Shown: piece after piece, positions 1 through 64,000 of the stretch
Numbering within the stretch: position 1 is the stretch's first letter
Layout: every line of letters starts with the position of its first letter
Source of the DNA: Gonapodya prolifera JEL478
Taxonomy: Eukaryota > Monoblepharomycota > Monoblepharidomycetes > Monoblepharidales > Gonapodyaceae
DNA length: 64,000 nt
Assembly (NCBI GenBank): GCA_001574975.1
Contig: KQ965750.1
Coordinates: forward strand, 372,001 to 436,000
Direction: 5' to 3'
The notes under the pieces: model-generated
What the model was told of the DNA's origin: nothing
The model's database searches: none
The model's input: only the letters and a program-made list of their open reading frames with translations
Made by a program: the position numbers and the translations under genes

Positions 1-911
1 CACGCGTCATTTCTTTTTCTTCAAGCAGGCGGATCCGATAGAAGCAGTTACAGTTTCAGATGAAAAATACACCAGGCGATAATGGCGATGTGATCGACTT
101 TAAAGCTAGCACTACCTTGAGTGGGTCTAGGAACAATTTGCATCTACTCAATTTGAATATCTGTTTGCATTGCATTCGCGAAATTCAAAAATCTTATGCC
201 GCTGAGACCTTTTGCCTTGGTCAGTTCACCACTCCCAGCCCTTGAGACCCTTCCAATCTTCAACATCGAACGGAATCCTCGCCTGGGACGCATCCGCCAG
301 CCATCCACGGCTCTTCTAATACGCGCGTGCTCCCACGAAGACGCCCTCATTGCCACCCGACAACCGTCTTAGCAAGCGCTCAGGGGATCGCGACGGGTCC
401 GAGGACTCAACGACAAGGACTACAGAAAGACGCCGATCAATCACTAAAGAAGTCTTGACGGAGGAGCGCGCGTCGCTGCCCTATACTCTACTTTGTGTAC
501 ACCTTCCGCCCCCACATTGTTGGAAATGTACTCTTCAAGACCCAGCCCCATCGTAAGTGTCTCTCGATAGCTGCCAGGCCATCGCCCAACTAATAACCTC
601 TTTAATGCACCTTATCGCGGATAACGCTTGTTGCGACTCTGTGCATTTCCATATCGGGATTTGGTTCTCATCCATCGCTGGCACTATCCTGGCACTACGC
701 CATTACTACATCGACATTCTCTCTGATGCTGCATTGCTATTTACAACCTCACACTGTACACCTCAATTTTACCGGCGCAACTTTGGGTGGATGTTGGATG
801 CGCTCCCATGTGGCTACACTTCCTTACTCGCGGTCTTGTACTCCCCGTCTCCTCCACTCTAACTAAACGATGAACGCGATACCAACATTTGCTAACCCGT
901 GACGTCGCTTG
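1..911. other. non-coding window edge upstream of the UPF0658 gene
   Basis: Only short, mutually inconsistent frames are present and none resembles a known protein. The last few hundred bases before position 912 presumably hold the promoter of the UPF0658 gene. I see no tRNA, repeat or confident partial gene here. Confidence 0.5.
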
Positions 912-2490
912 ATGCCTCCCAAGATCCCTGAAACCATCTATGGTCGTCTCACTCTGTTCTGTGGCATTGTAGAGGCTGCCGTCATCATCATCCTTGAATC
1001 CATTATCGCGTACTTCTTTGGAAAAAGTACCAACCCGACGGAGGGTGTTGTGAGCCCCGTGAGGGGTATCCCTGTCTACTTGACAGTGTTTTCCCTCGCT
1101 CAGGTCTTTTCCGTCATCCTTTGCTGGGACGCGGTAAGTATTGCCGTTCTTCAGCAAATTGTTGTGGAGTTCCGAGGATATGACCTGAGGAGATATTCAG
1201 TGGTTGTGGGAGGTTGTCATCTGCGGGAATCGCGCCATACACACTGTGAACCTGAACGGTTCTTCTTGACTGTGATGCATTTGACCATCATAAGAAATTG
1301 TTGTCATCCCTTAGTGCGACCTTCTCCTTAACCTCGTTTTTTCTACTTCCCGACCATATTGTCTTTTGTCAGCTCTACCACAAAAACACCATCCAAATCA
1401 TCGGATGGGTCCTCTTCAACTTCGCTACATTTGCCTACTCCATATTTCAATACAACCAGATGATAGGCCTGTTCGAGTTCGACCCCCTGAATCCCAACCC
1501 CGAAATCACCGACCCGGATGCTCTGAAGTCCATCCGGCCCGCCCTTGTGGTCATTCCGATCATTTTGGGTGTATTCCAACTAGTGGACCTAGTTTTAGCG
1601 TGGAAACTTTATCAGGAGTTTGGTTGGAGGATATACAAAAAGATCGGAGCGGACCCGAGGATGAAGAGTAAGTGGATTGCGTTCGAAGTTCAACGTGTTC
1701 TTTCGACTGATTTTTGTACGCCTACCAACAAAATCTGCGATTCGACTCCTCTGTGTGCAATCTCTGCTTCAAGACATGTACCGATGGTACCAAATTTTCC
1801 TAATGCTACTGAAATTCGACTTCTTTTTCGCGGTCGGGTTCACCATCCAGTTCCTTGCACTCATCCTTCAGAAAAATGACCCCGAGTTTGCCATAACTGT
1901 TGCTGCAATTCCAATCGCAGCCATCATTACCGCAATGGCTGTGTATGGGGTGAGTGTGCTCGAACAAAGAAATTACCCTCACCTATGGTACACGACATGC
2001 ATTAACTCACTTTCCTTCTGCTTCTGCTGAAGGTGCGGAGAGAAGATCGTCGCATTCTTGCGGTTTTTATGCTGGGACTGGTCACTCTCCTGGCATATTT
2101 TATCTTCAAAATCTGGCGAACATATAACGCCCAGGACCCGGAGAGAGAAAAACGATATCAGTCAACCCGGAAATACCTCACTTTCTTTGGTGAGTACTCA
2201 CATTTTCTGCGCATTCATGGATCGACCTCGATCCCCGCCTACATGTTGATGCTTGCAGGGGCTCTGTCGATTTTTGTGGTTGCAATGACCCTTGTTGTGG
2301 GTACCATTTGCTGGATGAACTTTGGCAGGGGACTACAGCAAATCCGTAGGTCACCCGTCCAATTGACGTCAACTTGGATCCCGAGTTTCATTCCAAATTT
2401 GTTGTAGTTTTGTCTTCGGGTCGCCCATCGACCGCCAATGCCGCCAATGGAGCTCCGCGTGCGGAACAACGAAAACCTATTGATGTATGA
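912..2490 (+). CDS. UPF0658 family Golgi membrane protein
   Basis: Six exons joined by short GT-AG introns: 912-1133, 1373-1667, 1774-1949, 2033-2189, 2259-2345 and 2408-2490. Phases agree throughout and give 339 residues. The product is a multi-pass membrane protein with about seven hydrophobic segments. Family landmarks are NTIQIIGW at the start of exon 2, the WYQIF..LLKFDFFFAVGF segment in exon 3, VRRE at the start of exon 4, and FGRGLQQ near the C-terminus. These match the fungal UPF0658 family (S. pombe C23H3.04 type), which is annotated to the Golgi; its molecular role is unknown. The ATG at 912 is chosen because the TTG just before it is not a normal eukaryotic start. The last intron (2346-2407) is inferred, because without it the protein would end in an unrelated tail. 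The gene is the last host gene before the AT-rich block. Confidence 0.9.
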
Positions 2491-5109
2491 TACCCGGTTA
2501 AGAATGTTTTCACCATCTTATTTTTTGTGATGTAATCGTAAGAACGATGAACGAAGTATTCTGATTTCGACCAAGCCATTAGTTCCACTGGGTGTTGAAT
2601 AACAAGTAGCAGATCATATACAGTAGGGAGAGGACAAATGTCAGTCACAATGTTTAAACAGATCTGATGCTAACCAGCCAAATACAATTCATATCTTCCA
2701 TCTCTACAATTCAAAGCCCTCAAATATTGTCTCATCTATTGATGGCAGATCCCAAACCATTTAAACAATGGCTTGTGACATTGTCTTTAAGTTAAAAGCA
2801 TGACCATTCACTACATTGATTTGAGTTCCAGTAACTTAGTCTTCTTTTGCCTGTGGCTCACTCATTTGTTCCAGTGTGGCACCGAATATCATTAACAAGC
2901 CACATCCATCTTTCAAGAGCCAAACCAGTCCCTCACTGTACGTGTACACATAACAAGACATGTAACATTTTGACCATGACAGGGTGACACATAGGCCAAG
3001 GAACTGGCCTCACTTCTATCAGATCAAATGTAATTGATTAATTTGAGTCAAATTCACTATCTGTTCATGACATGACACTACAAGTTTTCCAAGAGTAAGC
3101 ATGCTGAAGTCTGTGCAGGCCTCTGTTGTGAACAGGTTATGACCAGTTTTGTCTTGGAAGACCCTGATCTCAGGTCTTTATTAATTTAGGGTGGAAGCAT
3201 CAAAAAGATCAGGTGAGTAATTGTTTCAACTTGAATGAGGTATTAAATTATGTTAAATCAGCCCAAGGACCACACTGTAGGTCACAAACTATCACCAAGG
3301 TTTAGATACCATGATTGCACTAAGGTCAAATTAATTGGACACATATAGTTTGCTGGAGCTTATGATGTCTGAATATATTTGTATGTCACATTGGATACTG
3401 AATCAATCTTCCAATGCTATAATTGAAAATAAAACTATTACAGAGAGTATGCAGAGTGTTTGGAATACTTTGTGTAAGTAAGATTCATTAACAGAAATCC
3501 AAGCAATGACACACAGACATATGATTTTATATGAGTCAAAGAAATTAGCAGAAACTGGGAGAGCGTTGGAAACAATGGAGTCAATGTTTGGATTGAGATA
3601 AAATTGGATTAAGTCAAGAGATTTCATGAAGGGGAGGGGAAACAGATTATCTGATTGGAAAATAGCCTGTTGTGGTTGATAAATTATGTCCATTTTCTGC
3701 ATAAGTTGACGACAACTAAGATGTTTATCACCAACAAGTTGGAAAGCCATAAGTGCAGCAAGCTTTTCTTTCAACAGGATATTTGTTGTAGACTGACACA
3801 TGATGTGCTTTATAATTAGAAATATCTCCAATTTCAAAACCAAATTACAACACCTTATTGTGATGTGAAAATGAGTGTGAATATCAAAAGAGCTCAAAAG
3901 TATGATCCTTTGTTGCTATTTGTCTGAGGTTACTGTTCTGAGGCTGGGGTACCAGAATTCGGAGATAAACCCCCACCGCAAGTATCTAGATAAGAGCTAA
4001 GTCAGAGCTAACTTGGTAGAAAATTAATTAAAAAATTCTATGGTGAGATTGTCACCTCTCTGAAGCTCAAGGGTTTTGTGTTTGGGTCAGCTGGTGGGGT
4101 ATGTAAGAATCATGACAGTTACAGCATATCCACTCTTGGAAAGTTAAATTTGAAACTGAGCTAGAATTTTGAAGGTATCATGAATTTCCCCAAATAGGTA
4201 CCTTGGATGTTGATGATATATCCTACATGGAAGGTAGTATTTCCATAACTTGAGTATCTAATTTTAATGGTGACCAATGCCTTCTTCAGTCTAAGCACAA
4301 GGTCAGGAATACATCATATAAACTGGTTATTGAAAGTGGATTTATATGCCCAAGATTCTTTGCTAAAGTCAGCCATCTAATCACAATATGTAAATAAAAA
4401 CTTGCAAAAATTGATTGCCCAAGATATACAAAACTATGATGTTATCTGTTGCATCTTTATCTGCACTTGGAGGAAGCACTGCTTTGCACAATTCCCATCA
4501 CAAAATCTAGTGGGTCTATTATCACATTACAAGATTAACCTGTTTATTGGTTGATGATTGGCAATGAAGAATTTTTTCATGACACAATCTGATTATTAGA
4601 TAATAAAAAACATATAAAAATAATTAATAGGAAGGCTTGTATTATTGTAATTGGAATGCTGAGCTAATTTGTATGTTGTTAAATAGGTCTTTTCATCCTT
4701 TGAATTTAGACAATAAATTTAATAGTTCTTAGACCTCTCCTTACTGATGAGTTAATCCCCATAACTGGCAATATTCTCTCATGTAAAATGTAAATTTGAA
4801 GGAGGGCTTGCAGTGTACATTTGCTAAAGATGTGCATGATACTGAGCATTATCTCCACATAGAATGGATCATTGCATTTAGTAAATAAAAGTTTTGAATG
4901 CTCTTGAAGCTGACAGACACTCTGCATTTCTTGACAGGAAGGGAATTGTACTGGAATCAGACAATTGGGTTGGTGGGAAGACCTCAAAAAATACTAAAGT
5001 GGCACAAGTTGTCATCATGATAGTTGACTCTGTAGGAACTACAAGTATTCAAGATCATCAACAAACATTCACCAAACAACCTGCAATCAATGCATAACAT
5101 TTTAAGTTA

Positions 5110-5225
5110 ATTGAGTGACAATGGGATGTCAGAACCTTTTTCTTTTGTTCCTATCTATTGTCAGTCTTCCACAATATATTCCCAAAGTTGGGTGTACCAA
5201 ATGCTTGAATATGGTGGTCAGGACT
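5110..5225 (+). repeat. inverted repeat arm A (partner at 13,935-14,050)
   Basis: On the opposite strand, 13,935-14,050 reads the same segment with scattered substitutions. Shared landmarks are GGGATGTCAGAACC, CTATCTATTGTCAGTCTTCC and CCCAAAGTTGGGTGT. The similarity covers about 110 bases. It is part of a degenerate element family of unknown class, not a gene. Confidence 0.75.
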
Positions 5226-5329
5226 GAAGAACTTAAGGATAAACCCCTGCTAGAAGCTGTGTGCCCTGTAAATTGCCAAAAAAACTATGCACAAGATAGA
5301 TGGGAATTTCTCTCCTTCAACTCCCTTCT

Positions 5330-5546
5330 GTCTGTCTGACATGGCATTATTCACCTTACACAGACAACAATGTGACCCAAATTCTGAAAGACAGGGAGGA
5401 ACTGAACCACTGAGGATAATCTTTGAGGAGTGTACAAAATTCCAGATCACCAAACTGTGGTGTATCAAGCAAGGCACAGCTGTACTGAACCTCCAATGAG
5501 TGCAAGCCTTTGGTCTCCCCAAAAAAGTGTACCTAAACACATATAG
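5330..5546 (+). repeat. degenerate repeat family R1, copy 1
   Basis: This copy shares landmarks such as TCTGAAAGACAG and ACCTAAACACATA, in the same order, with the right part of the copy at 12,290-12,960; it matches the copy at 9,150-9,720 more weakly. It lies immediately left of the hAT element, which may have inserted at or near its edge. No coding capacity is evident. Confidence 0.55.
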
Positions 5547-5548
5547 AT

Positions 5549-5745
5549 CAGAGTTTCACGTAGGGCTACGAGGGAGCAAGTAACTTGCTCCCTGGGGAGC
5601 AAGTCAACACCCAACTTGCTCCCTCGGTTATTGGTCAACTCCCGAACTCGCTCCGTCAACAATTCTCAAGCTCCAAACTCACTCCCTCAGATGGGAGTCA
5701 ACTCCAAACTCCGCGAGTTGACTTGGTTGCAACTCGCAGGTTAAA
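5549..5745. repeat. left terminal and subterminal repeats of the hAT element
   Basis: The terminal inverted repeat is followed by several copies of GGGAGCAAGT or its complement ACTTGCTCCC at close spacing, including adjacent inverted pairs near 5,575-5,600. The mirror-image cluster lies at 7,650-7,863. In hAT elements such arrays bind the transposase; this function is assumed from the family. Confidence 0.8.
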
Positions 5746-5777
5746 TAGCAGGCTAAATTTAGAAAAAAAATTAATTT

Positions 5778-7640
5778 TCAAGTTGCAATATTACAAACAT
5801 AAAGTCCCAACTTAATAAAGTATTGCTTCATATACATTAATTCAGGATATTCCTGCTTCCACTTCTTTAATAACATTATGTTTCTAATCATTACAGGTCC
5901 AAGATGGGACCTCTGGTCCCTGATAACATTCCTCTCTGTGGAAGATATCTGCTCCAATTCTGCACTGGTCCCTGGAATCCCCAGGTAGTCTTGCACCATC
6001 TGCTGGAGTCCTGGAAGGTCTCCACTTCCCTTCCAGTACTCCAGCAAATCCATCCTCCATGGCCTCCTGGTCTCCATCAAGTACTGGTCCAGTTCCCATT
6101 GCATATCCTTGTCCTCATCAAAATACTCATTGCTCCTGCATCCTCAGTGGCTGAAGTCTGACGCCAAATGCCACCACCTGTTGCAACACTTGCATACCTG
6201 TTGTCAAATGTTGCTCAGATGGTGGCCTCCGCCTTGTCCATGTACTTTGTTTCCCATCTTTGTTCCCACATCCATGATAGCTTGTATGCTACACAACCTA
6301 GGTGAGCTGCATGAGCCTGTAATCTGCAGGAACGTGTATGTATGATCAAATATACATAACAAGTCGTAATGTGCATGGAACTCACCTACAGGAACGTGAT
6401 GCCAAACTTGGGGCACGCCCTGCAGGTGCACTCATCTAAATACATGACCACAGTAGTGGCACAGCACTTAACACCTCACACTATATATACCATGTCAATG
6501 GATGTCACCTGAGGCTATGGTGACAGATATGGGCAAAACAGCAAACATGCAAGTCAACCTCACTGACGTCCACTGCCATCATGCCAGAGTTTGCGATTGC
6601 TTGCATCATGGTATCATTGTTGCTTGTGTTGTCCATTGTGAACAAGATGACCTGTTTTCATGTTTGGAGAATTTGTGAAAGTGCCAGCACCAGACCAACA
6701 AAAATATAGTGTAACTCACCTTTTTTGTAACCCCAGTATTTCCAAGTGCTTCTAGCAAAATCCTAGCAACATTCTCTCCTGTATGGGGGCCCTTCACCTG
6801 TACAAAGTCCAATAGGACCTTGTTCATGCACCAGTCTGTCCCCACCCAATGTCACAGCTGCAAAGCTGTACTGCTGGTCCCGCGTGGTCCATATGTCTGT
6901 TGTGCATGCAATTTGTGTGCAATCAACCTGTAGAGAGCACTTAATGGTTGTGGTAACAATAAATTTTGACAACACTCACCTGCAAAAGGTCCCAAATCCT
7001 CCCTTGTAAGCGCTCCACCTCCTGTGGAATATCCCCCTTAATCATATCTCCTGATATCTGGGGGACTTTGGGGTTTGCTGTGTGAATCATCAGCAGGAAC
7101 CACCAGTTTGTTGGCCACAACAATCCAATCAAGCATAAATGCTTGATAGGGCTCATCAATGAACGCCTGTAAGTGGTGGTTGAAACTTGTTTGGTGATAC
7201 AATTCTGGGCATTATCACTCACCTGGACTGGATCTCGCTTCCATTTCCCAGATGCCATGTCCTGGAGGGTAAGCTGATTGCTGGTGGGGATTCTCTGCTG
7301 CTCCAGTTTCTTCATTATGTCAGGGTCCCTGATGGTGTCCACGTGGGTCTGGAGGGTTGACGTTGAGTGGTGTCAGGCCATATCGTAACTAATGGAAAAA
7401 ATGGAAGCAATGAAGCAGAAAATAATAACAAATTGTACCATACTCACGGTTTTGCACTGCATCCATTCTGTCCAAAACGATGGCAGATTGCCCTCTTCTC
7501 TGCACACTTCTCCTGCTTTTTAAAGTGTCCATTGCAAAACACCCATGGCTCTTCCCGCTTGGGAGTGATGAATTGTTTTGCAGCAATCCATCCATTGCCT
7601 CCTGGTATACTTGGTCCACCTGCGCTCATATTGTTTTTTT
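5778..7640 (-). pseudogene. hAT transposase, frameshifted
   Basis: Read from high to low coordinates. An N-terminal Cys/His-containing segment (about 7,560-7,450) may be a BED-type finger. A block with TTDIWTTRDQQ (about 6,930-6,860) is the hAT DDE-domain signature, followed by GPHTGENVARILLEAL (about 6,800-6,750). TMDNTSNND and CCFAHICHH follow at about 6,640-6,540. A C-terminal dimerisation block (6,104-5,778) contains LEYWK, LQQMVQDYLGIPGTSA and R.HL.P. Several GT-AG introns separate these parts. The frame must change near 7,080 and near 6,850, and one candidate frame has an in-frame stop, so the copy is judged inactive. If the true exon boundaries differ, one shift could be an artefact. 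Expected role: cut-and-paste transposase in the nucleus. Confidence 0.85.
6283..6510 (+). repeat. hAT internal segment shared with 16,708-16,946
   Basis: About 230 bases here and at 16,708-16,946 are alike in the same orientation. Both begin ATGCTACACAACCTAGGTGA and end near GTGGATGTCA or ATGGATGTCA. Parts of the shared segment contain GTGAG-type donor sites in the transposase reading direction, so it probably spans exons and introns of a related transposase gene. Confidence 0.8.
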
Positions 7641-7649
7641 TTTTTGAGA

Positions 7650-7863
7650 GGGGTTCCAAGGAAGTTGACTTGGAGTTGGCTAAATTAAACTTGCTACTTG
7701 CTCCCTTGACCCTTTACAAACTCCCAACTTGCTCCTTCATAAATCAAGCCAACTCCTGAACTTGCTCCCTTGCAAAAACCCCAACTCCACTTGTATTTGT
7801 GAGTTACAAGGGAGTAAGTTGTCAAGTTTCAACTCGCTCCCTCATATCCCTAGTTTCACTATG
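7650..7863. repeat. right terminal and subterminal repeats of the hAT element
   Basis: Counterpart of the left cluster, with repeated ACTTGCTCCCTT-like motifs and their complements. It ends in the inverted terminal sequence TCATATCCCTAGTTTCACTA. Motif density is similar to the left end and orientation is mixed. Confidence 0.8.
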
Positions 7864-9149
7864 TCATCAAAAGTGTGAGCATCAAGAAAATTGATTTTGC
7901 CCTCAAAAGGGAGCAAAATTTCCAATTCTGTGTTTGAAACTATTGGTTGTTCCTGCATGATTTTAGTGGTTTAAAAAATTATATCATGGACTTAGCTAAA
8001 ACAATTTTACGATTGATTCCATCATTTCAATAGTAGAAATGATGCAAAAGCATCTAAAGAAATTCTTTCCTTCCATTGTGCAATAAACACACTTATTCAT
8101 TATAGTCATTTTTCCATGATCTCACTCAAATTTTTCTTAGAGATACTTGAGTGTGTAATGTTTCATTGTTTGATTGGAAAATGATGACAAATAGTGGTTT
8201 GGGAAAAGATAAAAAGAGTTGGTAGTAAGACAATGCATGCAAAGATTTCACAACTTAAAGACCTTCAAATATTTACCTTTCTAATACAAATTAATTTAAG
8301 TAAAGGCTAACTTAATGTGCAATTTGGCAAAACTGTAGTGTCTGCAAGAGTGTGTATGTGCATTGTGCACGCAATTGAACAGTGAAATCAGGTTTAGCAA
8401 GTTGGCTATTAGAATGTGTTGCAGATTAAACAAGACTGAGTTGCTTGGCTTGTGTTGACATGGAGTGTCATGCCAATTGCGCTGCCGCGGTCACATGGCC
8501 CGTGCACCCTGGCACTTGGCCATGTTTTGTCAACTGGGGCAGGAATGAATCATTTGCCAAGACTGCCTCAGGAGAGTTTCTTTGGCAACATGTAGTTGCT
8601 TTAGTGTCTAATATCATTTGCTACAACTGCCTCAGTCCATTCACCATGGCATCTGTGTTTGGTATTACTACCTGACAATGGAGAGGCCACTCACCATTTG
8701 TTGTGCAACAAGCTTGTTTGAAAAGAACCTGGATTTGTCTTATATGTAAACATTTGGATTTTGTTTCCCATTGTAGTATCATAAATGGTCCCTCCTCCTA
8801 AAATTATATAGATTACTTAAATATTGCTGAAATGCAAATCACCCCTCAAGATATCACCACAGAGAGAATTTTGATTCATCCCAAACCCTTTTGGTATGAA
8901 TATTCAATCTGGGTATTTCATGGTTGGATTTGAAACCTTTTCCGACATTGAGATTTGAGGTACTTCTGCTAACATTGCTTGGGTGATTTTGAGAAGTCTT
9001 GAATTGAAGAAAATTATTAAAAATTCTTTTTTTGCTTGCAATATCAATTAATATTTATATTAGGGACCTTGCGCAGAATTTCCTTCAGCAATTTTCACTC
9101 ATGTAAAAAATTGTTATTCTCCTCCATTAAAGCAGCAGCTTCATCAAGT

Positions 9150-9720
9150 ATACTCTAAACTATTAATTAGAACATATTTGAATTTATCCTCATCCCCAAA
9201 TTTCTCACCCTGTGTCTTGGCAAATTGTTTGACATCAGTGAAAAGTGCTGAATGATATTTTGCGCAAGGCCCCTATTGCTTAATTTAATCAAATTGGAAA
9301 AACTAAAAATCACTTGACATGATAAATTCAAGTTTGAATTTGTGCCCCAAGGCTTTTTGGCCAAGAATAAATTTGCAAAAAGTCTACATAAAATATTTTG
9401 CCAAATTTGAAGTTGGAAAACTCCTCTCTTTTAATCTTTCATATATTTAGGTGTTCTTTTTTCAGCCAAGGAAGAAAACCCTGCTGGGAGGATCATGTTC
9501 TATAGACTGTGGAAAAACTGTGTCATAGATTGATGATCATATCTCTCCTGTGTGTCCACAACAGGAACACCAAACATGAAGTAGAATAATGTGGTCTCAA
9601 TTCTGAAGGACAGAAAGCACCCAAACTTGCAAGCTTCTGCTGGAAAGCTTAATATTTGAGTTAAAGGATGCAGTGTGGTGCATAGCAGTTACTACATGTC
9701 AATCTTTCAAGCAGGATCAG
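9150..9720. repeat. degenerate repeat family R1, copy 2
   Basis: Aligns in the same orientation with 12,290-12,960. On the minus strand both contain the peptide start MAKK.WGT, and on the plus strand both contain TTTTTAGGTGTT-like and TCAGCCAAG landmarks and a TCTGAAGGACAGA block. Divergence is high. No intact protein is seen, and the class of the element is unknown. Confidence 0.6.
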
Positions 9721-10283
9721 TGTCAATGTGAGTCTCTGTCTTATAGACAGAAGTGATGTGGGCATCAAAGCAATGTGTTTCAAAGTATATGGAGGCACTG
9801 CTGTAATGCAAAATGCATTATGTATGTACACTACTAGAGAAGATGATAACAGTGGGGAATGTGGACTGTCCTATATGAATTGATTTGGGATACCCCAGGA
9901 AAAATGTTTTGAACATTATGAATCCACTCCACCTCATCACAACTTCCAAAAAAAACTGCCAATTTATTCTCATAAATTAAGTAAAATACATATAGCAGCA
10001 TCCACCATCAGATTGCATAATTTGCAGTAGTTCCCTAGTAAATGGGGAGAAACCATATTGACAGCCAGATGGTGAGTTACTTTTCAAATGTCAATTTTTA
10101 CATCAACACCAACTAATCAGGTTAGAAAAACTTGCAAATAATCTTCTATATGCACTGTACAATTGCTTTTAATTGACCAATTAATTATTTCATTTATGTC
10201 ATGTGCTAAATTGTGCCAATATAATACCTTCCAGGAGGTGGTACTTGTAATGATATGAGGATTTACTTATACTTAGCAAGTAG

Positions 10284-11310
10284 CTAAAGGAGTTGATCAT
10301 CTCCTAGGTAGATAGCACTATGCTGTATGGTACCTCCCTGCGCAAGGGGGGGTGACAGTCCACCATACGTAGATGGCACATAAACATAACAAAATAAATA
10401 TGGTGGGACCAACACCAATGTCCACACAGAGCCCAAAACATTTGCCCTCATCCAGTCAACAAATCCAAAGAGCCCCAAAGAGCCCCAAAGGGCTTCCCAC
10501 TGCATTGCCTAAACTCGCCATTGCAGTTGCCAAAAACCCAAGCTCCCAAAACCAAGACCTGCCTTGGTCTGTCCACCCTGTTTCAGTGGCCTCATGCAAC
10601 CAGTACGCCAAATGCCCATTCAAGCCAAAGATGAGCCCCTATGCTTGCCTGCAGGGGTCTCTGTTGCATCCCATATGCCTACACCCATTCAATGCCAGGG
10701 GCAGTCCACCTGCCTGTTTCAGTGGCCTCACTCACCTGGCACACGTCCAAACCACACTTATGGTACCCAAAATGGTTCCTACGCATGCATCTAATGCCAT
10801 TCCCACAGATTGCGCAAGTCCATTGGGTTGGCATCGCCCCCAAAACACACATTAAAAAAAGTGGTTATCCCGGCTCCCCTTGCACGTCCCCAGCTCCGGG
10901 GTGCTCTCTACAGGTGGTTTGAGAGTGCACAGGTATCCCATTTGGTCCTGTAGCATCTTGTGCATCGCTCCGCAATCCTTGTGAGTTGTGATCGCCAAAA
11001 CAGTTCTGTGCAAACGCATGGAAACATCTCTGCTACTGATGGGCTCAGCAGCTCATCAGTACAGTCTCCCCAAGGGTGCAATGGGTGCCTGGGAAGAGCT
11101 CACTGCGCAGGAGTTCAAGTCAGTGCCAGACTCCTGCACATTCCACCACATGGGTCTGGGTCAGTGGCAAATCACATAGCTTACAGGCACCAGCTTGGTG
11201 AATTGCCACTAGACCCAGTTGCCACTGCAAGAGGGTGACACAGTCCTGGCACAAGACCATTGAGTGGGGGGAGAGGTTGTGATGGGGGCAGGTGTGTCCA
11301 CGCACTCAGA
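10284..11310. other. GC-richer island inside the AT-rich block
   Basis: This kilobase is clearly richer in C and G than its surroundings yet still poor in CG. It has internal short repeats: GAGCCCCAAA in tandem near 10,470, and TGTTTCAGTGGCCTCA near 10,580 and 10,710. A 160-codon plus-strand frame (10,373-10,855) is rich in Pro, Ser and His, resembles nothing I know, and is probably fortuitous. It may be part of another decayed element. Confidence 0.4.
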
Positions 11311-12289
11311 TGGTACTTCTAATGCTAAAAAAGGTTAAAACATAAACTAAAGCTAAATATAAATTATGTTATATGTCCAAAGAATCTGTAATGATTGAGG
11401 ATGAAGATAACTTGTTAGAATGCAAGTCTTGGTGTCATAATGTTTCAAGTTTTGGATGGATGCTGGGTCAGGGGAGGCAAGGTAATGCTCCAAAATTTTA
11501 AAATAGATTTTTTGGGGTGGAGCAAAACTTCTAATTCCACAATTTGATACTATTTGTGTTTGTTATTTTTCATTGTTTCTGAGGTCAAAAAGGTCAGTTA
11601 TCTAGACAAGATTGTCCAAAAGTAGAAAAGGAATTCTTTTTGACCTAATGTCTGTGTAAATAAGCTAAAAAATCGATTTGAAGTGGTTTTCAAAGTTAAA
11701 AGTGATGTGCTTTGCAAACCATGATGTATTTTGTGGATTTATGTCCCAAGGCAAATCCATTGGAAGAGCATTTTGAGGCAACAAAATTTAGGGCATTTCT
11801 GAAATTATCTATCTGAAATTGCTTCAAGAAAAAGCAAAATATGTGCCCTACTTTGTGCATTTTGAATCATCTCCTGTTGTACCTGCAATTCAAATAAGGA
11901 AATTGTGTTTTTGATTTGCTTTTGATCCTAATAGCAGTTCTTCAACTTCACGCTTTTCAAGAATGGTGTCATCTTAATTTTAATGCATTAGGTACATTTA
12001 TTGTGGCAAAACTGCTACCATTTGGTTGGGAAGTGTTCATGAGTGATCTGATTTGACATTTGCAAATTCTTCTCTTCTTCTACATACAAGACCACACTAT
12101 TTTAGGGCATCCTGAGACATTTATTTTATTCTTGTCAGTCTTGTTTTGCTTTCAAATCATGATCACATCTCTGTTGATGTGCCAGTCACTGACAGATCAG
12201 GGGAGATCTTCACCAGAGTGGTTTCCCCCCATCTGGTGCAAGTTCTTTCCCCAGGGAACACAAAAGTGGTGAATGGTTCCATTGAGGTT

Positions 12290-12960
12290 GCCTCCATTTG
12301 CCAAACAGTAAACATCTAATGGGATGTAAAACTTTGAAGTCAAACGTTAGAATTTGCTCACAACTCTCAATACAAATGGAAGTGGTGAGAAAAAGGAAAC
12401 AATGAGCTCTAGCATCCAGAATTGCACTTGACAAAAACAATAGCTTGGTACTGGCAAGTGTGCCCCATTGCTTTTTGGCCAAGCATAAATTTGGAAAAGG
12501 CCCAAGTGAAATATCTTGGTAGATTTCATCTTTTCTTAGCTTTGACCGTTTTCATGTTTTTAGAGATTTGAGAGAAATTGGAAAACTTCTCTCTTTCAGT
12601 GTTTCAAATTTTTAGGTGTTAACATTTCAGCCAAGGGTGACAGCACTACTGGAAGTATTGCATCACAAAGATTGCAAAAAGGCTATGTTGTTAATAGTTG
12701 GTGCTATCCCTCCTGGAGTTCTCCTCCTGTCTGTCTGCAACGGGAACACAGAGTACATGATGTGGCCTCGACTCTGAAGGACAGAGATACCAAGTATGGT
12801 AGGTGAGGAGCTCACACCATGCACAGAAGAAGCTTGGAGCTGCGTTGTGTTGGATAAAATGCAGTTGCAATCAAGGCTATATCTGATGAGTGGGGTTGCA
12901 CAATCCAATGGTGATAGTCTCCAAGCAGGGATTGCACCTAAACACATAAAATCAAATTTT
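12290..12960. repeat. degenerate repeat family R1, copy 3
   Basis: Longest visible copy of the family seen at 9,150-9,720 and, partially, at 5,330-5,546. Matches extend through TTTTTGGCCAAG, AAAACTTCTCTCTTT, TCTGAAGGACAGAG and ACCTAAACACATA. The stretch just upstream (about 11,480-11,650) also resembles 7,870-8,050, so the full element may exceed 1.5 kb. Confidence 0.6.
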
Positions 12961-13543
12961 TACTATTTCACCAAAACAACCTGAACTTCAAGAAAATTTC
13001 ATTGGCCAAAAGCCACAATGTACAAGTGCTGAGTCTTTGCGTCTGAAACTTTCAAGTATTTTGAAAATATTCTTGTCAGATTCAAAAGGATCTGCTTTGC
13101 ATTCTCTTCAGTATGCCTAGCAAAACAGCAACCAATTTTTGGGTCAATTTTCAGAGAAAATGTTTGCCTTAGCTGTTTTATATTTTACATTTTTGGTGAG
13201 AAAAGGATCACTATTATATATTATTTTGGTCCAAATCAGTCAACCACAAAGAAATGAAAGGGTGACTTGTGGGGGAAGGAAGCAAACATTTGATCATGCA
13301 TTAATCAAGTGAGTTATTTGAATTGCAGGCACTGGCAGAAGCATTTAATGTGTTTCAAGACCAGACTGCAGGAACTTTGCTTTAATGGACCATCAGAACA
13401 AATGAAGAAGTATTGATTCTACTGGATAGATCCAGCTTGTTTGTACAATCTACAGCCTACTAGTTGCTGTATTTAATGACAGAATGATTGGTGCAGTAGA
13501 GCAAATGTGGGCTTTATTTCCTTTTGGGGAACAGCATTGTCCT

Positions 13544-13560
13544 CCCCCCCCCCCCCCCCC
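13544..13560. repeat. poly-C run
   Basis: An uninterrupted run of 17 C follows CCT. It is a mononucleotide tract that is prone to sequencing-length error. Confidence 0.9.
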
Positions 13561-13934
13561 TATCTGCAAATTCAGTCATCTCCTCACAAAGTAGGCATGC
13601 AGCTGGAATTCACCAGCTTCTTTTGCTTTGCATACAAAGCAATGAAGGATTTTGTCCAGAGTTCACTTTGAACTTGCTATTTTTGTACCCTTTTCTTGTC
13701 CTTAAATTTTGGATGTTCAATATATAAGAAGAAAATTTGATAGATATGTCTGCTTTCAAGCTTCAAGAGCTTATGTCAAGATTATTATTGATAAATGGTA
13801 AATTTATTTTACCAATTACAGCTTCACAAGATTTTTTTAGCAGTTACAGTTGAATGTGATGGCAGCTTGAGAAGGTGATGATCTTTGTCAGAAAAACAAA
13901 TTATGGGGCAAACTTTTTTAAAGTCCTTCAGCCC

Positions 13935-14050
13935 TGACCACTATATTGAAGGCATTTGGCACACCCAACTTTGGGAATATATTCTGGAAGACTGACAATA
14001 GATAGGAAAACGGTTCTGACATCCCGTCATTACCCTTTGCAAGGTTTTGG
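13935..14050 (-). repeat. inverted repeat arm B (partner at 5,110-5,225)
   Basis: Reverse-complement partner of 5,110-5,225, with landmarks TGGAAGACTGACAATAGATAG and GTTCTGACATCCC. The separation of nearly 9 kb suggests two dispersed copies in opposite orientation, not the ends of one element. Confidence 0.75.
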
Positions 14051-15141
14051 TTGCTTTACACTGCCTCAAGGCAAATTGAGGTGATGTGGTGCACTCAAAG
14101 TACAAGAATTTTGGGACCCAACCACAACTCCTCCATTTCATGTCATATGACCCTCCTGAATTTTTTGTAGCATTTTCTTCCTATAAAATTAATATTGAGT
14201 TCCCTAATTGTGGGGAAAAGCAATGAGGGTTCTTCTGGTGTTGGGTGAAAGTGGTTTTGTGTGGCTCCTGTGGCCCACTTCACAAGACTGTACCATCATG
14301 ATTTGAGCTGCAGGCGGCTAAACAGCAGCTCATTGACTCTTTGAATCATTCCCACACTCAGATTCTGTTCCCACAAGATCCCAGGATGAGTTTTGTTGTG
14401 CTCCCATTACTGATTTGACCTTCAAATCCACAACCTGATTGGCCCATCCCAGTGCCAAGTGCCAGTTCGTATTATTTCCACAAAAGCCACATTCTACAGC
14501 GTTGCTTTGCTGCTTTTGGAAGGAGTCCAGACCCGCTTGTGACAGCATGGCAGGCCAGTGAAGTTTTGCTTTATCCTTGGTAATCAATCCCAGAGTGAGC
14601 AACCCAACCAGGAACCCACTCCAAAATATTACTGAAGATAAATTTACTCATTTGGACATATTTTGTGTATTAGGTACCTGGTTTGTTCCATGGGATTGGG
14701 AGCTCCAAATATTTCAAAAGACTGCCAAATTGAAGGCAACAGATCGTGGGGTTAAAGGACATAAGGTACGTTAACAAGCTATTAACCCTTCAGGACAACA
14801 ATTAGGGACATTACCATTCATCTGGTCCCTCAAACTGACAAGTCTAGCAATGCTAGCAATGTGGTTGCAATGTTCTGGTTCAACATAAGATATAGATAAA
14901 TAAAAGGATTTGCTCTCTGATTTTTTCTTTTTGCAATTGTTAGTTGTGAGTTGGTGAATAAAGATGGGAGGGACTACATTTTGTCCATCACCTCTGGATC
15001 GGTCTGGACCCAAAATATGCCATTGAGGCAGCCTCTGAAAGGTGATTCAGGCTTTAGGGAGTCATAAGCCACCTTGTAAAAATTTGGGGGGCTCTTGGGC
15101 GTTGTAGGGACCTGGTATTGGAGGGTGAAGACAACCCTGGT

Positions 15142-15239
15142 GTCACACTGACATCCACTAACGTGGAGTATATAGTGTAGTATGAGTGTTGGGTATTAGC
15201 TGCTGTGCCACTACTGTGGCCGCGGGTTTAGATGTGCAC
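15142..15239 (-). repeat. inverted copy of the 16,840-16,946 repeat, running into the gap
   Basis: The sequence from CACACTGACATCCACTAACG to GGTTTAGATGTGCAC is the near-perfect reverse complement of 16,840-16,946. It stops exactly where the run of N begins. The partner continues for another 130 bases towards 16,708, so the missing part of this arm probably lies in the gap. Confidence 0.85.
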
Positions 15240-15756
15240 NNNNNNNNNNNNNNNNNNNNNNNNNNNNNNNNNNNNNNNNNNNNNNNNNNNNNNNNNNNNN
15301 NNNNNNNNNNNNNNNNNNNNNNNNNNNNNNNNNNNNNNNNNNNNNNNNNNNNNNNNNNNNNNNNNNNNNNNNNNNNNNNNNNNNNNNNNNNNNNNNNNNN
15401 NNNNNNNNNNNNNNNNNNNNNNNNNNNNNNNNNNNNNNNNNNNNNNNNNNNNNNNNNNNNNNNNNNNNNNNNNNNNNNNNNNNNNNNNNNNNNNNNNNNN
15501 NNNNNNNNNNNNNNNNNNNNNNNNNNNNNNNNNNNNNNNNNNNNNNNNNNNNNNNNNNNNNNNNNNNNNNNNNNNNNNNNNNNNNNNNNNNNNNNNNNNN
15601 NNNNNNNNNNNNNNNNNNNNNNNNNNNNNNNNNNNNNNNNNNNNNNNNNNNNNNNNNNNNNNNNNNNNNNNNNNNNNNNNNNNNNNNNNNNNNNNNNNNN
15701 NNNNNNNNNNNNNNNNNNNNNNNNNNNNNNNNNNNNNNNNNNNNNNNNNNNNNNNN
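15240..15756. other. assembly gap (517 N)
   Basis: Unbroken run of N. It starts inside an inverted repeat arm, so the gap was probably caused by the repeat; its true length may differ. Reading frames that cross it are meaningless. Confidence 0.99.
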
Positions 15757-16707
15757 GGGGGCGTTATGGCCCTGTGTTTTTGCCTTCAGTTGGAGCACAC
15801 ATTGACCAGTTTGGGAACATCCATGACCTGCACAGTCCATTCTGACTTTAAAAGCATTGGTTCTTGATTGATACAATGAAAACTAGCAAGAGATGTCTTT
15901 CCAGCATTTTTCTTGGTGCACAGGGTAGAATGAGCAGTACTTATTTAACACTGCTCATTGGGAGCTTGTCTAAGGCACATCAACTGCCAGGGTCATCAGT
16001 AAAGCAAAAAAAGAAAAACTAATAGAAATGGCTACATATTGTTACTGCAAGCTATTTCCATCAGTATTCAGCCCTGGGTAATTATTTTCATTTTTGGGGT
16101 TCAGGGACAGAATGTAGGCCCTTTGTCATAAAAGAGTTCACACATTAAGATATGTCACTTGGGACAGACTTGCAATGCTTCAATACAATACCCAATCATG
16201 AGATTAGATAGCAATGGCACTTTCTGCACTCTCAACTGGCAGTTGAGTTGCTGACTCTCAATGCTGCTGAAATTGGACCAGTCCCAGGGGGACTGCAAAT
16301 GAATATAAACCATACCTGTGGTGGCAACTATTGAGGTAACATAAAAGGAGTGTAAGAGTGTTTCTGAATCCTTAGCTAATGTTATGATCACATAAATTCA
16401 TTGCATATTCACATTAATATTCAATGAGTCTTCCTGGACATTTGGTTGAATTTCAGGTTGTGAATGAATTAATAGAGGAAAAAAAAATTGATTCAAGTAG
16501 TACAGGTGGATACCTGAAGTTGACACTAACAATAGCAAAGCTTTTCACTTTTGCAAGTGTTGTTTTAAATATAAATGGAATATTGCAAATGACAGACTCA
16601 CATTTGTAATCAAAATATTGCTGGGAAACGTTACAAATGGTTTGGAGACTGTTGAGTATCATCCAAGAACTAAACTTTATCCAAAAGTGAAACTGTAATT
16701 TCAACCA

Positions 16708-16946
16708 GAAATGCTACACAACCTAGGTGAGCTGCACGAGCCTGTAAACTGCAGGAATGTGTATATATGATCAGATGTACATAGCAAGACGTAATGTGCA
16801 TAGAACTCACCTGCAGGAACGTGATGCCAAACTTAGGGCACGTCCTGCAGGTGTGCACATCTAAACCCACGGCCACAGTAGTGGCACAGCAGCTAATACC
16901 CAACACTCATACTACACCATATACTCCACGTTAGTGGATGTCAGTG
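16708..16946 (+). repeat. copy of the hAT internal segment, right arm of an inverted pair
   Basis: About 230 bases match 6,283-6,510 directly, and its last 105 bases match 15,142-15,239 in inverted orientation. The outer end has GGATGTCAGTGTGAC, which mirrors GTCACACTGACATCC at the left arm. The pair could be the ends of a 1.8-kb fold-back element or two independent insertions. Confidence 0.8.
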
Positions 16947-18539
16947 TGACAAGAAATTGGAGCTCAACATATTAGGGACCACATGCCACTTTTGTGGTGA
17001 TATACAAATTAATCTGATCACAATAGAATCCATTACAAGAGTACCACGAAAAAAAACTTGTTTGGAGCTTCTCCCATGTGTTGCTGTTCTTATGGCAATC
17101 AACCTATGTCTGTGGTAATGAGCTGGTGCTCTGGGACAATGACAATGACCATCTAATGACACAATAAAGATGTTCTTTTCTCTTCTTTTAGTAAACATTA
17201 CCCCATGGCCCATATTCAAACCTCAAGTATGCAATTCAATAATTTTAAACCCCTGGTTTGTCCCCTGCATGTTAATTGAAATAAGCATGCACACCAATCC
17301 CCTACACTAAATATTAGCACCAAGCAATGCTAGTTAATGGTGCAATGTGCACCTTCTTATTTGCAGCTGTTGTGACACTCTCAAATGGTGCTTGCAGAAC
17401 TAACCAACACATTTTCACATTTTCAAATCAAAATGTCCTGATTTCAGGAAATTGTGACTCAATAAAAATAATCATTTGTTCTGAAGTGCTATTGATCTGA
17501 AAACTGACCAAATTCATTGTGCAGTGAGAGGTGTATGCCATTCTGTCAAAGGAATAACAAAACACCTCCTCTCTTCCTAACCACATTGTGCACAACTAAG
17601 ATACACATCTCTACGTTCAAAAATACCACCTGACCATGCTAGGTGCTTGCAGCATTCATATGCTTCCACTTGAAAATTGGCAGTTGGGATCATCACTCCT
17701 TTACAAGCGACTGAGACATGTGGCAGCCACAATTGGGCATCTCAGAGCATTCCATAATACAGTTATCAAGCACAAAAACCACAAAAATAGATTGCTGGGA
17801 TTCAAAATAAAAATTCACCTTTTGCCAATGCCAAGCGCTGCTGGAAAGCCTTTCTGTGCCCTTAAGCCTGATCTCTCGCAGGCCCCAAAAAATACCTCCC
17901 TACAGTCACCCAGTCGACTCGCGAAGTGTCCAAGCGGCACGAATATCTCGCTAATGCGAAGAGAGAGAGACACGCACAAAAATTGTGAACGCAACACCAC
18001 CCAAGAGTGGAGTGGTCCGTCCAGCTTCAGATACCTGCCAGCCCAGGAAACGCGAGTCTCGACTTTCAAAAATTAACTGGTTACTGCAATCGACGCGTGC
18101 CGACACGCCCGCGTTCGGGACGTTCTGAGGGGCGAAGAGCACCATGCCACAGCGGGACCGGTTAAAATACCAGCACCGGCTCATTTCAGCACTAGCGACA
18201 CTCCATTTCTCATGGACCGCCTGTCGATAATTCCCGCCATGGAGTGTCTGCGGCGGCATGCGTCGTGGCTTCCGTTTCAAGAATCGTACGTCTGGGCGCG
18301 GGGTGCCTCTGGCAACACATCCCGTCCAACGATGAAGTGCAAGAAAGGATAATGGCGGACATGCAATTGAAGAGTGATGACCGGCGGAACATCTATCCGA
18401 TTCCGCTTGGTATCTGCCGTGGGGGATCTGATTTCCCCCTTCGCCGATATTTACATGAAGTGACTATATATGTACGATGGCTCGTTCAGTTACTTGATCA
18501 GGAGTAGTTCTCCCAACGAATTACGCCGAAGACGCTCCA

Positions 18540-20474
18540 TCAATCACCATTTCGCCTCCCTTCATAGTCGAAGTCGACGGGCAGCGCCGGTTGGAGCCAA
18601 TATCGGTACATAGTTGGCAGTTGACACATCGAGGAGAAAAGGAGTGTGTCAATAATCCACCAAGGTTTGCTCAAGCTGCCCTTCATTCCAACTCCAACCA
18701 CCACATACCGTTACTCTCCTGCGACGCCGGGAACGCGACCGCGTTGGCGATGTCCTCGACTGCGCCTGGCTGGCCCAGGGGAGTCGGTTTGGGGTGGTGG
18801 CTCGTGTTGGTAGTGGTGGTGGTGGTGGCGGCGGCATTTTGGGCGAAGGCGGTCAGGAGGGGCGTGATGATTGGGCCTGATGCGGAGGGTGGGGGAAGAG
18901 AAGCCGGAAGATTGGACCGCAATCCGCTTTTCCGGAGGCAGGTGAGGACATGTCGTCGCACCGCCAGCAACGGAATAACAACAAAGAACCTGTCACCGCA
19001 AAACACGAAACACCGTACCTGGATGAATCGAATTCACTCGAATCTTCCCGCCCGCGATGTGCATTCCCGCATACTGCAGCGCGGCATTATTGGTGAGGAG
19101 ACGCACTGCAGATTTGCTGGAACTGTACGCGGGGATGCTGGGTACGGCTTTGATGCCGGCCTGAGTGGTCGGGATGTGGGACGTGTGATGTGGAGTATGG
19201 GACGTGGGTGGAGACGATAAGTGCGTTGTGGGTGAGCACGAGACAAACACTTGAGGATAAAAGTCTGCAAAGGGAAATCCATGCAGGCCGTCCCCCGCTT
19301 CCGCGAGATTATTTCGCTTCGCGGGGTATTCGCGGGGTATTTGCCTCTTGCAAACAGCCTCGGTCAGCACCTCGCGGCGCTTAGGCCTCGGACGGTTCGA
19401 CTCTACTTCAATCGGCTTCGCCTCGTTCGTTCCATCTCGCCCCCCTTCCCCCGACCAGACCGTACGCGCCACAGAAGACATGTTGATGATAGATTTTGTG
19501 TCCTGTGGTGATGATCAAGGGTCAAGGGACAAGAAAGAGTGGTGATGAGTGAGAGTTTTCCGCTTTGAGGTGTATCCGCCTTCTCCCTCGGGCGGACTCC
19601 CCGGTCAGTGCTGTCGCACTTTGGCCTCAGGGCTCGCTGCACCGCACTCGCGTGTCGCGACTTGGCCTACGGCTCCCGTCACTCGACAACCCCCCGGATG
19701 ATAGTGGTGCAGTGTTGTCGCGTCGAACCGACTTACCGGGGAAGCGTTTTTCTTCATGGATCGAACGCCGTGCTTCACGCCACTGAATAGATTATAAGTT
19801 GGCGTCACCTCACAACGGTGTGAAAGAAAGAACGGAAACGGTAACGCACAGAAACGTCCCATCCAAATTGACGTGGATCTCACGGGACCAGTCCTCGAGC
19901 GGCATTTCGTCCAGAGGCTTCTCGGGCGGGCTGATACCTGTGTTGTTGACCAAGACATCGAGCGGACCACCAAACGTTTCTTCCACTCTGGCGTGGTGAA
20001 GACGGGCATGAGCGTTGGTTGCATGTCGCAAGGTGGTCAGTGGACATTTCAAATGTACGACACGGTACCACCACGCACCTCTTGATAAGGCTCTCTCACT
20101 GCGCCTCGTCCATTATGTCGTGCTCCAGAAAGATCGCTGTGCCGGAACCTAATTGTGAAAAAAGCATGTGGCGTGGGTGGTGCGGTGACCCCCAGCGCAC
20201 CCCACGTGACTCACCCTCGTCCGCGATCTGCTTCAGCACGCTCTGCGCAGGCTCAGTCTGCCGATGCAAGTCAGTGATGGCTACCTTGGCGCCCTCTGAA
20301 GCCTTGGTGGTCGATTATTAGGCATACGGCCGCACACGTCCCAACACGCTGGCACAACACCCAACACCCACTGCGCGCAAGCCGGATCGCAGACGCAGCG
20401 CCAATGCCTGATGCGCCGCCCGTGACGAGCGCTGGTTGGTGGGTACGAAAAACGTGCTGAGCCTTCGAATTCAT
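18540..20474 (-). CDS. short-chain dehydrogenase/reductase (SDR)
   Basis: Classical NAD(P)(H)-dependent oxidoreductase, probably cytosolic; the substrate cannot be told. Main exons: 20,474-20,372, 20,295-20,215, then pieces ending near 20,115, 19,990-19,850, about 19,798-19,753, a short exon near 19,480, 19,160-19,019 and 18,876-18,709. The cofactor motif TGGASGIG lies about 16 residues from the start. LVNNTGISPP is the NNAG-type motif. NMSS supplies the catalytic Ser, YSSSK the catalytic Tyr and Lys, and HPG followed by ITPLL the usual loop. PGAVEDIANAVAFPAS precedes the expected C-terminal strand. The final exon after 18,709 is not resolved: a reading ending near 18,540-18,562 is plausible but lacks a clean acceptor. 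The intron after NMSS needs a weak donor (GTGGCG). The gene could therefore be slightly damaged at its 3' end. Confidence 0.82.
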
Positions 20475-23400
20475 CGGTGCCTACAAGAGGAGCCTACCGA
20501 TCTTTCCCACGAGAAGCTGAACGATGGGCATCAATTGAAAAGATGAGTGCGAGCAGGTAATCGACTCAGACACCGCCGCTGGCAGGTTTATCATGTCCCA
20601 TGGTGTAAATGTTTTAGAGAAATCCCGACCTGGCCCTGCACCACATCAGCCAATCCCGAAGCAACCGAACTGACCGAACCGCCCCTGACCAGAAATACCT
20701 GTTTTAGTGGGAACTTTTTCTTTTTGCAAAAGATACATAATGTTTGTTCTCAATAACTATAGAAATGGCAGCAAGACCGCTCGTGGGAGTTCAAGAACAG
20801 AGTCCATGGCGGGGACAAAACACCACTCATGGGATCTTTAGAACAGAGTGTCATGCGACAGTGGCGGGGACGTATCCATTCTTTATCGATTAGCACTGTA
20901 AGATCTATCGCATTATTTCCCAAAACGAGCGAGGCGAAGAGAGCAACCCTTATTGTTCCAAAGGTGGAAAGTGTGAATGCGAGCTGACGGTGATGTTGAT
21001 GATCCCGGAGCTGAGCTCTGCGGGGGAAGAGGGTCGCTAAAGGGGCCAACCGGTACTGCGGGAGGCGTAGGTGGTGGTCCGACAAAGAGGCCTGATCTTC
21101 CTGCACAGTAACTTCACAGGATTGGACCAAAAGATAGGGCAACACCACGCCACACTGCAAATGAGGTGTTTGGCTAGGCGCCTGCATGATGGGGTGCGAG
21201 GGATGTGATTCTCCGGGGTGCGGAATTCAACGTCCTGGAATCGAACGCACCTTCCTCGGCAATGGAAGTACTTTGCACTCACAAGCGAATAGTGGATAGG
21301 TGCAAGATTTGAGTTGGGCACGCCGGACTCGTGGCGATGCCCCCGCGGCCTCCATTGTGTGATTCGGTCTCATATCATGTGTCCTTTCTGTACGATATAC
21401 GTCGAGGAATAGCGACGCCCGGAGCACTTGAGCGTCGAAAGCGGAGAAGAATCATAGCAAGAGAGGTCTTCGAGGTGTAGCCGACGCGAGACAACGAGGA
21501 CGAAGATCGTTCCCGCCCCGAAAGCAATGGATCGCATGTTCCCACACGTGATCTTTTCCACAAGTGCCCGATGAGCACCCCCGCTGCACTGTAAGGAAAA
21601 GAGCAGCTAAAAGGTCTCGGTGTGGTCCTGTCACGCGCCAGAGTGGTCTCCACCTCTGATCTCGCCGTCGCTGACGGTGCGGCTTCCACATCCGTTCCCA
21701 CAAGGAAGTCGGACACCCGCATCGTGCGGCCGTCAAAAACGAACCGGGACATCATCAAACAGCGACGCGGGGGAGGAATCCAGGAGGAATGGGGAGGAGG
21801 ATGAGACGATCCAGCATGCCGTGTTCGAAGCAGTGCGGGGGAGGGATCGGTCCATCCGGCGACGGCATTCTGGTCCCGTACGCGAACCAAGAGAGTGGTC
21901 GACGTGTTGGGAGACGGAATTCATCGCAGGTTCGGTGCAATCGCTCGTCGTCGCGACACACCGATATTTGGTCACCGATCTCCTGCCGATCGCTCACGCA
22001 AATCAGACGTCCAACACATCGAGGCCGGGGAAATATCATTCCTCGATGTACTGCTTCGGTGTTCGCGCACCCCTGGTGGATTCCGCTCGATGTGAGAGGG
22101 AGGCAATGATAGGGATATTTCGATGGTGGTAGGAGGGGAAGCGAGAGGCCCCCTCGTTCGTGGCGGATGATTCTAAATGGATGGTATGGTTGGAGAGATG
22201 GTCGAGCGATGATTGGTTGGCGGGTGGGAGAGGGATTACGTTTGGATGTGTACGCCTTTTCTGCTCGTTTGGCTCGCACATAAGAGGCCCGACACCCATT
22301 GATCAGTCAGATTACTGTTACTTATGCATAATGTTTTATGGTTGAAACGAAATGCCGCTATTTGGGGGTGGAGTCAACTGAAATGTCAACGCCGGAAGCC
22401 CCCACCTCCTTTCCCTTTCTACATCGATATACGAATGCTGGCGGTGACGGAGGAGACGGACCTACCTCGCACAATCAACTGGACCACTCACCCGTCTCAG
22501 AGGAGCTGCCGGGGCGTCAAAATGGATTCCCTGTTGTTCAAAAAAATGGGATGATGAGCAGGGTCACAACTAGCAGAACTTTCAAGGACAAGGAGATTCG
22601 GAACAGCGGACAGCAGAAAACGCGTAGAGCATTAAGTTTGTTTGATACATGAAAAGACAAGATCTAGCTAGCGGGTGGACGAGGCGGTGCTTTAGCCGTG
22701 CAGCACCGACACCGTCGTCGACACTGCACGTTGCCGGAATGCATCATGTGGAAGCAGCCACCAGCACCCCGCCTGCAACAGGACACAGTAACGCGTGCGT
22801 GAAATCGCGTCGACCTCAACAATGGCGCCCTGCAACCACCCCGTCGTCTCGACAGCTGAAAGGGTCTGAAGCCCCCACCCAGACAGCCACGAGGGGATTG
22901 TCCCCATCAGCCCGCCGATGGGTCTTCAGCGACAGTCCCCGGACACGCAGGCTCCTTGGGAAACGCCCTCCGACGGAAAGGGCCGTTTCCCTTGCAGGGT
23001 GCAGATGTTGTTGCAAGGAAAACCTGGGCCTTTTATACCCGTGTGCACCGTCCGAGTTCCGCAGCAGTGGCGCAGCAGCGCTGCCCACGCACCGGGGTAA
23101 TTTCCTGGGTTCCGTCCCAGACTTCCGAGCAAGTAGTTTCAATAATTCCAAAGCGACATCGAGCGATAGAGCAAAGCAACATCCTAACAGCAATTAGATT
23201 TCGAATCCATGCTACAGAAATGATTCATTCCAGCGGGAAAAGGGGAGGATGGAAGTAAGTTGAGGTCGAGTTGATCGGGTCGCGATCATGCGGAGATAAT
23301 AAGAAACAACGCAGAACCAATGAGACGGAACAAAGAAAGCCCGGTAGTCAGATTAGATTTGTTCTCATTGAGGAACGATTGACGTCAGTGCTGGGGTGTG

Positions 23401-25297
23401 ATGTCGGTGGCAACTTAAAGGGGACCCGTACGAAATCCGTCCCTTTGCGCCCTCCATCGACATTACAAGTCGCTCCAAAGGTTTTACAAAACCATGAAAG
23501 AAAGCGTCGTTCTCCCAGAGCGGGACATGATGCTGGAGTCGATGTTGAACAATACTCCAACATTGGGTTCCGATGATGAAGAAAACCAATGAATCCGTCA
23601 CCTTGGTGCCATCCTTCAGTGAGAAGCGCTCGAGGTTTCTCTCCCATTGCAATATGTCTCCGCTTGATCCGACACGGCCACAAGATGGGTGTGTTGTCAA
23701 CTAGGAAGTTGCCGTTTTGCAGAGGGATCAGGGGGACACAACGTTGGCGAGACAAGGGAAAACTCCCCGGCTTGTAGAATGCGAATTGCATTCAGTTGTT
23801 CTCTTTCCAGATGGACGAAATTGCGAGTGCGATTCCCGTGGGAGCGCCCTGACTAAGCTACACACCTCATAGACCTGCGTCCATGCTCGCTCTCGTTTCC
23901 CATCCAGCAACAGCCTCGCGACGAGCTTATCATCTTCAACACCAAGCCACCCCAGGACTGGGTTTTCTCCGCCTTCATGAAGGAGTGCGTCAGTTTCCGA
24001 CCCGGGCAGTACCATCGTATGAAGAAGATACTCGCGATCAGAGTGACGAAGTTAGCCGTTCGGCATTGCAAAAGGTGGTTGCGAGTAGGTGGAGAGAAGT
24101 ATGCTCACGTCGTGGGGAGTCTGGTGGAAGAGGAAGCTATCCGCCCAGATATCTGATTCGGAAATGTCTCACATGTCTTGCGCATTTGGTGACAGTACAT
24201 GCACACCATTGAGGAGGTCTCCCACACTGAAGCCTTCCACATTCTCTTCATTCGTTCCCGTTGCGCCGAATGCAACGTCAGTGTTGGTGCCGGCTCACCC
24301 TGAATTGAGTCACTTGGTCTCTCCAGGCCAGCATTTGCGAGCAGAAGGCGGCTCCCCCTCGAGAAACCGAAAAGCAGACAGGTGAGGGGCTCCCAAAGAC
24401 AGAACAGGTAACGAGAAAAACGTCGCACCAGGTTGAAAGGAGACAGCGGCTGGGTTGGGCGTTGGTCCAATCGGCAAGGTGTGTTGATCACAGGGACATG
24501 CCAGAGAAGGGACAACAGCCCACATAAAACATATTTTGTTTATAAGTGAAATCGGTTTATGCGAGTTGGAATACGCCCCGGTCCAGGTGGAATTGCATCC
24601 GGAGTCGTCAATTGAGAGAGTTCTTCATAGCATCCCAATGCAACTCGGAGATCCCAACGAGGTACTAACGAGCTTGAATCCTGTGTGGGACGTATACCGT
24701 GGGCGCGCTCGTCGGGTTGTCTTTTGAACATGCGCTTGTTTGTGGTTGCTTGTTTTGTCCGCGGAGGAGCGCGGTCAGAGCGGGAGCGAACGGGAAGGCA
24801 AGGGCGGAATAGCCAAGGGCACGTAATCCATCTGTCCTTCGATGGTATTCGTGTTCCATCGGAGGTTGGTGAGGTGCAACAGTACTTTCATCACAGTGCC
24901 GGCCTTCCCCTGACACCATGCTCACATTTTTTCAGGACTTTTGCGGAACAACCCCACCCATCATTTAACGATCAAGTAATAAATTCAACAAAAACCTGTC
25001 TAGTAGATACGACCAATCAAAGCGGTGAATTCGGTCGCAGGGAGACTTGGGCGGTCGGGTCCGTCTCCCTTCGCATGAGGCAATCTTGACAAGCCCTCCG
25101 CTTCCGGAGCCACTGCTCGTCTCCGCCTCTCAATTACGTGAGTTCGCAAAAAAAAAAAAAAAATCAAAATCAAAATCAAAGTTTTGCTCCTCTCAATCGA
25201 CGCCAACACCCCTGCGCCACACTCTTGCACTGCCTCCCCCCAGTCCGGTCTCTGCCCCCGAAACTCCCTCCATTTCCGTCTGGAATCGCTCACCTCG
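20475..25297. other. 4.8 kb without a confident gene
   Basis: Many short overlapping frames exist on both strands but none has a recognisable domain, and no exon chain could be assembled. The dispersed repeat at 21,590-22,100 is listed separately. A minus-strand stretch at 24,200-23,350 has several moderately long frames with GT-AG-like borders and could be a decayed or unfamiliar gene. A run of A followed by ATCAAA repeats lies near 25,147-25,185, just before the next gene. Confidence 0.4.
21590..22100 (-). repeat. dispersed repeat D1, copy 1 (partner at 52,500-52,935)
   Basis: The minus strand here matches the plus strand of 52,500-52,935 over about 430 bases. Landmarks shared exactly or nearly so are TTTGCGTGAGCGATCGGCA, GACGAGCGATTGCACCGAA, CGTCGCCGGATGGACCGATCC and GGCTTCCACATC or its variant. 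Both strands keep partly conserved peptides (for example DGPIPP and FDGR..R.S), but indels shift frames between copies. This suggests a duplicated, now decaying gene or element. Confidence 0.75.
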
Positions 25298-27870
25298 ATG
25301 CGAACTTGGCGGTTACCGCTGCCTATCGTGGCTCTCGCTGTGGCAATCGCCCTCGTTGCAGGGCCCGCCCCAACTGTACTGGCAATTCCCAATCGGACAG
25401 TACCAGCCTGTCCCACGGGATCGTTTAATCCAAATGTAGACTATTTTCCGGATAAGGTGGCACCAAGTGGGTCTCTCGGTGGTCTCAACTCGTGGAATTG
25501 TCGAGTGAACTCAATGACCTGGTCTGTCTCTGGCATTCTCATGTCTCTCCTACTTCCCCAACCGCATCCAGCTATCTCTAAGTACTGGACGATCGAGTAC
25601 CACGGGTACTATAAAGTTTTGAAGAACACCCTGGCAAACCAGACGTATTTGCTCGGTAAGTGCGCATTGATAGCCCTTCCTCGCTCCACCTTTGCCTAAA
25701 TGTTCGAGTGATATTTTTAAGTACAATGCGACACTCCTGTACCAACGGTTTCCGGAGCGAAACCATTCGTTGTTCCAGCGTTTCTTGTTGGGACGAGCAG
25801 TCGTACTATGACCCGTTTCTTGGAAGTAAGTTGAGAAGCTCCTGATCCACTCGAATGGAACTCGCTTCCCTGGAAAACTGCCACACAATGAAAACGGATC
25901 AGTAGCATGTGAATGTTTCTGCATAACTGCATTCACTGACTCGTCCTCCAATCCCATGCAGCGTCTTTCCCTAAGGGAGCGCATTCTCTACGTCCCTGAC
26001 ATCCAACTCATCACATCTGCTTGTGTGCTGAAGATGGCTCAAGACGGCTACCTTAGCTCGATCCCGTCGACTTGGACAGGCACTGGCGTCAATGTTATCT
26101 TCGACCGCGGTCCTGGGTTAGCGAACGAGACAACTGCGAACATTGCGGCGTTGAGTGTAATGGTGAGTCCGGTACTTTGTCGTGATGAGTTAATCGTGTA
26201 TTTGTGAAATGCGGTTCTCGGCCATGACCAGGTCTCGTCGCTGTACGAAGCATCACCACTCGAGAAATTCGAATGGATAAAGTTTGTTGCGGCCTTCTTC
26301 AACCTGGAGGCTCTGGCGAACAACATCTTCGACGCTGTCACCGCTCGGTACCAATGTAATTCGAACGCCATCGAGGGTTCCTTCGCGACTTATGGAGGGA
26401 AGAGACCAGTCGTTGCATGGATGGGTTTCAACGGGGACAGCTTCGAGACTACTGATTGGACCTACAAGAGTCAAATGATTCGCGATGCAGGTAAGGAATC
26501 TCTCTACTCCTACCCCTTCCTGGATGACCCGAACATCGTAACTTTTCACCATTTTATAGGTGCTACTGCAATCGTAATCCCCTCGAAAGCCCTTCTTCCG
26601 GACGTTGTGAAATCCCTCCGCGAAGCAGATGTGCTCATCGATGACACTAACAGCACCACCCGGCTCACCACCATTCGTGTGCTCTATGGACTCGGCAACG
26701 TGACGGTAAATTCAACCGACCCAGGGTGGTCGTTTATAAAAGAGGGGAGGGTTTACAAGACCGATAAGCTCCTCAATGGGGGATCACTTGCGACATCCAC
26801 TGGTGAGCCCGCCTATTTCCTTCCAATTTCCTGGCTTTTGAAAATGCACCTACACCTTCTGATCTCTCAAGACTTTGAACAATCTTTCTGGGCGATGCCG
26901 GACTATGTCCAAATGGACCTCATGCAAAAACTGTATCCGACTTTCAATCCATCTTGGAATGAATCCCTGTGGTTCAGAAATGTAGGATCTTGTGAGTTAA
27001 AGGGTTTTGCGGATTTCGTCACTTTCTAGTACTTCACTCTCACTCATTCAACATTGAACAACAGACGAAATTCAACTGCCTGCAAGCGCATCACGATGCC
27101 CAAACGGAGACACCTCTACGCCCTTCTCATCGACTTGGCCGCTACTCACTTGCATCCAAACCACCAATGTGTCCCTCAATGTCGCACAAAACCGCACTTC
27201 TACCGAAATTATTGATACAGGGTCTTCACTCACTCTCGTTGCACCGACGGGAACGGCCGTTCCTGCCAGAAGCTCACCCGCAACTACCACGTCGGCGGCT
27301 ATCGTTGCGCAGGCTACGGGGCAGAGCAACGCCAACCAGTCAAGCCAAGGATCCTCAAGCTTCCCCATTGCAGCTGTTGCGGGGACCATCGGCGCACTTT
27401 TGGCGATCGCGCTCGCTATGGCAGGCTACCTCGTGTACCGACGCAACCGTCGGACGTACATGCGCGATCGCCCAACTGCTATCCCACTCACATTTACGGC
27501 CGGCCCTGGGGCTCGCACCATGTCTGCTCGACTGAAGCGGTGGACGGGCGGAATCGTTGGCGGATCTCGCCGACGAAAGGGTGATGAGGATGGCGCGATG
27601 CTCGATTCCTGGCCTGCAGCACCATTGGACGCGAACTCCGGTGCCAATCCATTTGCGGTGATGGAAGCGGCGCAGGAAAAGGAGTCTCTCACCGGAGCGG
27701 TTGGCGCACCAGCTGCAGTCCCTACCGCCACTGAGTCCCAACCAGCGGCGACGGTGGGTGAGAGACTCGGTGGCCGGTGGACGAAGATGAACCCAGAGGG
27801 GTCGTTGATGGCGGAGGCAGAGGAGAGCGAAGCCTTGACGGCTGGAGCCAGCCGACCATCCACCTCGTAG
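25298..27870 (+). CDS. membrane-anchored TroA/FecB-like substrate-binding protein, copy A
   Basis: Predicted type I membrane protein. An N-terminal signal peptide (about residues 1-28, ALAVAIALVAG core) leads into a family segment with NPNVDYFPDKV. Then YYKVLKN..ANQTYLLVQCDTP, the strand-turn VVPAFLLGTSSRT, YVPDIQLITSAC, EKFEWIKFVAAFFNLE, ADVLIDDT and FWAMPDYVQMDL follow in the order seen in eukaryotic proteins related to bacterial periplasmic metal, siderophore or B12 binding proteins. A Ser/Thr-rich stalk precedes one membrane helix (near 27,360-27,430, IAAVAGTIGALLAIALAMAG) and a cytoplasmic tail of about 150 residues. There are about nine exons; the first is 25,298-25,466 and the second starts at 25,572. 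Copies B and C share intron sites, for example after the DYFPDK segment and after RFLE. The ligand is unknown. Sensor or uptake partner is inferred; no transporter gene lies nearby. Confidence 0.78.
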
Positions 27871-28175
27871 GTTTGAAGGTGTGAAGGACTACAATGTGGA
27901 CTTGTCAATATGAGTGATGCTTGGCTCGATGAGGAACTGACGATCTGCAAGCAGCATTCTGTGAGAAGGATTACTTAGTACGAGCTAGTTTTGGAGTATA
28001 TTTTCTTTTTGTACCGATCATCAAAGACGATTGGTTGTGCAACAAATGTGATAGGTCACCGAGGGTAATGGTTTTCCAACCCTAATCTATCGACACCCCA
28101 CGACGTCAACAATACAAGAAGGTGAAGAACGAGTCAGTCTAGGGCTTCGCATACACTGGATTGTGGAATAATATA
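27871..28175. other. short intergenic stretch, convergent gene ends
   Basis: Lies between the 3' end of substrate-binding copy A (plus strand) and the 3' end of the Cys-rich locus (minus strand). AT-rich 3' flanks only; no feature recognised. Confidence 0.5.
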
Positions 28176-28600
28176 TCAACTGATCCAGCGTAAACTAACC
28201 CAAGGAATTTCGGACTCTTCAAAATACTCCCAGTCAGAACCACATATGGGACACACAATTACGTAACACTCTGGGCACTTCCCTCGGCGCACCATCCCCA
28301 CGTGAACCAGTTGTGTTTACAGTTTTCAGCACGGACTCTCTTCGGTTGCGAGAAAAGTAGCAGTAGGTTAGGCACCTTGGTATCTGCACAAGTATCGCAA
28401 TCTTACCCGACATCACGGAAGTACTTTCCGCAGTTCACACATTGCTTTCCATCACAACAGTCCCAACACCTGATGCGATCGCAATTTCCACACTCATACC
28501 AGCGGTGGGTTGTGCAAGAGTCGCAAAGGAGCTCGGAATGACCACAACTACATTTTTTGCCACAAAGTCCACTGGTGACGCAATCCTCATCATCGCATAG
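28176..28600 (-). CDS. Cys-rich putative zinc-binding protein, incomplete model
   Basis: An exon at about 28,577-28,407 encodes a dense array of Cys pairs: CGKKCSCGH, CDSC, CGNCDR, CWDCC and CVNCGKYF. It ends at a clean GTAAG donor. Downstream a further frame has CPECYVIVCPICG and acidic WEYFEES, ending near 28,176. Such CxxC arrays normally bind zinc in structural or protein-interaction modules. The upstream part is unclear: a frame near 28,920-28,700 contains CSSLVRLEARDCCNV, reminiscent of a leucine-rich repeat of the F-box type, but a stop lies between it and the Cys array unless an intron removes it. The splice between the two Cys exons is also not resolved in phase. No family name is offered. 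Confidence 0.45.
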
Positions 28601-29412
28601 AAGTCAGTTCGATTCATCATCTTCAGGATCCACCACGACCTGAATTGCGTACACGATTTCGATATCGGAGATCGCATCAAATAGCAAGTCTGATGGTCGA
28701 GAATAAGGGAGGCTGAAGTCCAACACCACTGCATGCCGGCTCAATTTCACCACTACAACTTGACAACGCAGAAGAGTCAGTGCTGCTTGTGGTGTCAATA
28801 TCAGAAAACCGCTTGAGCATGTTGTCGAGGTTGACATTGCAGCAGTCGCGAGCTTCCAAGCGGACAAGACTTGAGCAACGATCCCAGAGTCTCTGTATGG
28901 CTTGCAGAGATGCCCTCCGAGCCCACTGAGTCGCGCAGACCGAACGATTCTCGCAAGAGGAGCTCCAATGTGTTCCTCAATTCTGTTGAGAAGTGCTTCA
29001 AGCGCTTTGTCCGTGATGGCGAGTCTCGTCCCTCAGTGCCGATGGATGGATGATAATGTTTACCGGATATGAGCGTCTGCAGGAGCAGCGACTTTGATTT
29101 GTGCCGAGTTCCATGTTGACAGTGAACGGCTAAAGATATTTTGCCGGTCTTTTCTCGTTACCTACACACACGGGGAGTTGGAATCTCAACTTCACATTGC
29201 TATAACAGTTCGCAACTGTATGTTTTGCATGCCAATGGAGTTATTCTGAGAATTATAAGTGACGTTCTATATTCTCAAACCCGTCTTCACCGTGAATCAC
29301 TCATTGTGGGTTAACGATTTGGTATTTTGTCGAGAAGACAGGAAACTTTCCCGAAGTATGCCCGCGCACACACACACCCCTTCCCCCAGTCGATCACAGC
29401 CCAGTACGTCAT

Positions 29413-31123
29413 TCAATTGTCAATCCACCCAGCCAGCGGTAAATCCATGGTTGTCTCAATTTCGCGTTGTTTCGAAACCAATTTGGCGCCGATATCACCA
29501 TCCGGTGTAGCAAATCCAGCGAGAAGCGCTTCTTGGGATGCAAACCATGTCGGCGGGATACTTGAGCCAGACGACATAACTGAAAGAAACAATTTGGGTT
29601 TTTGGGGAAGAAGCAGCCCCAAGAGAGATGATTGGCTCATATTTGACAGCGCTGCTTTGTAGTTCGTGGCCAAGGTAGACGCCTGATCTGGCGTCGGAGT
29701 AATCAATCCATCACGAGTACTGGCATGTTGTGATAGCATGTCAGTTCCACTTTTAGGGATTGCAGTGTCTCGAGCATTGTGAAGTGGTCCATCTCCAGAC
29801 GCAGGGGCTCTCTGAGACCGAACGCGCAGCCTATAGTGTGATCTTGGTAACAACGCATAGCGTCGTCGGGATGAGGGACTCGGCTCTGGATGTTCAACCT
29901 GCAATTGGATTTCGATTCACATGTAACGCTGGCAAAAATAAATGGCCCAAACACTCACCACAATCTCAGAGGTTGTACTAGCGGAATCGTCATCGACGGG
30001 ATCTCTCACCATAGTTACTTTCCTTCTCGTGTGCGGTATCGAGGGCTCTGGCCGTTCGACTGCCACGAAAGACCCGTCATTGACTCTCTTGGACAAGTCC
30101 ACGAACTCCTTGTGCACAACTGCAGCCGCTCCACGACCCACAACCACACGATCATAAGTACTTGACTGCCAGCCTCCAGAATTTGTCTCGCCATGAGAAG
30201 CTCCCAAAGAGTTTGTCGAAGACGTAGGAGTCGCTGCTTTCTGCAATCGTTGCCGCTCTCGAGGAGGCATTGGTGTCAGAACATGCCAAGGAGTTTCCTC
30301 GGTGTTTACATTAGCCCCACCGTCCGCTTCTGGACGCCGTGGATCTGCTCTCCAAAGAGCATTCTGTACAACTTCGAATTATCATGAAGTCAGTCAAAAT
30401 ATTCTAGCTTATCGCGCATGTGCTGAGAAACCCACTCGTCTTGTTCTTGATTTGAGCAGAGGTTTTCCCAACAGGCCGCCTTTGTCCATTGAAATGTTCG
30501 TACTGATAGCAAGCTTCAAGCAGCGCAGTCATTCTCAACGCCACAACCTATAAATCCAGTGGTAGGCGGCACTCACCATTGCAGTAATCCTCGCCGTTTC
30601 TTTTGCGCCACCGGGTCGTCGTCGACGTCTGGCAGTTACTACACACGATTTCTGGTGGGGCAAGCTTTTCAAAGACCCGTGCTAGAGGGATGATTCGGTC
30701 CATCGACGGTTCGTCGGGTTTGGTGCACCTGAATGCTCACCGGGTTCCACTCTTCGCCTCTTGGTAACGTCATATGGCCGACTGACACCATACGTTTGCT
30801 TGTACTGGAAGCAGGCTGCTAGGAGTGCATCATATTCAGCATATCTTGCGATACAACCTGGTGTCGAGGTCGACTAAGCTTCACCTACCATTGCAAAGAA
30901 GCATCTCGTCCAGTTTCCGCCACCGAGCAGTCGTGGTTGCTTTGCAGTTTCTGCATTTCCTCCCTCCGGTTTCCGGCTCAAAGTAGGGATCTGGCGATGG
31001 TAGTCGTTTGCCCGCTGTTGAGCCCTCGGGCGAGGACATTCGCGGTATGTAGTCGTACGGGTAAGCACCAGGAGCCGACATAGACGAATCGTCGTCGGAG
31101 CCAGAGTTGGGTGTACCCATCAT
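29413..31123 (-). CDS. GATA-type zinc finger protein with two fingers
   Basis: Start ATG at 31,123; the stop is TGA at 29,413-29,415. Finger 1 begins CRNCKATTTARWRK, and its second Cys pair is completed across an intron as CNACFQYKQTYGVSRP. Finger 2 begins CSNCQTSTTTRWRK and likewise continues across an intron into CNACYQYEHFNGQRRP. In both fingers the intron falls inside the second CxxC codon pair, so they arose by duplication. Spacing is C-x2-C-x17-C-x2-C, as in fungal GATA factors. A long Ser/Pro/Arg-rich C-terminal region follows, with PPRERQRLQK and an acidic DPVDDDSAS stretch, and a final exon beginning near 29,900. The protein is expected to bind (A/T)GATA(A/G) sites in the nucleus. 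The W-R-K in place of the usual W-R-R and the lack of an obvious partner domain leave the targets open. Confidence 0.85.
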
Positions 31124-31256
31124 CGTGCAGTGCGATTGTTTTCAGGGCCTTTCGGGAATGCTCCACAACTAGGACACCAAACTGTGGTCTACAGAGACAT
31201 CACAATAATAATCATATCATAACTGCCGTACCACTACTCTATCTCAAATCCCCACT

Positions 31257-33840
31257 TTACCGTCCCCTCAGAGGCGCTTCGTCGCCGTCCCCCATCATCT
31301 CCTCCAATCGTAACCACTCCCTCCTGTCGTCCGTCTCTCCCCCCGCCAAGGCAACAACGGGGGGTCGGTGGGACTCTGTCGTCGGACCTCGCGAGAAAAC
31401 AACTCCCATACCACGGAGATGGTCCTCAAAGGCACCTCGCTGGCCTCGGGCACGGTACCATATAGCAATGCCGACAACGGAGAGAATGACGACTCCGAGT
31501 GAGCCTGCGATGATACCAATGACTGCGCCCGTTGGAAGACCTCCCTTCGAGGTCCCGTTTGTTCCTCCGGCGGAGGATTGGTCACTGCTGAAGGACGCAC
31601 CCGCTCCGAGACTGCCTGGGCCCGGCTGAGCAGCGCTCAGGCCGGATTGGGACCGGCATGTGACTCGTTGGTAGCTGAGATCGAAGTCGGAAGAAGGGTC
31701 GCCGTTGGGGCATTGCGTGGAGTTTATGACTTTGAAGGGCTCGCCTGTGTGTTTGTAAGACGTTGGGCATGGATAGCTGAAAAGAGGCTGAAAGATACAG
31801 CGATCACGTACCGAGAGCGACGTTGCGCAACCACATGCGCGTCCAGTTCCTGTTGTAGAAGGGGTATGCCATGCTGATGACATCTTGCTGAATATGGTCG
31901 GGCATGGCCCAATACGATTGCTGGAAGTCTTTTGAAGGTTGAATGCACATGTCACGTTTGAACCCATTCTCCCCGAAAATGCCTCGCAGCACTTACCATC
32001 CAACGGGGACGCGCCCGCCTTCCTCCGATCATCCAACCTGAAAGCCATCCTCTTCTGAACAAACGCGTAGTCCGATTCGACGGTTGGAGACGTGAGATTG
32101 TAGACCTGCAGCAGGTCCGTGAGGGACTCGAGTGGGACGTTGCTTTCGGTTTCGTCGATGAGCAGGTCGACTTTGCTCAGGTAGCTCGGAATGCCTTCCC
32201 CACGGTCGAGCGTGACGTAGGGAAAGGGGCTGGAACCTGAGACGTGGTGGAGTTACGGTGGGTTCAAAACGACCAACACATGCGGAACAGTGAGGTGTGC
32301 GCTTACCGGTATCCTGCACCATCTTAACCTTGTATTCGTACTCCAGGGTCGCGTACATGCCGTTCGCGTTCTTACCCACCCAGGCAACATTATTAACTCT
32401 CCCCACGACCCCCGTGGCAGCTGTCAGGTTGGCCTGCGCGAGCGCGGCAGCATTACACTGGAGGACTTGCTGAACGGAGTCGAAGATTGTGTCGGCGCGG
32501 GATTCAAGGTTGAAGAAAGCTGCGATGAATTTGATCCATTCGAATTTTTGGAGGGGGAGGAATTCGTAATATGTGGAGAGCTGGGGGAAGAAGTTGGTGC
32601 AGGACATCGTGACGATAATGAAAATGGGAGCGTTTTTGTATTGAACGTAGATTAGTGACATCGAAACGAGAGTGATGCGGGGAAGGAAGCGTCAAGGAAC
32701 TCGAGCAGGCCTGCTCCGCAAAGAGCAGAATTCGAACCCACCAGGACACTCTGCCCCAACACATCTGCCTGCACGATATCAGTGACGGTCCCTTCCTGCT
32801 CCCGTGCAAAGAGCACATCCACGCCAGCTGTCTTCGCGTCAAAGCCGGGGAAAAATGGACTGTACTTGACCTTGCTCTGCGAGGAGTGAGAGGCAGGGAG
32901 AGGTGACAACGGCTGTTGCGGGAACGAAGCGTATTTGCGTCCGTAGGCCTAGACGCTGGAGCGATGCCGATGTGACGAGGGTGGTGAGTCGAGACAGTGG
33001 GTGCACAGGGTGGAAGAAAGGTTACCTCGAGAAAGCGTACGGCCGTCCGGCTCGCCGTTCCTGTGAAGTACGCGGGGACCTCGTGGAACGATGTGTTTGG
33101 TAAAACATTCGGTATTTCGGGTTTGGGAGTGCCGCATGGGTCTGAAGTGTCATGGAGATTGGTAAAATGGCCGGAAGGAAAGGGAAACGGAACACGCACA
33201 TAGAATGTAGGTGGTACCCGCCTTGCTGTTTTCGAGTATTTTATAGGATTTCGTGTATGTAATGTTCCAGAACTGGGACATCACTGTTTCCGCGGCGAAA
33301 TCCATGTTCGCCGGAGTTAATGGGATTGCGGTGAGAGAGAAGGGAACAGTAGCTCACGCGGGAATGTTTTATCGGAAAAATAGTCTCTATTAGGGTCAAA
33401 TGCTCCGGTGTATGGATATGCTGCGTGTCAGCACGTGAGTCGAAATGGTGCGAGGTGTAATGAGTTTTACGAAAAGCACACTCCAGCCTCACTGGCGCGG
33501 CGACATAGCGACTGTTTTGACAGTCGTCGAGGTAACCCTCGTGGATGTTTAAAATGACGATAGTCCAATCGGTACAAAAACAGCACCGACAAATTCGTGG
33601 GATCGTCGTAGATGGCACCACTTCCGGGGACCGATGTCCCATTCAGCCACCCAGCAGATCGGTATCCAGCCCCGAAATGCTTTCCATGGTACCAGTGGTC
33701 TCAAACCGAGATGAATGCTTGCCTGGTTTGACGCTCTGCTGAGCACGCACGACACTCGGCCCGAGACCCGCACACAGCAGTGCGACCAGCGCATACAGAC
33801 ATGTCGACCAAGACAGAAAAGAGGGCGGTAACCGGGTCAT
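31257..33840 (-). CDS. membrane-anchored TroA/FecB-like substrate-binding protein, copy B
   Basis: Paralogue of copy A on the other strand. The start at 33,840 gives a signal peptide with core LYALVALLCAGLGPSVV. Later exons give GAFDPNRDYFSDKTFP (near 33,400), FWNITYTKSYKILEN, CGTPKPEIPN, AYFTGTASRTAVRFLE, FVPATAVVTSPC, QKFEWIKFIAAFFNLE, VDLLIDET, YWAMPDHIQQDV, CPNGD and a Cys-containing juxtamembrane segment. A Gly/Ser stalk and one membrane helix follow (GAVIGIIAGSLGVVILSVVG, near 31,540-31,470), then a tail of about 75 residues. Domain order and several intron positions match copies A and C. The junction between the signal-peptide exon and the next exon is uncertain. It is divergently transcribed from copy C with about 400 bases between starts, so the two may share a promoter region. 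Confidence 0.77.
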
Positions 33841-34247
33841 CTGAGGAAGTTCATGGGAGAATCAAGAGCGTCCGCAGCGGCTGGAAGGGAGCCACAGCCA
33901 CCTGTTTGAGTCGGCAATTGTACATGAATACTTCTATGTTTCAAATAGGGATGCTGTCTGTGGCTAGACATCGATACGCTTTTATAATCTTAACGTTGCT
34001 GTTAGAAGGCGTTACATGGAAGTGGAGTACAATAATCCCACGTCTACTTGTGCATAGTGAAACGGCCTGATCAATACGGGAGGTGGAGAAATAGATTATC
34101 AAGTCTTCCTTAAATTCTGTACATGGCTTACAGAATGAAGGAATCGATTGGCTTCACGTTTGTATCGACGGTAGTTTGGTCACTTGAAAAGGGCAAAAGC
34201 ACCCACCAACCCAAATCAGGGAAGACCTGGAGCCCCGCGCCAACGCG
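33841..34247. promoter_or_regulatory. divergent intergenic region between copies B and C
   Basis: About 407 bases separate the outward-facing starts of two paralogous genes. No other gene fits here, so it must hold both promoters. I see no motif whose function I could name with confidence. Confidence 0.5.
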
Positions 34248-37065
34248 ATGCGGACTTCCGATTCCTCTGAACGGCGCCACTTGAAGCATCTGGGAAATGC
34301 CGGATGGGGTCCGATGGCAGTTGTGGCTGTTGCGATCCTCTGCTCCTCGCTGGTGCATTTGGGATCAGCCCAATCGTGCGCCAATCCTGTGCAGTACGAC
34401 AGTGGAAAGGACTACTTTCCGGACAAGGTTTCGCCGCGTGAGTCGCTGGTTGTCTCCTTGTCAGTCGTGCACGACTTGACTTAACTCTCCACTCTCCCCT
34501 GCCAGAGCTTTCAAACACGTGGAAGATCGACTACTCAAACAGTTACAAAACTCTGACAAACGTTGTGTCGGGCGAAGTCTTCGTACTGTGTGAGTTGCCT
34601 CTCCTCACATCTTCACCAGCCAGCGCGACATGCTTACAGTCTGCAATCACTTCGCCGACACAATCTGCACCCCACAAAGACCAATGCGGATCCCCCGTGC
34701 CCTCCACGGTCCCGCCCGGCGCCCACACCATTCCCGTCCCGGTCAACTACGCTGCCGTGTCCACTTATTCGGTCGCCCGCTTCCTCGAGGTACTTCTGCC
34801 TCCTCATATCTTTCCCTAATATCCCCTCTCGTAACCCCGCTCCACCGCCGTAGCGCCTCGGACTCCGCTCCCGCATTCTGTACACTCCGGACAAAGCCAA
34901 CCTCTCCTCACCCTGCATGCTTCTGGCTCCACCGACATCCCCTTCCTTCCCCCTCGCAAACGGGACGTCCGTGGATACATCGGCCGTGGTATTCCAGCAC
35001 GCGGCGCAGGATGGTCCTGTCGGGACACCCTTGTGGGGAGATGAGACCGGTGGCAAGTGGGCAGGTGTACCGTGGCAGAAAGTTGTGGTGAGTACCAGCA
35101 GTCGGTGAGGCGCTCAAGAAAGGCATAGAGTGGGACAAGAGCACAGTTGATGAAGAAGGGTATGGAGTGGGACAGGAGCAGATTTGTCCTTGGCGTACCG
35201 TACAGGGGACCGAAGCTTGACAGAGTGACACTGCTCGGAGCTGAGATCCCGTGCGATATCCTCCGTCCTCTTGTTGCCTTTCACTCACCCTTCCTCGCCT
35301 CCTACCTCAACCCCCAGCTCCACTCCAACACCACCACCTACCCACTCGCCAAGCTCGAATCCCTTTTGCTCCCACTCTCGGCCTTCTTCAACCTCGAACG
35401 CTCTGCGCGTCTTCTCATGGACCAAGCCACGTCGCTCTACCGGTGCGAGGCACAGGCGTCCGACACAGCGGCCGCGAATGCCGGGGGAAAAATTACAGTG
35501 GCGTGGGTTGGTGTCGGAGGCGGGGTGGTGGGCACGAATGATGTGGATTATAAGGAGAAGGTATTGTTGGATGCTGGTACGTTTCTCGCTTTTTGACGGA
35601 CGGGCTTCTTGGGAGTCGTGCAGAAGCGAAGGATGACGAAGTGGGGGGGTGGAGGTACCCACTGATACATAAAGTTGATTCTCCGGCGAACCTCATCCTC
35701 GAAAGGATAGATGTATGCTCTTATTGAAGTTATGGAGTGATGGAGGACGAGAGGTGTTACTACCTGGAAGACGTTAGCAATCTTTCCTACAACTCACACG
35801 AATCCTCTCCATCCAGGTGCCGCCCCGATCGTCATCCCCAACGCTGTCAACTCCCTCTCCGCTCTCCTCGCGGCCGACGTATTGATCGACGAAACCCCCG
35901 GCGTGTCAACCCTTGCTGACTTGTACAATGCTTACGGGTTCACGGACGCAGACAAGGCCCGGTTCAGGTTCTTGGCAAACGGGAGGGTGTATAGGACAGA
36001 CAGGACACGAACAAGTGGTGGAGCGAATGGTGGGCATTCGCTTGGCGATGGCAATTGTGTTTGTTGCCGTTTCACTGATTCTTTGGACGTCTGCGTCGTG
36101 ATAGATTTCGACCAGTCCCGCCTGGCGGTGCCCGAACAGCTTCAGCAGGATATTTCACACATCTTGTACCCGGGCATCAACCCTGGGTGGAAGCCTATTT
36201 GGTTGCGCAACCTCGCCGTTGCAAGTGAGTTGGGGGCTTTTTGTTCCTTCCATCAGACTTGCCGAGCGAACCACTCGACCACAACCTCGACCCCTCAGCC
36301 GACGTCGTGACGACCGTCACAACCGCCCTGTGCCCGGGTGGCAACATCTCTTCGACCCTTGCCCAGTCATACCAAAACATCACCTGCGTCGAAACGTCTG
36401 TGTCCATCATCGCGACACCGTCCGGTGCCGCCAAGATCTTCGCACCCCTTGCTGTTGGCATCCTCCTTATACTCGCGATCGTGGGAGGAGTGATTTGGTA
36501 CCGACGCCGGAAGGACCTCGCCAACCGACGCAGGAGACGGGAGGCGTACAACAAGAGGAAGGATTACCTCAAGACACGCAGGCCCATGTCGCCTGTTGGG
36601 AACACGCCGGCCTCTGGTGGCGGGTCAGGCGGTGCGGCGCACGGGGACGAAGAGGAACGCAAGGTGTGGTTGAAGATGGATGACGTGGGAGACGAACCCG
36701 GGTCTCCCGTCGCTGCCGAGCGACCACGGTCTCCACTGAGGGGCGTCGTGAGCGCGCCGACGCGGGAGGGCGATTTGGGCGAGTCCGGGTTCCCCACTGG
36801 CGACCAATACGACTGGCAGCCCGCGACGCTCGGCCCCGCCGTCGCATCGGCTGCCGAAACTGCGCGATCGCGGCACTCGTCGTCTGGAGGCCGTGGATCG
36901 CGGTCGACGTGGCGCAACATGTCAAGCGGGGAGAGAGAGCCGTGGGCGAGTTTGGGGTCGGATAGCGAGATCGATGATGATGTGGCGAGGAAGATGGGCG
37001 GGCTTGTGGATGGAGGCCATAGGCGGGACGGGAGCAGAGGGAGCAGAGGGTTTGGGCAGAGGTAA
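34248..37065 (+). CDS. membrane-anchored TroA/FecB-like substrate-binding protein, copy C
   Basis: Third paralogue. From the ATG at 34,248 (beginning MRTS, similar to MRTW of copy A) a hydrophobic signal (AVVAVAILCSSLVHLGSA) precedes CANPVQYDSGKDYFPDKVSP. Then come WKIDYSNSYKTLTN, GSPVPSTVPP, VARFLE, ILYTPDKANLSSPC, a segment with LSAFFNLERSARLL, ADVLIDETPG, VPEQLQQDISHIL and WLRNLAVA. A Cys-bearing region (CPGGN and ITCVE) leads to the membrane helix (IFAPLAVGILLILAIVGGVI, near 36,440-36,500). The basic cytoplasmic tail of nearly 190 residues is much longer than in copy B and rich in Ser, Arg and Pro. The exon near 35,260-35,580 has the most diverged ligand-domain sequence. Introns after DKVSP and RFLE match copies A and B. 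The GC-rich tail suggests phosphorylation or adaptor binding, which is speculative. Confidence 0.77.
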
Positions 37066-37389
37066 TTGACGAGTGTGGGCGTGAGTGGTTTGGGGTGCAC
37101 AGGATCAACTTTGGCAATGGGTTGGGAAGGTGACTTTGTGTGGGGGGAGGTACTTCAAAGCGATATTTAATGACGAACGTGGAAGCTTAGACGTGGGTGA
37201 GCGTTTATTCGGACGGGCCGGAAGTAACATGCGGTATTTGGACGTGCGCAAGCGTAGGACGTTATGTTTTTCACTTCAACACGCTGCATATGTGTCTTGT
37301 ACTACTGGTTGTGACTTCACAATACAAACAATCAGCAAGTACTACGCGAAATTTTTTTCCTTTCGACATGTCTTGGTGGGACGCGGTGC

Positions 37390-38731
37390 TTAGGGCTTCT
37401 CGCCTGCGAAGTACTTGCGAGTGTACCCGTCGTGGAGGTCCAACATCTACATTTGTGCACCGTACCGGCATAGTCTATGAGCACGGATCCAAATGGCGTC
37501 ACAAACGACGAGTCGACTCACCCTCTCGACCCAATCCTCGACACCCGGCAACTGCACATCTCCAAACCACGCCCCCGGCACGGCATCTGCACCTTTGAGC
37601 GCCCACTTACCGTCCTTGTACGTCCGCAACCACGTCCTCGCCGCGTCGCTTGTCGTGGACCAGATCCCCTTGTTGAGCGGTTCGTCGACCTGGTACGTCA
37701 TGATCCAGCGCGCGAAGACGATGTAGTCGAGAAGGCCTGGGGCGGTCGGGCTGGAGAGGAACAGGGGCGTACCCGGTGGGCGGGATAGAGATGGGGGAGT
37801 GCCGCCCCCGGAGTGGCGGGGTGGTGCTTGTGGGCTCAGGATGGCGGAGAGGGGAAGGAGCGAGCGGCGGGTGTGGGCGAGGAGCGCGGCTGGGAGCGAG
37901 GGATGTGCGGAAGATACATCGGTTTGGGTGATGCGATGCGGTAGGATGAAGCACACGCACCTCGATCTTTGCTCATGAGCCAGTCCCAAGCGTTTTCAAA
38001 TCCCATCTGCGAGTGGACGCACGAGGCCGCTTAAGATCAACCCTCTTCGAGACCACACACCAACGCCACCCGGCACCCAACGCACCTTATAATCCGACCT
38101 CAAATACTCGCAATCCTCCTCATCATACATGGCCGTATGCTGCTCGTACGCAAGCTCGAAATGGCTCGCCCACTGCGCGTCCGAATTACCCAGCCCTTCC
38201 TTCACGAACCGCGCCATGGCATGCGCGGCCGCGAACTGCGGGCTGCTCGTGTCGGGTGGGGTTCCGACCGGGTGCCAGGGGAGGAACAGCGAGGGCTTGT
38301 CGGGGAAGTGGGCGTCGAGGTACTCTGCGATCGTGATGCTGTCCCCAACCAGTAGTCCCGGCTCGGGCTCGGGGTGATCGGTGTAGGGCGTGTCGTCCAC
38401 GATGCGCGGGACTTCGATGGTCGGTAGCATGGGCCGTGCACCCGGGCCCGTGCCGAGGGTGACCGCGAAACGAGGCCAGAGGGCGCCGGGGCTCTTGTCG
38501 CCGAGACCGCGCCAGGTGCCCAGTTTCACGACGAAGGGGACACCCTTGTGCACGAGGCAGAGGCGGCCGAGCCATGGGTTCGGCGCGGCGCTGGTGGATC
38601 TGGGTGGGGTGGATGAAATGGGGGTGCAGCGGTATGTTGAGAGGTGACGGTGTGGCCGAACACGCATGAAAAGAGACAACCACTCACTTGGGGTGCTCGG
38701 TGTACACGTCGTGGAGAATAATCGGTGGCAT
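37390..38731 (-). CDS. glutathione S-transferase-like protein
   Basis: Starts at 38,731 with PPIILHDVYTEHP. After a short intron the thioredoxin-like N-terminal domain continues as PNPWLGRLCLVHKGVPF, then MLPTIEVPRI (the cis-Pro region) and DSITIAEYLDAHFPDKPSL (the glutathione-binding Asp-Ser pair appears as GDSITI). The helical C-terminal domain runs from AMARFVKEGL through LLDYIVFARWIM to VEDWVER. A final small exon ends LDLHDGYTRKYFAGEKP with the stop at 37,390. Exon 3 (GFENAWDWLMSKD) is short. The domain order and ending resemble the fungal GST group with beta-etherase-like or FuA-type members. Those conjugate or reduce small hydrophobic compounds using glutathione, usually in the cytosol. 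A Pro/Ser-rich insertion near 37,800 is unusual for the family. Confidence 0.82.
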
Positions 38732-39421
38732 ACTGCTTGTGATCGACGCACGATTCGGCTTTGATTCGGCTTTGATTCGGCTTGGTTCACTTTTGGGATG
38801 CTCAACCCCTTCAGCCTGTCAACCAACGCCTTTTATACCCCCGCCGCGCCAAGCCACCGCGCGGTCACGAGGTCCCTGTGGGCGTAGAATGCGCGCGTGA
38901 CTTGTCCTTGGCCGGTCACGCTGCCAGTCACGGAGTCACGCAGGGGATCCCTATTCTCCTTTCCCCGACCTCAGACCTCCGACCGAGGAGCGGCGACCCG
39001 TGCCATGCATCCGCAAAACCCGGGCAAGAGCAACGGATGGAAGGCGATGAAGGAGATGAGAGGAAGTGGGGTGCAATTGTGGATGCGCGGGTTGTGGATT
39101 GGTTTTGGGGACTTGGGTGTCCCGTCGACGTAGGGTCTGACACGCATAAAACGAAGCAATCATCTATGCTCACGCAGGAGTCGCACTGCTGTACAAAAGT
39201 AACACTTAAAGGATCCAATAATGCTCTCTCACAAAAGCTTACTGTAAAGCTCAAAGCTCGAATTAAAAGTCATATGCAAAACCGTCACCGTCACCGTCGC
39301 AAAATGCTCCCTCGTAGGGGTCCGGTCCGTCCTTTCCTCCCTCCCTCCGTCTGTGGCTGTCGATGAACTGTCCACTGTCCAGTCAGCCCAGTCAGCCCAG
39401 TCAGCCCAGTCACGTCCCCGA
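38732..39421. other. intergenic, with a 9-bp minisatellite
   Basis: Separates the GST start from the end of the first ankyrin gene. AGTCAGCCC is repeated about four times at 39,381-39,411, just past the ankyrin stop. Otherwise GC-rich non-coding sequence. Confidence 0.55.
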
Positions 39422-40471
39422 TCAAAACGCCTTTGGTCGTCCTCCAACCATGCCAAACCGCCTCGGATCCATGGCCATGGCCTTCATGTCGTGCTGCTGC
39501 TGCTGCTGTTGTTGCGGCTGCGGGATGATCCTCTGGCCCGTCACGACCTCCAATTTCCGGAGGAGGTCTCTGTTCTGCGCCACCTTCTCCAACGCCGGGC
39601 GGACTGCGGGGGTGACGCGGGCGCCGTGACGGAGCAAGATGTCGACGATCTCGAGGTTGGGCGTGAAATCGATGGCCTTGAACGTGGGCTTATCCTTGTT
39701 TGCGCCGTGCGTGCCCGGGTCCGACATCATGTTGAGGATGCCCGGCATGTTGATCCACAGCTCGCGCGCGGTGCCCTTTGCCTCCAAGCGTGTCTCGCCG
39801 TGCGGGTCGCGTGTGACCCCCTCCCCGATGGCCAGCTCGAGGGCGGACCCGAAATGGTACAGCGTGTCCCACGTCCCCGCGCCCTCGACGACCGTGTTCC
39901 AGATGGGCTCGCTCCACACGGCGCGGCCACGGATGATTTTCCACTCGATGGGGAGATTTGGGTCGGCGCCGTTGTCGAGGAGTAGCTGCACGAGCTGCGG
40001 GTTGTTGCGCAGGATCGCCACTGCCAGAGCGCTCTCCCCGACGGCCTGCACGTTTCGCGGGGCGAACCCCCCGACGGGTTTCTCCTTGGGCCCGCCGCTG
40101 CCGAAGAAGGACGTGGTCCATTTGGACCCTTCGTGCACGATACAGCCCAAGATGAATCGCTTGCGGGTGTTGGGATCCGCGCCGGCGGAAATGGCCGCGG
40201 CGGCCATGCGGGTGTCGCCTGCCTCGATGGCCTCGATGAGTTTGGCGCAGGCGTCGTTGTTGCCGAACTTGGACGCCTTTGCCGGGTTTCCCAGAGGTGA
40301 CGGACCGGCGCCCGACATGTGGGACGCGCTGGACCGCGAGGGCAGGCTGGACGTTGACGGGCGGCGGGAGAGAGGCGAGTGGCCAGGCGATGCGGTGCGT
40401 GCGTGCGACTGTGGCTGCTGGTCACGGTCGAGGGAGACAGTGTGCGGCAAGGGCCGCGAAAGGTGCATCAT
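39422..40471 (-). CDS. ankyrin-repeat protein, copy 1
   Basis: A 349-residue single-exon reading from the ATG at 40,471. The frame is open upstream to 40,723, but that part is low-complexity and probably 5' flank. A Ser/Pro/His-rich N-terminus of about 75 residues is followed by ankyrin-like repeats: LIEAIEAGDTRMAAAAISAG, then ALAVAILRNNPQLVQLLLDN with GADPN, and LEIVDILLRHGA. Between repeats lie family-specific inserts (EWKIIRGRAVW and LELAIGEGV). The C-terminus has a run of seven Gln (near 39,505). The insert motifs recur in the second ankyrin gene 6 kb away, so the two are paralogues. Ankyrin arrays mediate protein contacts; the partner and cellular location are unknown. Confidence 0.85.
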   Translation of the reverse strand: MMHLSRPLPHTVSLDRDQQPQSHARTASPGHSPLSRRPSTSSLPSRSSASHMSGAGPSPLGNPAKASKFGNNDACAKLIEAIEAGDTRMAAAAISAGADPNTRKRFILGCIVHEGSKWTTSFFGSGGPKEKPVGGFAPRNVQAVGESALAVAILRNNPQLVQLLLDNGADPNLPIEWKIIRGRAVWSEPIWNTVVEGAGTWDTLYHFGSALELAIGEGVTRDPHGETRLEAKGTARELWINMPGILNMMSDPGTHGANKDKPTFKAIDFTPNLEIVDILLRHGARVTPAVRPALEKVAQNRDLLRKLEVVTGQRIIPQPQQQQQQQHDMKAMAMDPRRFGMVGGRPKAF

Positions 40472-41100
40472 GGCTGCGGCGGGCAGCGGGTGCGGCGGGG
40501 CAATGCGGGAGCGGGGAGAGGGGGGAGAGAGCGGGGAACTCAGCGAGTGCGGGGCAAGGGAAAGCGCAGGGAACCGCAAGGTAAAGTTGCCTGACTTTCC
40601 AGAAACGGTTTGTTGTGTCAAGCTTTGCGCCGAGTGCCTCCCGGAGAAATATTCCATCCCCACGAAGCCTCCTGTGCAGCACACGGGGGACAGCGGAATC
40701 GCCAGGGACAGCAGCGCACACACGCCGCACAGAACTTGCGAGGGGGACGCCGAGACAATCGGAGTGGCGCGGCGGGAAGGGCGAGGTGGCGTGCTCGGCA
40801 GGTGTGGCTGTCGGAGACGTGGCGCACTTCAGGTCCCATATCATCGGAGGGAAAGCAAACCCTCAAAGGCCGCGTTCCAAAGCTTATCTGGTAAGCAAAC
40901 ACATCCGCGAATGGACAAAAAGGCAAATCGTGGGGCTGCGCCGCCTCACTGGCGCATCGTCGGTACCTGCTCCCCGTGATGGACATCTCCGATTGCGCGA
41001 TCAGCGGGTTGGGGTTTCAATTACATATGCACCAAGGATAAAATGTCGCGTCTGAAGCTAGGCTCAGCGAGATAACTCTCCTTTTATTATGAAGCTCGTT
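40472..41100. other. intergenic upstream of ankyrin copy 1
   Basis: Presumed promoter of the ankyrin gene. A 446-codon frame on the plus strand overlaps both this region and the ankyrin gene; it is rejected as an antisense shadow. Confidence 0.5.
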
Positions 41101-44100
41101 GCGCACCCAGACGTGGTCTAAGCACTTGTCCACTTCCAAATCCAAATGCATTTATCCTGTATCAGCGCTGAAGTGAGCCAAAATCGCGCTCTGTCACAAA
41201 TTTGCCTTGGCAAGCGAGTGCGTAGCAAGACTCAAGATGCGTAGACCCCGTTGCTTGAGTTTAGATTGGCAACTGCCGCTGGCTTCTTCAACAATTGGCT
41301 TATTTGATATGGCTGACCAATTGCTCCATAACAGCCGTCGTTGCCTGCAATTGAAACAGCTGGAGCTCACTATACGGATCGCCTGCACCGTTTCATTCCC
41401 CATCAATGCGACACGTCTTTCCGCGTCATCACCCATCACATGTACCAAGCCTAACACGCAACATGTCACTCTGGACAGTGCCGTACACGCGTTCGGCGTA
41501 AACTTGTCACCAATGAAACGGGACGGTCACGTCTACACTCGGGGTGAAGAGACGCCTGTAAAACTAAAATGATGCCGATGCCCCTCAGACTATGTGTTTT
41601 AGTCACGCAGGGTACGAGAATGCTCGTAGAAGTGCGTCAGGAACAGACTGATCGTGGAGCACTTACCCGTGTTCAAGGGAAGACTCATTGACGTGCTCCG
41701 AAAAGAAAATACCACGTGAAAGCTCATACGAGCATCTGCAAAGCGCGACAGCGTTTGCAGGTGTCGGCTCGTCCAGTCGTGAACATGCCCCAACAGTAGT
41801 GCAAGGCGGTTTTTGTGACTTACTCTTCTACGTACCACGAGCAACGTGTTGCACCACCTTTGTGACAAATCTTTCCACGTCATCGCATGGTACGAACCCA
41901 AGTATATCTAGATAGTGCCCATAAACACGTTCTGCGTATCATTTGTTCCCCTGGAGGTTCACTGAAGGCCCAGCGCTTATGACACCGGTGCAGAAAGGTG
42001 GTGACGTCAGGACCGAGCCCACGATCAGACCATGACAATCTGGTTCATGTTGCTTGAGAAACGTCTCTGGCTCTCCCAAAAGTGTTTTTTGATAGGGTTG
42101 TGTCAGCTCAGCTTTAAAGAGTGGTGATCGCGACGCCCCCTTGAGAGTTCACGAATCAAAGAAGACGGTCACGTCTACATCGGGTGACGAGACGCCTGGC
42201 GAACGAAATGAGACCCCTCAACTGTGCTTTTGGGTTTTGATCACGCAAGGTACGAAAGCGCGTCGGCTTCGAAACACCACCCTGGAACACTCGCTTTTGT
42301 CTCATGGGAAGGCTAGGGTAGCGCGCTCCGAAAAGAAGAAAAGAAAGCGCAATTCGAAAGCTCAGACAGGGATCCACGAAGCGCGACTGTCTGTCATCTC
42401 GTTGGATTGTCAAGTACATACAAATGAACATTCACTTTGAAGCGAGGCCCCACGAGCTGACTCGTTTCGGTGAGCTATGCTTCTGAATCAAACCTCCCAT
42501 GTACCCAATATCACCCCGAATCGGTGATAGTGACACGGGGCTATATAATTCAAGCAGCCCAGCCCAGTTTTGAATGCTGCAGGTTGTACTAGAGTGAGAT
42601 TTGCACCCGCATCAGCGTGAAAGTACTATGACACCAAGTTTGAAGTGTGAAGCTGGTTACATCATGGACTAATGCACTTGTCCACCTCTAAGACCACACT
42701 TATGCATCCCGTATCTACGCTGAAGTGTGCATCCTAACAATGAGGGGGAAAGGATGGCCTGTACATCGACGGTCACCACAAAAACAAGAGTTCGCCTTTC
42801 GACGGAGACGTGCCCTGGGAAGCGAGACGAGTCGCGCTCTGTCTCGACTTTGTCCCGGCAAATATTGAGTGCGTAGCGAGACTCAGGATGCATGGCCCGG
42901 TCCCTGCATTCGGTCGTTCGAGTTTCAACTGCCGCTCGTCAGCCGTCGTGCAGAACAGTGTCCGCAGTGCATTCTAGTCGCAAATTGTAGACCCCAGTTC
43001 GTGGAGAGTCTGGATCATTGCAGGACAAAGTGTTGGTTTGACAGGCGCATGGATCTCCATACAAGTGCAGGCCACTGAATGGAGGTAGGGAGATTATTCA
43101 GACGTGCTGACAGGATGTCTGCAATACTCGGGAGCCGAGTCACTAGAGCACGTTTCTCTCACAACTTCCCAGGCAATGTCAGTGACACAGAGGGTTGTTG
43201 GAAACACCGAGCCTGGACATCGACCCTTACTCCAGTATCCACAAAAACGTCTTTGTTAGTATTTTTGATCACTGCTCGCGTCAATTCTGCAGAAAACCTC
43301 CAACAGGGACCCTCACCGGCAACTTGAGTTTGTTGCAATGCCCAAACCCGTTGAAGTCACTGAAAATAATCATGCAATAGGACGAACAGCAACCAAAGAC
43401 GATAGATCACAGAGTCTCGTGACGTCCTTTTGTGACATGAAGTCTTTCCACGTTCGACATCACATTGTACAAACTGGAGCATATCATCTTGGATAGTGCT
43501 GTAAACGCATTCTGCGTACCAATGGAGCTCCCGGAGCACTTCTGAGACCTCAGCGCTGATAAAGCAAGAATATGACAAAGACCGGTGGTGAAGTCAGGAC
43601 CAAGTTCACAAGGCGCTGACCATGCACAGTTTCATGCCGCCTGAACAAAGTCGCTGAGTGCCCCAAATGTTTGTGATTGGGTGACTATAGCTTCGAAGGC
43701 TGCTGATCCTGTGCATCGGAGGCATGAATCAAAGAAAGCGAGCTGATGACGGTCCCTGCGCTCGGTTTCAAGGCGCGTGGAACCGGTCGCTGCGAAATGC
43801 CCCTCGCAATAGGCGTTGGAGCTTCGCTTGAGTCACTTCGTGTTTGATTGAAGCAATGTGGAGAACCACCAATTAAAAACTTTTATAAGTGGGAAGCACT
43901 CGCTGTTGTCTCACGTGAAGACCAGGGTCGACCAACTCCGAAAAGCAAACTGAATGCAAGCTTGGACGGACATCTGCGAAAAGCGACAGACTTTTTCGGG
44001 TTCTGGCCTCCTCGACAAACGTGCGCGCGAATGCCCGGCTACAAACCGGCCATCAAAGCGGCCAAACCGAAAAACATCGGAAACACTCTAAAACTTCATG

Positions 44101-46100
44101 GTAACCACACATCCCTACCAAATTCTACATCGCTCGCCCTGCCTACATCGAATCCCCTCGATCCCTGGCTTCCCCGTGGCAATCGGACAAGATTCGGCCA
44201 ACGGAAATGGACAATCGAATCGTCGATTTCCGTCGTTTCCTGATCACCATTCTTTTCTGATGACCTGCATCGACTCACCGACGGTGTCCTTCTTCCTCGT
44301 GGGACCTCTTCGTCTTGTTTGAACATCGGAAGTTTTTTCATTTCCGCCGCAACGAAAATGAGGCCCCCGCGCCTTATGAATCCGAGCACGCAAAGGAAGT
44401 GAAGAGCCGGGCTCCTCAGCAGGAGGTTCCTCGTGAGATTCTAGTGTGTTGCGCGATGAACATTTCAAGTCACCCAAAACGCGACAGTGGAGTCACGCAA
44501 CCCTGGGACTCGAGGAAGGATTGTAGAAAGGAAGTTATTTACTCGAATATGTGTACAGTGTAATCATCTTTGCATCTAATGCAAATACTGTTGCTTCTCG
44601 TGTGCCGTGCAGTGGAGTTGAGTACACTCGCGATTCGACCTGGCTTTCCGGCTGCCAAGTGAGAGATTCGAGTGATCAAAGACACGTGTTGATACTACGA
44701 CTCCGGATGAACGGTCCCAATTGAAGGCCGCCAACCAAAAGTGACAGCTATGATGGCTTCATCGTGAAGTAAAGGGGAATTAAGGAACGGTCACGTCTAC
44801 ACCCGGGTGCAGAGACGCCCAGAACACAGAATGATTCCCTCTGAACTATGTTTTTTAGTCACTGTGTACGTAAATGCTCGTAGATGTGCAACCGAAGGAT
44901 CCTTGAGCACTCGCTCTTGTCTCATGGGAAACACCAGGTCGACGTGCTACTAAACGAAAATAATGTGCGAAAGCTCAGACAGGCATCCGTGGGACGCAAC
45001 AGCCTTTTGTGACAGTGACCTGGTGCGGTCGTGACCATGCCCCAACAACAATGTGAGGTTTCCAAATTCCCTATCGATGTTTTACGAGCTAATTGCACCA
45101 CGTTTGTGACGAGTCTTTCCACGTCATCGTATGGTACCAAACGGAGTCCTAAACACATTTTGCGTACCATTTGTAACCCCGGGGCTCTGCTGAAAGCCGA
45201 GGCGGCGATAGGACGGACCAAGAAAGGTCATGACGTCAGGACCACGTCCACAATCAGAACATGGAAATTCAATTTCATGTCGGGTGAATAAGGTCACTGG
45301 ACTCCCCCAAAAGCGTTTTTATGGTGTTGTGTCAGCTTTGATGGCTTTTAATCGTGTGGGAGGGGCAATGACATGAATGAAGGAGACGATCACGTCTACA
45401 CCCGGGTGAAGATACGCCCAGAATACAGAATAATGCCCATAAGACCATTTGTTTTAGTCACCGTGGCTAAGATAATGGTAGTAGACGTGCTGATGCGAAT
45501 TTAGGAACTGGTGGAGCACACTCGCCCTCACCCCATTGGAAGACGACGGTCGACGCACTCCGAAAAGAGAACGCATCGCGAAAGTCGACACACGCATTCA
45601 CAAAATGCGAAAGCCTTTACGGGGTGTGACCTCTTTGGTGAAGATATTTGAACAATAATGCAAGGTGACATTTTCCTTCCAAGTCAAACGGAGTATAGTT
45701 GGATAGTACCGTAATGAAAACGCACTCTGCGTGAATATTCAGCCCGGAACCTCGCTCACACCCCGTCCATGCTCAAAAAAGTGGTGACGTCAGGACCAAG
45801 TCCATAAGCAGACCAGTTTCATTTTGTCCGAACAAAGTCGCTGACTCTCTCCAAAAGTGTTTTTTGTGAAAGGGTTATGACAGAAGTGAATGGGTGAAGA
45901 ATCAAAGACGGCGGTCACGTCCACGGGTGAAGAGACACCCGAAAAATGATACTTCAATAACACGGACGGCCTCCGCATGCAGACGGTGAATGAAAGGGTG
46001 GAGCACTCGCCCTTGTCCGATGGGACGACTCTACGAGAGAGAACGCCATTTGAAAGCTCAGGCTTCCACGAAATGCGGCAGTAGCTTCGATGAGACGGAT
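41100..46100. repeat. array of degenerate long repeats, about 0.5-0.65 kb per unit
   Basis: No gene is seen, but homologous segments recur in fixed order. The head, GGTCACGTCTACACCCGGGTG with variants, occurs near 41,523, 42,164, 44,788, 45,388 and 45,912. It is followed by TTTTAGTCAC, then CACTCGC.CTTGTCTCATGGGA and GAAAGCTCAGACAGGCATCC. Next come GTCTTTCCACGTCATCG.ATGGTAC (41,870, 43,440, 45,112), AACGCATTCTGCGTACCA, and GTGACGTCAGGACC (42,000, 43,590, 45,230, 45,785). The tail CCCAAAAGTGTTTTT closes the unit. A separate block at 41,110-41,290 recurs at 42,660-42,940. The units are plus-oriented, diverged and partly truncated. The CG content is normal, unlike the 2.6-17.8 kb block. The nature is unknown; it could be a decayed tandem satellite or non-coding transcripts. 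Confidence 0.75.
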
Positions 46101-46625
46101 GAGATGTTGCTAATTAGGGCTAGACCCACCAGAGTCTCGGGTCTCACCTTATGCCGTTGTAAACATAAGCCAAGATTGCAAGCTGGTCGACAAAACGGGG
46201 TCTTCAAGCCCTTCACATCTCATCCGCTGAAAACGAGACTTCCTTATCTGCTCCAGTCCCAACTAAAGCAAATTGGCGAGCATTCACCAAACAATGAAAA
46301 TTGCATTTTCGAACTCCATCATCGACGAGCAACTTCTTGCACCACCTCGTATATTACGTGCATTATAGACCATTCAAAAGCTTTTTTAAAAAAATTTAAG
46401 AAACTAGTGTTACGAGAAGATTGACATTAAGTCCGTACTTGGCCGACTCTCCTGACGTGTGACTATCAACAGCATTGACGATCAATCGGTGACGTCGTAC
46501 GTGGGGCTCTCAACCTCGTTTAAGTGGTTATCACTCCAACTCTCCCTCCGCCAAAAACGTTATCATTTCCTTCCCCTTCTGGGTTCCCAGATCCAAAGAC
46601 ACAATTATCCCTTCCCCTCCCGTCT
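46101..46625. other. intergenic, 3' flank of ankyrin copy 2
   Basis: No further copy of the long repeat and no gene is recognised. AT-rich stretch near 46,380. Confidence 0.5.
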
Positions 46626-48026
46626 TCACCAGTGAACATTTCCGGCTAACATTCCCAAATCTTGCACTCTGGTCGCATGCCGGACCTTTGCCGCGCTCCG
46701 TGGGTCGCTTCCCGCCATCCCTCCAACAGCTCCACCACCGTATTGCCCGGGGGGTCCTGCCCGCGGAACAGTGTTCCCTGCTTCGCGATACTGAGCAGCC
46801 GGTGCCTGGCTTGCGGCGGTCGGGACACTGGACGTCCTTCGGTGGTCTATCGGGATTGGAGTTCCGGCGTAGGAGAGGGATGGGTGGGACGCCATGTGGG
46901 CCGGGGAGAGAGTGGACGAGGACGACGAGGGTGAGGCTCCCGACGGAGAGTAGGCGGTGTGGGAGAGAGAGATGGACATGCGAGGCACCGAGGAAGAACT
47001 TGAGGTGGACGAGATGGTGCTGTTGAGCGTACCAACAAGGACTCCACTTCCGTTCGCTGGGCGGAGATCTTGCCCCGCCGAGCGGCGCTCCATGGCGACT
47101 TCCATCGCTCGCAGCCTGGACGGGTCTTCGAGGCACTTCACGACGGCTGCGCGTGCGGCTGCTGACACCTTGGCGCCACCACGGACGAGCTCCTCGACGA
47201 TTTCGATGTTTGGGACGAAGGGGACGCCCATGAAGGTGCGCTCATCGGGGGACGGGTCGGCAAGCAAGGGGGCGGCGCCGCGGTTGGAGCACCAGACTTC
47301 AGCCGGGTGGGATGGGTCGGCGTGCGCGAGGTAGTCGAGGGGGAAGTCTCCGCTGGCGTCTCGTCCGGTTCCAACGCCGAGGGCGAGCTCGAGGTGCGAG
47401 TTGAAACGGTAGGCCAAGTCCCATTCCCGTTCGGCGATGTTGGCCCACGTTTGACGGGTCCATACTTGCCGACCACGAGCGATGCGCCACGCGGCGGGGA
47501 GGTTCGGGTCGGCACCGCCGAGAAGAAGTTCGTGCACGCACGCGGGGGAATCGTGGAGGATGGCGAGAGCGAGGGCGGATTCGCCTTGTGCGGTGACGGT
47601 GAGAGTTTCAGATGCACCGGTTCCCTTCTCTTGGGCATCCGCAGTCGCGGAGGAGGAGCCCGAGAGAGCAGCTAAAAGCCCAGATTTTCCGAGAGTCGTT
47701 TTCGATCCTGCGTAGACGGTGCAGGTGAGGGTGCAGAGTTTGCGAGCGTTGGGGTCGGCACCGGCAGCGAGGGCTGTTCGCACTGCGTGTGCGTCCTTGG
47801 ATTCGACAGCGGCGAGAAGTTGAAGGGAAGGAGGTGGACCACGGGAGGACTTTCTGTGGTTTGATGGGGCGGTCGGGGAAGGAGAAGTGGACCGGGAGCG
47901 AGACCTCCCGCGAATGGGAGACGGTTCCGGAGTAGGTGGGAGGTCACGGGATCTGAACGTATTCGCCGACGGATTTCTGCGGTGCCCCATTTGCGGGAGA
48001 TACGACGAGTAGTCGAGATTGGACAT
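46626..48026 (-). CDS. ankyrin-repeat protein, copy 2
   Basis: A 466-residue single-exon reading from the ATG at 48,026; the frame extends slightly upstream but only with a TTG. The N-terminus is Ser/Pro/Arg-rich. LLAAVESKDAHAVRTALAAG with ADPNARK opens the repeat region, followed by ALALAILHDSPACVHELLLGG with ADPNLP, AWRIARGRQVW, LELALGVGTG and IEIVEELVRGGAKV. The same insert motifs in the same order occur in copy 1. About 160 residues of Ser/Pro/Gly-rich sequence follow the repeats and replace the poly-Gln tail of copy 1. It is probably a scaffold or adaptor protein, judging only from the fold. Both genes face the same way. Confidence 0.85.
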   Translation of the reverse strand: MSNLDYSSYLPQMGHRRNPSANTFRSRDLPPTPEPSPIRGRSRSRSTSPSPTAPSNHRKSSRGPPPSLQLLAAVESKDAHAVRTALAAGADPNARKLCTLTCTVYAGSKTTLGKSGLLAALSGSSSATADAQEKGTGASETLTVTAQGESALALAILHDSPACVHELLLGGADPNLPAAWRIARGRQVWTRQTWANIAEREWDLAYRFNSHLELALGVGTGRDASGDFPLDYLAHADPSHPAEVWCSNRGAAPLLADPSPDERTFMGVPFVPNIEIVEELVRGGAKVSAAARAAVVKCLEDPSRLRAMEVAMERRSAGQDLRPANGSGVLVGTLNSTISSTSSSSSVPRMSISLSHTAYSPSGASPSSSSSTLSPAHMASHPSLSYAGTPIPIDHRRTSSVPTAASQAPAAQYREAGNTVPRAGPPGQYGGGAVGGMAGSDPRSAAKVRHATRVQDLGMLAGNVHW

Positions 48027-48650
48027 GCGCAGGGGTTTGGGTGACAAGGAAAAGTGGATCGACTGGAAAGACTTGTCAATCGGACGAGAGATAACCTGGC
48101 AGAGGGAAGAATCAGACGATGCAGCCGATTTAGCCTTCGAAGCAAGAAGCCTTCCAATCTCAAGTACTCACCGTTCGGGAATGCTCTCTACTCAAGACAC
48201 GCAATCCGAGTTCGTAGCCTTCCCTGCTTTCCGCGTCGATTCCGTCTGCAGCCTACGATGCGATTGCAACGAATCTTGGTCGTTTCTCCCAATTTACCTG
48301 GGCGGTTTGTTGATTACGCCCTCCCTCGCCCCTGTGCGCCACATTGGCAAGCTTGCCATCCTCCGATGTTTCGCCAGCCATTCACAGACGCCCGTCACCG
48401 TTTCAGAACCAGAAGACAGTCCATGCGTTTCATTTTTGCGTCTGCAGTGATCGCGAAATGCGCACGCCTGCTATTCATTCGGTGTTTGTTGTTTTGATTC
48501 TTTTCAGCAATCGGGTCCAGACCATCACCAACAGCCTACAAGATTGGCAAACTATGAGATAATGCAGTCCGTGTATTTTTAGCGCGGAAGTAATTTTCAA
48601 ATAGCAGAACCGTTCCCCTAAGAATCAATCTGTCGCCATTACATAGTTTA
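48027..48650. other. intergenic, promoter side of ankyrin copy 2
   Basis: About 620 bases between two minus-strand genes. Short frames only; nothing recognised. Confidence 0.5.
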
Positions 48651-51120
48651 TTACCAACCATACTTCTTGCGTTCCTTCTCAAAAATCCACTGATATATGA
48701 GAAGAGTCAAGTAACGACGGAGAGAGCTGATGTGCCTCTCTGACACGTTCCTCTTCTGAAACGCCGAAAAGTTCCCTGCAACATTGAACAAACAAGTAAA
48801 CCAATTCTGCCGGGTGGATAATTTGACTCAAATCCTCACCGTTGCTCTCGCATTAGCTCCAGCAGGTTGCCGAGCGCATACACTCCACAATCTATCTTGT
48901 TACTCTGCGGGTTCGATGCGAGGGCACCACATCGCACCCTACGGTAGGGGCTTCTGATGGCAGCGAGGAATGTCGCCGCCGCCGCCTCTGTCCCAGCCGA
49001 GACGCCAACGACTTGTCCTTCTGAGAGGGAATCGAGCACACTGAGAGTCGCCACTCCATGATCGGGCTTCAAGAGAACAAGCTTCCAATAGCCCGCTTCT
49101 CCTTCTGACATGGGCTCGATAAACACGGGAAACACGAAACACGCCGTCCTCGCCAAGTCGAAAGTCGGGCGATTCTGAAGCCACGTTGCCAAAAACTCCA
49201 CACGACCGCTTCTCAAATACCTCCATTGCTCGTTGCTGAGGAGGTAGATCTTCAACAGCCGCTTCCAAACGAAGCATTTCCAGCACGGTCTCAATGACAG
49301 TCGCGGTAGGGCATCGCCCGTCATTGTGGCACTCCGCGATATTAATCTCGTAGCCGTCCGAGCCGCCAAGCGTGGGCGAGTGGATGTGCATGACCGGAGC
49401 TCGTTGATAACTCGAGTTTCTTCACGTGTCGGATGAGAGCCGTGTGATGTTGACAACCTGAACGGCCGCAAGTAAAATTGCGGCCGAACCGGGCGTCCAA
49501 AATTCTCGGGAACAGGATCGTCGTCGTCGTCGTCCACAACAATGACCTTTTTGGATGAAGTTGCCTTGCTTGCAGTGGCTTTGAGGAGTGAGTCGTCCGG
49601 CAAGTGACAATAAAGAATGAACTTCCACGTCGACCAGTTCCAAGATGGGGCCATCGGGACTCGGGCTTACCTCCAACACCGCCCACGTCGCTCTGCATTT
49701 CGTCTGCCAGCTTTGCCTTGGTCGTCAGTACGCCCATCACCTCAAGAAGGTGCAACGATATATATGTTTTGTCACATTGAGTCAGGGCGGGCTGACGGGT
49801 TTCGCTCACCTCGACTCTCAAGGAATCCTACAGCATCGTGTTCCACTGCGCGGCTGTTGGCTCGAACCACATGACGTGTCTCCCGAAGCCGACATCGCAG
49901 TGCTACCAGACGTCTGCTCCGCTGGACCGCCAAGTATCGACCCTTGGAAGAATTCAAAAGATGGAAGTGTTGATGAAGAATGTTAGCTTCCACTTCGACC
50001 AGCTCCAAGGTGGGGTCATCACGACTCAAGCTTACCTCTGTCGCCACCTTCGATCAGCATTCCGTCTGCCATCCCTGCCTGGGAGTCGTCTGCACGAGCG
50101 CAACCTCCAAAACGTGCAGTGAAATATGATGTTTCACGTAGAGTCAGAACGACCTGGCGGTTTCGCTTACCTTGACTCTCTCGGAGTAGTAATTTCACTA
50201 CATCGGGATCGACTGTCAGGGGGATGTCGATTTTTGATAGCAGGTGCCTGCTCCACTGGGCTGCCAAGTGTGGCCCCTAGAAAATATTCAGAGGTTTGAA
50301 ACGTTGAAGGAGAATGTCAGCTTAAAAGTCGACCAGCTCCAAGGTGGAGTCATCGCGCCTCGAGCTTAACTTCGTCACTACCGTCCATATGCACTCTGTC
50401 TGCTATCTCCGCACGGTGGTCGTCAGCGCCAACTTCTCCTAAAGAAAGTTCAATGGAATATGTTCTTTTACGCCCAGGCGCTTTCGCTCACCTTGACTCT
50501 CGAGGAGTCCTTTCACTACATTGTGCTCGGTGGCGGTGGCCGTGCTTAGCTCCTGGTCCGGGGCATGATGTGGTGTGTCGCTAGAAGCCAGTACTGATCC
50601 ATCGTTACCAAGTTGTTGCTCCCCACCAAGTATCGCGCCTTGGAAAACTCAGAAGATCAAATTGTCGATGGAGAATGTTAGCTTTTACATCTGGCCTGTT
50701 CCAAGGTGGGGCCATCGCAACTCGAGCTTACCATCAACATCGCCGTTATACTCCACCTCCATTTCCTCACGAACCTCCGCCCCGGTAATCTTCAGCTCTC
50801 GCTTCGCCCGAAGAAACTGCAATGGAATTCGTTATGTCGTATCGAGCCAGGACGGCCTGACGATTTTCCTCACCTTGAATTTGATCGAGCAGGCCCATAG
50901 TAGCATCATTGTGGTCAACTGCAGGGGCAATGACCACGGCGCTTACTTCTGGAGCTGATCCACTGGTCCCGCGGCTCGAGAGGGTCCATAGTCAACGGCA
51001 GGTGTGCGCTTCACTGGAACGTTGACTTTCACCCATTGGAATCATTAGAAGCCTGAATGAATTTCACGAGAACCGTGCTCACCTTCGATTTGCGGGCGAG
51101 GACGTTGGGGAATCTCGATG
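48651..51120 (-). CDS. protein with C-terminal C48/Ulp1-like domain and duplicated exons
   Basis: The C-terminal exon (about 49,500-48,850) has the arrangement of a SUMO-protease-type C48 peptidase: a central FVFPVFIEP..GYWKLVLL strand, then LDSL, then IDCGVYALGNLLELM with the catalytic Cys. The residue where the family has the catalytic His (HW) is Tyr (YW), so activity is doubtful. A further exon near 48,770-48,654 reads KRNVSERHISSLRRYLTLLI and ends KKYGW, but its phase does not join cleanly to the preceding donor. Upstream, about four tandem exon pairs repeat every 335-365 bases. Each has one exon ending LLESQG or similar and one ending near ADEMQ, ADGML or ADRVH. The 5' start is not found; it may lie near 51,100-51,660. 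An alternative frame around 49,390-49,190 leaves the middle of the domain uncertain. Confidence 0.5.
49600..51120 (-). repeat. tandem exon-pair duplication, four units plus a partial
   Basis: Unit marker CCAAGGTGGGGTCATC (with variants) occurs near 49,640, 50,005, 50,341 and 50,703, giving spacings of about 365, 336 and 362 bases. A truncated fifth unit with the CTCACCTTCGATT border lies near 51,080. Splice-site sequences are conserved in every unit: donors GTGAGCGAAA or GTAAGCGAAA, and a short intron of about 60 bases between the two exons. This shows that whole exon-intron modules were copied. Confidence 0.78.
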
Positions 51121-52499
51121 TCGAGGCGCTGTCCACGATCCTTGAGTCGCAGAATATTTTTCACGGATGTCGCGTCAAGACGGAGGAGGGGGCCGACATT
51201 CTCAGATGTCTCTAATTCTCCAACGTTTTGGTTCTCTGTGGCATCAAAGTTGCTTGCAATGTTGCGATGAGTTTCAAAGTGACTTGTTCACCTGCCATCG
51301 GGCCCTGCCCTATAATTCTCCATTGTGCCTCCACCAGGCAACTGATCCCACAACGAACCCTGCAGTTTGGATAGTGAATTCCCGCCGAAGGAAGGAGGAG
51401 GGTCACTCGTCATATTTAGAGGCAGCTAAACAGTTGTACACACTTGCAGAGGTTCAAATGATACAACGCGTAGTTCGCATCCTCTCCACTGAACCAAGAA
51501 ATGGTCAACAAGCACCATCGTTCGGCTGGAGACGTGTTGCGGATGAGACCGGTTGGCGGATCCAACAGTGCAAAAGCCCATAGCGGAGGAGTGCGATGAC
51601 GAGGAAAGATAGGTTGTTAGCACACTCGAGGCAGACTGGATGATGCTTTCAATACCGACTCCCAAGTGTGTTTGACCTCTGTTGGAAAGCGCTCCGAATA
51701 GGCTTTTCTAAATCCTGCGTCCTTGTCCTGGCACTAAGTAGCACGGGTGTGGCGATTATATCAACGATTTGCGTGTCCGAGCGTTTGGATGATGCGCGTT
51801 TGAGTCATTTTGGGTTGGTTGTGAGGGAGACGCGAAGTGCATTGTACCACCTATACAATGGTTATGGTTACCAAAAGGACGCCAACACCCGCAATCAGTG
51901 AATATTTGACCAGATACTCTACATTCACTGGGTCTAAACATAACTGTATAATTCCGGGGTCGAAAACCCAAGAACGATTCACAACACATCAGCAGGGGTA
52001 GTATCGTTCTCCCAGTTCAATGTATTCACTAGTGTACGCAGTCTTTTAATAACTTGACCGTCATTTTAGTTTTTTTACACGTGGTCAGCACCCAAAGAGA
52101 TAGTAGAACCTGACGTGACACCTCACGACCATCCTGCATGTTTTCTGCACCAGCCCATTATGTTATAATACCGCGCTATGAATAGTATCGCTCAAAAACT
52201 GTATGCGAAGTAAGAGTGTCTCAGCTACAACCCCTTTAGCGCGCCAATTTCCGACGGGAACCAAAGGAGGACGTCACCAGGTTGTGACTCAACCTGTCGA
52301 AGGTGATGAGCCGGAATGGTCTTTCACGTTTATAGCGATAAAGCAAAGATTATGCATAGCAACGGAACCATTCTGGGCTCCTACGACGAGAGACGGGCTG
52401 AGAAAATATGAAGCGATCCCGGTCGTTCTCCCCTCTATCATATCATCGCCTCCCTCTCACATCGCACGGAATCCATCAGGATGCTCTAACACCGACACT
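51121..52499. other. intergenic or unresolved 5' part of the C48-like gene
   Basis: No recognisable domain. A minus-strand frame at 51,426-51,665 starting MGVGIES could be a first exon of the C48-like gene, but nothing confirms it. Confidence 0.35.
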
Positions 52500-52935
52500 A
52501 TATATCTATAAATGATATTTCCTCAGCTTTGGTGTGTGGAACTTTGGATTTGCGTGAGCGATCGGCATGAGATCCATGACCCATCGGAGAGTCGCGGGCG
52601 ACGAGCGATTGCACCGAAACTGCGATGAAAACCGCATCCGAACACCTCGACCACACTCTTGGTACGCGCACGGGACCAAAATGTCGTCGCCGGATGGACC
52701 GATCCCACCACTTCCCTGTTTCGTAGTCGGCACGCTGGATCGTCCCTTCCTCCTCTCCATCCCCGCTCGATTCCTCCTCGGTAACACCATTTGATGTTGT
52801 TCCGGCTCGTTTTTGATGGTCGGATGGTGCGGGCGTCGGAACTCCCTTGTCCGAACGGGCGTTGAGGCCGCACCGTTTGGTGACGGCGAACTCCGAGATG
52901 AAGTCCACTCTGGCGCTTGACGGAGACACACGAGA
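52500..52935 (+). repeat. dispersed repeat D1, copy 2 (partner at 21,590-22,100)
   Basis: Plus-strand counterpart of the minus strand at 21,590-22,100, about 31 kb away. A one-base insertion near 52,846 relative to the partner (GAACTCCCTTGTC against GACTTCCTTGTG) shifts any shared reading frame. Whether coding or not, at least one copy is broken. Confidence 0.75.
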
Positions 52936-54862
52936 TCTGCTCAGCTGCACGTGCTGTGACGTGCAATGGGGCGCTCATCGGACCCACTTGCAACAAATGG
53001 CGTATTCACAACTGATGCGATGAATTCGTAACCGGGAACGATCTTCCTCTTCGTCGCCTCCCGTCCGCTGCACCTCGACAAGCTTCCTTGCTGTGATAGC
53101 ACCTCGTTTCGATGCTCCGCTTTCCTGGGCGTCGGTATTCCTGGACTTATCTCGTGCTGAAAGAACATTCGATTTTTGAGTGCGAACAATGAAGTTCAGG
53201 ACACATGACACGGGGGCATTGTTCACAAGTGCATTGAGCGGAATAAAATTGTTGATTGTATACCGCATGCACTGTTGTGTGCAAAGTGCGAAGGAAGTTG
53301 TGTGGAATTCCAGGTTGTTCAATCTTCAACCGGAAAATCATATTCCTTGAAGCCCGTCATGCAGGTCTCCATCCAGCACACCAGTGTTGCTATCGCTTGG
53401 TATTAATCATTTGTAAGCCCGCCCTGTCGCTTATTATGTTTCTTAGTACTATTTGACCTCACCCGGGTGGTCTCAGGCTGGCCCCTTTTCGGTCTGGAAC
53501 ATTACAGTCAAACCTCTTTTCACAACTCAGACCGTAAATATCGTAAGTTCCGCTGCTTGCGGTCTGGCTGCGCACTGAACGCGGCAACGGTCGATGCTAC
53601 CATTGAAGTTTTTCGACGAGAGGTAGCAAGTCTCGGAACAATCGAGCACTCGGCTCGACACTGGGAGTAGATGTGAGACGGGGACTACACATAACTGCTC
53701 GATTTGCAAGCCCCATAGAAGTTGCTGGCTCCCAAAGTTGCAGGACACTGCGGCCTTCGTATTACCCGTTTATCTGCCGCCAAAGGGAGAATCGAAAATT
53801 GGTCACTGGAAACTCTTGGAGTCGTGAGGAGCACTCGAGTCTTCAAGCGAGAAGAACAGTCGACTCACGACTGTGGTGTGTTTCCCTACTTGGCAAATGT
53901 TCTGCAACAACTGCGCTCACATGATGATCTGAGATCGACATCCAAGTTCGACCACAGTTGAACAACCTTTACTTCACTGTGTCGGGAAATAAGAACGATT
54001 TCAGGATACATGGCGTTAATATGAATACTCAGACAATCGAAAAGCTGCGTATGTACTTCACGGCGATCGTTTACGAATAAATCAGAACAAATGAGTGATG
54101 GACACTGAGGGGTAATACACATACTTTCAAAGAGTCCGGCCATCGGTTCTGTTGAAAAAGAATATGAACCCGTACAAATCGTAACAAATCATCACAGTCA
54201 TGTTACTTATTCCAAAAATAAAACTGAGTATTGAAAGAGAACGTGTACTAAAAGTCCCGAAACGCTTCAGATGATCAATAGAACTCTTTCTCGCGTTCCA
54301 CATTGACAAAATCGTGTTGCAAGACATTATCTAACAGTTGCCCAGTGTACGCCAGAATAGCGTTTATCGACAAAGAAAGCTGCAGTCTGCGATAATGTGC
54401 AGGTGTAGGTAGGCAGACATGGCCATGTCCAGTCGAATGACGTCACGCGATACAAGACCTCAAGGACCTTCATATGCTCAGTTTCCGACCGTTAAAAAAC
54501 GTCTACATGCTTTTTTAGTGGGACGTATGAGGTGGTAACGAAAGTCGCCTAGTTGACTCAAGAACAAATGTGAACCACATGGCCTGTCCAACGCAGGACA
54601 TACCCCTTAGAGAAAGCAGTCTTCAAAACCATTTTCCGCAAGTCAACGAGCTCTTGATTGCGAAACGCTGGCACCAATGGGGCTCTTTGGAGGGAGTGGA
54701 ACAAAATCAATTAAAGATTCGAGTCAAGAGTCTAATCCTCGGAGATGCCAGTTTGTGACCACTGTCAACGTAAACGCCAGCAGGACGAACGCGTCTGGCT
54801 ACACCGGACTCGGGAAATCGTAAGGCAGCAAGGCATCCGCTGTGGTCACCGACCTTCGCAGA
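52936..54862. other. 1.9 kb without a recognisable gene
   Basis: Only short frames. Contains the presumed promoter of the first GPCR-like gene. No repeat match to other parts of the window was noticed. Confidence 0.45.
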
Positions 54863-56204
54863 ATGGATGCCGACAATACAAACCCATGGACAGCACACAA
54901 GGAGCCAGGCACCGCTTGGGCGTTCCTGTCAATACATTTTACCATCTCAGTGTCGGTGCTGATCGCAGGTTCGATCGCATCAATCAACTTTCTTCGCTGC
55001 AAGGTAAGGACTCGATTCCTCCTTCCGGGTTCGGAAGATTCTTCGGAAGGTTCTTTGGGACTAATCGTATCTCTCCTTTCGCCATGGGGGTCTGCCCTTT
55101 AGCCTCTCAGGAAGCCGCTCACCATTTTGTATCTGCATCTGTTCTTCGTGGATTCTTTATCCTCGATGGCGCTCGTTTTGGCGCTCCCAAAACGACTTGC
55201 GTCTCGATCGCTCGTCATTTCAAGCCAGGGCTACTGTCAATTTGAGGGGTTTCTGGTGGATGTGAGCACGTTCTGCGAGATTTCTACTCTGGCTTGTATA
55301 GGTGAGTTCGTGGAGCATAATGCCATGGCTAATGACGTTTGCAAATTGATTTTTGCTCGGACCTATAGCCCTTGAGAGATACTTGACTGTTGTCGCAGTT
55401 GACCGAGGAAAAGGCTTGAAATCAATACCTCTTTATGTGATCATTTTTACGGACGTTTGCATCATGTCGTCGGCACTGGCACGTGCATTACTTGGGCGAA
55501 GCATTCAGCCTGTCAATACTGCCGTGAGACATACTTCTATTTGTCCATTCTGCTTCACAGCGCTTGAGTTCCGAACATTCCAAACCTAGTTTTGCCGACC
55601 AAACCCGGTAACAGTTGATTCGCTTGACGACGCTCTCGGCCTTGTTGACGCGTCGATCCAGGTTTTGAGTTTGGGGACTATTGGCTTCTGCTACGCTCAG
55701 ATCGCCGCTAAAGTGTGGTCTGTTCTTTCAAGGGCTCGCCTCGAGGGTCTGGAAACCAAGCTGGGAGGTACCACTTCTCCACCGACGGTTGAAAATTCCA
55801 GAGCTCTAACAAGGGAACCCCAACTCTCGGCTCTGATAACTGTACCGACTCCTGATCATCCCTGCACTTCTGCTTCTGCTGTTGCGCAAGTACCAAAACG
55901 GCCGACAAGCTTTCTACAAGTCTTGCACTCATCCGACCTCCAGCGAACCTTTCTCTCGTTTGTTGTCGCCGCTATCGCTCTAACGCTCTGGCTCCCGCTC
56001 GCCGTGCTGATCACCATGGAACTCTTTCCTGAGGCTCCCATTCCGAGCTTCAATCTGTTTTCGTCATTCGCTGTCTTGACACACTTCCACACACTGGTCG
56101 ACTGTGTCATTGTCACGATGATGGATGCGGAGCTGCGGAATGAGATGCCAAGAGCTTTGAGGTGGATTGGAGCGCTGTTTACTCCACGTTGGTTCAAGTG
56201 CTAG
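54863..56204 (+). CDS. class A (rhodopsin-like) GPCR-like receptor, copy 1
   Basis: Four exons: 54,863-55,003, 55,103-55,301, 55,369-55,523 and 55,590-56,204, giving 369 residues with all phases consistent. Seven hydrophobic segments. Class A hallmarks: an Asp in TM2 within LHLFFVDSL, a Cys at the top of TM3 (GYCQFEGF), the cytoplasmic end of TM3 reading ALERY (the E/DRY motif), and a Cys in the second extracellular loop (FCRPNP) able to pair with it. TM6 has LWLPLAVLI (the CWxP motif with Leu for Cys). TM7 has VDCVIV followed by an amphipathic ELRNEMPRAL segment like helix 8; NPxxY itself is not kept. The third intracellular loop is long and Ser/Pro-rich. Predicted plasma-membrane receptor; ligand and G-protein coupling are unknown. 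The start is placed by similarity to copy 2. Confidence 0.75.
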
Positions 56205-56547
56205 TTCGACGAATGGAATACGAACGCATCCAGTGGTGTATTATAGCCGTATTTTTCATTATTTTATTCCGTGTTGTTTGAATGGTATTCGGTTCCCCAA
56301 GCTTGAATATCTATCGTCGTACATAACATCGGGACGACAAGTGAGGCGTCAAGAAAGTTCTAACTGAATTTTCGTCTCTCACCCTAGGTTAGAGAGACCA
56401 ACCAACAGATTGGTGATGCAGTTGATCGAGAGCTACGGCCAATGCGCACCAACAAATCCAATCCGAACCTCTTTTCGTTGAGGACAACTAGGTCTCTGGA
56501 AGAGCAATAATGCAATTGGATGTGCCCCCGAAAACCATCATTCGCCG
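56205..56547. promoter_or_regulatory. spacer between the two GPCR-like genes
   Basis: About 340 bases between the stop of copy 1 and the start of copy 2, same strand. Presumed terminator of the first and promoter of the second gene; no specific element named. Confidence 0.45.
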
Positions 56548-57917
56548 ATGGGTGCAGAAAGCGAATGGAAGGCAGCCATGAGCTCCTTGGACGTCACTTC
56601 GCAAATGGATGGCGCCGATGAAGACCCAGCGACAGCGCACCGCGAGCACGGCAGCGCATGGGCGTTCTTGTCCTTGCATTTTGCCATCGGACTCTCGGTG
56701 TTGATCGCCGGATCGATTGCATCAATCAACTTCCTTGGCTGCAAAGTAACTAATCGCTCACAAGTTCTTCCATCGGCTCCTCTTTTGATTTCACTCACTT
56801 CTCCTGGCTTTTTTGACGTGCTTCACTCCTTAGTCTATCAAGAAGCCACTTACGATTCTATATTTGCATCTCTTTTTCGTGGATTTGTTATCCTCAGTCG
56901 TGCTTGTTCTAGCACTTCCAAAACGACTTGCATCGCGATTGCTCGTCATTCCAAGTGAGGGATACTGTCAGTTTGAAGGGTTCCTCGTGGGTGTGAGCTC
57001 GTATTGCGAGTTGTCAACGATCGCTTGCATCGGTGAGTTCAGTGTTGGTCGAGCGGGTAGTTTGTCAACAAATAAACGATTCATTTGGCATTTTTCTCTC
57101 GGACGTTAAGCACTTGAGCGGTACTTGGCTGTTGTCGCGACCGAACGTGGAAAGCGCTTGCAGTCAATACCTCTCTACGTTATTGTTTCAACGGATGTTT
57201 GGTTCCTGTTTTCGGGACTAACACGGACAGCACTTGGGAGAAACATTCAACCTGCAAACACTGTCGTGAGAACAATTTTCAATGATTGCTTCAATTCTGA
57301 ATTTTCACTTGTCGAATTTCATATTGCGACAGTTCTGTCGAGGGGATCCATTGAATATTGACCAACTAGACGATATTCTCAGTTTCACTGATGCATCTAT
57401 TCAAGTCTTGAGCTTGTGCACCATCGGTTTCTGCTATGCTCGAATAGCTGCCAAAGTGTGGACAGTCCTTTCAAGTGCTCGTCTTGATGGTCTCAACGCG
57501 AAGTTGGGGACTAGCGCTGCACCAACGGTTGAGAGATCCAGAGTTCTGACGGTGGAGTTTGAACACCTGGAGCTGAATACATCGACTACTCCACATCCTC
57601 CCACTGATCAACGACGTCGTCCCTCAAACTTTGTAGCTGTCCTGCATCCATCCGACCTACAGAAAACATTTCTGTCTTTCGTCGTTGCCGCTCTTGCACT
57701 TACGCTGTGGCTTCCAGTCGCCGTGTTAATCACAATTGAGACGTTCCCTGATGCTCCCCCTCCTGGTTTCATTATGTTCTCGTCATTTGCCGTCCTGACT
57801 CACCTCCACACGCTTGTCGACAATGTTATTGTCACCGCAATGGACGCCCAACTTCGAAATGAGCTGCCCAGAACACTGCGGTGGATTGGAGCTCCCTTTT
57901 TCTCAAGACCAAATTGA
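56548..57917 (+). CDS. class A (rhodopsin-like) GPCR-like receptor, copy 2
   Basis: Tandem paralogue of copy 1. Exons 56,548-56,745, 56,843-57,032, 57,111-57,265 and 57,333-57,917 give 375 residues. Intron positions and phases are the same as in copy 1. Approximate landmarks: TM1 38-62, TM2 with Asp80, Cys108 at the start of TM3, ERY at 132-134, Cys183 in loop 2 (FCRGDP), TM5 199-221, TM6 294-315 with LWLP, and TM7 with VDNVIV then QLRNELPRTL. Cys108 and Cys183 are placed for the canonical class A disulphide. The N-terminus is about 20 residues longer than in copy 1. Predicted plasma-membrane receptor with unknown ligand. Microbial (type I) rhodopsin is unlikely because the retinal Lys context is absent and the ERY and loop-2 Cys pattern is present. 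Confidence 0.78.
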
Positions 57918-58148
57918 ACGAGAACGGTCTGCTGTGGGGTAAACCCCCTACTAGGACATCGTACTCTTGCTTCGTATAAATACTTTTGCATGCACTGTCT
58001 ACAGTGTAGTTATTGATTCTATTGCCTGCCCCACATTCGGAAATTGAGGTCACCATGATCTTGCGGTTGAACCAAAGATTGATCGAAAGAGTTGTCAGAA
58101 AGTCTATTATCAAAATTCGCGAAGAAAAGATAAAGATGCAGGTCAAAA

Positions 58149-60970
58149 CTACTCTCTCGCGATGTCCCGTCCAAAGAGAGTCTGTGAAGTTGCGAGGTCG
58201 CATTTGTCAAATACATCGGAGCCGACCACTCATCTACACAATGGGAGATCCTACCTTTTTGACCCAGTCGAATGAAACGAGCATCTTGTTCCGAAGCGTG
58301 AACAGGCTGCAAAGTACATACATGACCGTGACGAAAACGGAGGAGGATACGGCCATGACACCGCTTGCTTACTTGCTGAGGTACACAGATCTCCAGAAGA
58401 GGTACGTCGCCGCACCGGCAACCCGCACACCGCCGGGAAGGTCCGCAATGGCTTGGTCCGTTCCTGATGGGACGAAACGTGACCACGGGTGGCCGTTTCC
58501 AACGAACGGACTCATCACTCACCGATATACGCAAGCGATCCCAAGTGTGAGTACCCGAACGTCTTCTCGCCCTCCTTGGCCTCGACCTCGTCGCACGCGT
58601 GCTGGATGTTCTTGCCCTCGGCAGAAGCGAGCTGGCGGATCTTGCGGCCTCGGTCGGAGAAGAGCGAGGCAAGATATTTGCCTTGTTGACTTGCTACCTG
58701 CGCCGTTGGTGCTTTGTGTGCGTGGGCAGTTTAAGTTTCCGGTCACGTCAAGGAAAGTTCTTCGATGCTTACCGTATCTGAAGACGGAATGTCAATGTCT
58801 TGTCGCGAGGGGCACAAAAAGACGCCTGTACTCACTTCGTAGCCGTGCAATCTCCCATCGCGTAGATCCGTTCTGCTCCTTCCACCGCAAGATGTTCATC
58901 GACAACCAGTCCACGTCTTCACGATCCATCACATAATTCCGAAAACAACATCACGTCCAGAAGGTATTTGACGACGAGTGCCAGCTCTCACCGTTGGTTC
59001 TGCTTCTCCTTGGGCAACTTTGAAATCAAGCTCTGCGTGACTGCCCTTGTGGCATTCCCGGCCGCCCATACGAGCATTCCTTTAACAACACCCATCCGAT
59101 CAGAACCCAGCCCACCGTCACACGTACATATACCACTGCACTCACCATACGGCACCGTCCCCGTTTCCAAAACATCCTTCTCCACGACCTTCTCCTTCCC
59201 ATCCTCGCCAGTCTCGGTGACGAACCGCCGGACCTTCTCGGCGACGACAATCTCCTTCTCACGGACTTCGCGCACCATGGTGTTGAGCCGGACCTCGATG
59301 TTCTCCTGTCGGAAGTGGCGCTCGGTGTAGTCGACGAGGGATTTGTCGAACGCGGCGAGCACTGTGCATGCAACAAGGGCGGTGAGCGTTATACATTGAA
59401 TCTGGAGTGCGTAAGCGGGTATGGATCTCACCGTGTGGAAGAGCCTCCACGAGCGTAATCTTCACCCTGTTTACAACGTCTGAGCAGGTTTCACGTCACC
59501 GTCACCGTCAAAAACCTTCGCTCGACTTCAAAGCCCGCATCAACACCCACCAGGGAACCACTTCCTCAAATCCTCCACGATGAAATCCCTCAGCTCCGCC
59601 GCGTACTCCACACCGGTCGGGCCACCACCGACGACAACCATGTGGAGGAGGCGGTCGACTTCCTCGGTGGGCTGGCCTGGGAAGGACGCGGTCTCGAGAC
59701 AGTCCATGAGCTTTTGGCGGATTCGTTTGGCGTCCCAGATTTCCTTGATGCGGGAGGGGGAGCAGAGCGTGGCAAGGACTGTGATGTGTTCCGTGGTCTC
59801 TGTACACCGTCAAGCTCGACGTACCTTGAGGAACAACCCATGCTCCTTAACGCCCTTGATCCCAAACGTGGCGTTCTCGGCTCCGACACCCATCACGAGA
59901 AAGTCGTACTTCACGAGCGCCTTGGACACCGTACCGACGAGCTCAGAGTTGTCTGGAAGTTAGGAGGGGCGGGAAAGACGTGCGTTATACCGTCGACCGG
60001 ACCGAAGGTGGTAAAGCAGCAGGAGGAGCACCTTGGAAAGTGACGGTCCGGGATACGGGGTCCACATCCGTGACGTCGGCTTCGACGAACTTGACTGCTC
60101 GGCGCTTCCGGGATCTGTTTTGTCAAGGTGACGACGAGGTGAATTCACCCCCCAAAAAGCGCGGAATAGACTCCCCCATCCAAACACCCAACCCACGTTA
60201 TGAACCGCATGGGCAGCATCAGAGAGCGCAGTTCGAGCGTGCCGACGGTACACGAGGGGAGGAGCGGCGTGAAGAGGAAGTAGCTGTTAACGGGGACACC
60301 CGCGTAAAGGCGCGAAGGAGGGGTATGGGACAGGATGTGAAGAACCCATGATTATATCGAGTGCATCTGCAGCACTCACTTCCGTGGCGACACCACGACG
60401 ACATTATAGTTCTCCGTGTCGAGCGAGGCGAGGAACGAGGTCGAGCCCCATCCGGCTCCGAGAACGACGAGCGTCGGGAGGGATGGGTCGCCGAAGGGGA
60501 GTTGGTTCGAGGAAGGGTTGTTGAGCCTGCGCGTGTGTGAGAGGGAGGGGAGGGGAGGAGGGGAGGAGTTGACGTCCCGCAGTGGGGATTTCAGGCAGTC
60601 AGCAAGTATACCGAAAGTCAAAGTCAATTGACATACCAGTAGAGGTCTGGTTAGTCGCGGTAGATAAGAAACGGTTTATATGTTGTTCTCGAAAGAATTC
60701 GGTGCGTTCGACTTCAAAGAAGCTGATCAGATGATCGTACTCACAATAGGCGCCATAAGAAAGCGCCAGTCCTCCAATAGCCGCAAACGACAATCCAAAT
60801 CTCGAAAACCTGCCCTTGGGACTGCCCTGGGACCCGCTTTCACTGGAACCCGAAGGTGCGACGGCTTTCGACGCGAATCCTCGTGCCGAAATCGGTCCGA
60901 GCGACATCTGCCTGGGTGCAATTATCGGAGCGACTTGGAAATTCAGTCCTCGTCTGGCCATTATCGACAT
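58149..60970 (-). CDS. type II (alternative) mitochondrial NADH dehydrogenase
   Basis: NDH-2 enzyme: a single-subunit flavoprotein that oxidises NADH and reduces ubiquinone at the inner mitochondrial membrane without pumping protons. From the ATG at 60,970 an Arg/Ser-rich presequence is followed by a hydrophobic stretch ([15 protein letters not shown]), as in NDE/NDI proteins. Then [13 protein letters not shown] (FAD-binding fold), [64 protein letters not shown] (NADH-binding fold), [71 protein letters not shown] and the ending LFGRDIARE with the stop at 58,149. At least nine exons. No EF-hand insert is seen. External and internal facing forms cannot be told apart, so no symbol is given. It converges on GPCR copy 2. 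Confidence 0.9.
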
Positions 60971-61707
60971 TATGGCTGGTGAAGACGAGAACGGTGATTG
61001 ATTTAACATTGACGACGTCGGAAACACACAATAGAACGATGATAGAACGGCATCCATCAAATCCTGTGAGTGTGAATGCAAAACCCGAGTCGCCGTCGCC
61101 GCCACTCACGTCTGAAGCCAAGGCGGACTGCCGTCCCTGTTAGCGCTGGAAAGACAATCCTCGCCGCTGCCATCCTTGTGATCGCCATTCCGTCGAATCT
61201 GAGCTTCAGTCCGGAAAGTCGAGAGTCTCAATGCAAGAGAGAAAAGCGTAGACTTTCGCCAAAAGCGGAGAGAGAAACCTCACGTGCTGAGGGTCTGTCC
61301 GGCTAAATTGGTTAACGCAAAATCGAAAACGGGCCGTGATTCGGTTATCACTTTAGCAAGCCGTGCCCCCGTTCCAGACCGATCTTCTAAGGTTACGGTT
61401 TGGGTCATGAAGTGGAACCGCTCTGTGATGATTCTCTACCCGTTCGTAGCTCCGCACTCCACACCAAAATCGCCGCAATCCACAGACGAAATCCATCTGA
61501 AGCAGAGTTTCTTCGCTGTAACTCCACATGTCTTTTACCGTGCGAAGCATCGGGTTTGAACAAGCTGCCTGGCTTCTCGAGGGATGTCTCGTCCTCACCG
61601 ATCATGATCACATATCAGAAGTTGCGCTCGCGGGGTTGACCAACCCCAACATCTTGTCAGCATAACCTGAGAACTCAAGCTCAAAACCAGCAGAATCGAC
61701 CTCTGCA
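60971..61707. promoter_or_regulatory. divergent intergenic region, NADH dehydrogenase and membrane-protein genes
   Basis: About 740 bases between two outward-facing genes. It should contain both promoters. No gene or repeat is recognised. Confidence 0.45.
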
Positions 61708-62861
61708 ATGGATCCGACGATTCTTACAACCGTTGTATTGAACGCTGCTGGTGCTGGCGCCGCCGGAATGGCTCTCGTACTTGTCGCAATCAATCATTAC
61801 CGGCTTCAGGGATACAAGTGAGGATTATGCCATTGCTGCTGGGAAAGATCGAAACCCACACACCTCATCTTATGTAATAATTACCAGCCGGCAGCTTCAC
61901 CATCGCTACCTTCTTTATCTGTTAGGTGAATTCAAACCGATCCTTTCTTTCTGGTTGCACCCTCAAGAAACACGCCCCTCCCTCCAGCCGTTTTCCTCGG
62001 TCTCCAATCCAACGTGCTCACCATTGTAACAACCAACAACGGAAACTGCAGTCCCTTCTGGTCTCGCCTCAACAACATCTGCTGGGGCCTCACTAAGGTC
62101 TTCTTCTCGGACGTTTCTCTTCTGCGCTTCGAAATGATCACATTGGACTACCCGGACAAACTACGTGTCGGGTTGCGCTTGTTCACTGCAGGATGGTACA
62201 TCGGGTGGCTTCTCGTGATTCAAACGCAATCGGGGTTCATCGGATGTCAGATGATCTACGACCTCATGCCGCTGTACCCCATATACTCGTGGCAGCTCCT
62301 GATCGACGTCATGACCTCGTCTCGCTTCCTGTTCGTCCTGTACTCGTTACGATGGCGAAAGCGCGCGCTGAACTGGATAACGCTCATCGTGGATCTGTGC
62401 GTCCTCGGGACAATCATAGCCTCGATCGCCGAGGTCGTCATCTTACTCACCGAACTGCCTCAGCCTCTCGAAACCATCAACTTCCAACGAATCCTCTTCT
62501 CCGGATCCTCCAACTTCATCATCACCGGCGTGCTCTACTGCGCCATGAGCGCATACAGCCGGCTCGAGAAGAGCCCTGTGGTCGCGACCTCGGACGCAGA
62601 GTCGGGTGACGCGAGTGCAGTCGAGTTCCGACGAGGGTCGAGGCCCAGCGCGAGTCTCGGTGCGCCCGTGTCAGCGGCGAGGAAGGCATCGGCGGATGGA
62701 TGTAAGTGTTAAGTGTGGTCTGCTTTGACGGCGTGCATGGCACTTGCAAATCGGCTTGTGGTGCGCTCCCGTGATGATTAGCGCATGGAAATCCTGCTGT
62801 CCCGTTGAGCCCGATCAGAGACACGGCACTTTACGGTTCCAGTACTATCAGCCGACCGTGA
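61708..62861 (+). CDS. multi-pass membrane protein of unknown family
   Basis: Three exons: 61,708-61,817, 61,968-62,701 and 62,782-62,861, giving 307 residues with consistent phases. The acceptor at 61,967 and the donor at 62,702 (GTAAGT) were chosen because they keep the frame; without the last intron the protein would end five codons later. Hydrophobic segments: AGAGAAGMALVLVAI (TM1), a segment around AVFLGLQSNVLTIV, RLFTAGWYIGWLLVI, WQLLIDVMTSSRFLFVLYSL, ITLIVDLCVLGTIIASIAEV and FIITGVLYCAMSAYS, so about six or seven. The C-terminal 60 residues are Ser/Ala-rich and probably cytoplasmic. It lacks the ERY and LWLP motifs of the neighbouring receptors. I do not recognise the family. Confidence 0.7.
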
Positions 62862-63131
62862 TGCTTTCCTTTTTGTGCTGGTACTCCTTAGTCTCCACGA
62901 GTGCTCGTGATCGAATAGTCTCCTGGAGGCGGCGCACCCGCGACCAACACGTGACCACCATCCGGATGTGCCACTGCCACTGCCATGCAAGGAATACCAT
63001 CTCTTCGTGAATAATTTATTTGTCTTGTTTATTATTATATATGGGGATGGTTGTTTTCTTTTTCATTATATCAAAAGCACCTCCTTCCTCCTCCCATTTT
63101 CTCTGGCGCACGCCCAGATCCGATCTCACGC
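62862..63131. other. short convergent intergenic region
   Basis: 3' flanks of the membrane-protein gene and of the KA1-domain gene; AT-rich around 63,010-63,070. Confidence 0.5.
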
Positions 63132-64000
63132 TCAAATCCTCATACTCCCCACCAACTTCCCGCACACCCTCTTGTACGTCCACACGCCGCCGTGCATCCT
63201 CTTGAAATGCAGTCCGAGCTGGCCAGGCTGCTTCGCGAGTCGCACCACCGAGATGCGGAAGCAGAGGTGCGGCGGGGAGGACGCGCCTGCGCCGCCGGTG
63301 GCAGCAGTTTGGGACAGGGCCGACCCGTGATCGGAAGGGGAAGACGGCGATACGGGACTCGGAAGGCCGTCCACGTCCATGACCGTGTCCGCCTTCCCAC
63401 CCCCGGTGATCCCAACTCTGGCCGCGTCGTCCACTTCGCACTCAAACACCGCCTCGACGCCCTGCGCCTGCGCGCTGGCACTGGCGCTCGCGCTACCGCT
63501 CTTCCCGGTCTTGTCGGTGGTCTCCCTCGCGACTGTTGCCACGTACCGCACGCCGGCGGCCTGCAGGACTCGCGCAACTTCTCGGAGCAGGTCCGGAAGC
63601 GGGAGGTACGATGTTGCCGAAACGGAGACGAACCAATCCGGGATGGAGGCGAGCGTGAGAGGTGTTTTGGTAGGTGAGACGGTGGCGCGGCGGCGTTGCG
63701 GTGAAGTAGAGGTGGCCGTGGAGGTGGAGGTGGAAGCGTCGGGGGAGCGGCCGGTGCGAGGGGCGTCGGCGGAGACGGAGACGGACGGTTCCGGACCAGT
63801 CGATCCTGGATCCACCATCGTGGACGTACTTGCTGACGACACCCCAAACGCCGAGTGTGGTCTGATCGGGTGGTTGGCGTGTGCATTGGACCCAGACCCC
63901 GACCCAGCTCCCGCCGAAAAGATATGCTGCGACTCGGCCCTCTCGACCTGTTCTTGGCCGTACGCTGGGGTGGTCGGACGCTCTCTGTCGCGGGGAGGCG
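63132..64000 (-). CDS. C-terminal part of a KA1-domain protein kinase (KIN1/MARK-like), partial
   Basis: The frame is open to the window edge at 64,000, so only the C-terminus is present. The last 40 residues read as a KA1 domain: FRISVVRLAKQPG followed by GLHFKRMHGGVWTYKRV and the final GKLVGSMRI. Upstream, VARVLQAAGVRYVATVARE and a VFECEV strand fit the first half of the domain, separated by Gly/Ser/Ala-rich insertions longer than usual. KA1 domains end kinases of the MARK/PAR-1/KIN1 and related groups, bind acidic phospholipids such as phosphatidylserine and hold the kinase at the membrane. The Ser/Pro-rich region before it is the usual linker. The kinase domain itself is outside the window, so the assignment rests on KA1 alone. 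Confidence 0.78.
   Translation of the reverse strand, partial: PPRDRERPTTPAYGQEQVERAESQHIFSAGAGSGSGSNAHANHPIRPHSAFGVSSASTSTMVDPGSTGPEPSVSVSADAPRTGRSPDASTSTSTATSTSPQRRRATVSPTKTPLTLASIPDWFVSVSATSYLPLPDLLREVARVLQAAGVRYVATVARETTDKTGKSGSASASASAQAQGVEAVFECEVDDAARVGITGGGKADTVMDVDGLPSPVSPSSPSDHGSALSQTAATGGAGASSPPHLCFRISVVRLAKQPGQLGLHFKRMHGGVWTYKRVCGKLVGSMRI

Follow-up and report, generated by a model that had tools for sequence, protein, structure and literature searches.

The locus on contig KQ965750.1 of Gonapodya prolifera JEL478 raises the question of what a protein of bacterial substrate-binding type does when it is anchored in the membrane of a eukaryote. Three spliced paralogues, here A, B and C, adjoin in the window (the whole stretch of 64,000 nucleotides that was analysed), and a sequence-only reading had proposed them as membrane-tethered sensors or capture receptors and as a candidate for an undescribed system. 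That last proposal fails, because the family is that of CBA1 (cobalamin acquisition protein 1), which is already known; A, B and C are predicted single-pass surface receptors of this family.

Gene structure, tails and spread of the family

Gene models and further features are collected in Table 1. The three genes were recovered as paralogues at the proposed site, with ectodomain identities of 38% between A and B and of 33% between A and C, and the conservation of intron sites was borne out as well: A and C have seven introns each, which agree in place and phase (the phases of A being derived from its exon lengths), and B contains these seven and one more upstream. The intron of A at 25467-25571 is in-frame, and a plain ORF reading retains it as protein. 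The first intron of B has a GC donor, and its frame jump reflects either a broken gene or an error of the assembly; contig C100 holds an uninterrupted counterpart. The remnant of a fourth paralogue, D, shows 74.5% nucleotide identity to C100:177807-177539 and 66.7% to C100:177083-176543, with a single piece of 35 residues aligning to the family profile, and its C100 counterpart yields an uninterrupted model.

Table 1. Features of the receptor locus (positions in the window)
Feature	Position	Strand	Basis
Gene A, CBA1-family receptor, 661 aa	25298..27870	+	manual model, corrected by spliced profile alignment
Gene A exons	25298-25466, 25572-25655, 25722-25825, 25962-26162, 26232-26490, 26560-26802, 26872-26991, 27065-27870	+	
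Gene A membrane helix	27367..27423	+	hydropathy
Gene A tail motif WTKMNPE	27778..27798	+	
Gene B, CBA1-family receptor, 1-nt frame jump in exon 5	31257..33840	-	spliced profile alignment
Gene B exons	33840-33723, 33420-33358, 33283-33200, 33141-33026, 32955-32742, 32580-32307, 32236-31997, 31928-31812, 31744-31257	-	
Gene B membrane helix	31467..31523	-	hydropathy
Gene B tail motif WLRLEE	31299..31316	-	
Gene C, CBA1-family receptor, 658 aa	34248..37065	+	spliced profile alignment
Gene C exons	34248-34437, 34506-34589, 34680-34789, 34854-35087, 35318-35576, 35817-36029, 36105-36224, 36299-37065	+	
Gene C membrane helix	36439..36495	+	hydropathy
Gene C tail motif WLKMDDV	36667..36687	+	
Remnant of fourth paralogue D (decayed)	23873..24864	-	nucleotide identity to C100

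All three proteins display an N-terminal hydrophobic segment and a single further membrane segment, in agreement with the proposed signal peptide and membrane helix; these calls rest on hydropathy, without a trained predictor, and support a single-pass surface topology. Past the membrane segment we counted 148 residues in A, 69 in B and 189 in C, so that the earlier estimate of about 75 to 190 holds at its upper end and is slightly too high at its lower; copies outside the window reach 269. The tails of A, B and C have a W-x-[KRQ]-[ML] motif in common. None of 300 shuffles was equally good for six tails, which had been picked after the motif had been seen, and none of 200 was as good in a repeat with all eight tailed lineages, two of which (C103/C86 and the C100 copy of D) carry a poor form.

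The family comprises at least 13 uninterrupted models in the genome, with relatives on eight further contigs (C29, C66, C76, C86, C93, C99, C100 and C103). With one exon of gene A as query, C100 gave both a decayed copy (E 6.7e-29) and an uninterrupted relative (E 7.0e-18), and C93 likewise an uninterrupted relative (E 9.8e-14), values that exclude chance. The weak matches on C2 (E 1.1), where spliced profile alignment gave no model, and C56 (E 0.73) were left out of the count. A first contig scan and one viral scan for the family returned no relatives. Local duplication, as previously proposed, stands, but the picture of a merely local cluster does not, given the relatives on other contigs and the presence of the D-A-B-C block in two entire copies. 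An interpretation of the close gene pairs as haplotypes was rejected, since coding identity is 88-93% but intron identity 49-97%, at dS values of 0.28-0.49; we read these pairs as old duplicates. Across four duplicate pairs dN/dS is 0.06-0.09, indicating purifying selection.

The outer domain and its bacterial relatives

Direct searches with the host proteins revealed little. The gene A protein matched no Pfam family, PF01497 was absent from ten host family members, and an NCBIfam search gave no useful match. Profile searches of the PDB returned membrane-segment and chance matches for the three host proteins and one weak match, the periplasmic binding protein 4mdy (E 0.83), for ten. Compared singly with BtuF, FhuD, FepB, FecB and ZnuA, the host profile scored 15.0-16.8, which is not above unrelated E. 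coli proteins, three of which reached 17.0-20.7. Against a four-protein profile the host proteins obtained a weak score of 23.8 over 123 columns, compared to 13.8-14.5 for permease, ATPase and reversed controls; none of 60 column shuffles reached this value, though one scored 23.3 over 30 columns. This weak result has been superseded by the bacterial relatives.

We found 74 bacterial relative loci (L050-L123), from Chloroflexota, Cyanobacteriota and others, of which 71 gave an ORF bearing the DYFP motif. Residue, triad and docking counts were made on 62 of these ORFs, with a length of 370-560 aa and with L084 left out by hand because the ORF chosen there is not at the match position. All 22 of the 71 proteins that were scanned matched PF01497, and the profile of the bacterial relatives matches the host proteins across 345 columns (E 1.7e-48). 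The host outer domain is thus shown, at the level of profile alignment, to be related along its whole length to the bacterial class III binding-protein family, and the TroA/FecB-like domain of the sequence-only reading is confirmed by this route. The motifs named there are real as well: DYFPDK, which reads DYFSDK in B; C-x-[TS]-P; EWIKF...FFNLE, to which C conforms less closely; and LID[DE]T.

The bacterial profile matches BtuF in the PDB at E 5.9e-10, and certain iron-complex binding proteins outscore BtuF (best 6.8e-12). A cobalamin-type riboswitch lies upstream on the same strand at 49 of the 74 loci, at a distance from the match of up to 500 bases in 35 cases, of 501-1100 bases in nine and further away in five; in the available DNA of the other 25 no riboswitch was found. 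One first downstream ORF per locus was scanned at 60 loci, out of 106 ORFs listed, and was a FecCD permease in 40 cases and BtuR/CobO in one. Taking riboswitch and permease together, the ligand of this stock was very probably cobalamin; regulation and gene neighbourhood of the bacterial relatives thereby tie the wider family to this cofactor.

CBA1 residues, the pocket triad and the docking surface

According to PMC10828217, Chlamydomonas and Phaeodactylum depend on CBA1 to take up B12, and the family has been reported from several early-branching fungi. From the conserved residues listed there we assessed 15 of 16 (L136 was left out), and found 12 retained in A, 11 in B, 11 in C and 12 in the copy on C76. 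Gene A carries K78, P118, E206, F214, F215, N216, E218, P251, V253, W255, G289 and D408. The spacing between E206 and E218, published as 12, is 12 in A and B and 13 in C, and that between E218 and W255 equals the published 37 in A, against 41 in B and 36 in C. Since the majority of these residues are also common to the bacterial relatives, they mark the wider family more than its eukaryotic branch; Trp255 is found in 14/14 host rows of the alignment and in 5/62 bacterial rows.

The triad W394-F395-E396 of the putative B12 pocket reads F-E-Q in A, F-Q-Q in B and F-D-Q in C. Among the 14 host rows it is intact only in C76 and C99, the two tail-less copies, and it is altered in every tailed copy, apparently stepwise along the tree. 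The change of the triad renders B12 binding by A, B and C doubtful, and for this reason we class them as divergent within the CBA1 family and do not call them CBA1 orthologues with the same pocket. Taken together with their motif-bearing tails, it also implies that their ligand may differ. The tail-less copies are likeliest to be the B12 receptors proper, and the tailed ones probably differ in ligand or affinity.

In bacterial importers, the docking glutamates of the binding protein have a salt-bridge role with the permease, as described in PMC3741162. E72 and E202 of BtuF align with an invariant and a near-invariant glutamate of the bacterial relatives (62/62 and 60/62), compared to 0/14 and 1/14 in the host rows, where B retains one at one site. 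The N-lobe docking region of the host rows aligns poorly, so that the loss there is partly the loss of an entire segment. The host copies apparently are no longer able to dock on an importer of bacterial type. No importer gene lies nearby, as had been remarked, and a search of the genome for the FecCD permease gave no match, its control being positive in 13 of 14 genomes.

Route of uptake and relation to known systems

PMC10828217 names both ABC-type and endocytic routes as possible for CBA1. The former would give A–C the usual role of a binding subunit that serves an ABC importer, and they do belong to a common family with bacterial proteins of that kind; with the docking glutamates lost, the permease not found and a membrane helix of their own, we regard this as highly improbable, and receptor-type uptake fits better, at least in this genome. 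The probable task of A, B and C is to capture a vitamin-like molecule from the surroundings and to bring it into the cell by a route other than ABC docking. On balance, we lean towards receptors of the A–C type that catch a corrinoid or other large cofactor and enter whole by endocytosis. The outer domain would bind cobalamin, a relative or another large cofactor extracellularly, the loaded receptor would be internalised entire, with the short tail motif as candidate sorting signal, and the ligand would be freed inside the cell to supply B12 enzymes such as METH and methylmalonyl-CoA mutase. As to demand for B12, the genome has METH, MCM (methylmalonyl-CoA mutase) and METE genes as well as the LMBR1 family, and a search for CblC remained without match, as did its control.

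Two other readings retain the receptor and change its task. The tailed copies could bind another large chelate, a siderophore or haem, leaving B12 to C76 and C99. The altered triad would be in line with this, the fold class also takes in iron-complex and haem binding proteins, and the diatom protein FBP1, located at the surface and in vesicles and needed for siderophore uptake (as described in PMC7676907), provides a precedent; since most other CBA1 residues, Trp255 among them, are kept in these copies and the bacterial relatives look cobalamin-linked, we hold it to be unlikely, if worth bearing in mind. Less probable again is a role of A–C as sensors or co-receptors which signal the presence of the ligand through the cytoplasmic tail without carrying it in. 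Long tails of unequal length with a short conserved motif would suit such a role, but Pfam and NCBIfam searches of the host proteins showed neither a catalytic domain nor one known from signalling, and the function tested for the family, as given in PMC10828217, is uptake. Within the preferred endocytic reading, we tentatively sketch a wider course, for which the odds are somewhat against us: a bacterial-type B12-binding protein would have become a repertoire of tailed endocytic receptors in a eukaryote, with the docking surface gone, the triad lost stepwise, tails with a sorting motif gained and a spread to different corrinoids or other tetrapyrrole-like ligands. The CBA1 family itself has been described before; what appears to be new is its expansion into tailed copies, its link to bacterial proteins and the loss of the docking site. 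The expansion would serve as a set of natural variants, for pocket residues setting the ligand and for a tail motif driving uptake.

Compared to known systems, the bacterial PF01497 relatives share DYFPxK, C-G-T-P-x-P, E-W-x-K-F, FFNxE and PD-x4-D with the host proteins. Unlike the host copies, they have an adjacent FecCD gene (40/60) and both docking glutamates, and by hydropathy the C-terminal hydrophobic helix is absent in 62/62; an aromatic-aromatic-Glu triad is present in 51/62, and Trp255 in only 5/62. E. coli BtuF would have its fold class in common with the host proteins by way of these relatives, the direct sequence match being limited to the weak 123-column alignment to the four-protein profile. 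FBP1, which is FhuD-like, would resemble the host receptors in function, being a binding protein of bacterial type that sits at the surface of a eukaryotic cell and is also seen in vesicles (PMC7676907); its ligand is a siderophore. The CBA1 proteins of Chlamydomonas reinhardtii (Cre02.g081050) and Phaeodactylum tricornutum have a signal peptide, a class III-like outer domain and a C-terminal hydrophobic helix as in A–C; the Chlamydomonas protein, according to PMC11439496, likewise has no Pfam match. From CBA1, A, B and C differ by the absence of the W394-F395-E396 triad, by their tails of 69 to 189 residues and by belonging to a group for which a single genome holds no fewer than 13 uninterrupted models.

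Receptor genes of the window and their family

Gene models from a reading of both strands of window 24500-37100 confirmed that the three-gene cluster proposed by the sequence-only reading is real, with the paralogous genes A, B and C at the positions in the table. The conserved intron sites likewise hold, since A and C share seven introns that coincide in position and phase, and B has one more upstream with a GC donor. By hydropathy, each protein has an N-terminal hydrophobic segment and a single membrane segment, followed by 148 (A), 69 (B) and 189 (C) residues. The reading as surface receptors is sound. In exon 5 of B the frame shifts once, by 1 nt, at a T5C4 run where the counterpart on contig C100 of the same genome is uninterrupted; the shift could reflect either genuine damage to the gene or a mistake in the assembly. 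Between these two copies, dN/dS is 0.14 for exons 6-9 and 0.17 for exons 2-4.

Features located in the window
Feature	Window position	Strand	Character
Gene D	23873-24864	-	decayed fourth copy
Gene A	25298-27870	+	multi-exon
Gene B	33840-31257	-	multi-exon
Gene C	34248-37065	+	multi-exon
Long ORF	39425-40828	-	ankyrin repeats
Long ORF	46629-48167	-	ankyrin repeats
ORF at window edge	63135-63998	-	KA1 (kinase associated) domain

Between A and B, the stretch 29438-31367 is 68% conserved on C100 and is perhaps an unrelated gene; Pfam gave no match for the ORF 29917-30378 (-) inside it.

Searches of the host proteins against Pfam, NCBIfam and PDB sequences returned no match of weight, with one weak PDB match to a periplasmic binding protein. 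PMC10828217 gives 16 conserved residues for cobalamin acquisition protein 1 (CBA1) of Chlamydomonas; of the 15 we could place, 12 are kept in A, 11 each in B and C and 12 in the relative on contig C76. The E-x7-F-F-N-x-E block is exact in A, likewise the 37-residue step to Trp255, and C76 and C99 retain W-F-E together with the aspartate 12 residues further on. The cluster is thus not the undescribed system for which it had seemed the best candidate, as the family is already known as CBA1. Nor is its membership in a fungus new, since CBA1-like sequences are reported from Allomyces, Spizellomyces, Rhizophagus, Rhizopus and Phycomyces (PMC10828217). Apparently new are the bacterial relatives linked to cobalamin, the loss of the docking surface, and an expansion of tailed copies with an altered pocket, in which the two copies of the block have decayed reciprocally.

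Copies and tails across the genome

In the assembly of the window (47.56 Mb), where copy counts are lower bounds, relatives were found on C20 (the window's contig), C100, C93 (two), C29 (two), C66, C103, C86, C76 and C99. A purpose-written spliced profile aligner, whose exon borders are imprecise in places (a 3-base exon was assigned in both C76 and C99), yielded at least 13 models that read through with no frame jump or stop, namely A and C of the window, B and D on C100, and all copies on the remaining contigs. Window 23873-37325 is collinear with C100:177807-167347, and the four-gene block D-A-B-C is therefore present twice in the genome. The two stretches are inverted relative to each other, at 65-82% nucleotide identity. 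The intact subset differs: C20 preserves A and C and has a decayed D, and C100 preserves B and D and has decayed copies of A and C. Further window matches lie at C100:159-166 kb, one in opposite orientation: 39585-48000 matches C100:159459-166427, and 46458-48000 is 80% identical to C100:159459-160989.

The pairs C93/C29 (two), C103/C86 and C76/C99 share 88-93% coding and 49-97% intron identity at dN/dS of 0.06-0.09, and are old duplicates under purifying selection. The doubled block and the diverged pairs point to duplication on a large scale, or to a hybrid origin, with reciprocal loss of genes afterwards. METH, MCM and METE have one locus each in this genome.

The cytoplasmic tails are hardly alignable except for W-[TLV]-[KRQ]-[ML], common to six lineages (score 122, versus a mean of 85.5 and a maximum of 114 in 300 shuffles). 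When the comparison covered all eight tailed lineages, this stretch again ranked first (151, versus a mean of 120.4 and a maximum of 145 in 200 shuffles); C103 and the D copy on C100 carry poor forms of it. In C76 and C99 the hydrophobic stretch is, by hydropathy, the C-terminal end with nothing beyond, and resembles a GPI signal or a tail anchor.

Bacterial relatives and cobalamin

Bacterial and archaeal genomes, scanned a second time with a query led by the C76 protein, yielded 74 related loci, mostly from Chloroflexota, plus Cyanobacteriota and others. The class III binding-protein family PF01497 matched all 22 relatives scanned. PDB matches of the bacterial profile include iron-complex binding proteins, the strongest at E 6.8e-12, as well as BtuF at 5.9e-10; against ten host ectodomains the profile aligned over 345 columns (E 1.7e-48). 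A cobalamin or AdoCbl riboswitch lies upstream of the match on the same strand at 49 of the 74 loci, within 500 bases at 35, at 501-1100 at 9 and beyond 1100 at 5, where it perhaps serves another gene. The first downstream ORF, scanned at 60 loci, is an ABC permease of the FecCD family in 40 and has an ABC_tran match in 7. Cobalamin is very likely the ligand of this bacterial family, a link for which we found no earlier report in open-licence papers.

Three riboswitch-bearing loci (L088, L112, L119) have a further cobalamin riboswitch on the opposite strand, which suggests divergent B12-controlled genes. Four other relatives (L105, L110, L111, L117) are ~800-850 residues long with two FFNxE or FYNxE blocks apiece, and probably carry two binding domains per chain.

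Altered pocket, lost docking surface and uptake

W255, W394, F395 and E396 are placed around modelled B12 in PMC10828217. W255 is present in 14/14 host rows and 5/62 bacterial rows. Positions 394-396 read aromatic, aromatic, E in 51/62 bacterial rows, W-F-E in C76/C99, F-P-E in C103/C86, and F, a non-aromatic residue and then Q, D or R in the remaining ten host rows. In the tree, which carries flagged long branches, a branch (100/99) separates the host rows from all others, and among the host rows C76/C99 split first (99/81) and C103/C86 next (88/91, not firm). Taking this order into account, the triad seems to have decayed stepwise. Given the changed triad, we rate corrinoid binding by A, B and C as only about as likely as not.

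According to PMC3741162, each lobe of the binding protein in BtuCD-F has a glutamate that makes a salt bridge with the permease, and FecB, FhuD2 and FeuA are reported to be unable to dock without the equivalent bridges. The two glutamates are numbered Glu74 and Glu202 there and fall at 72 and 202 in our E. coli BtuF translation. Glutamate occupies these columns in 62/62 and 60/62 bacterial rows versus 0/14 and 1/14 host rows, in which the first docking region is shortened or hard to align. A FecCD permease was searched for in this genome and not found. From this absence and the loss of the docking glutamates, the family in this genome has probably left the ABC scheme. The host proteins are anchored by their own membrane helix, present in 0/62 bacterial rows, and uptake of the whole receptor would therefore be the simplest route, as has also been proposed for the diatom receptor FBP1 (PMC7676907).
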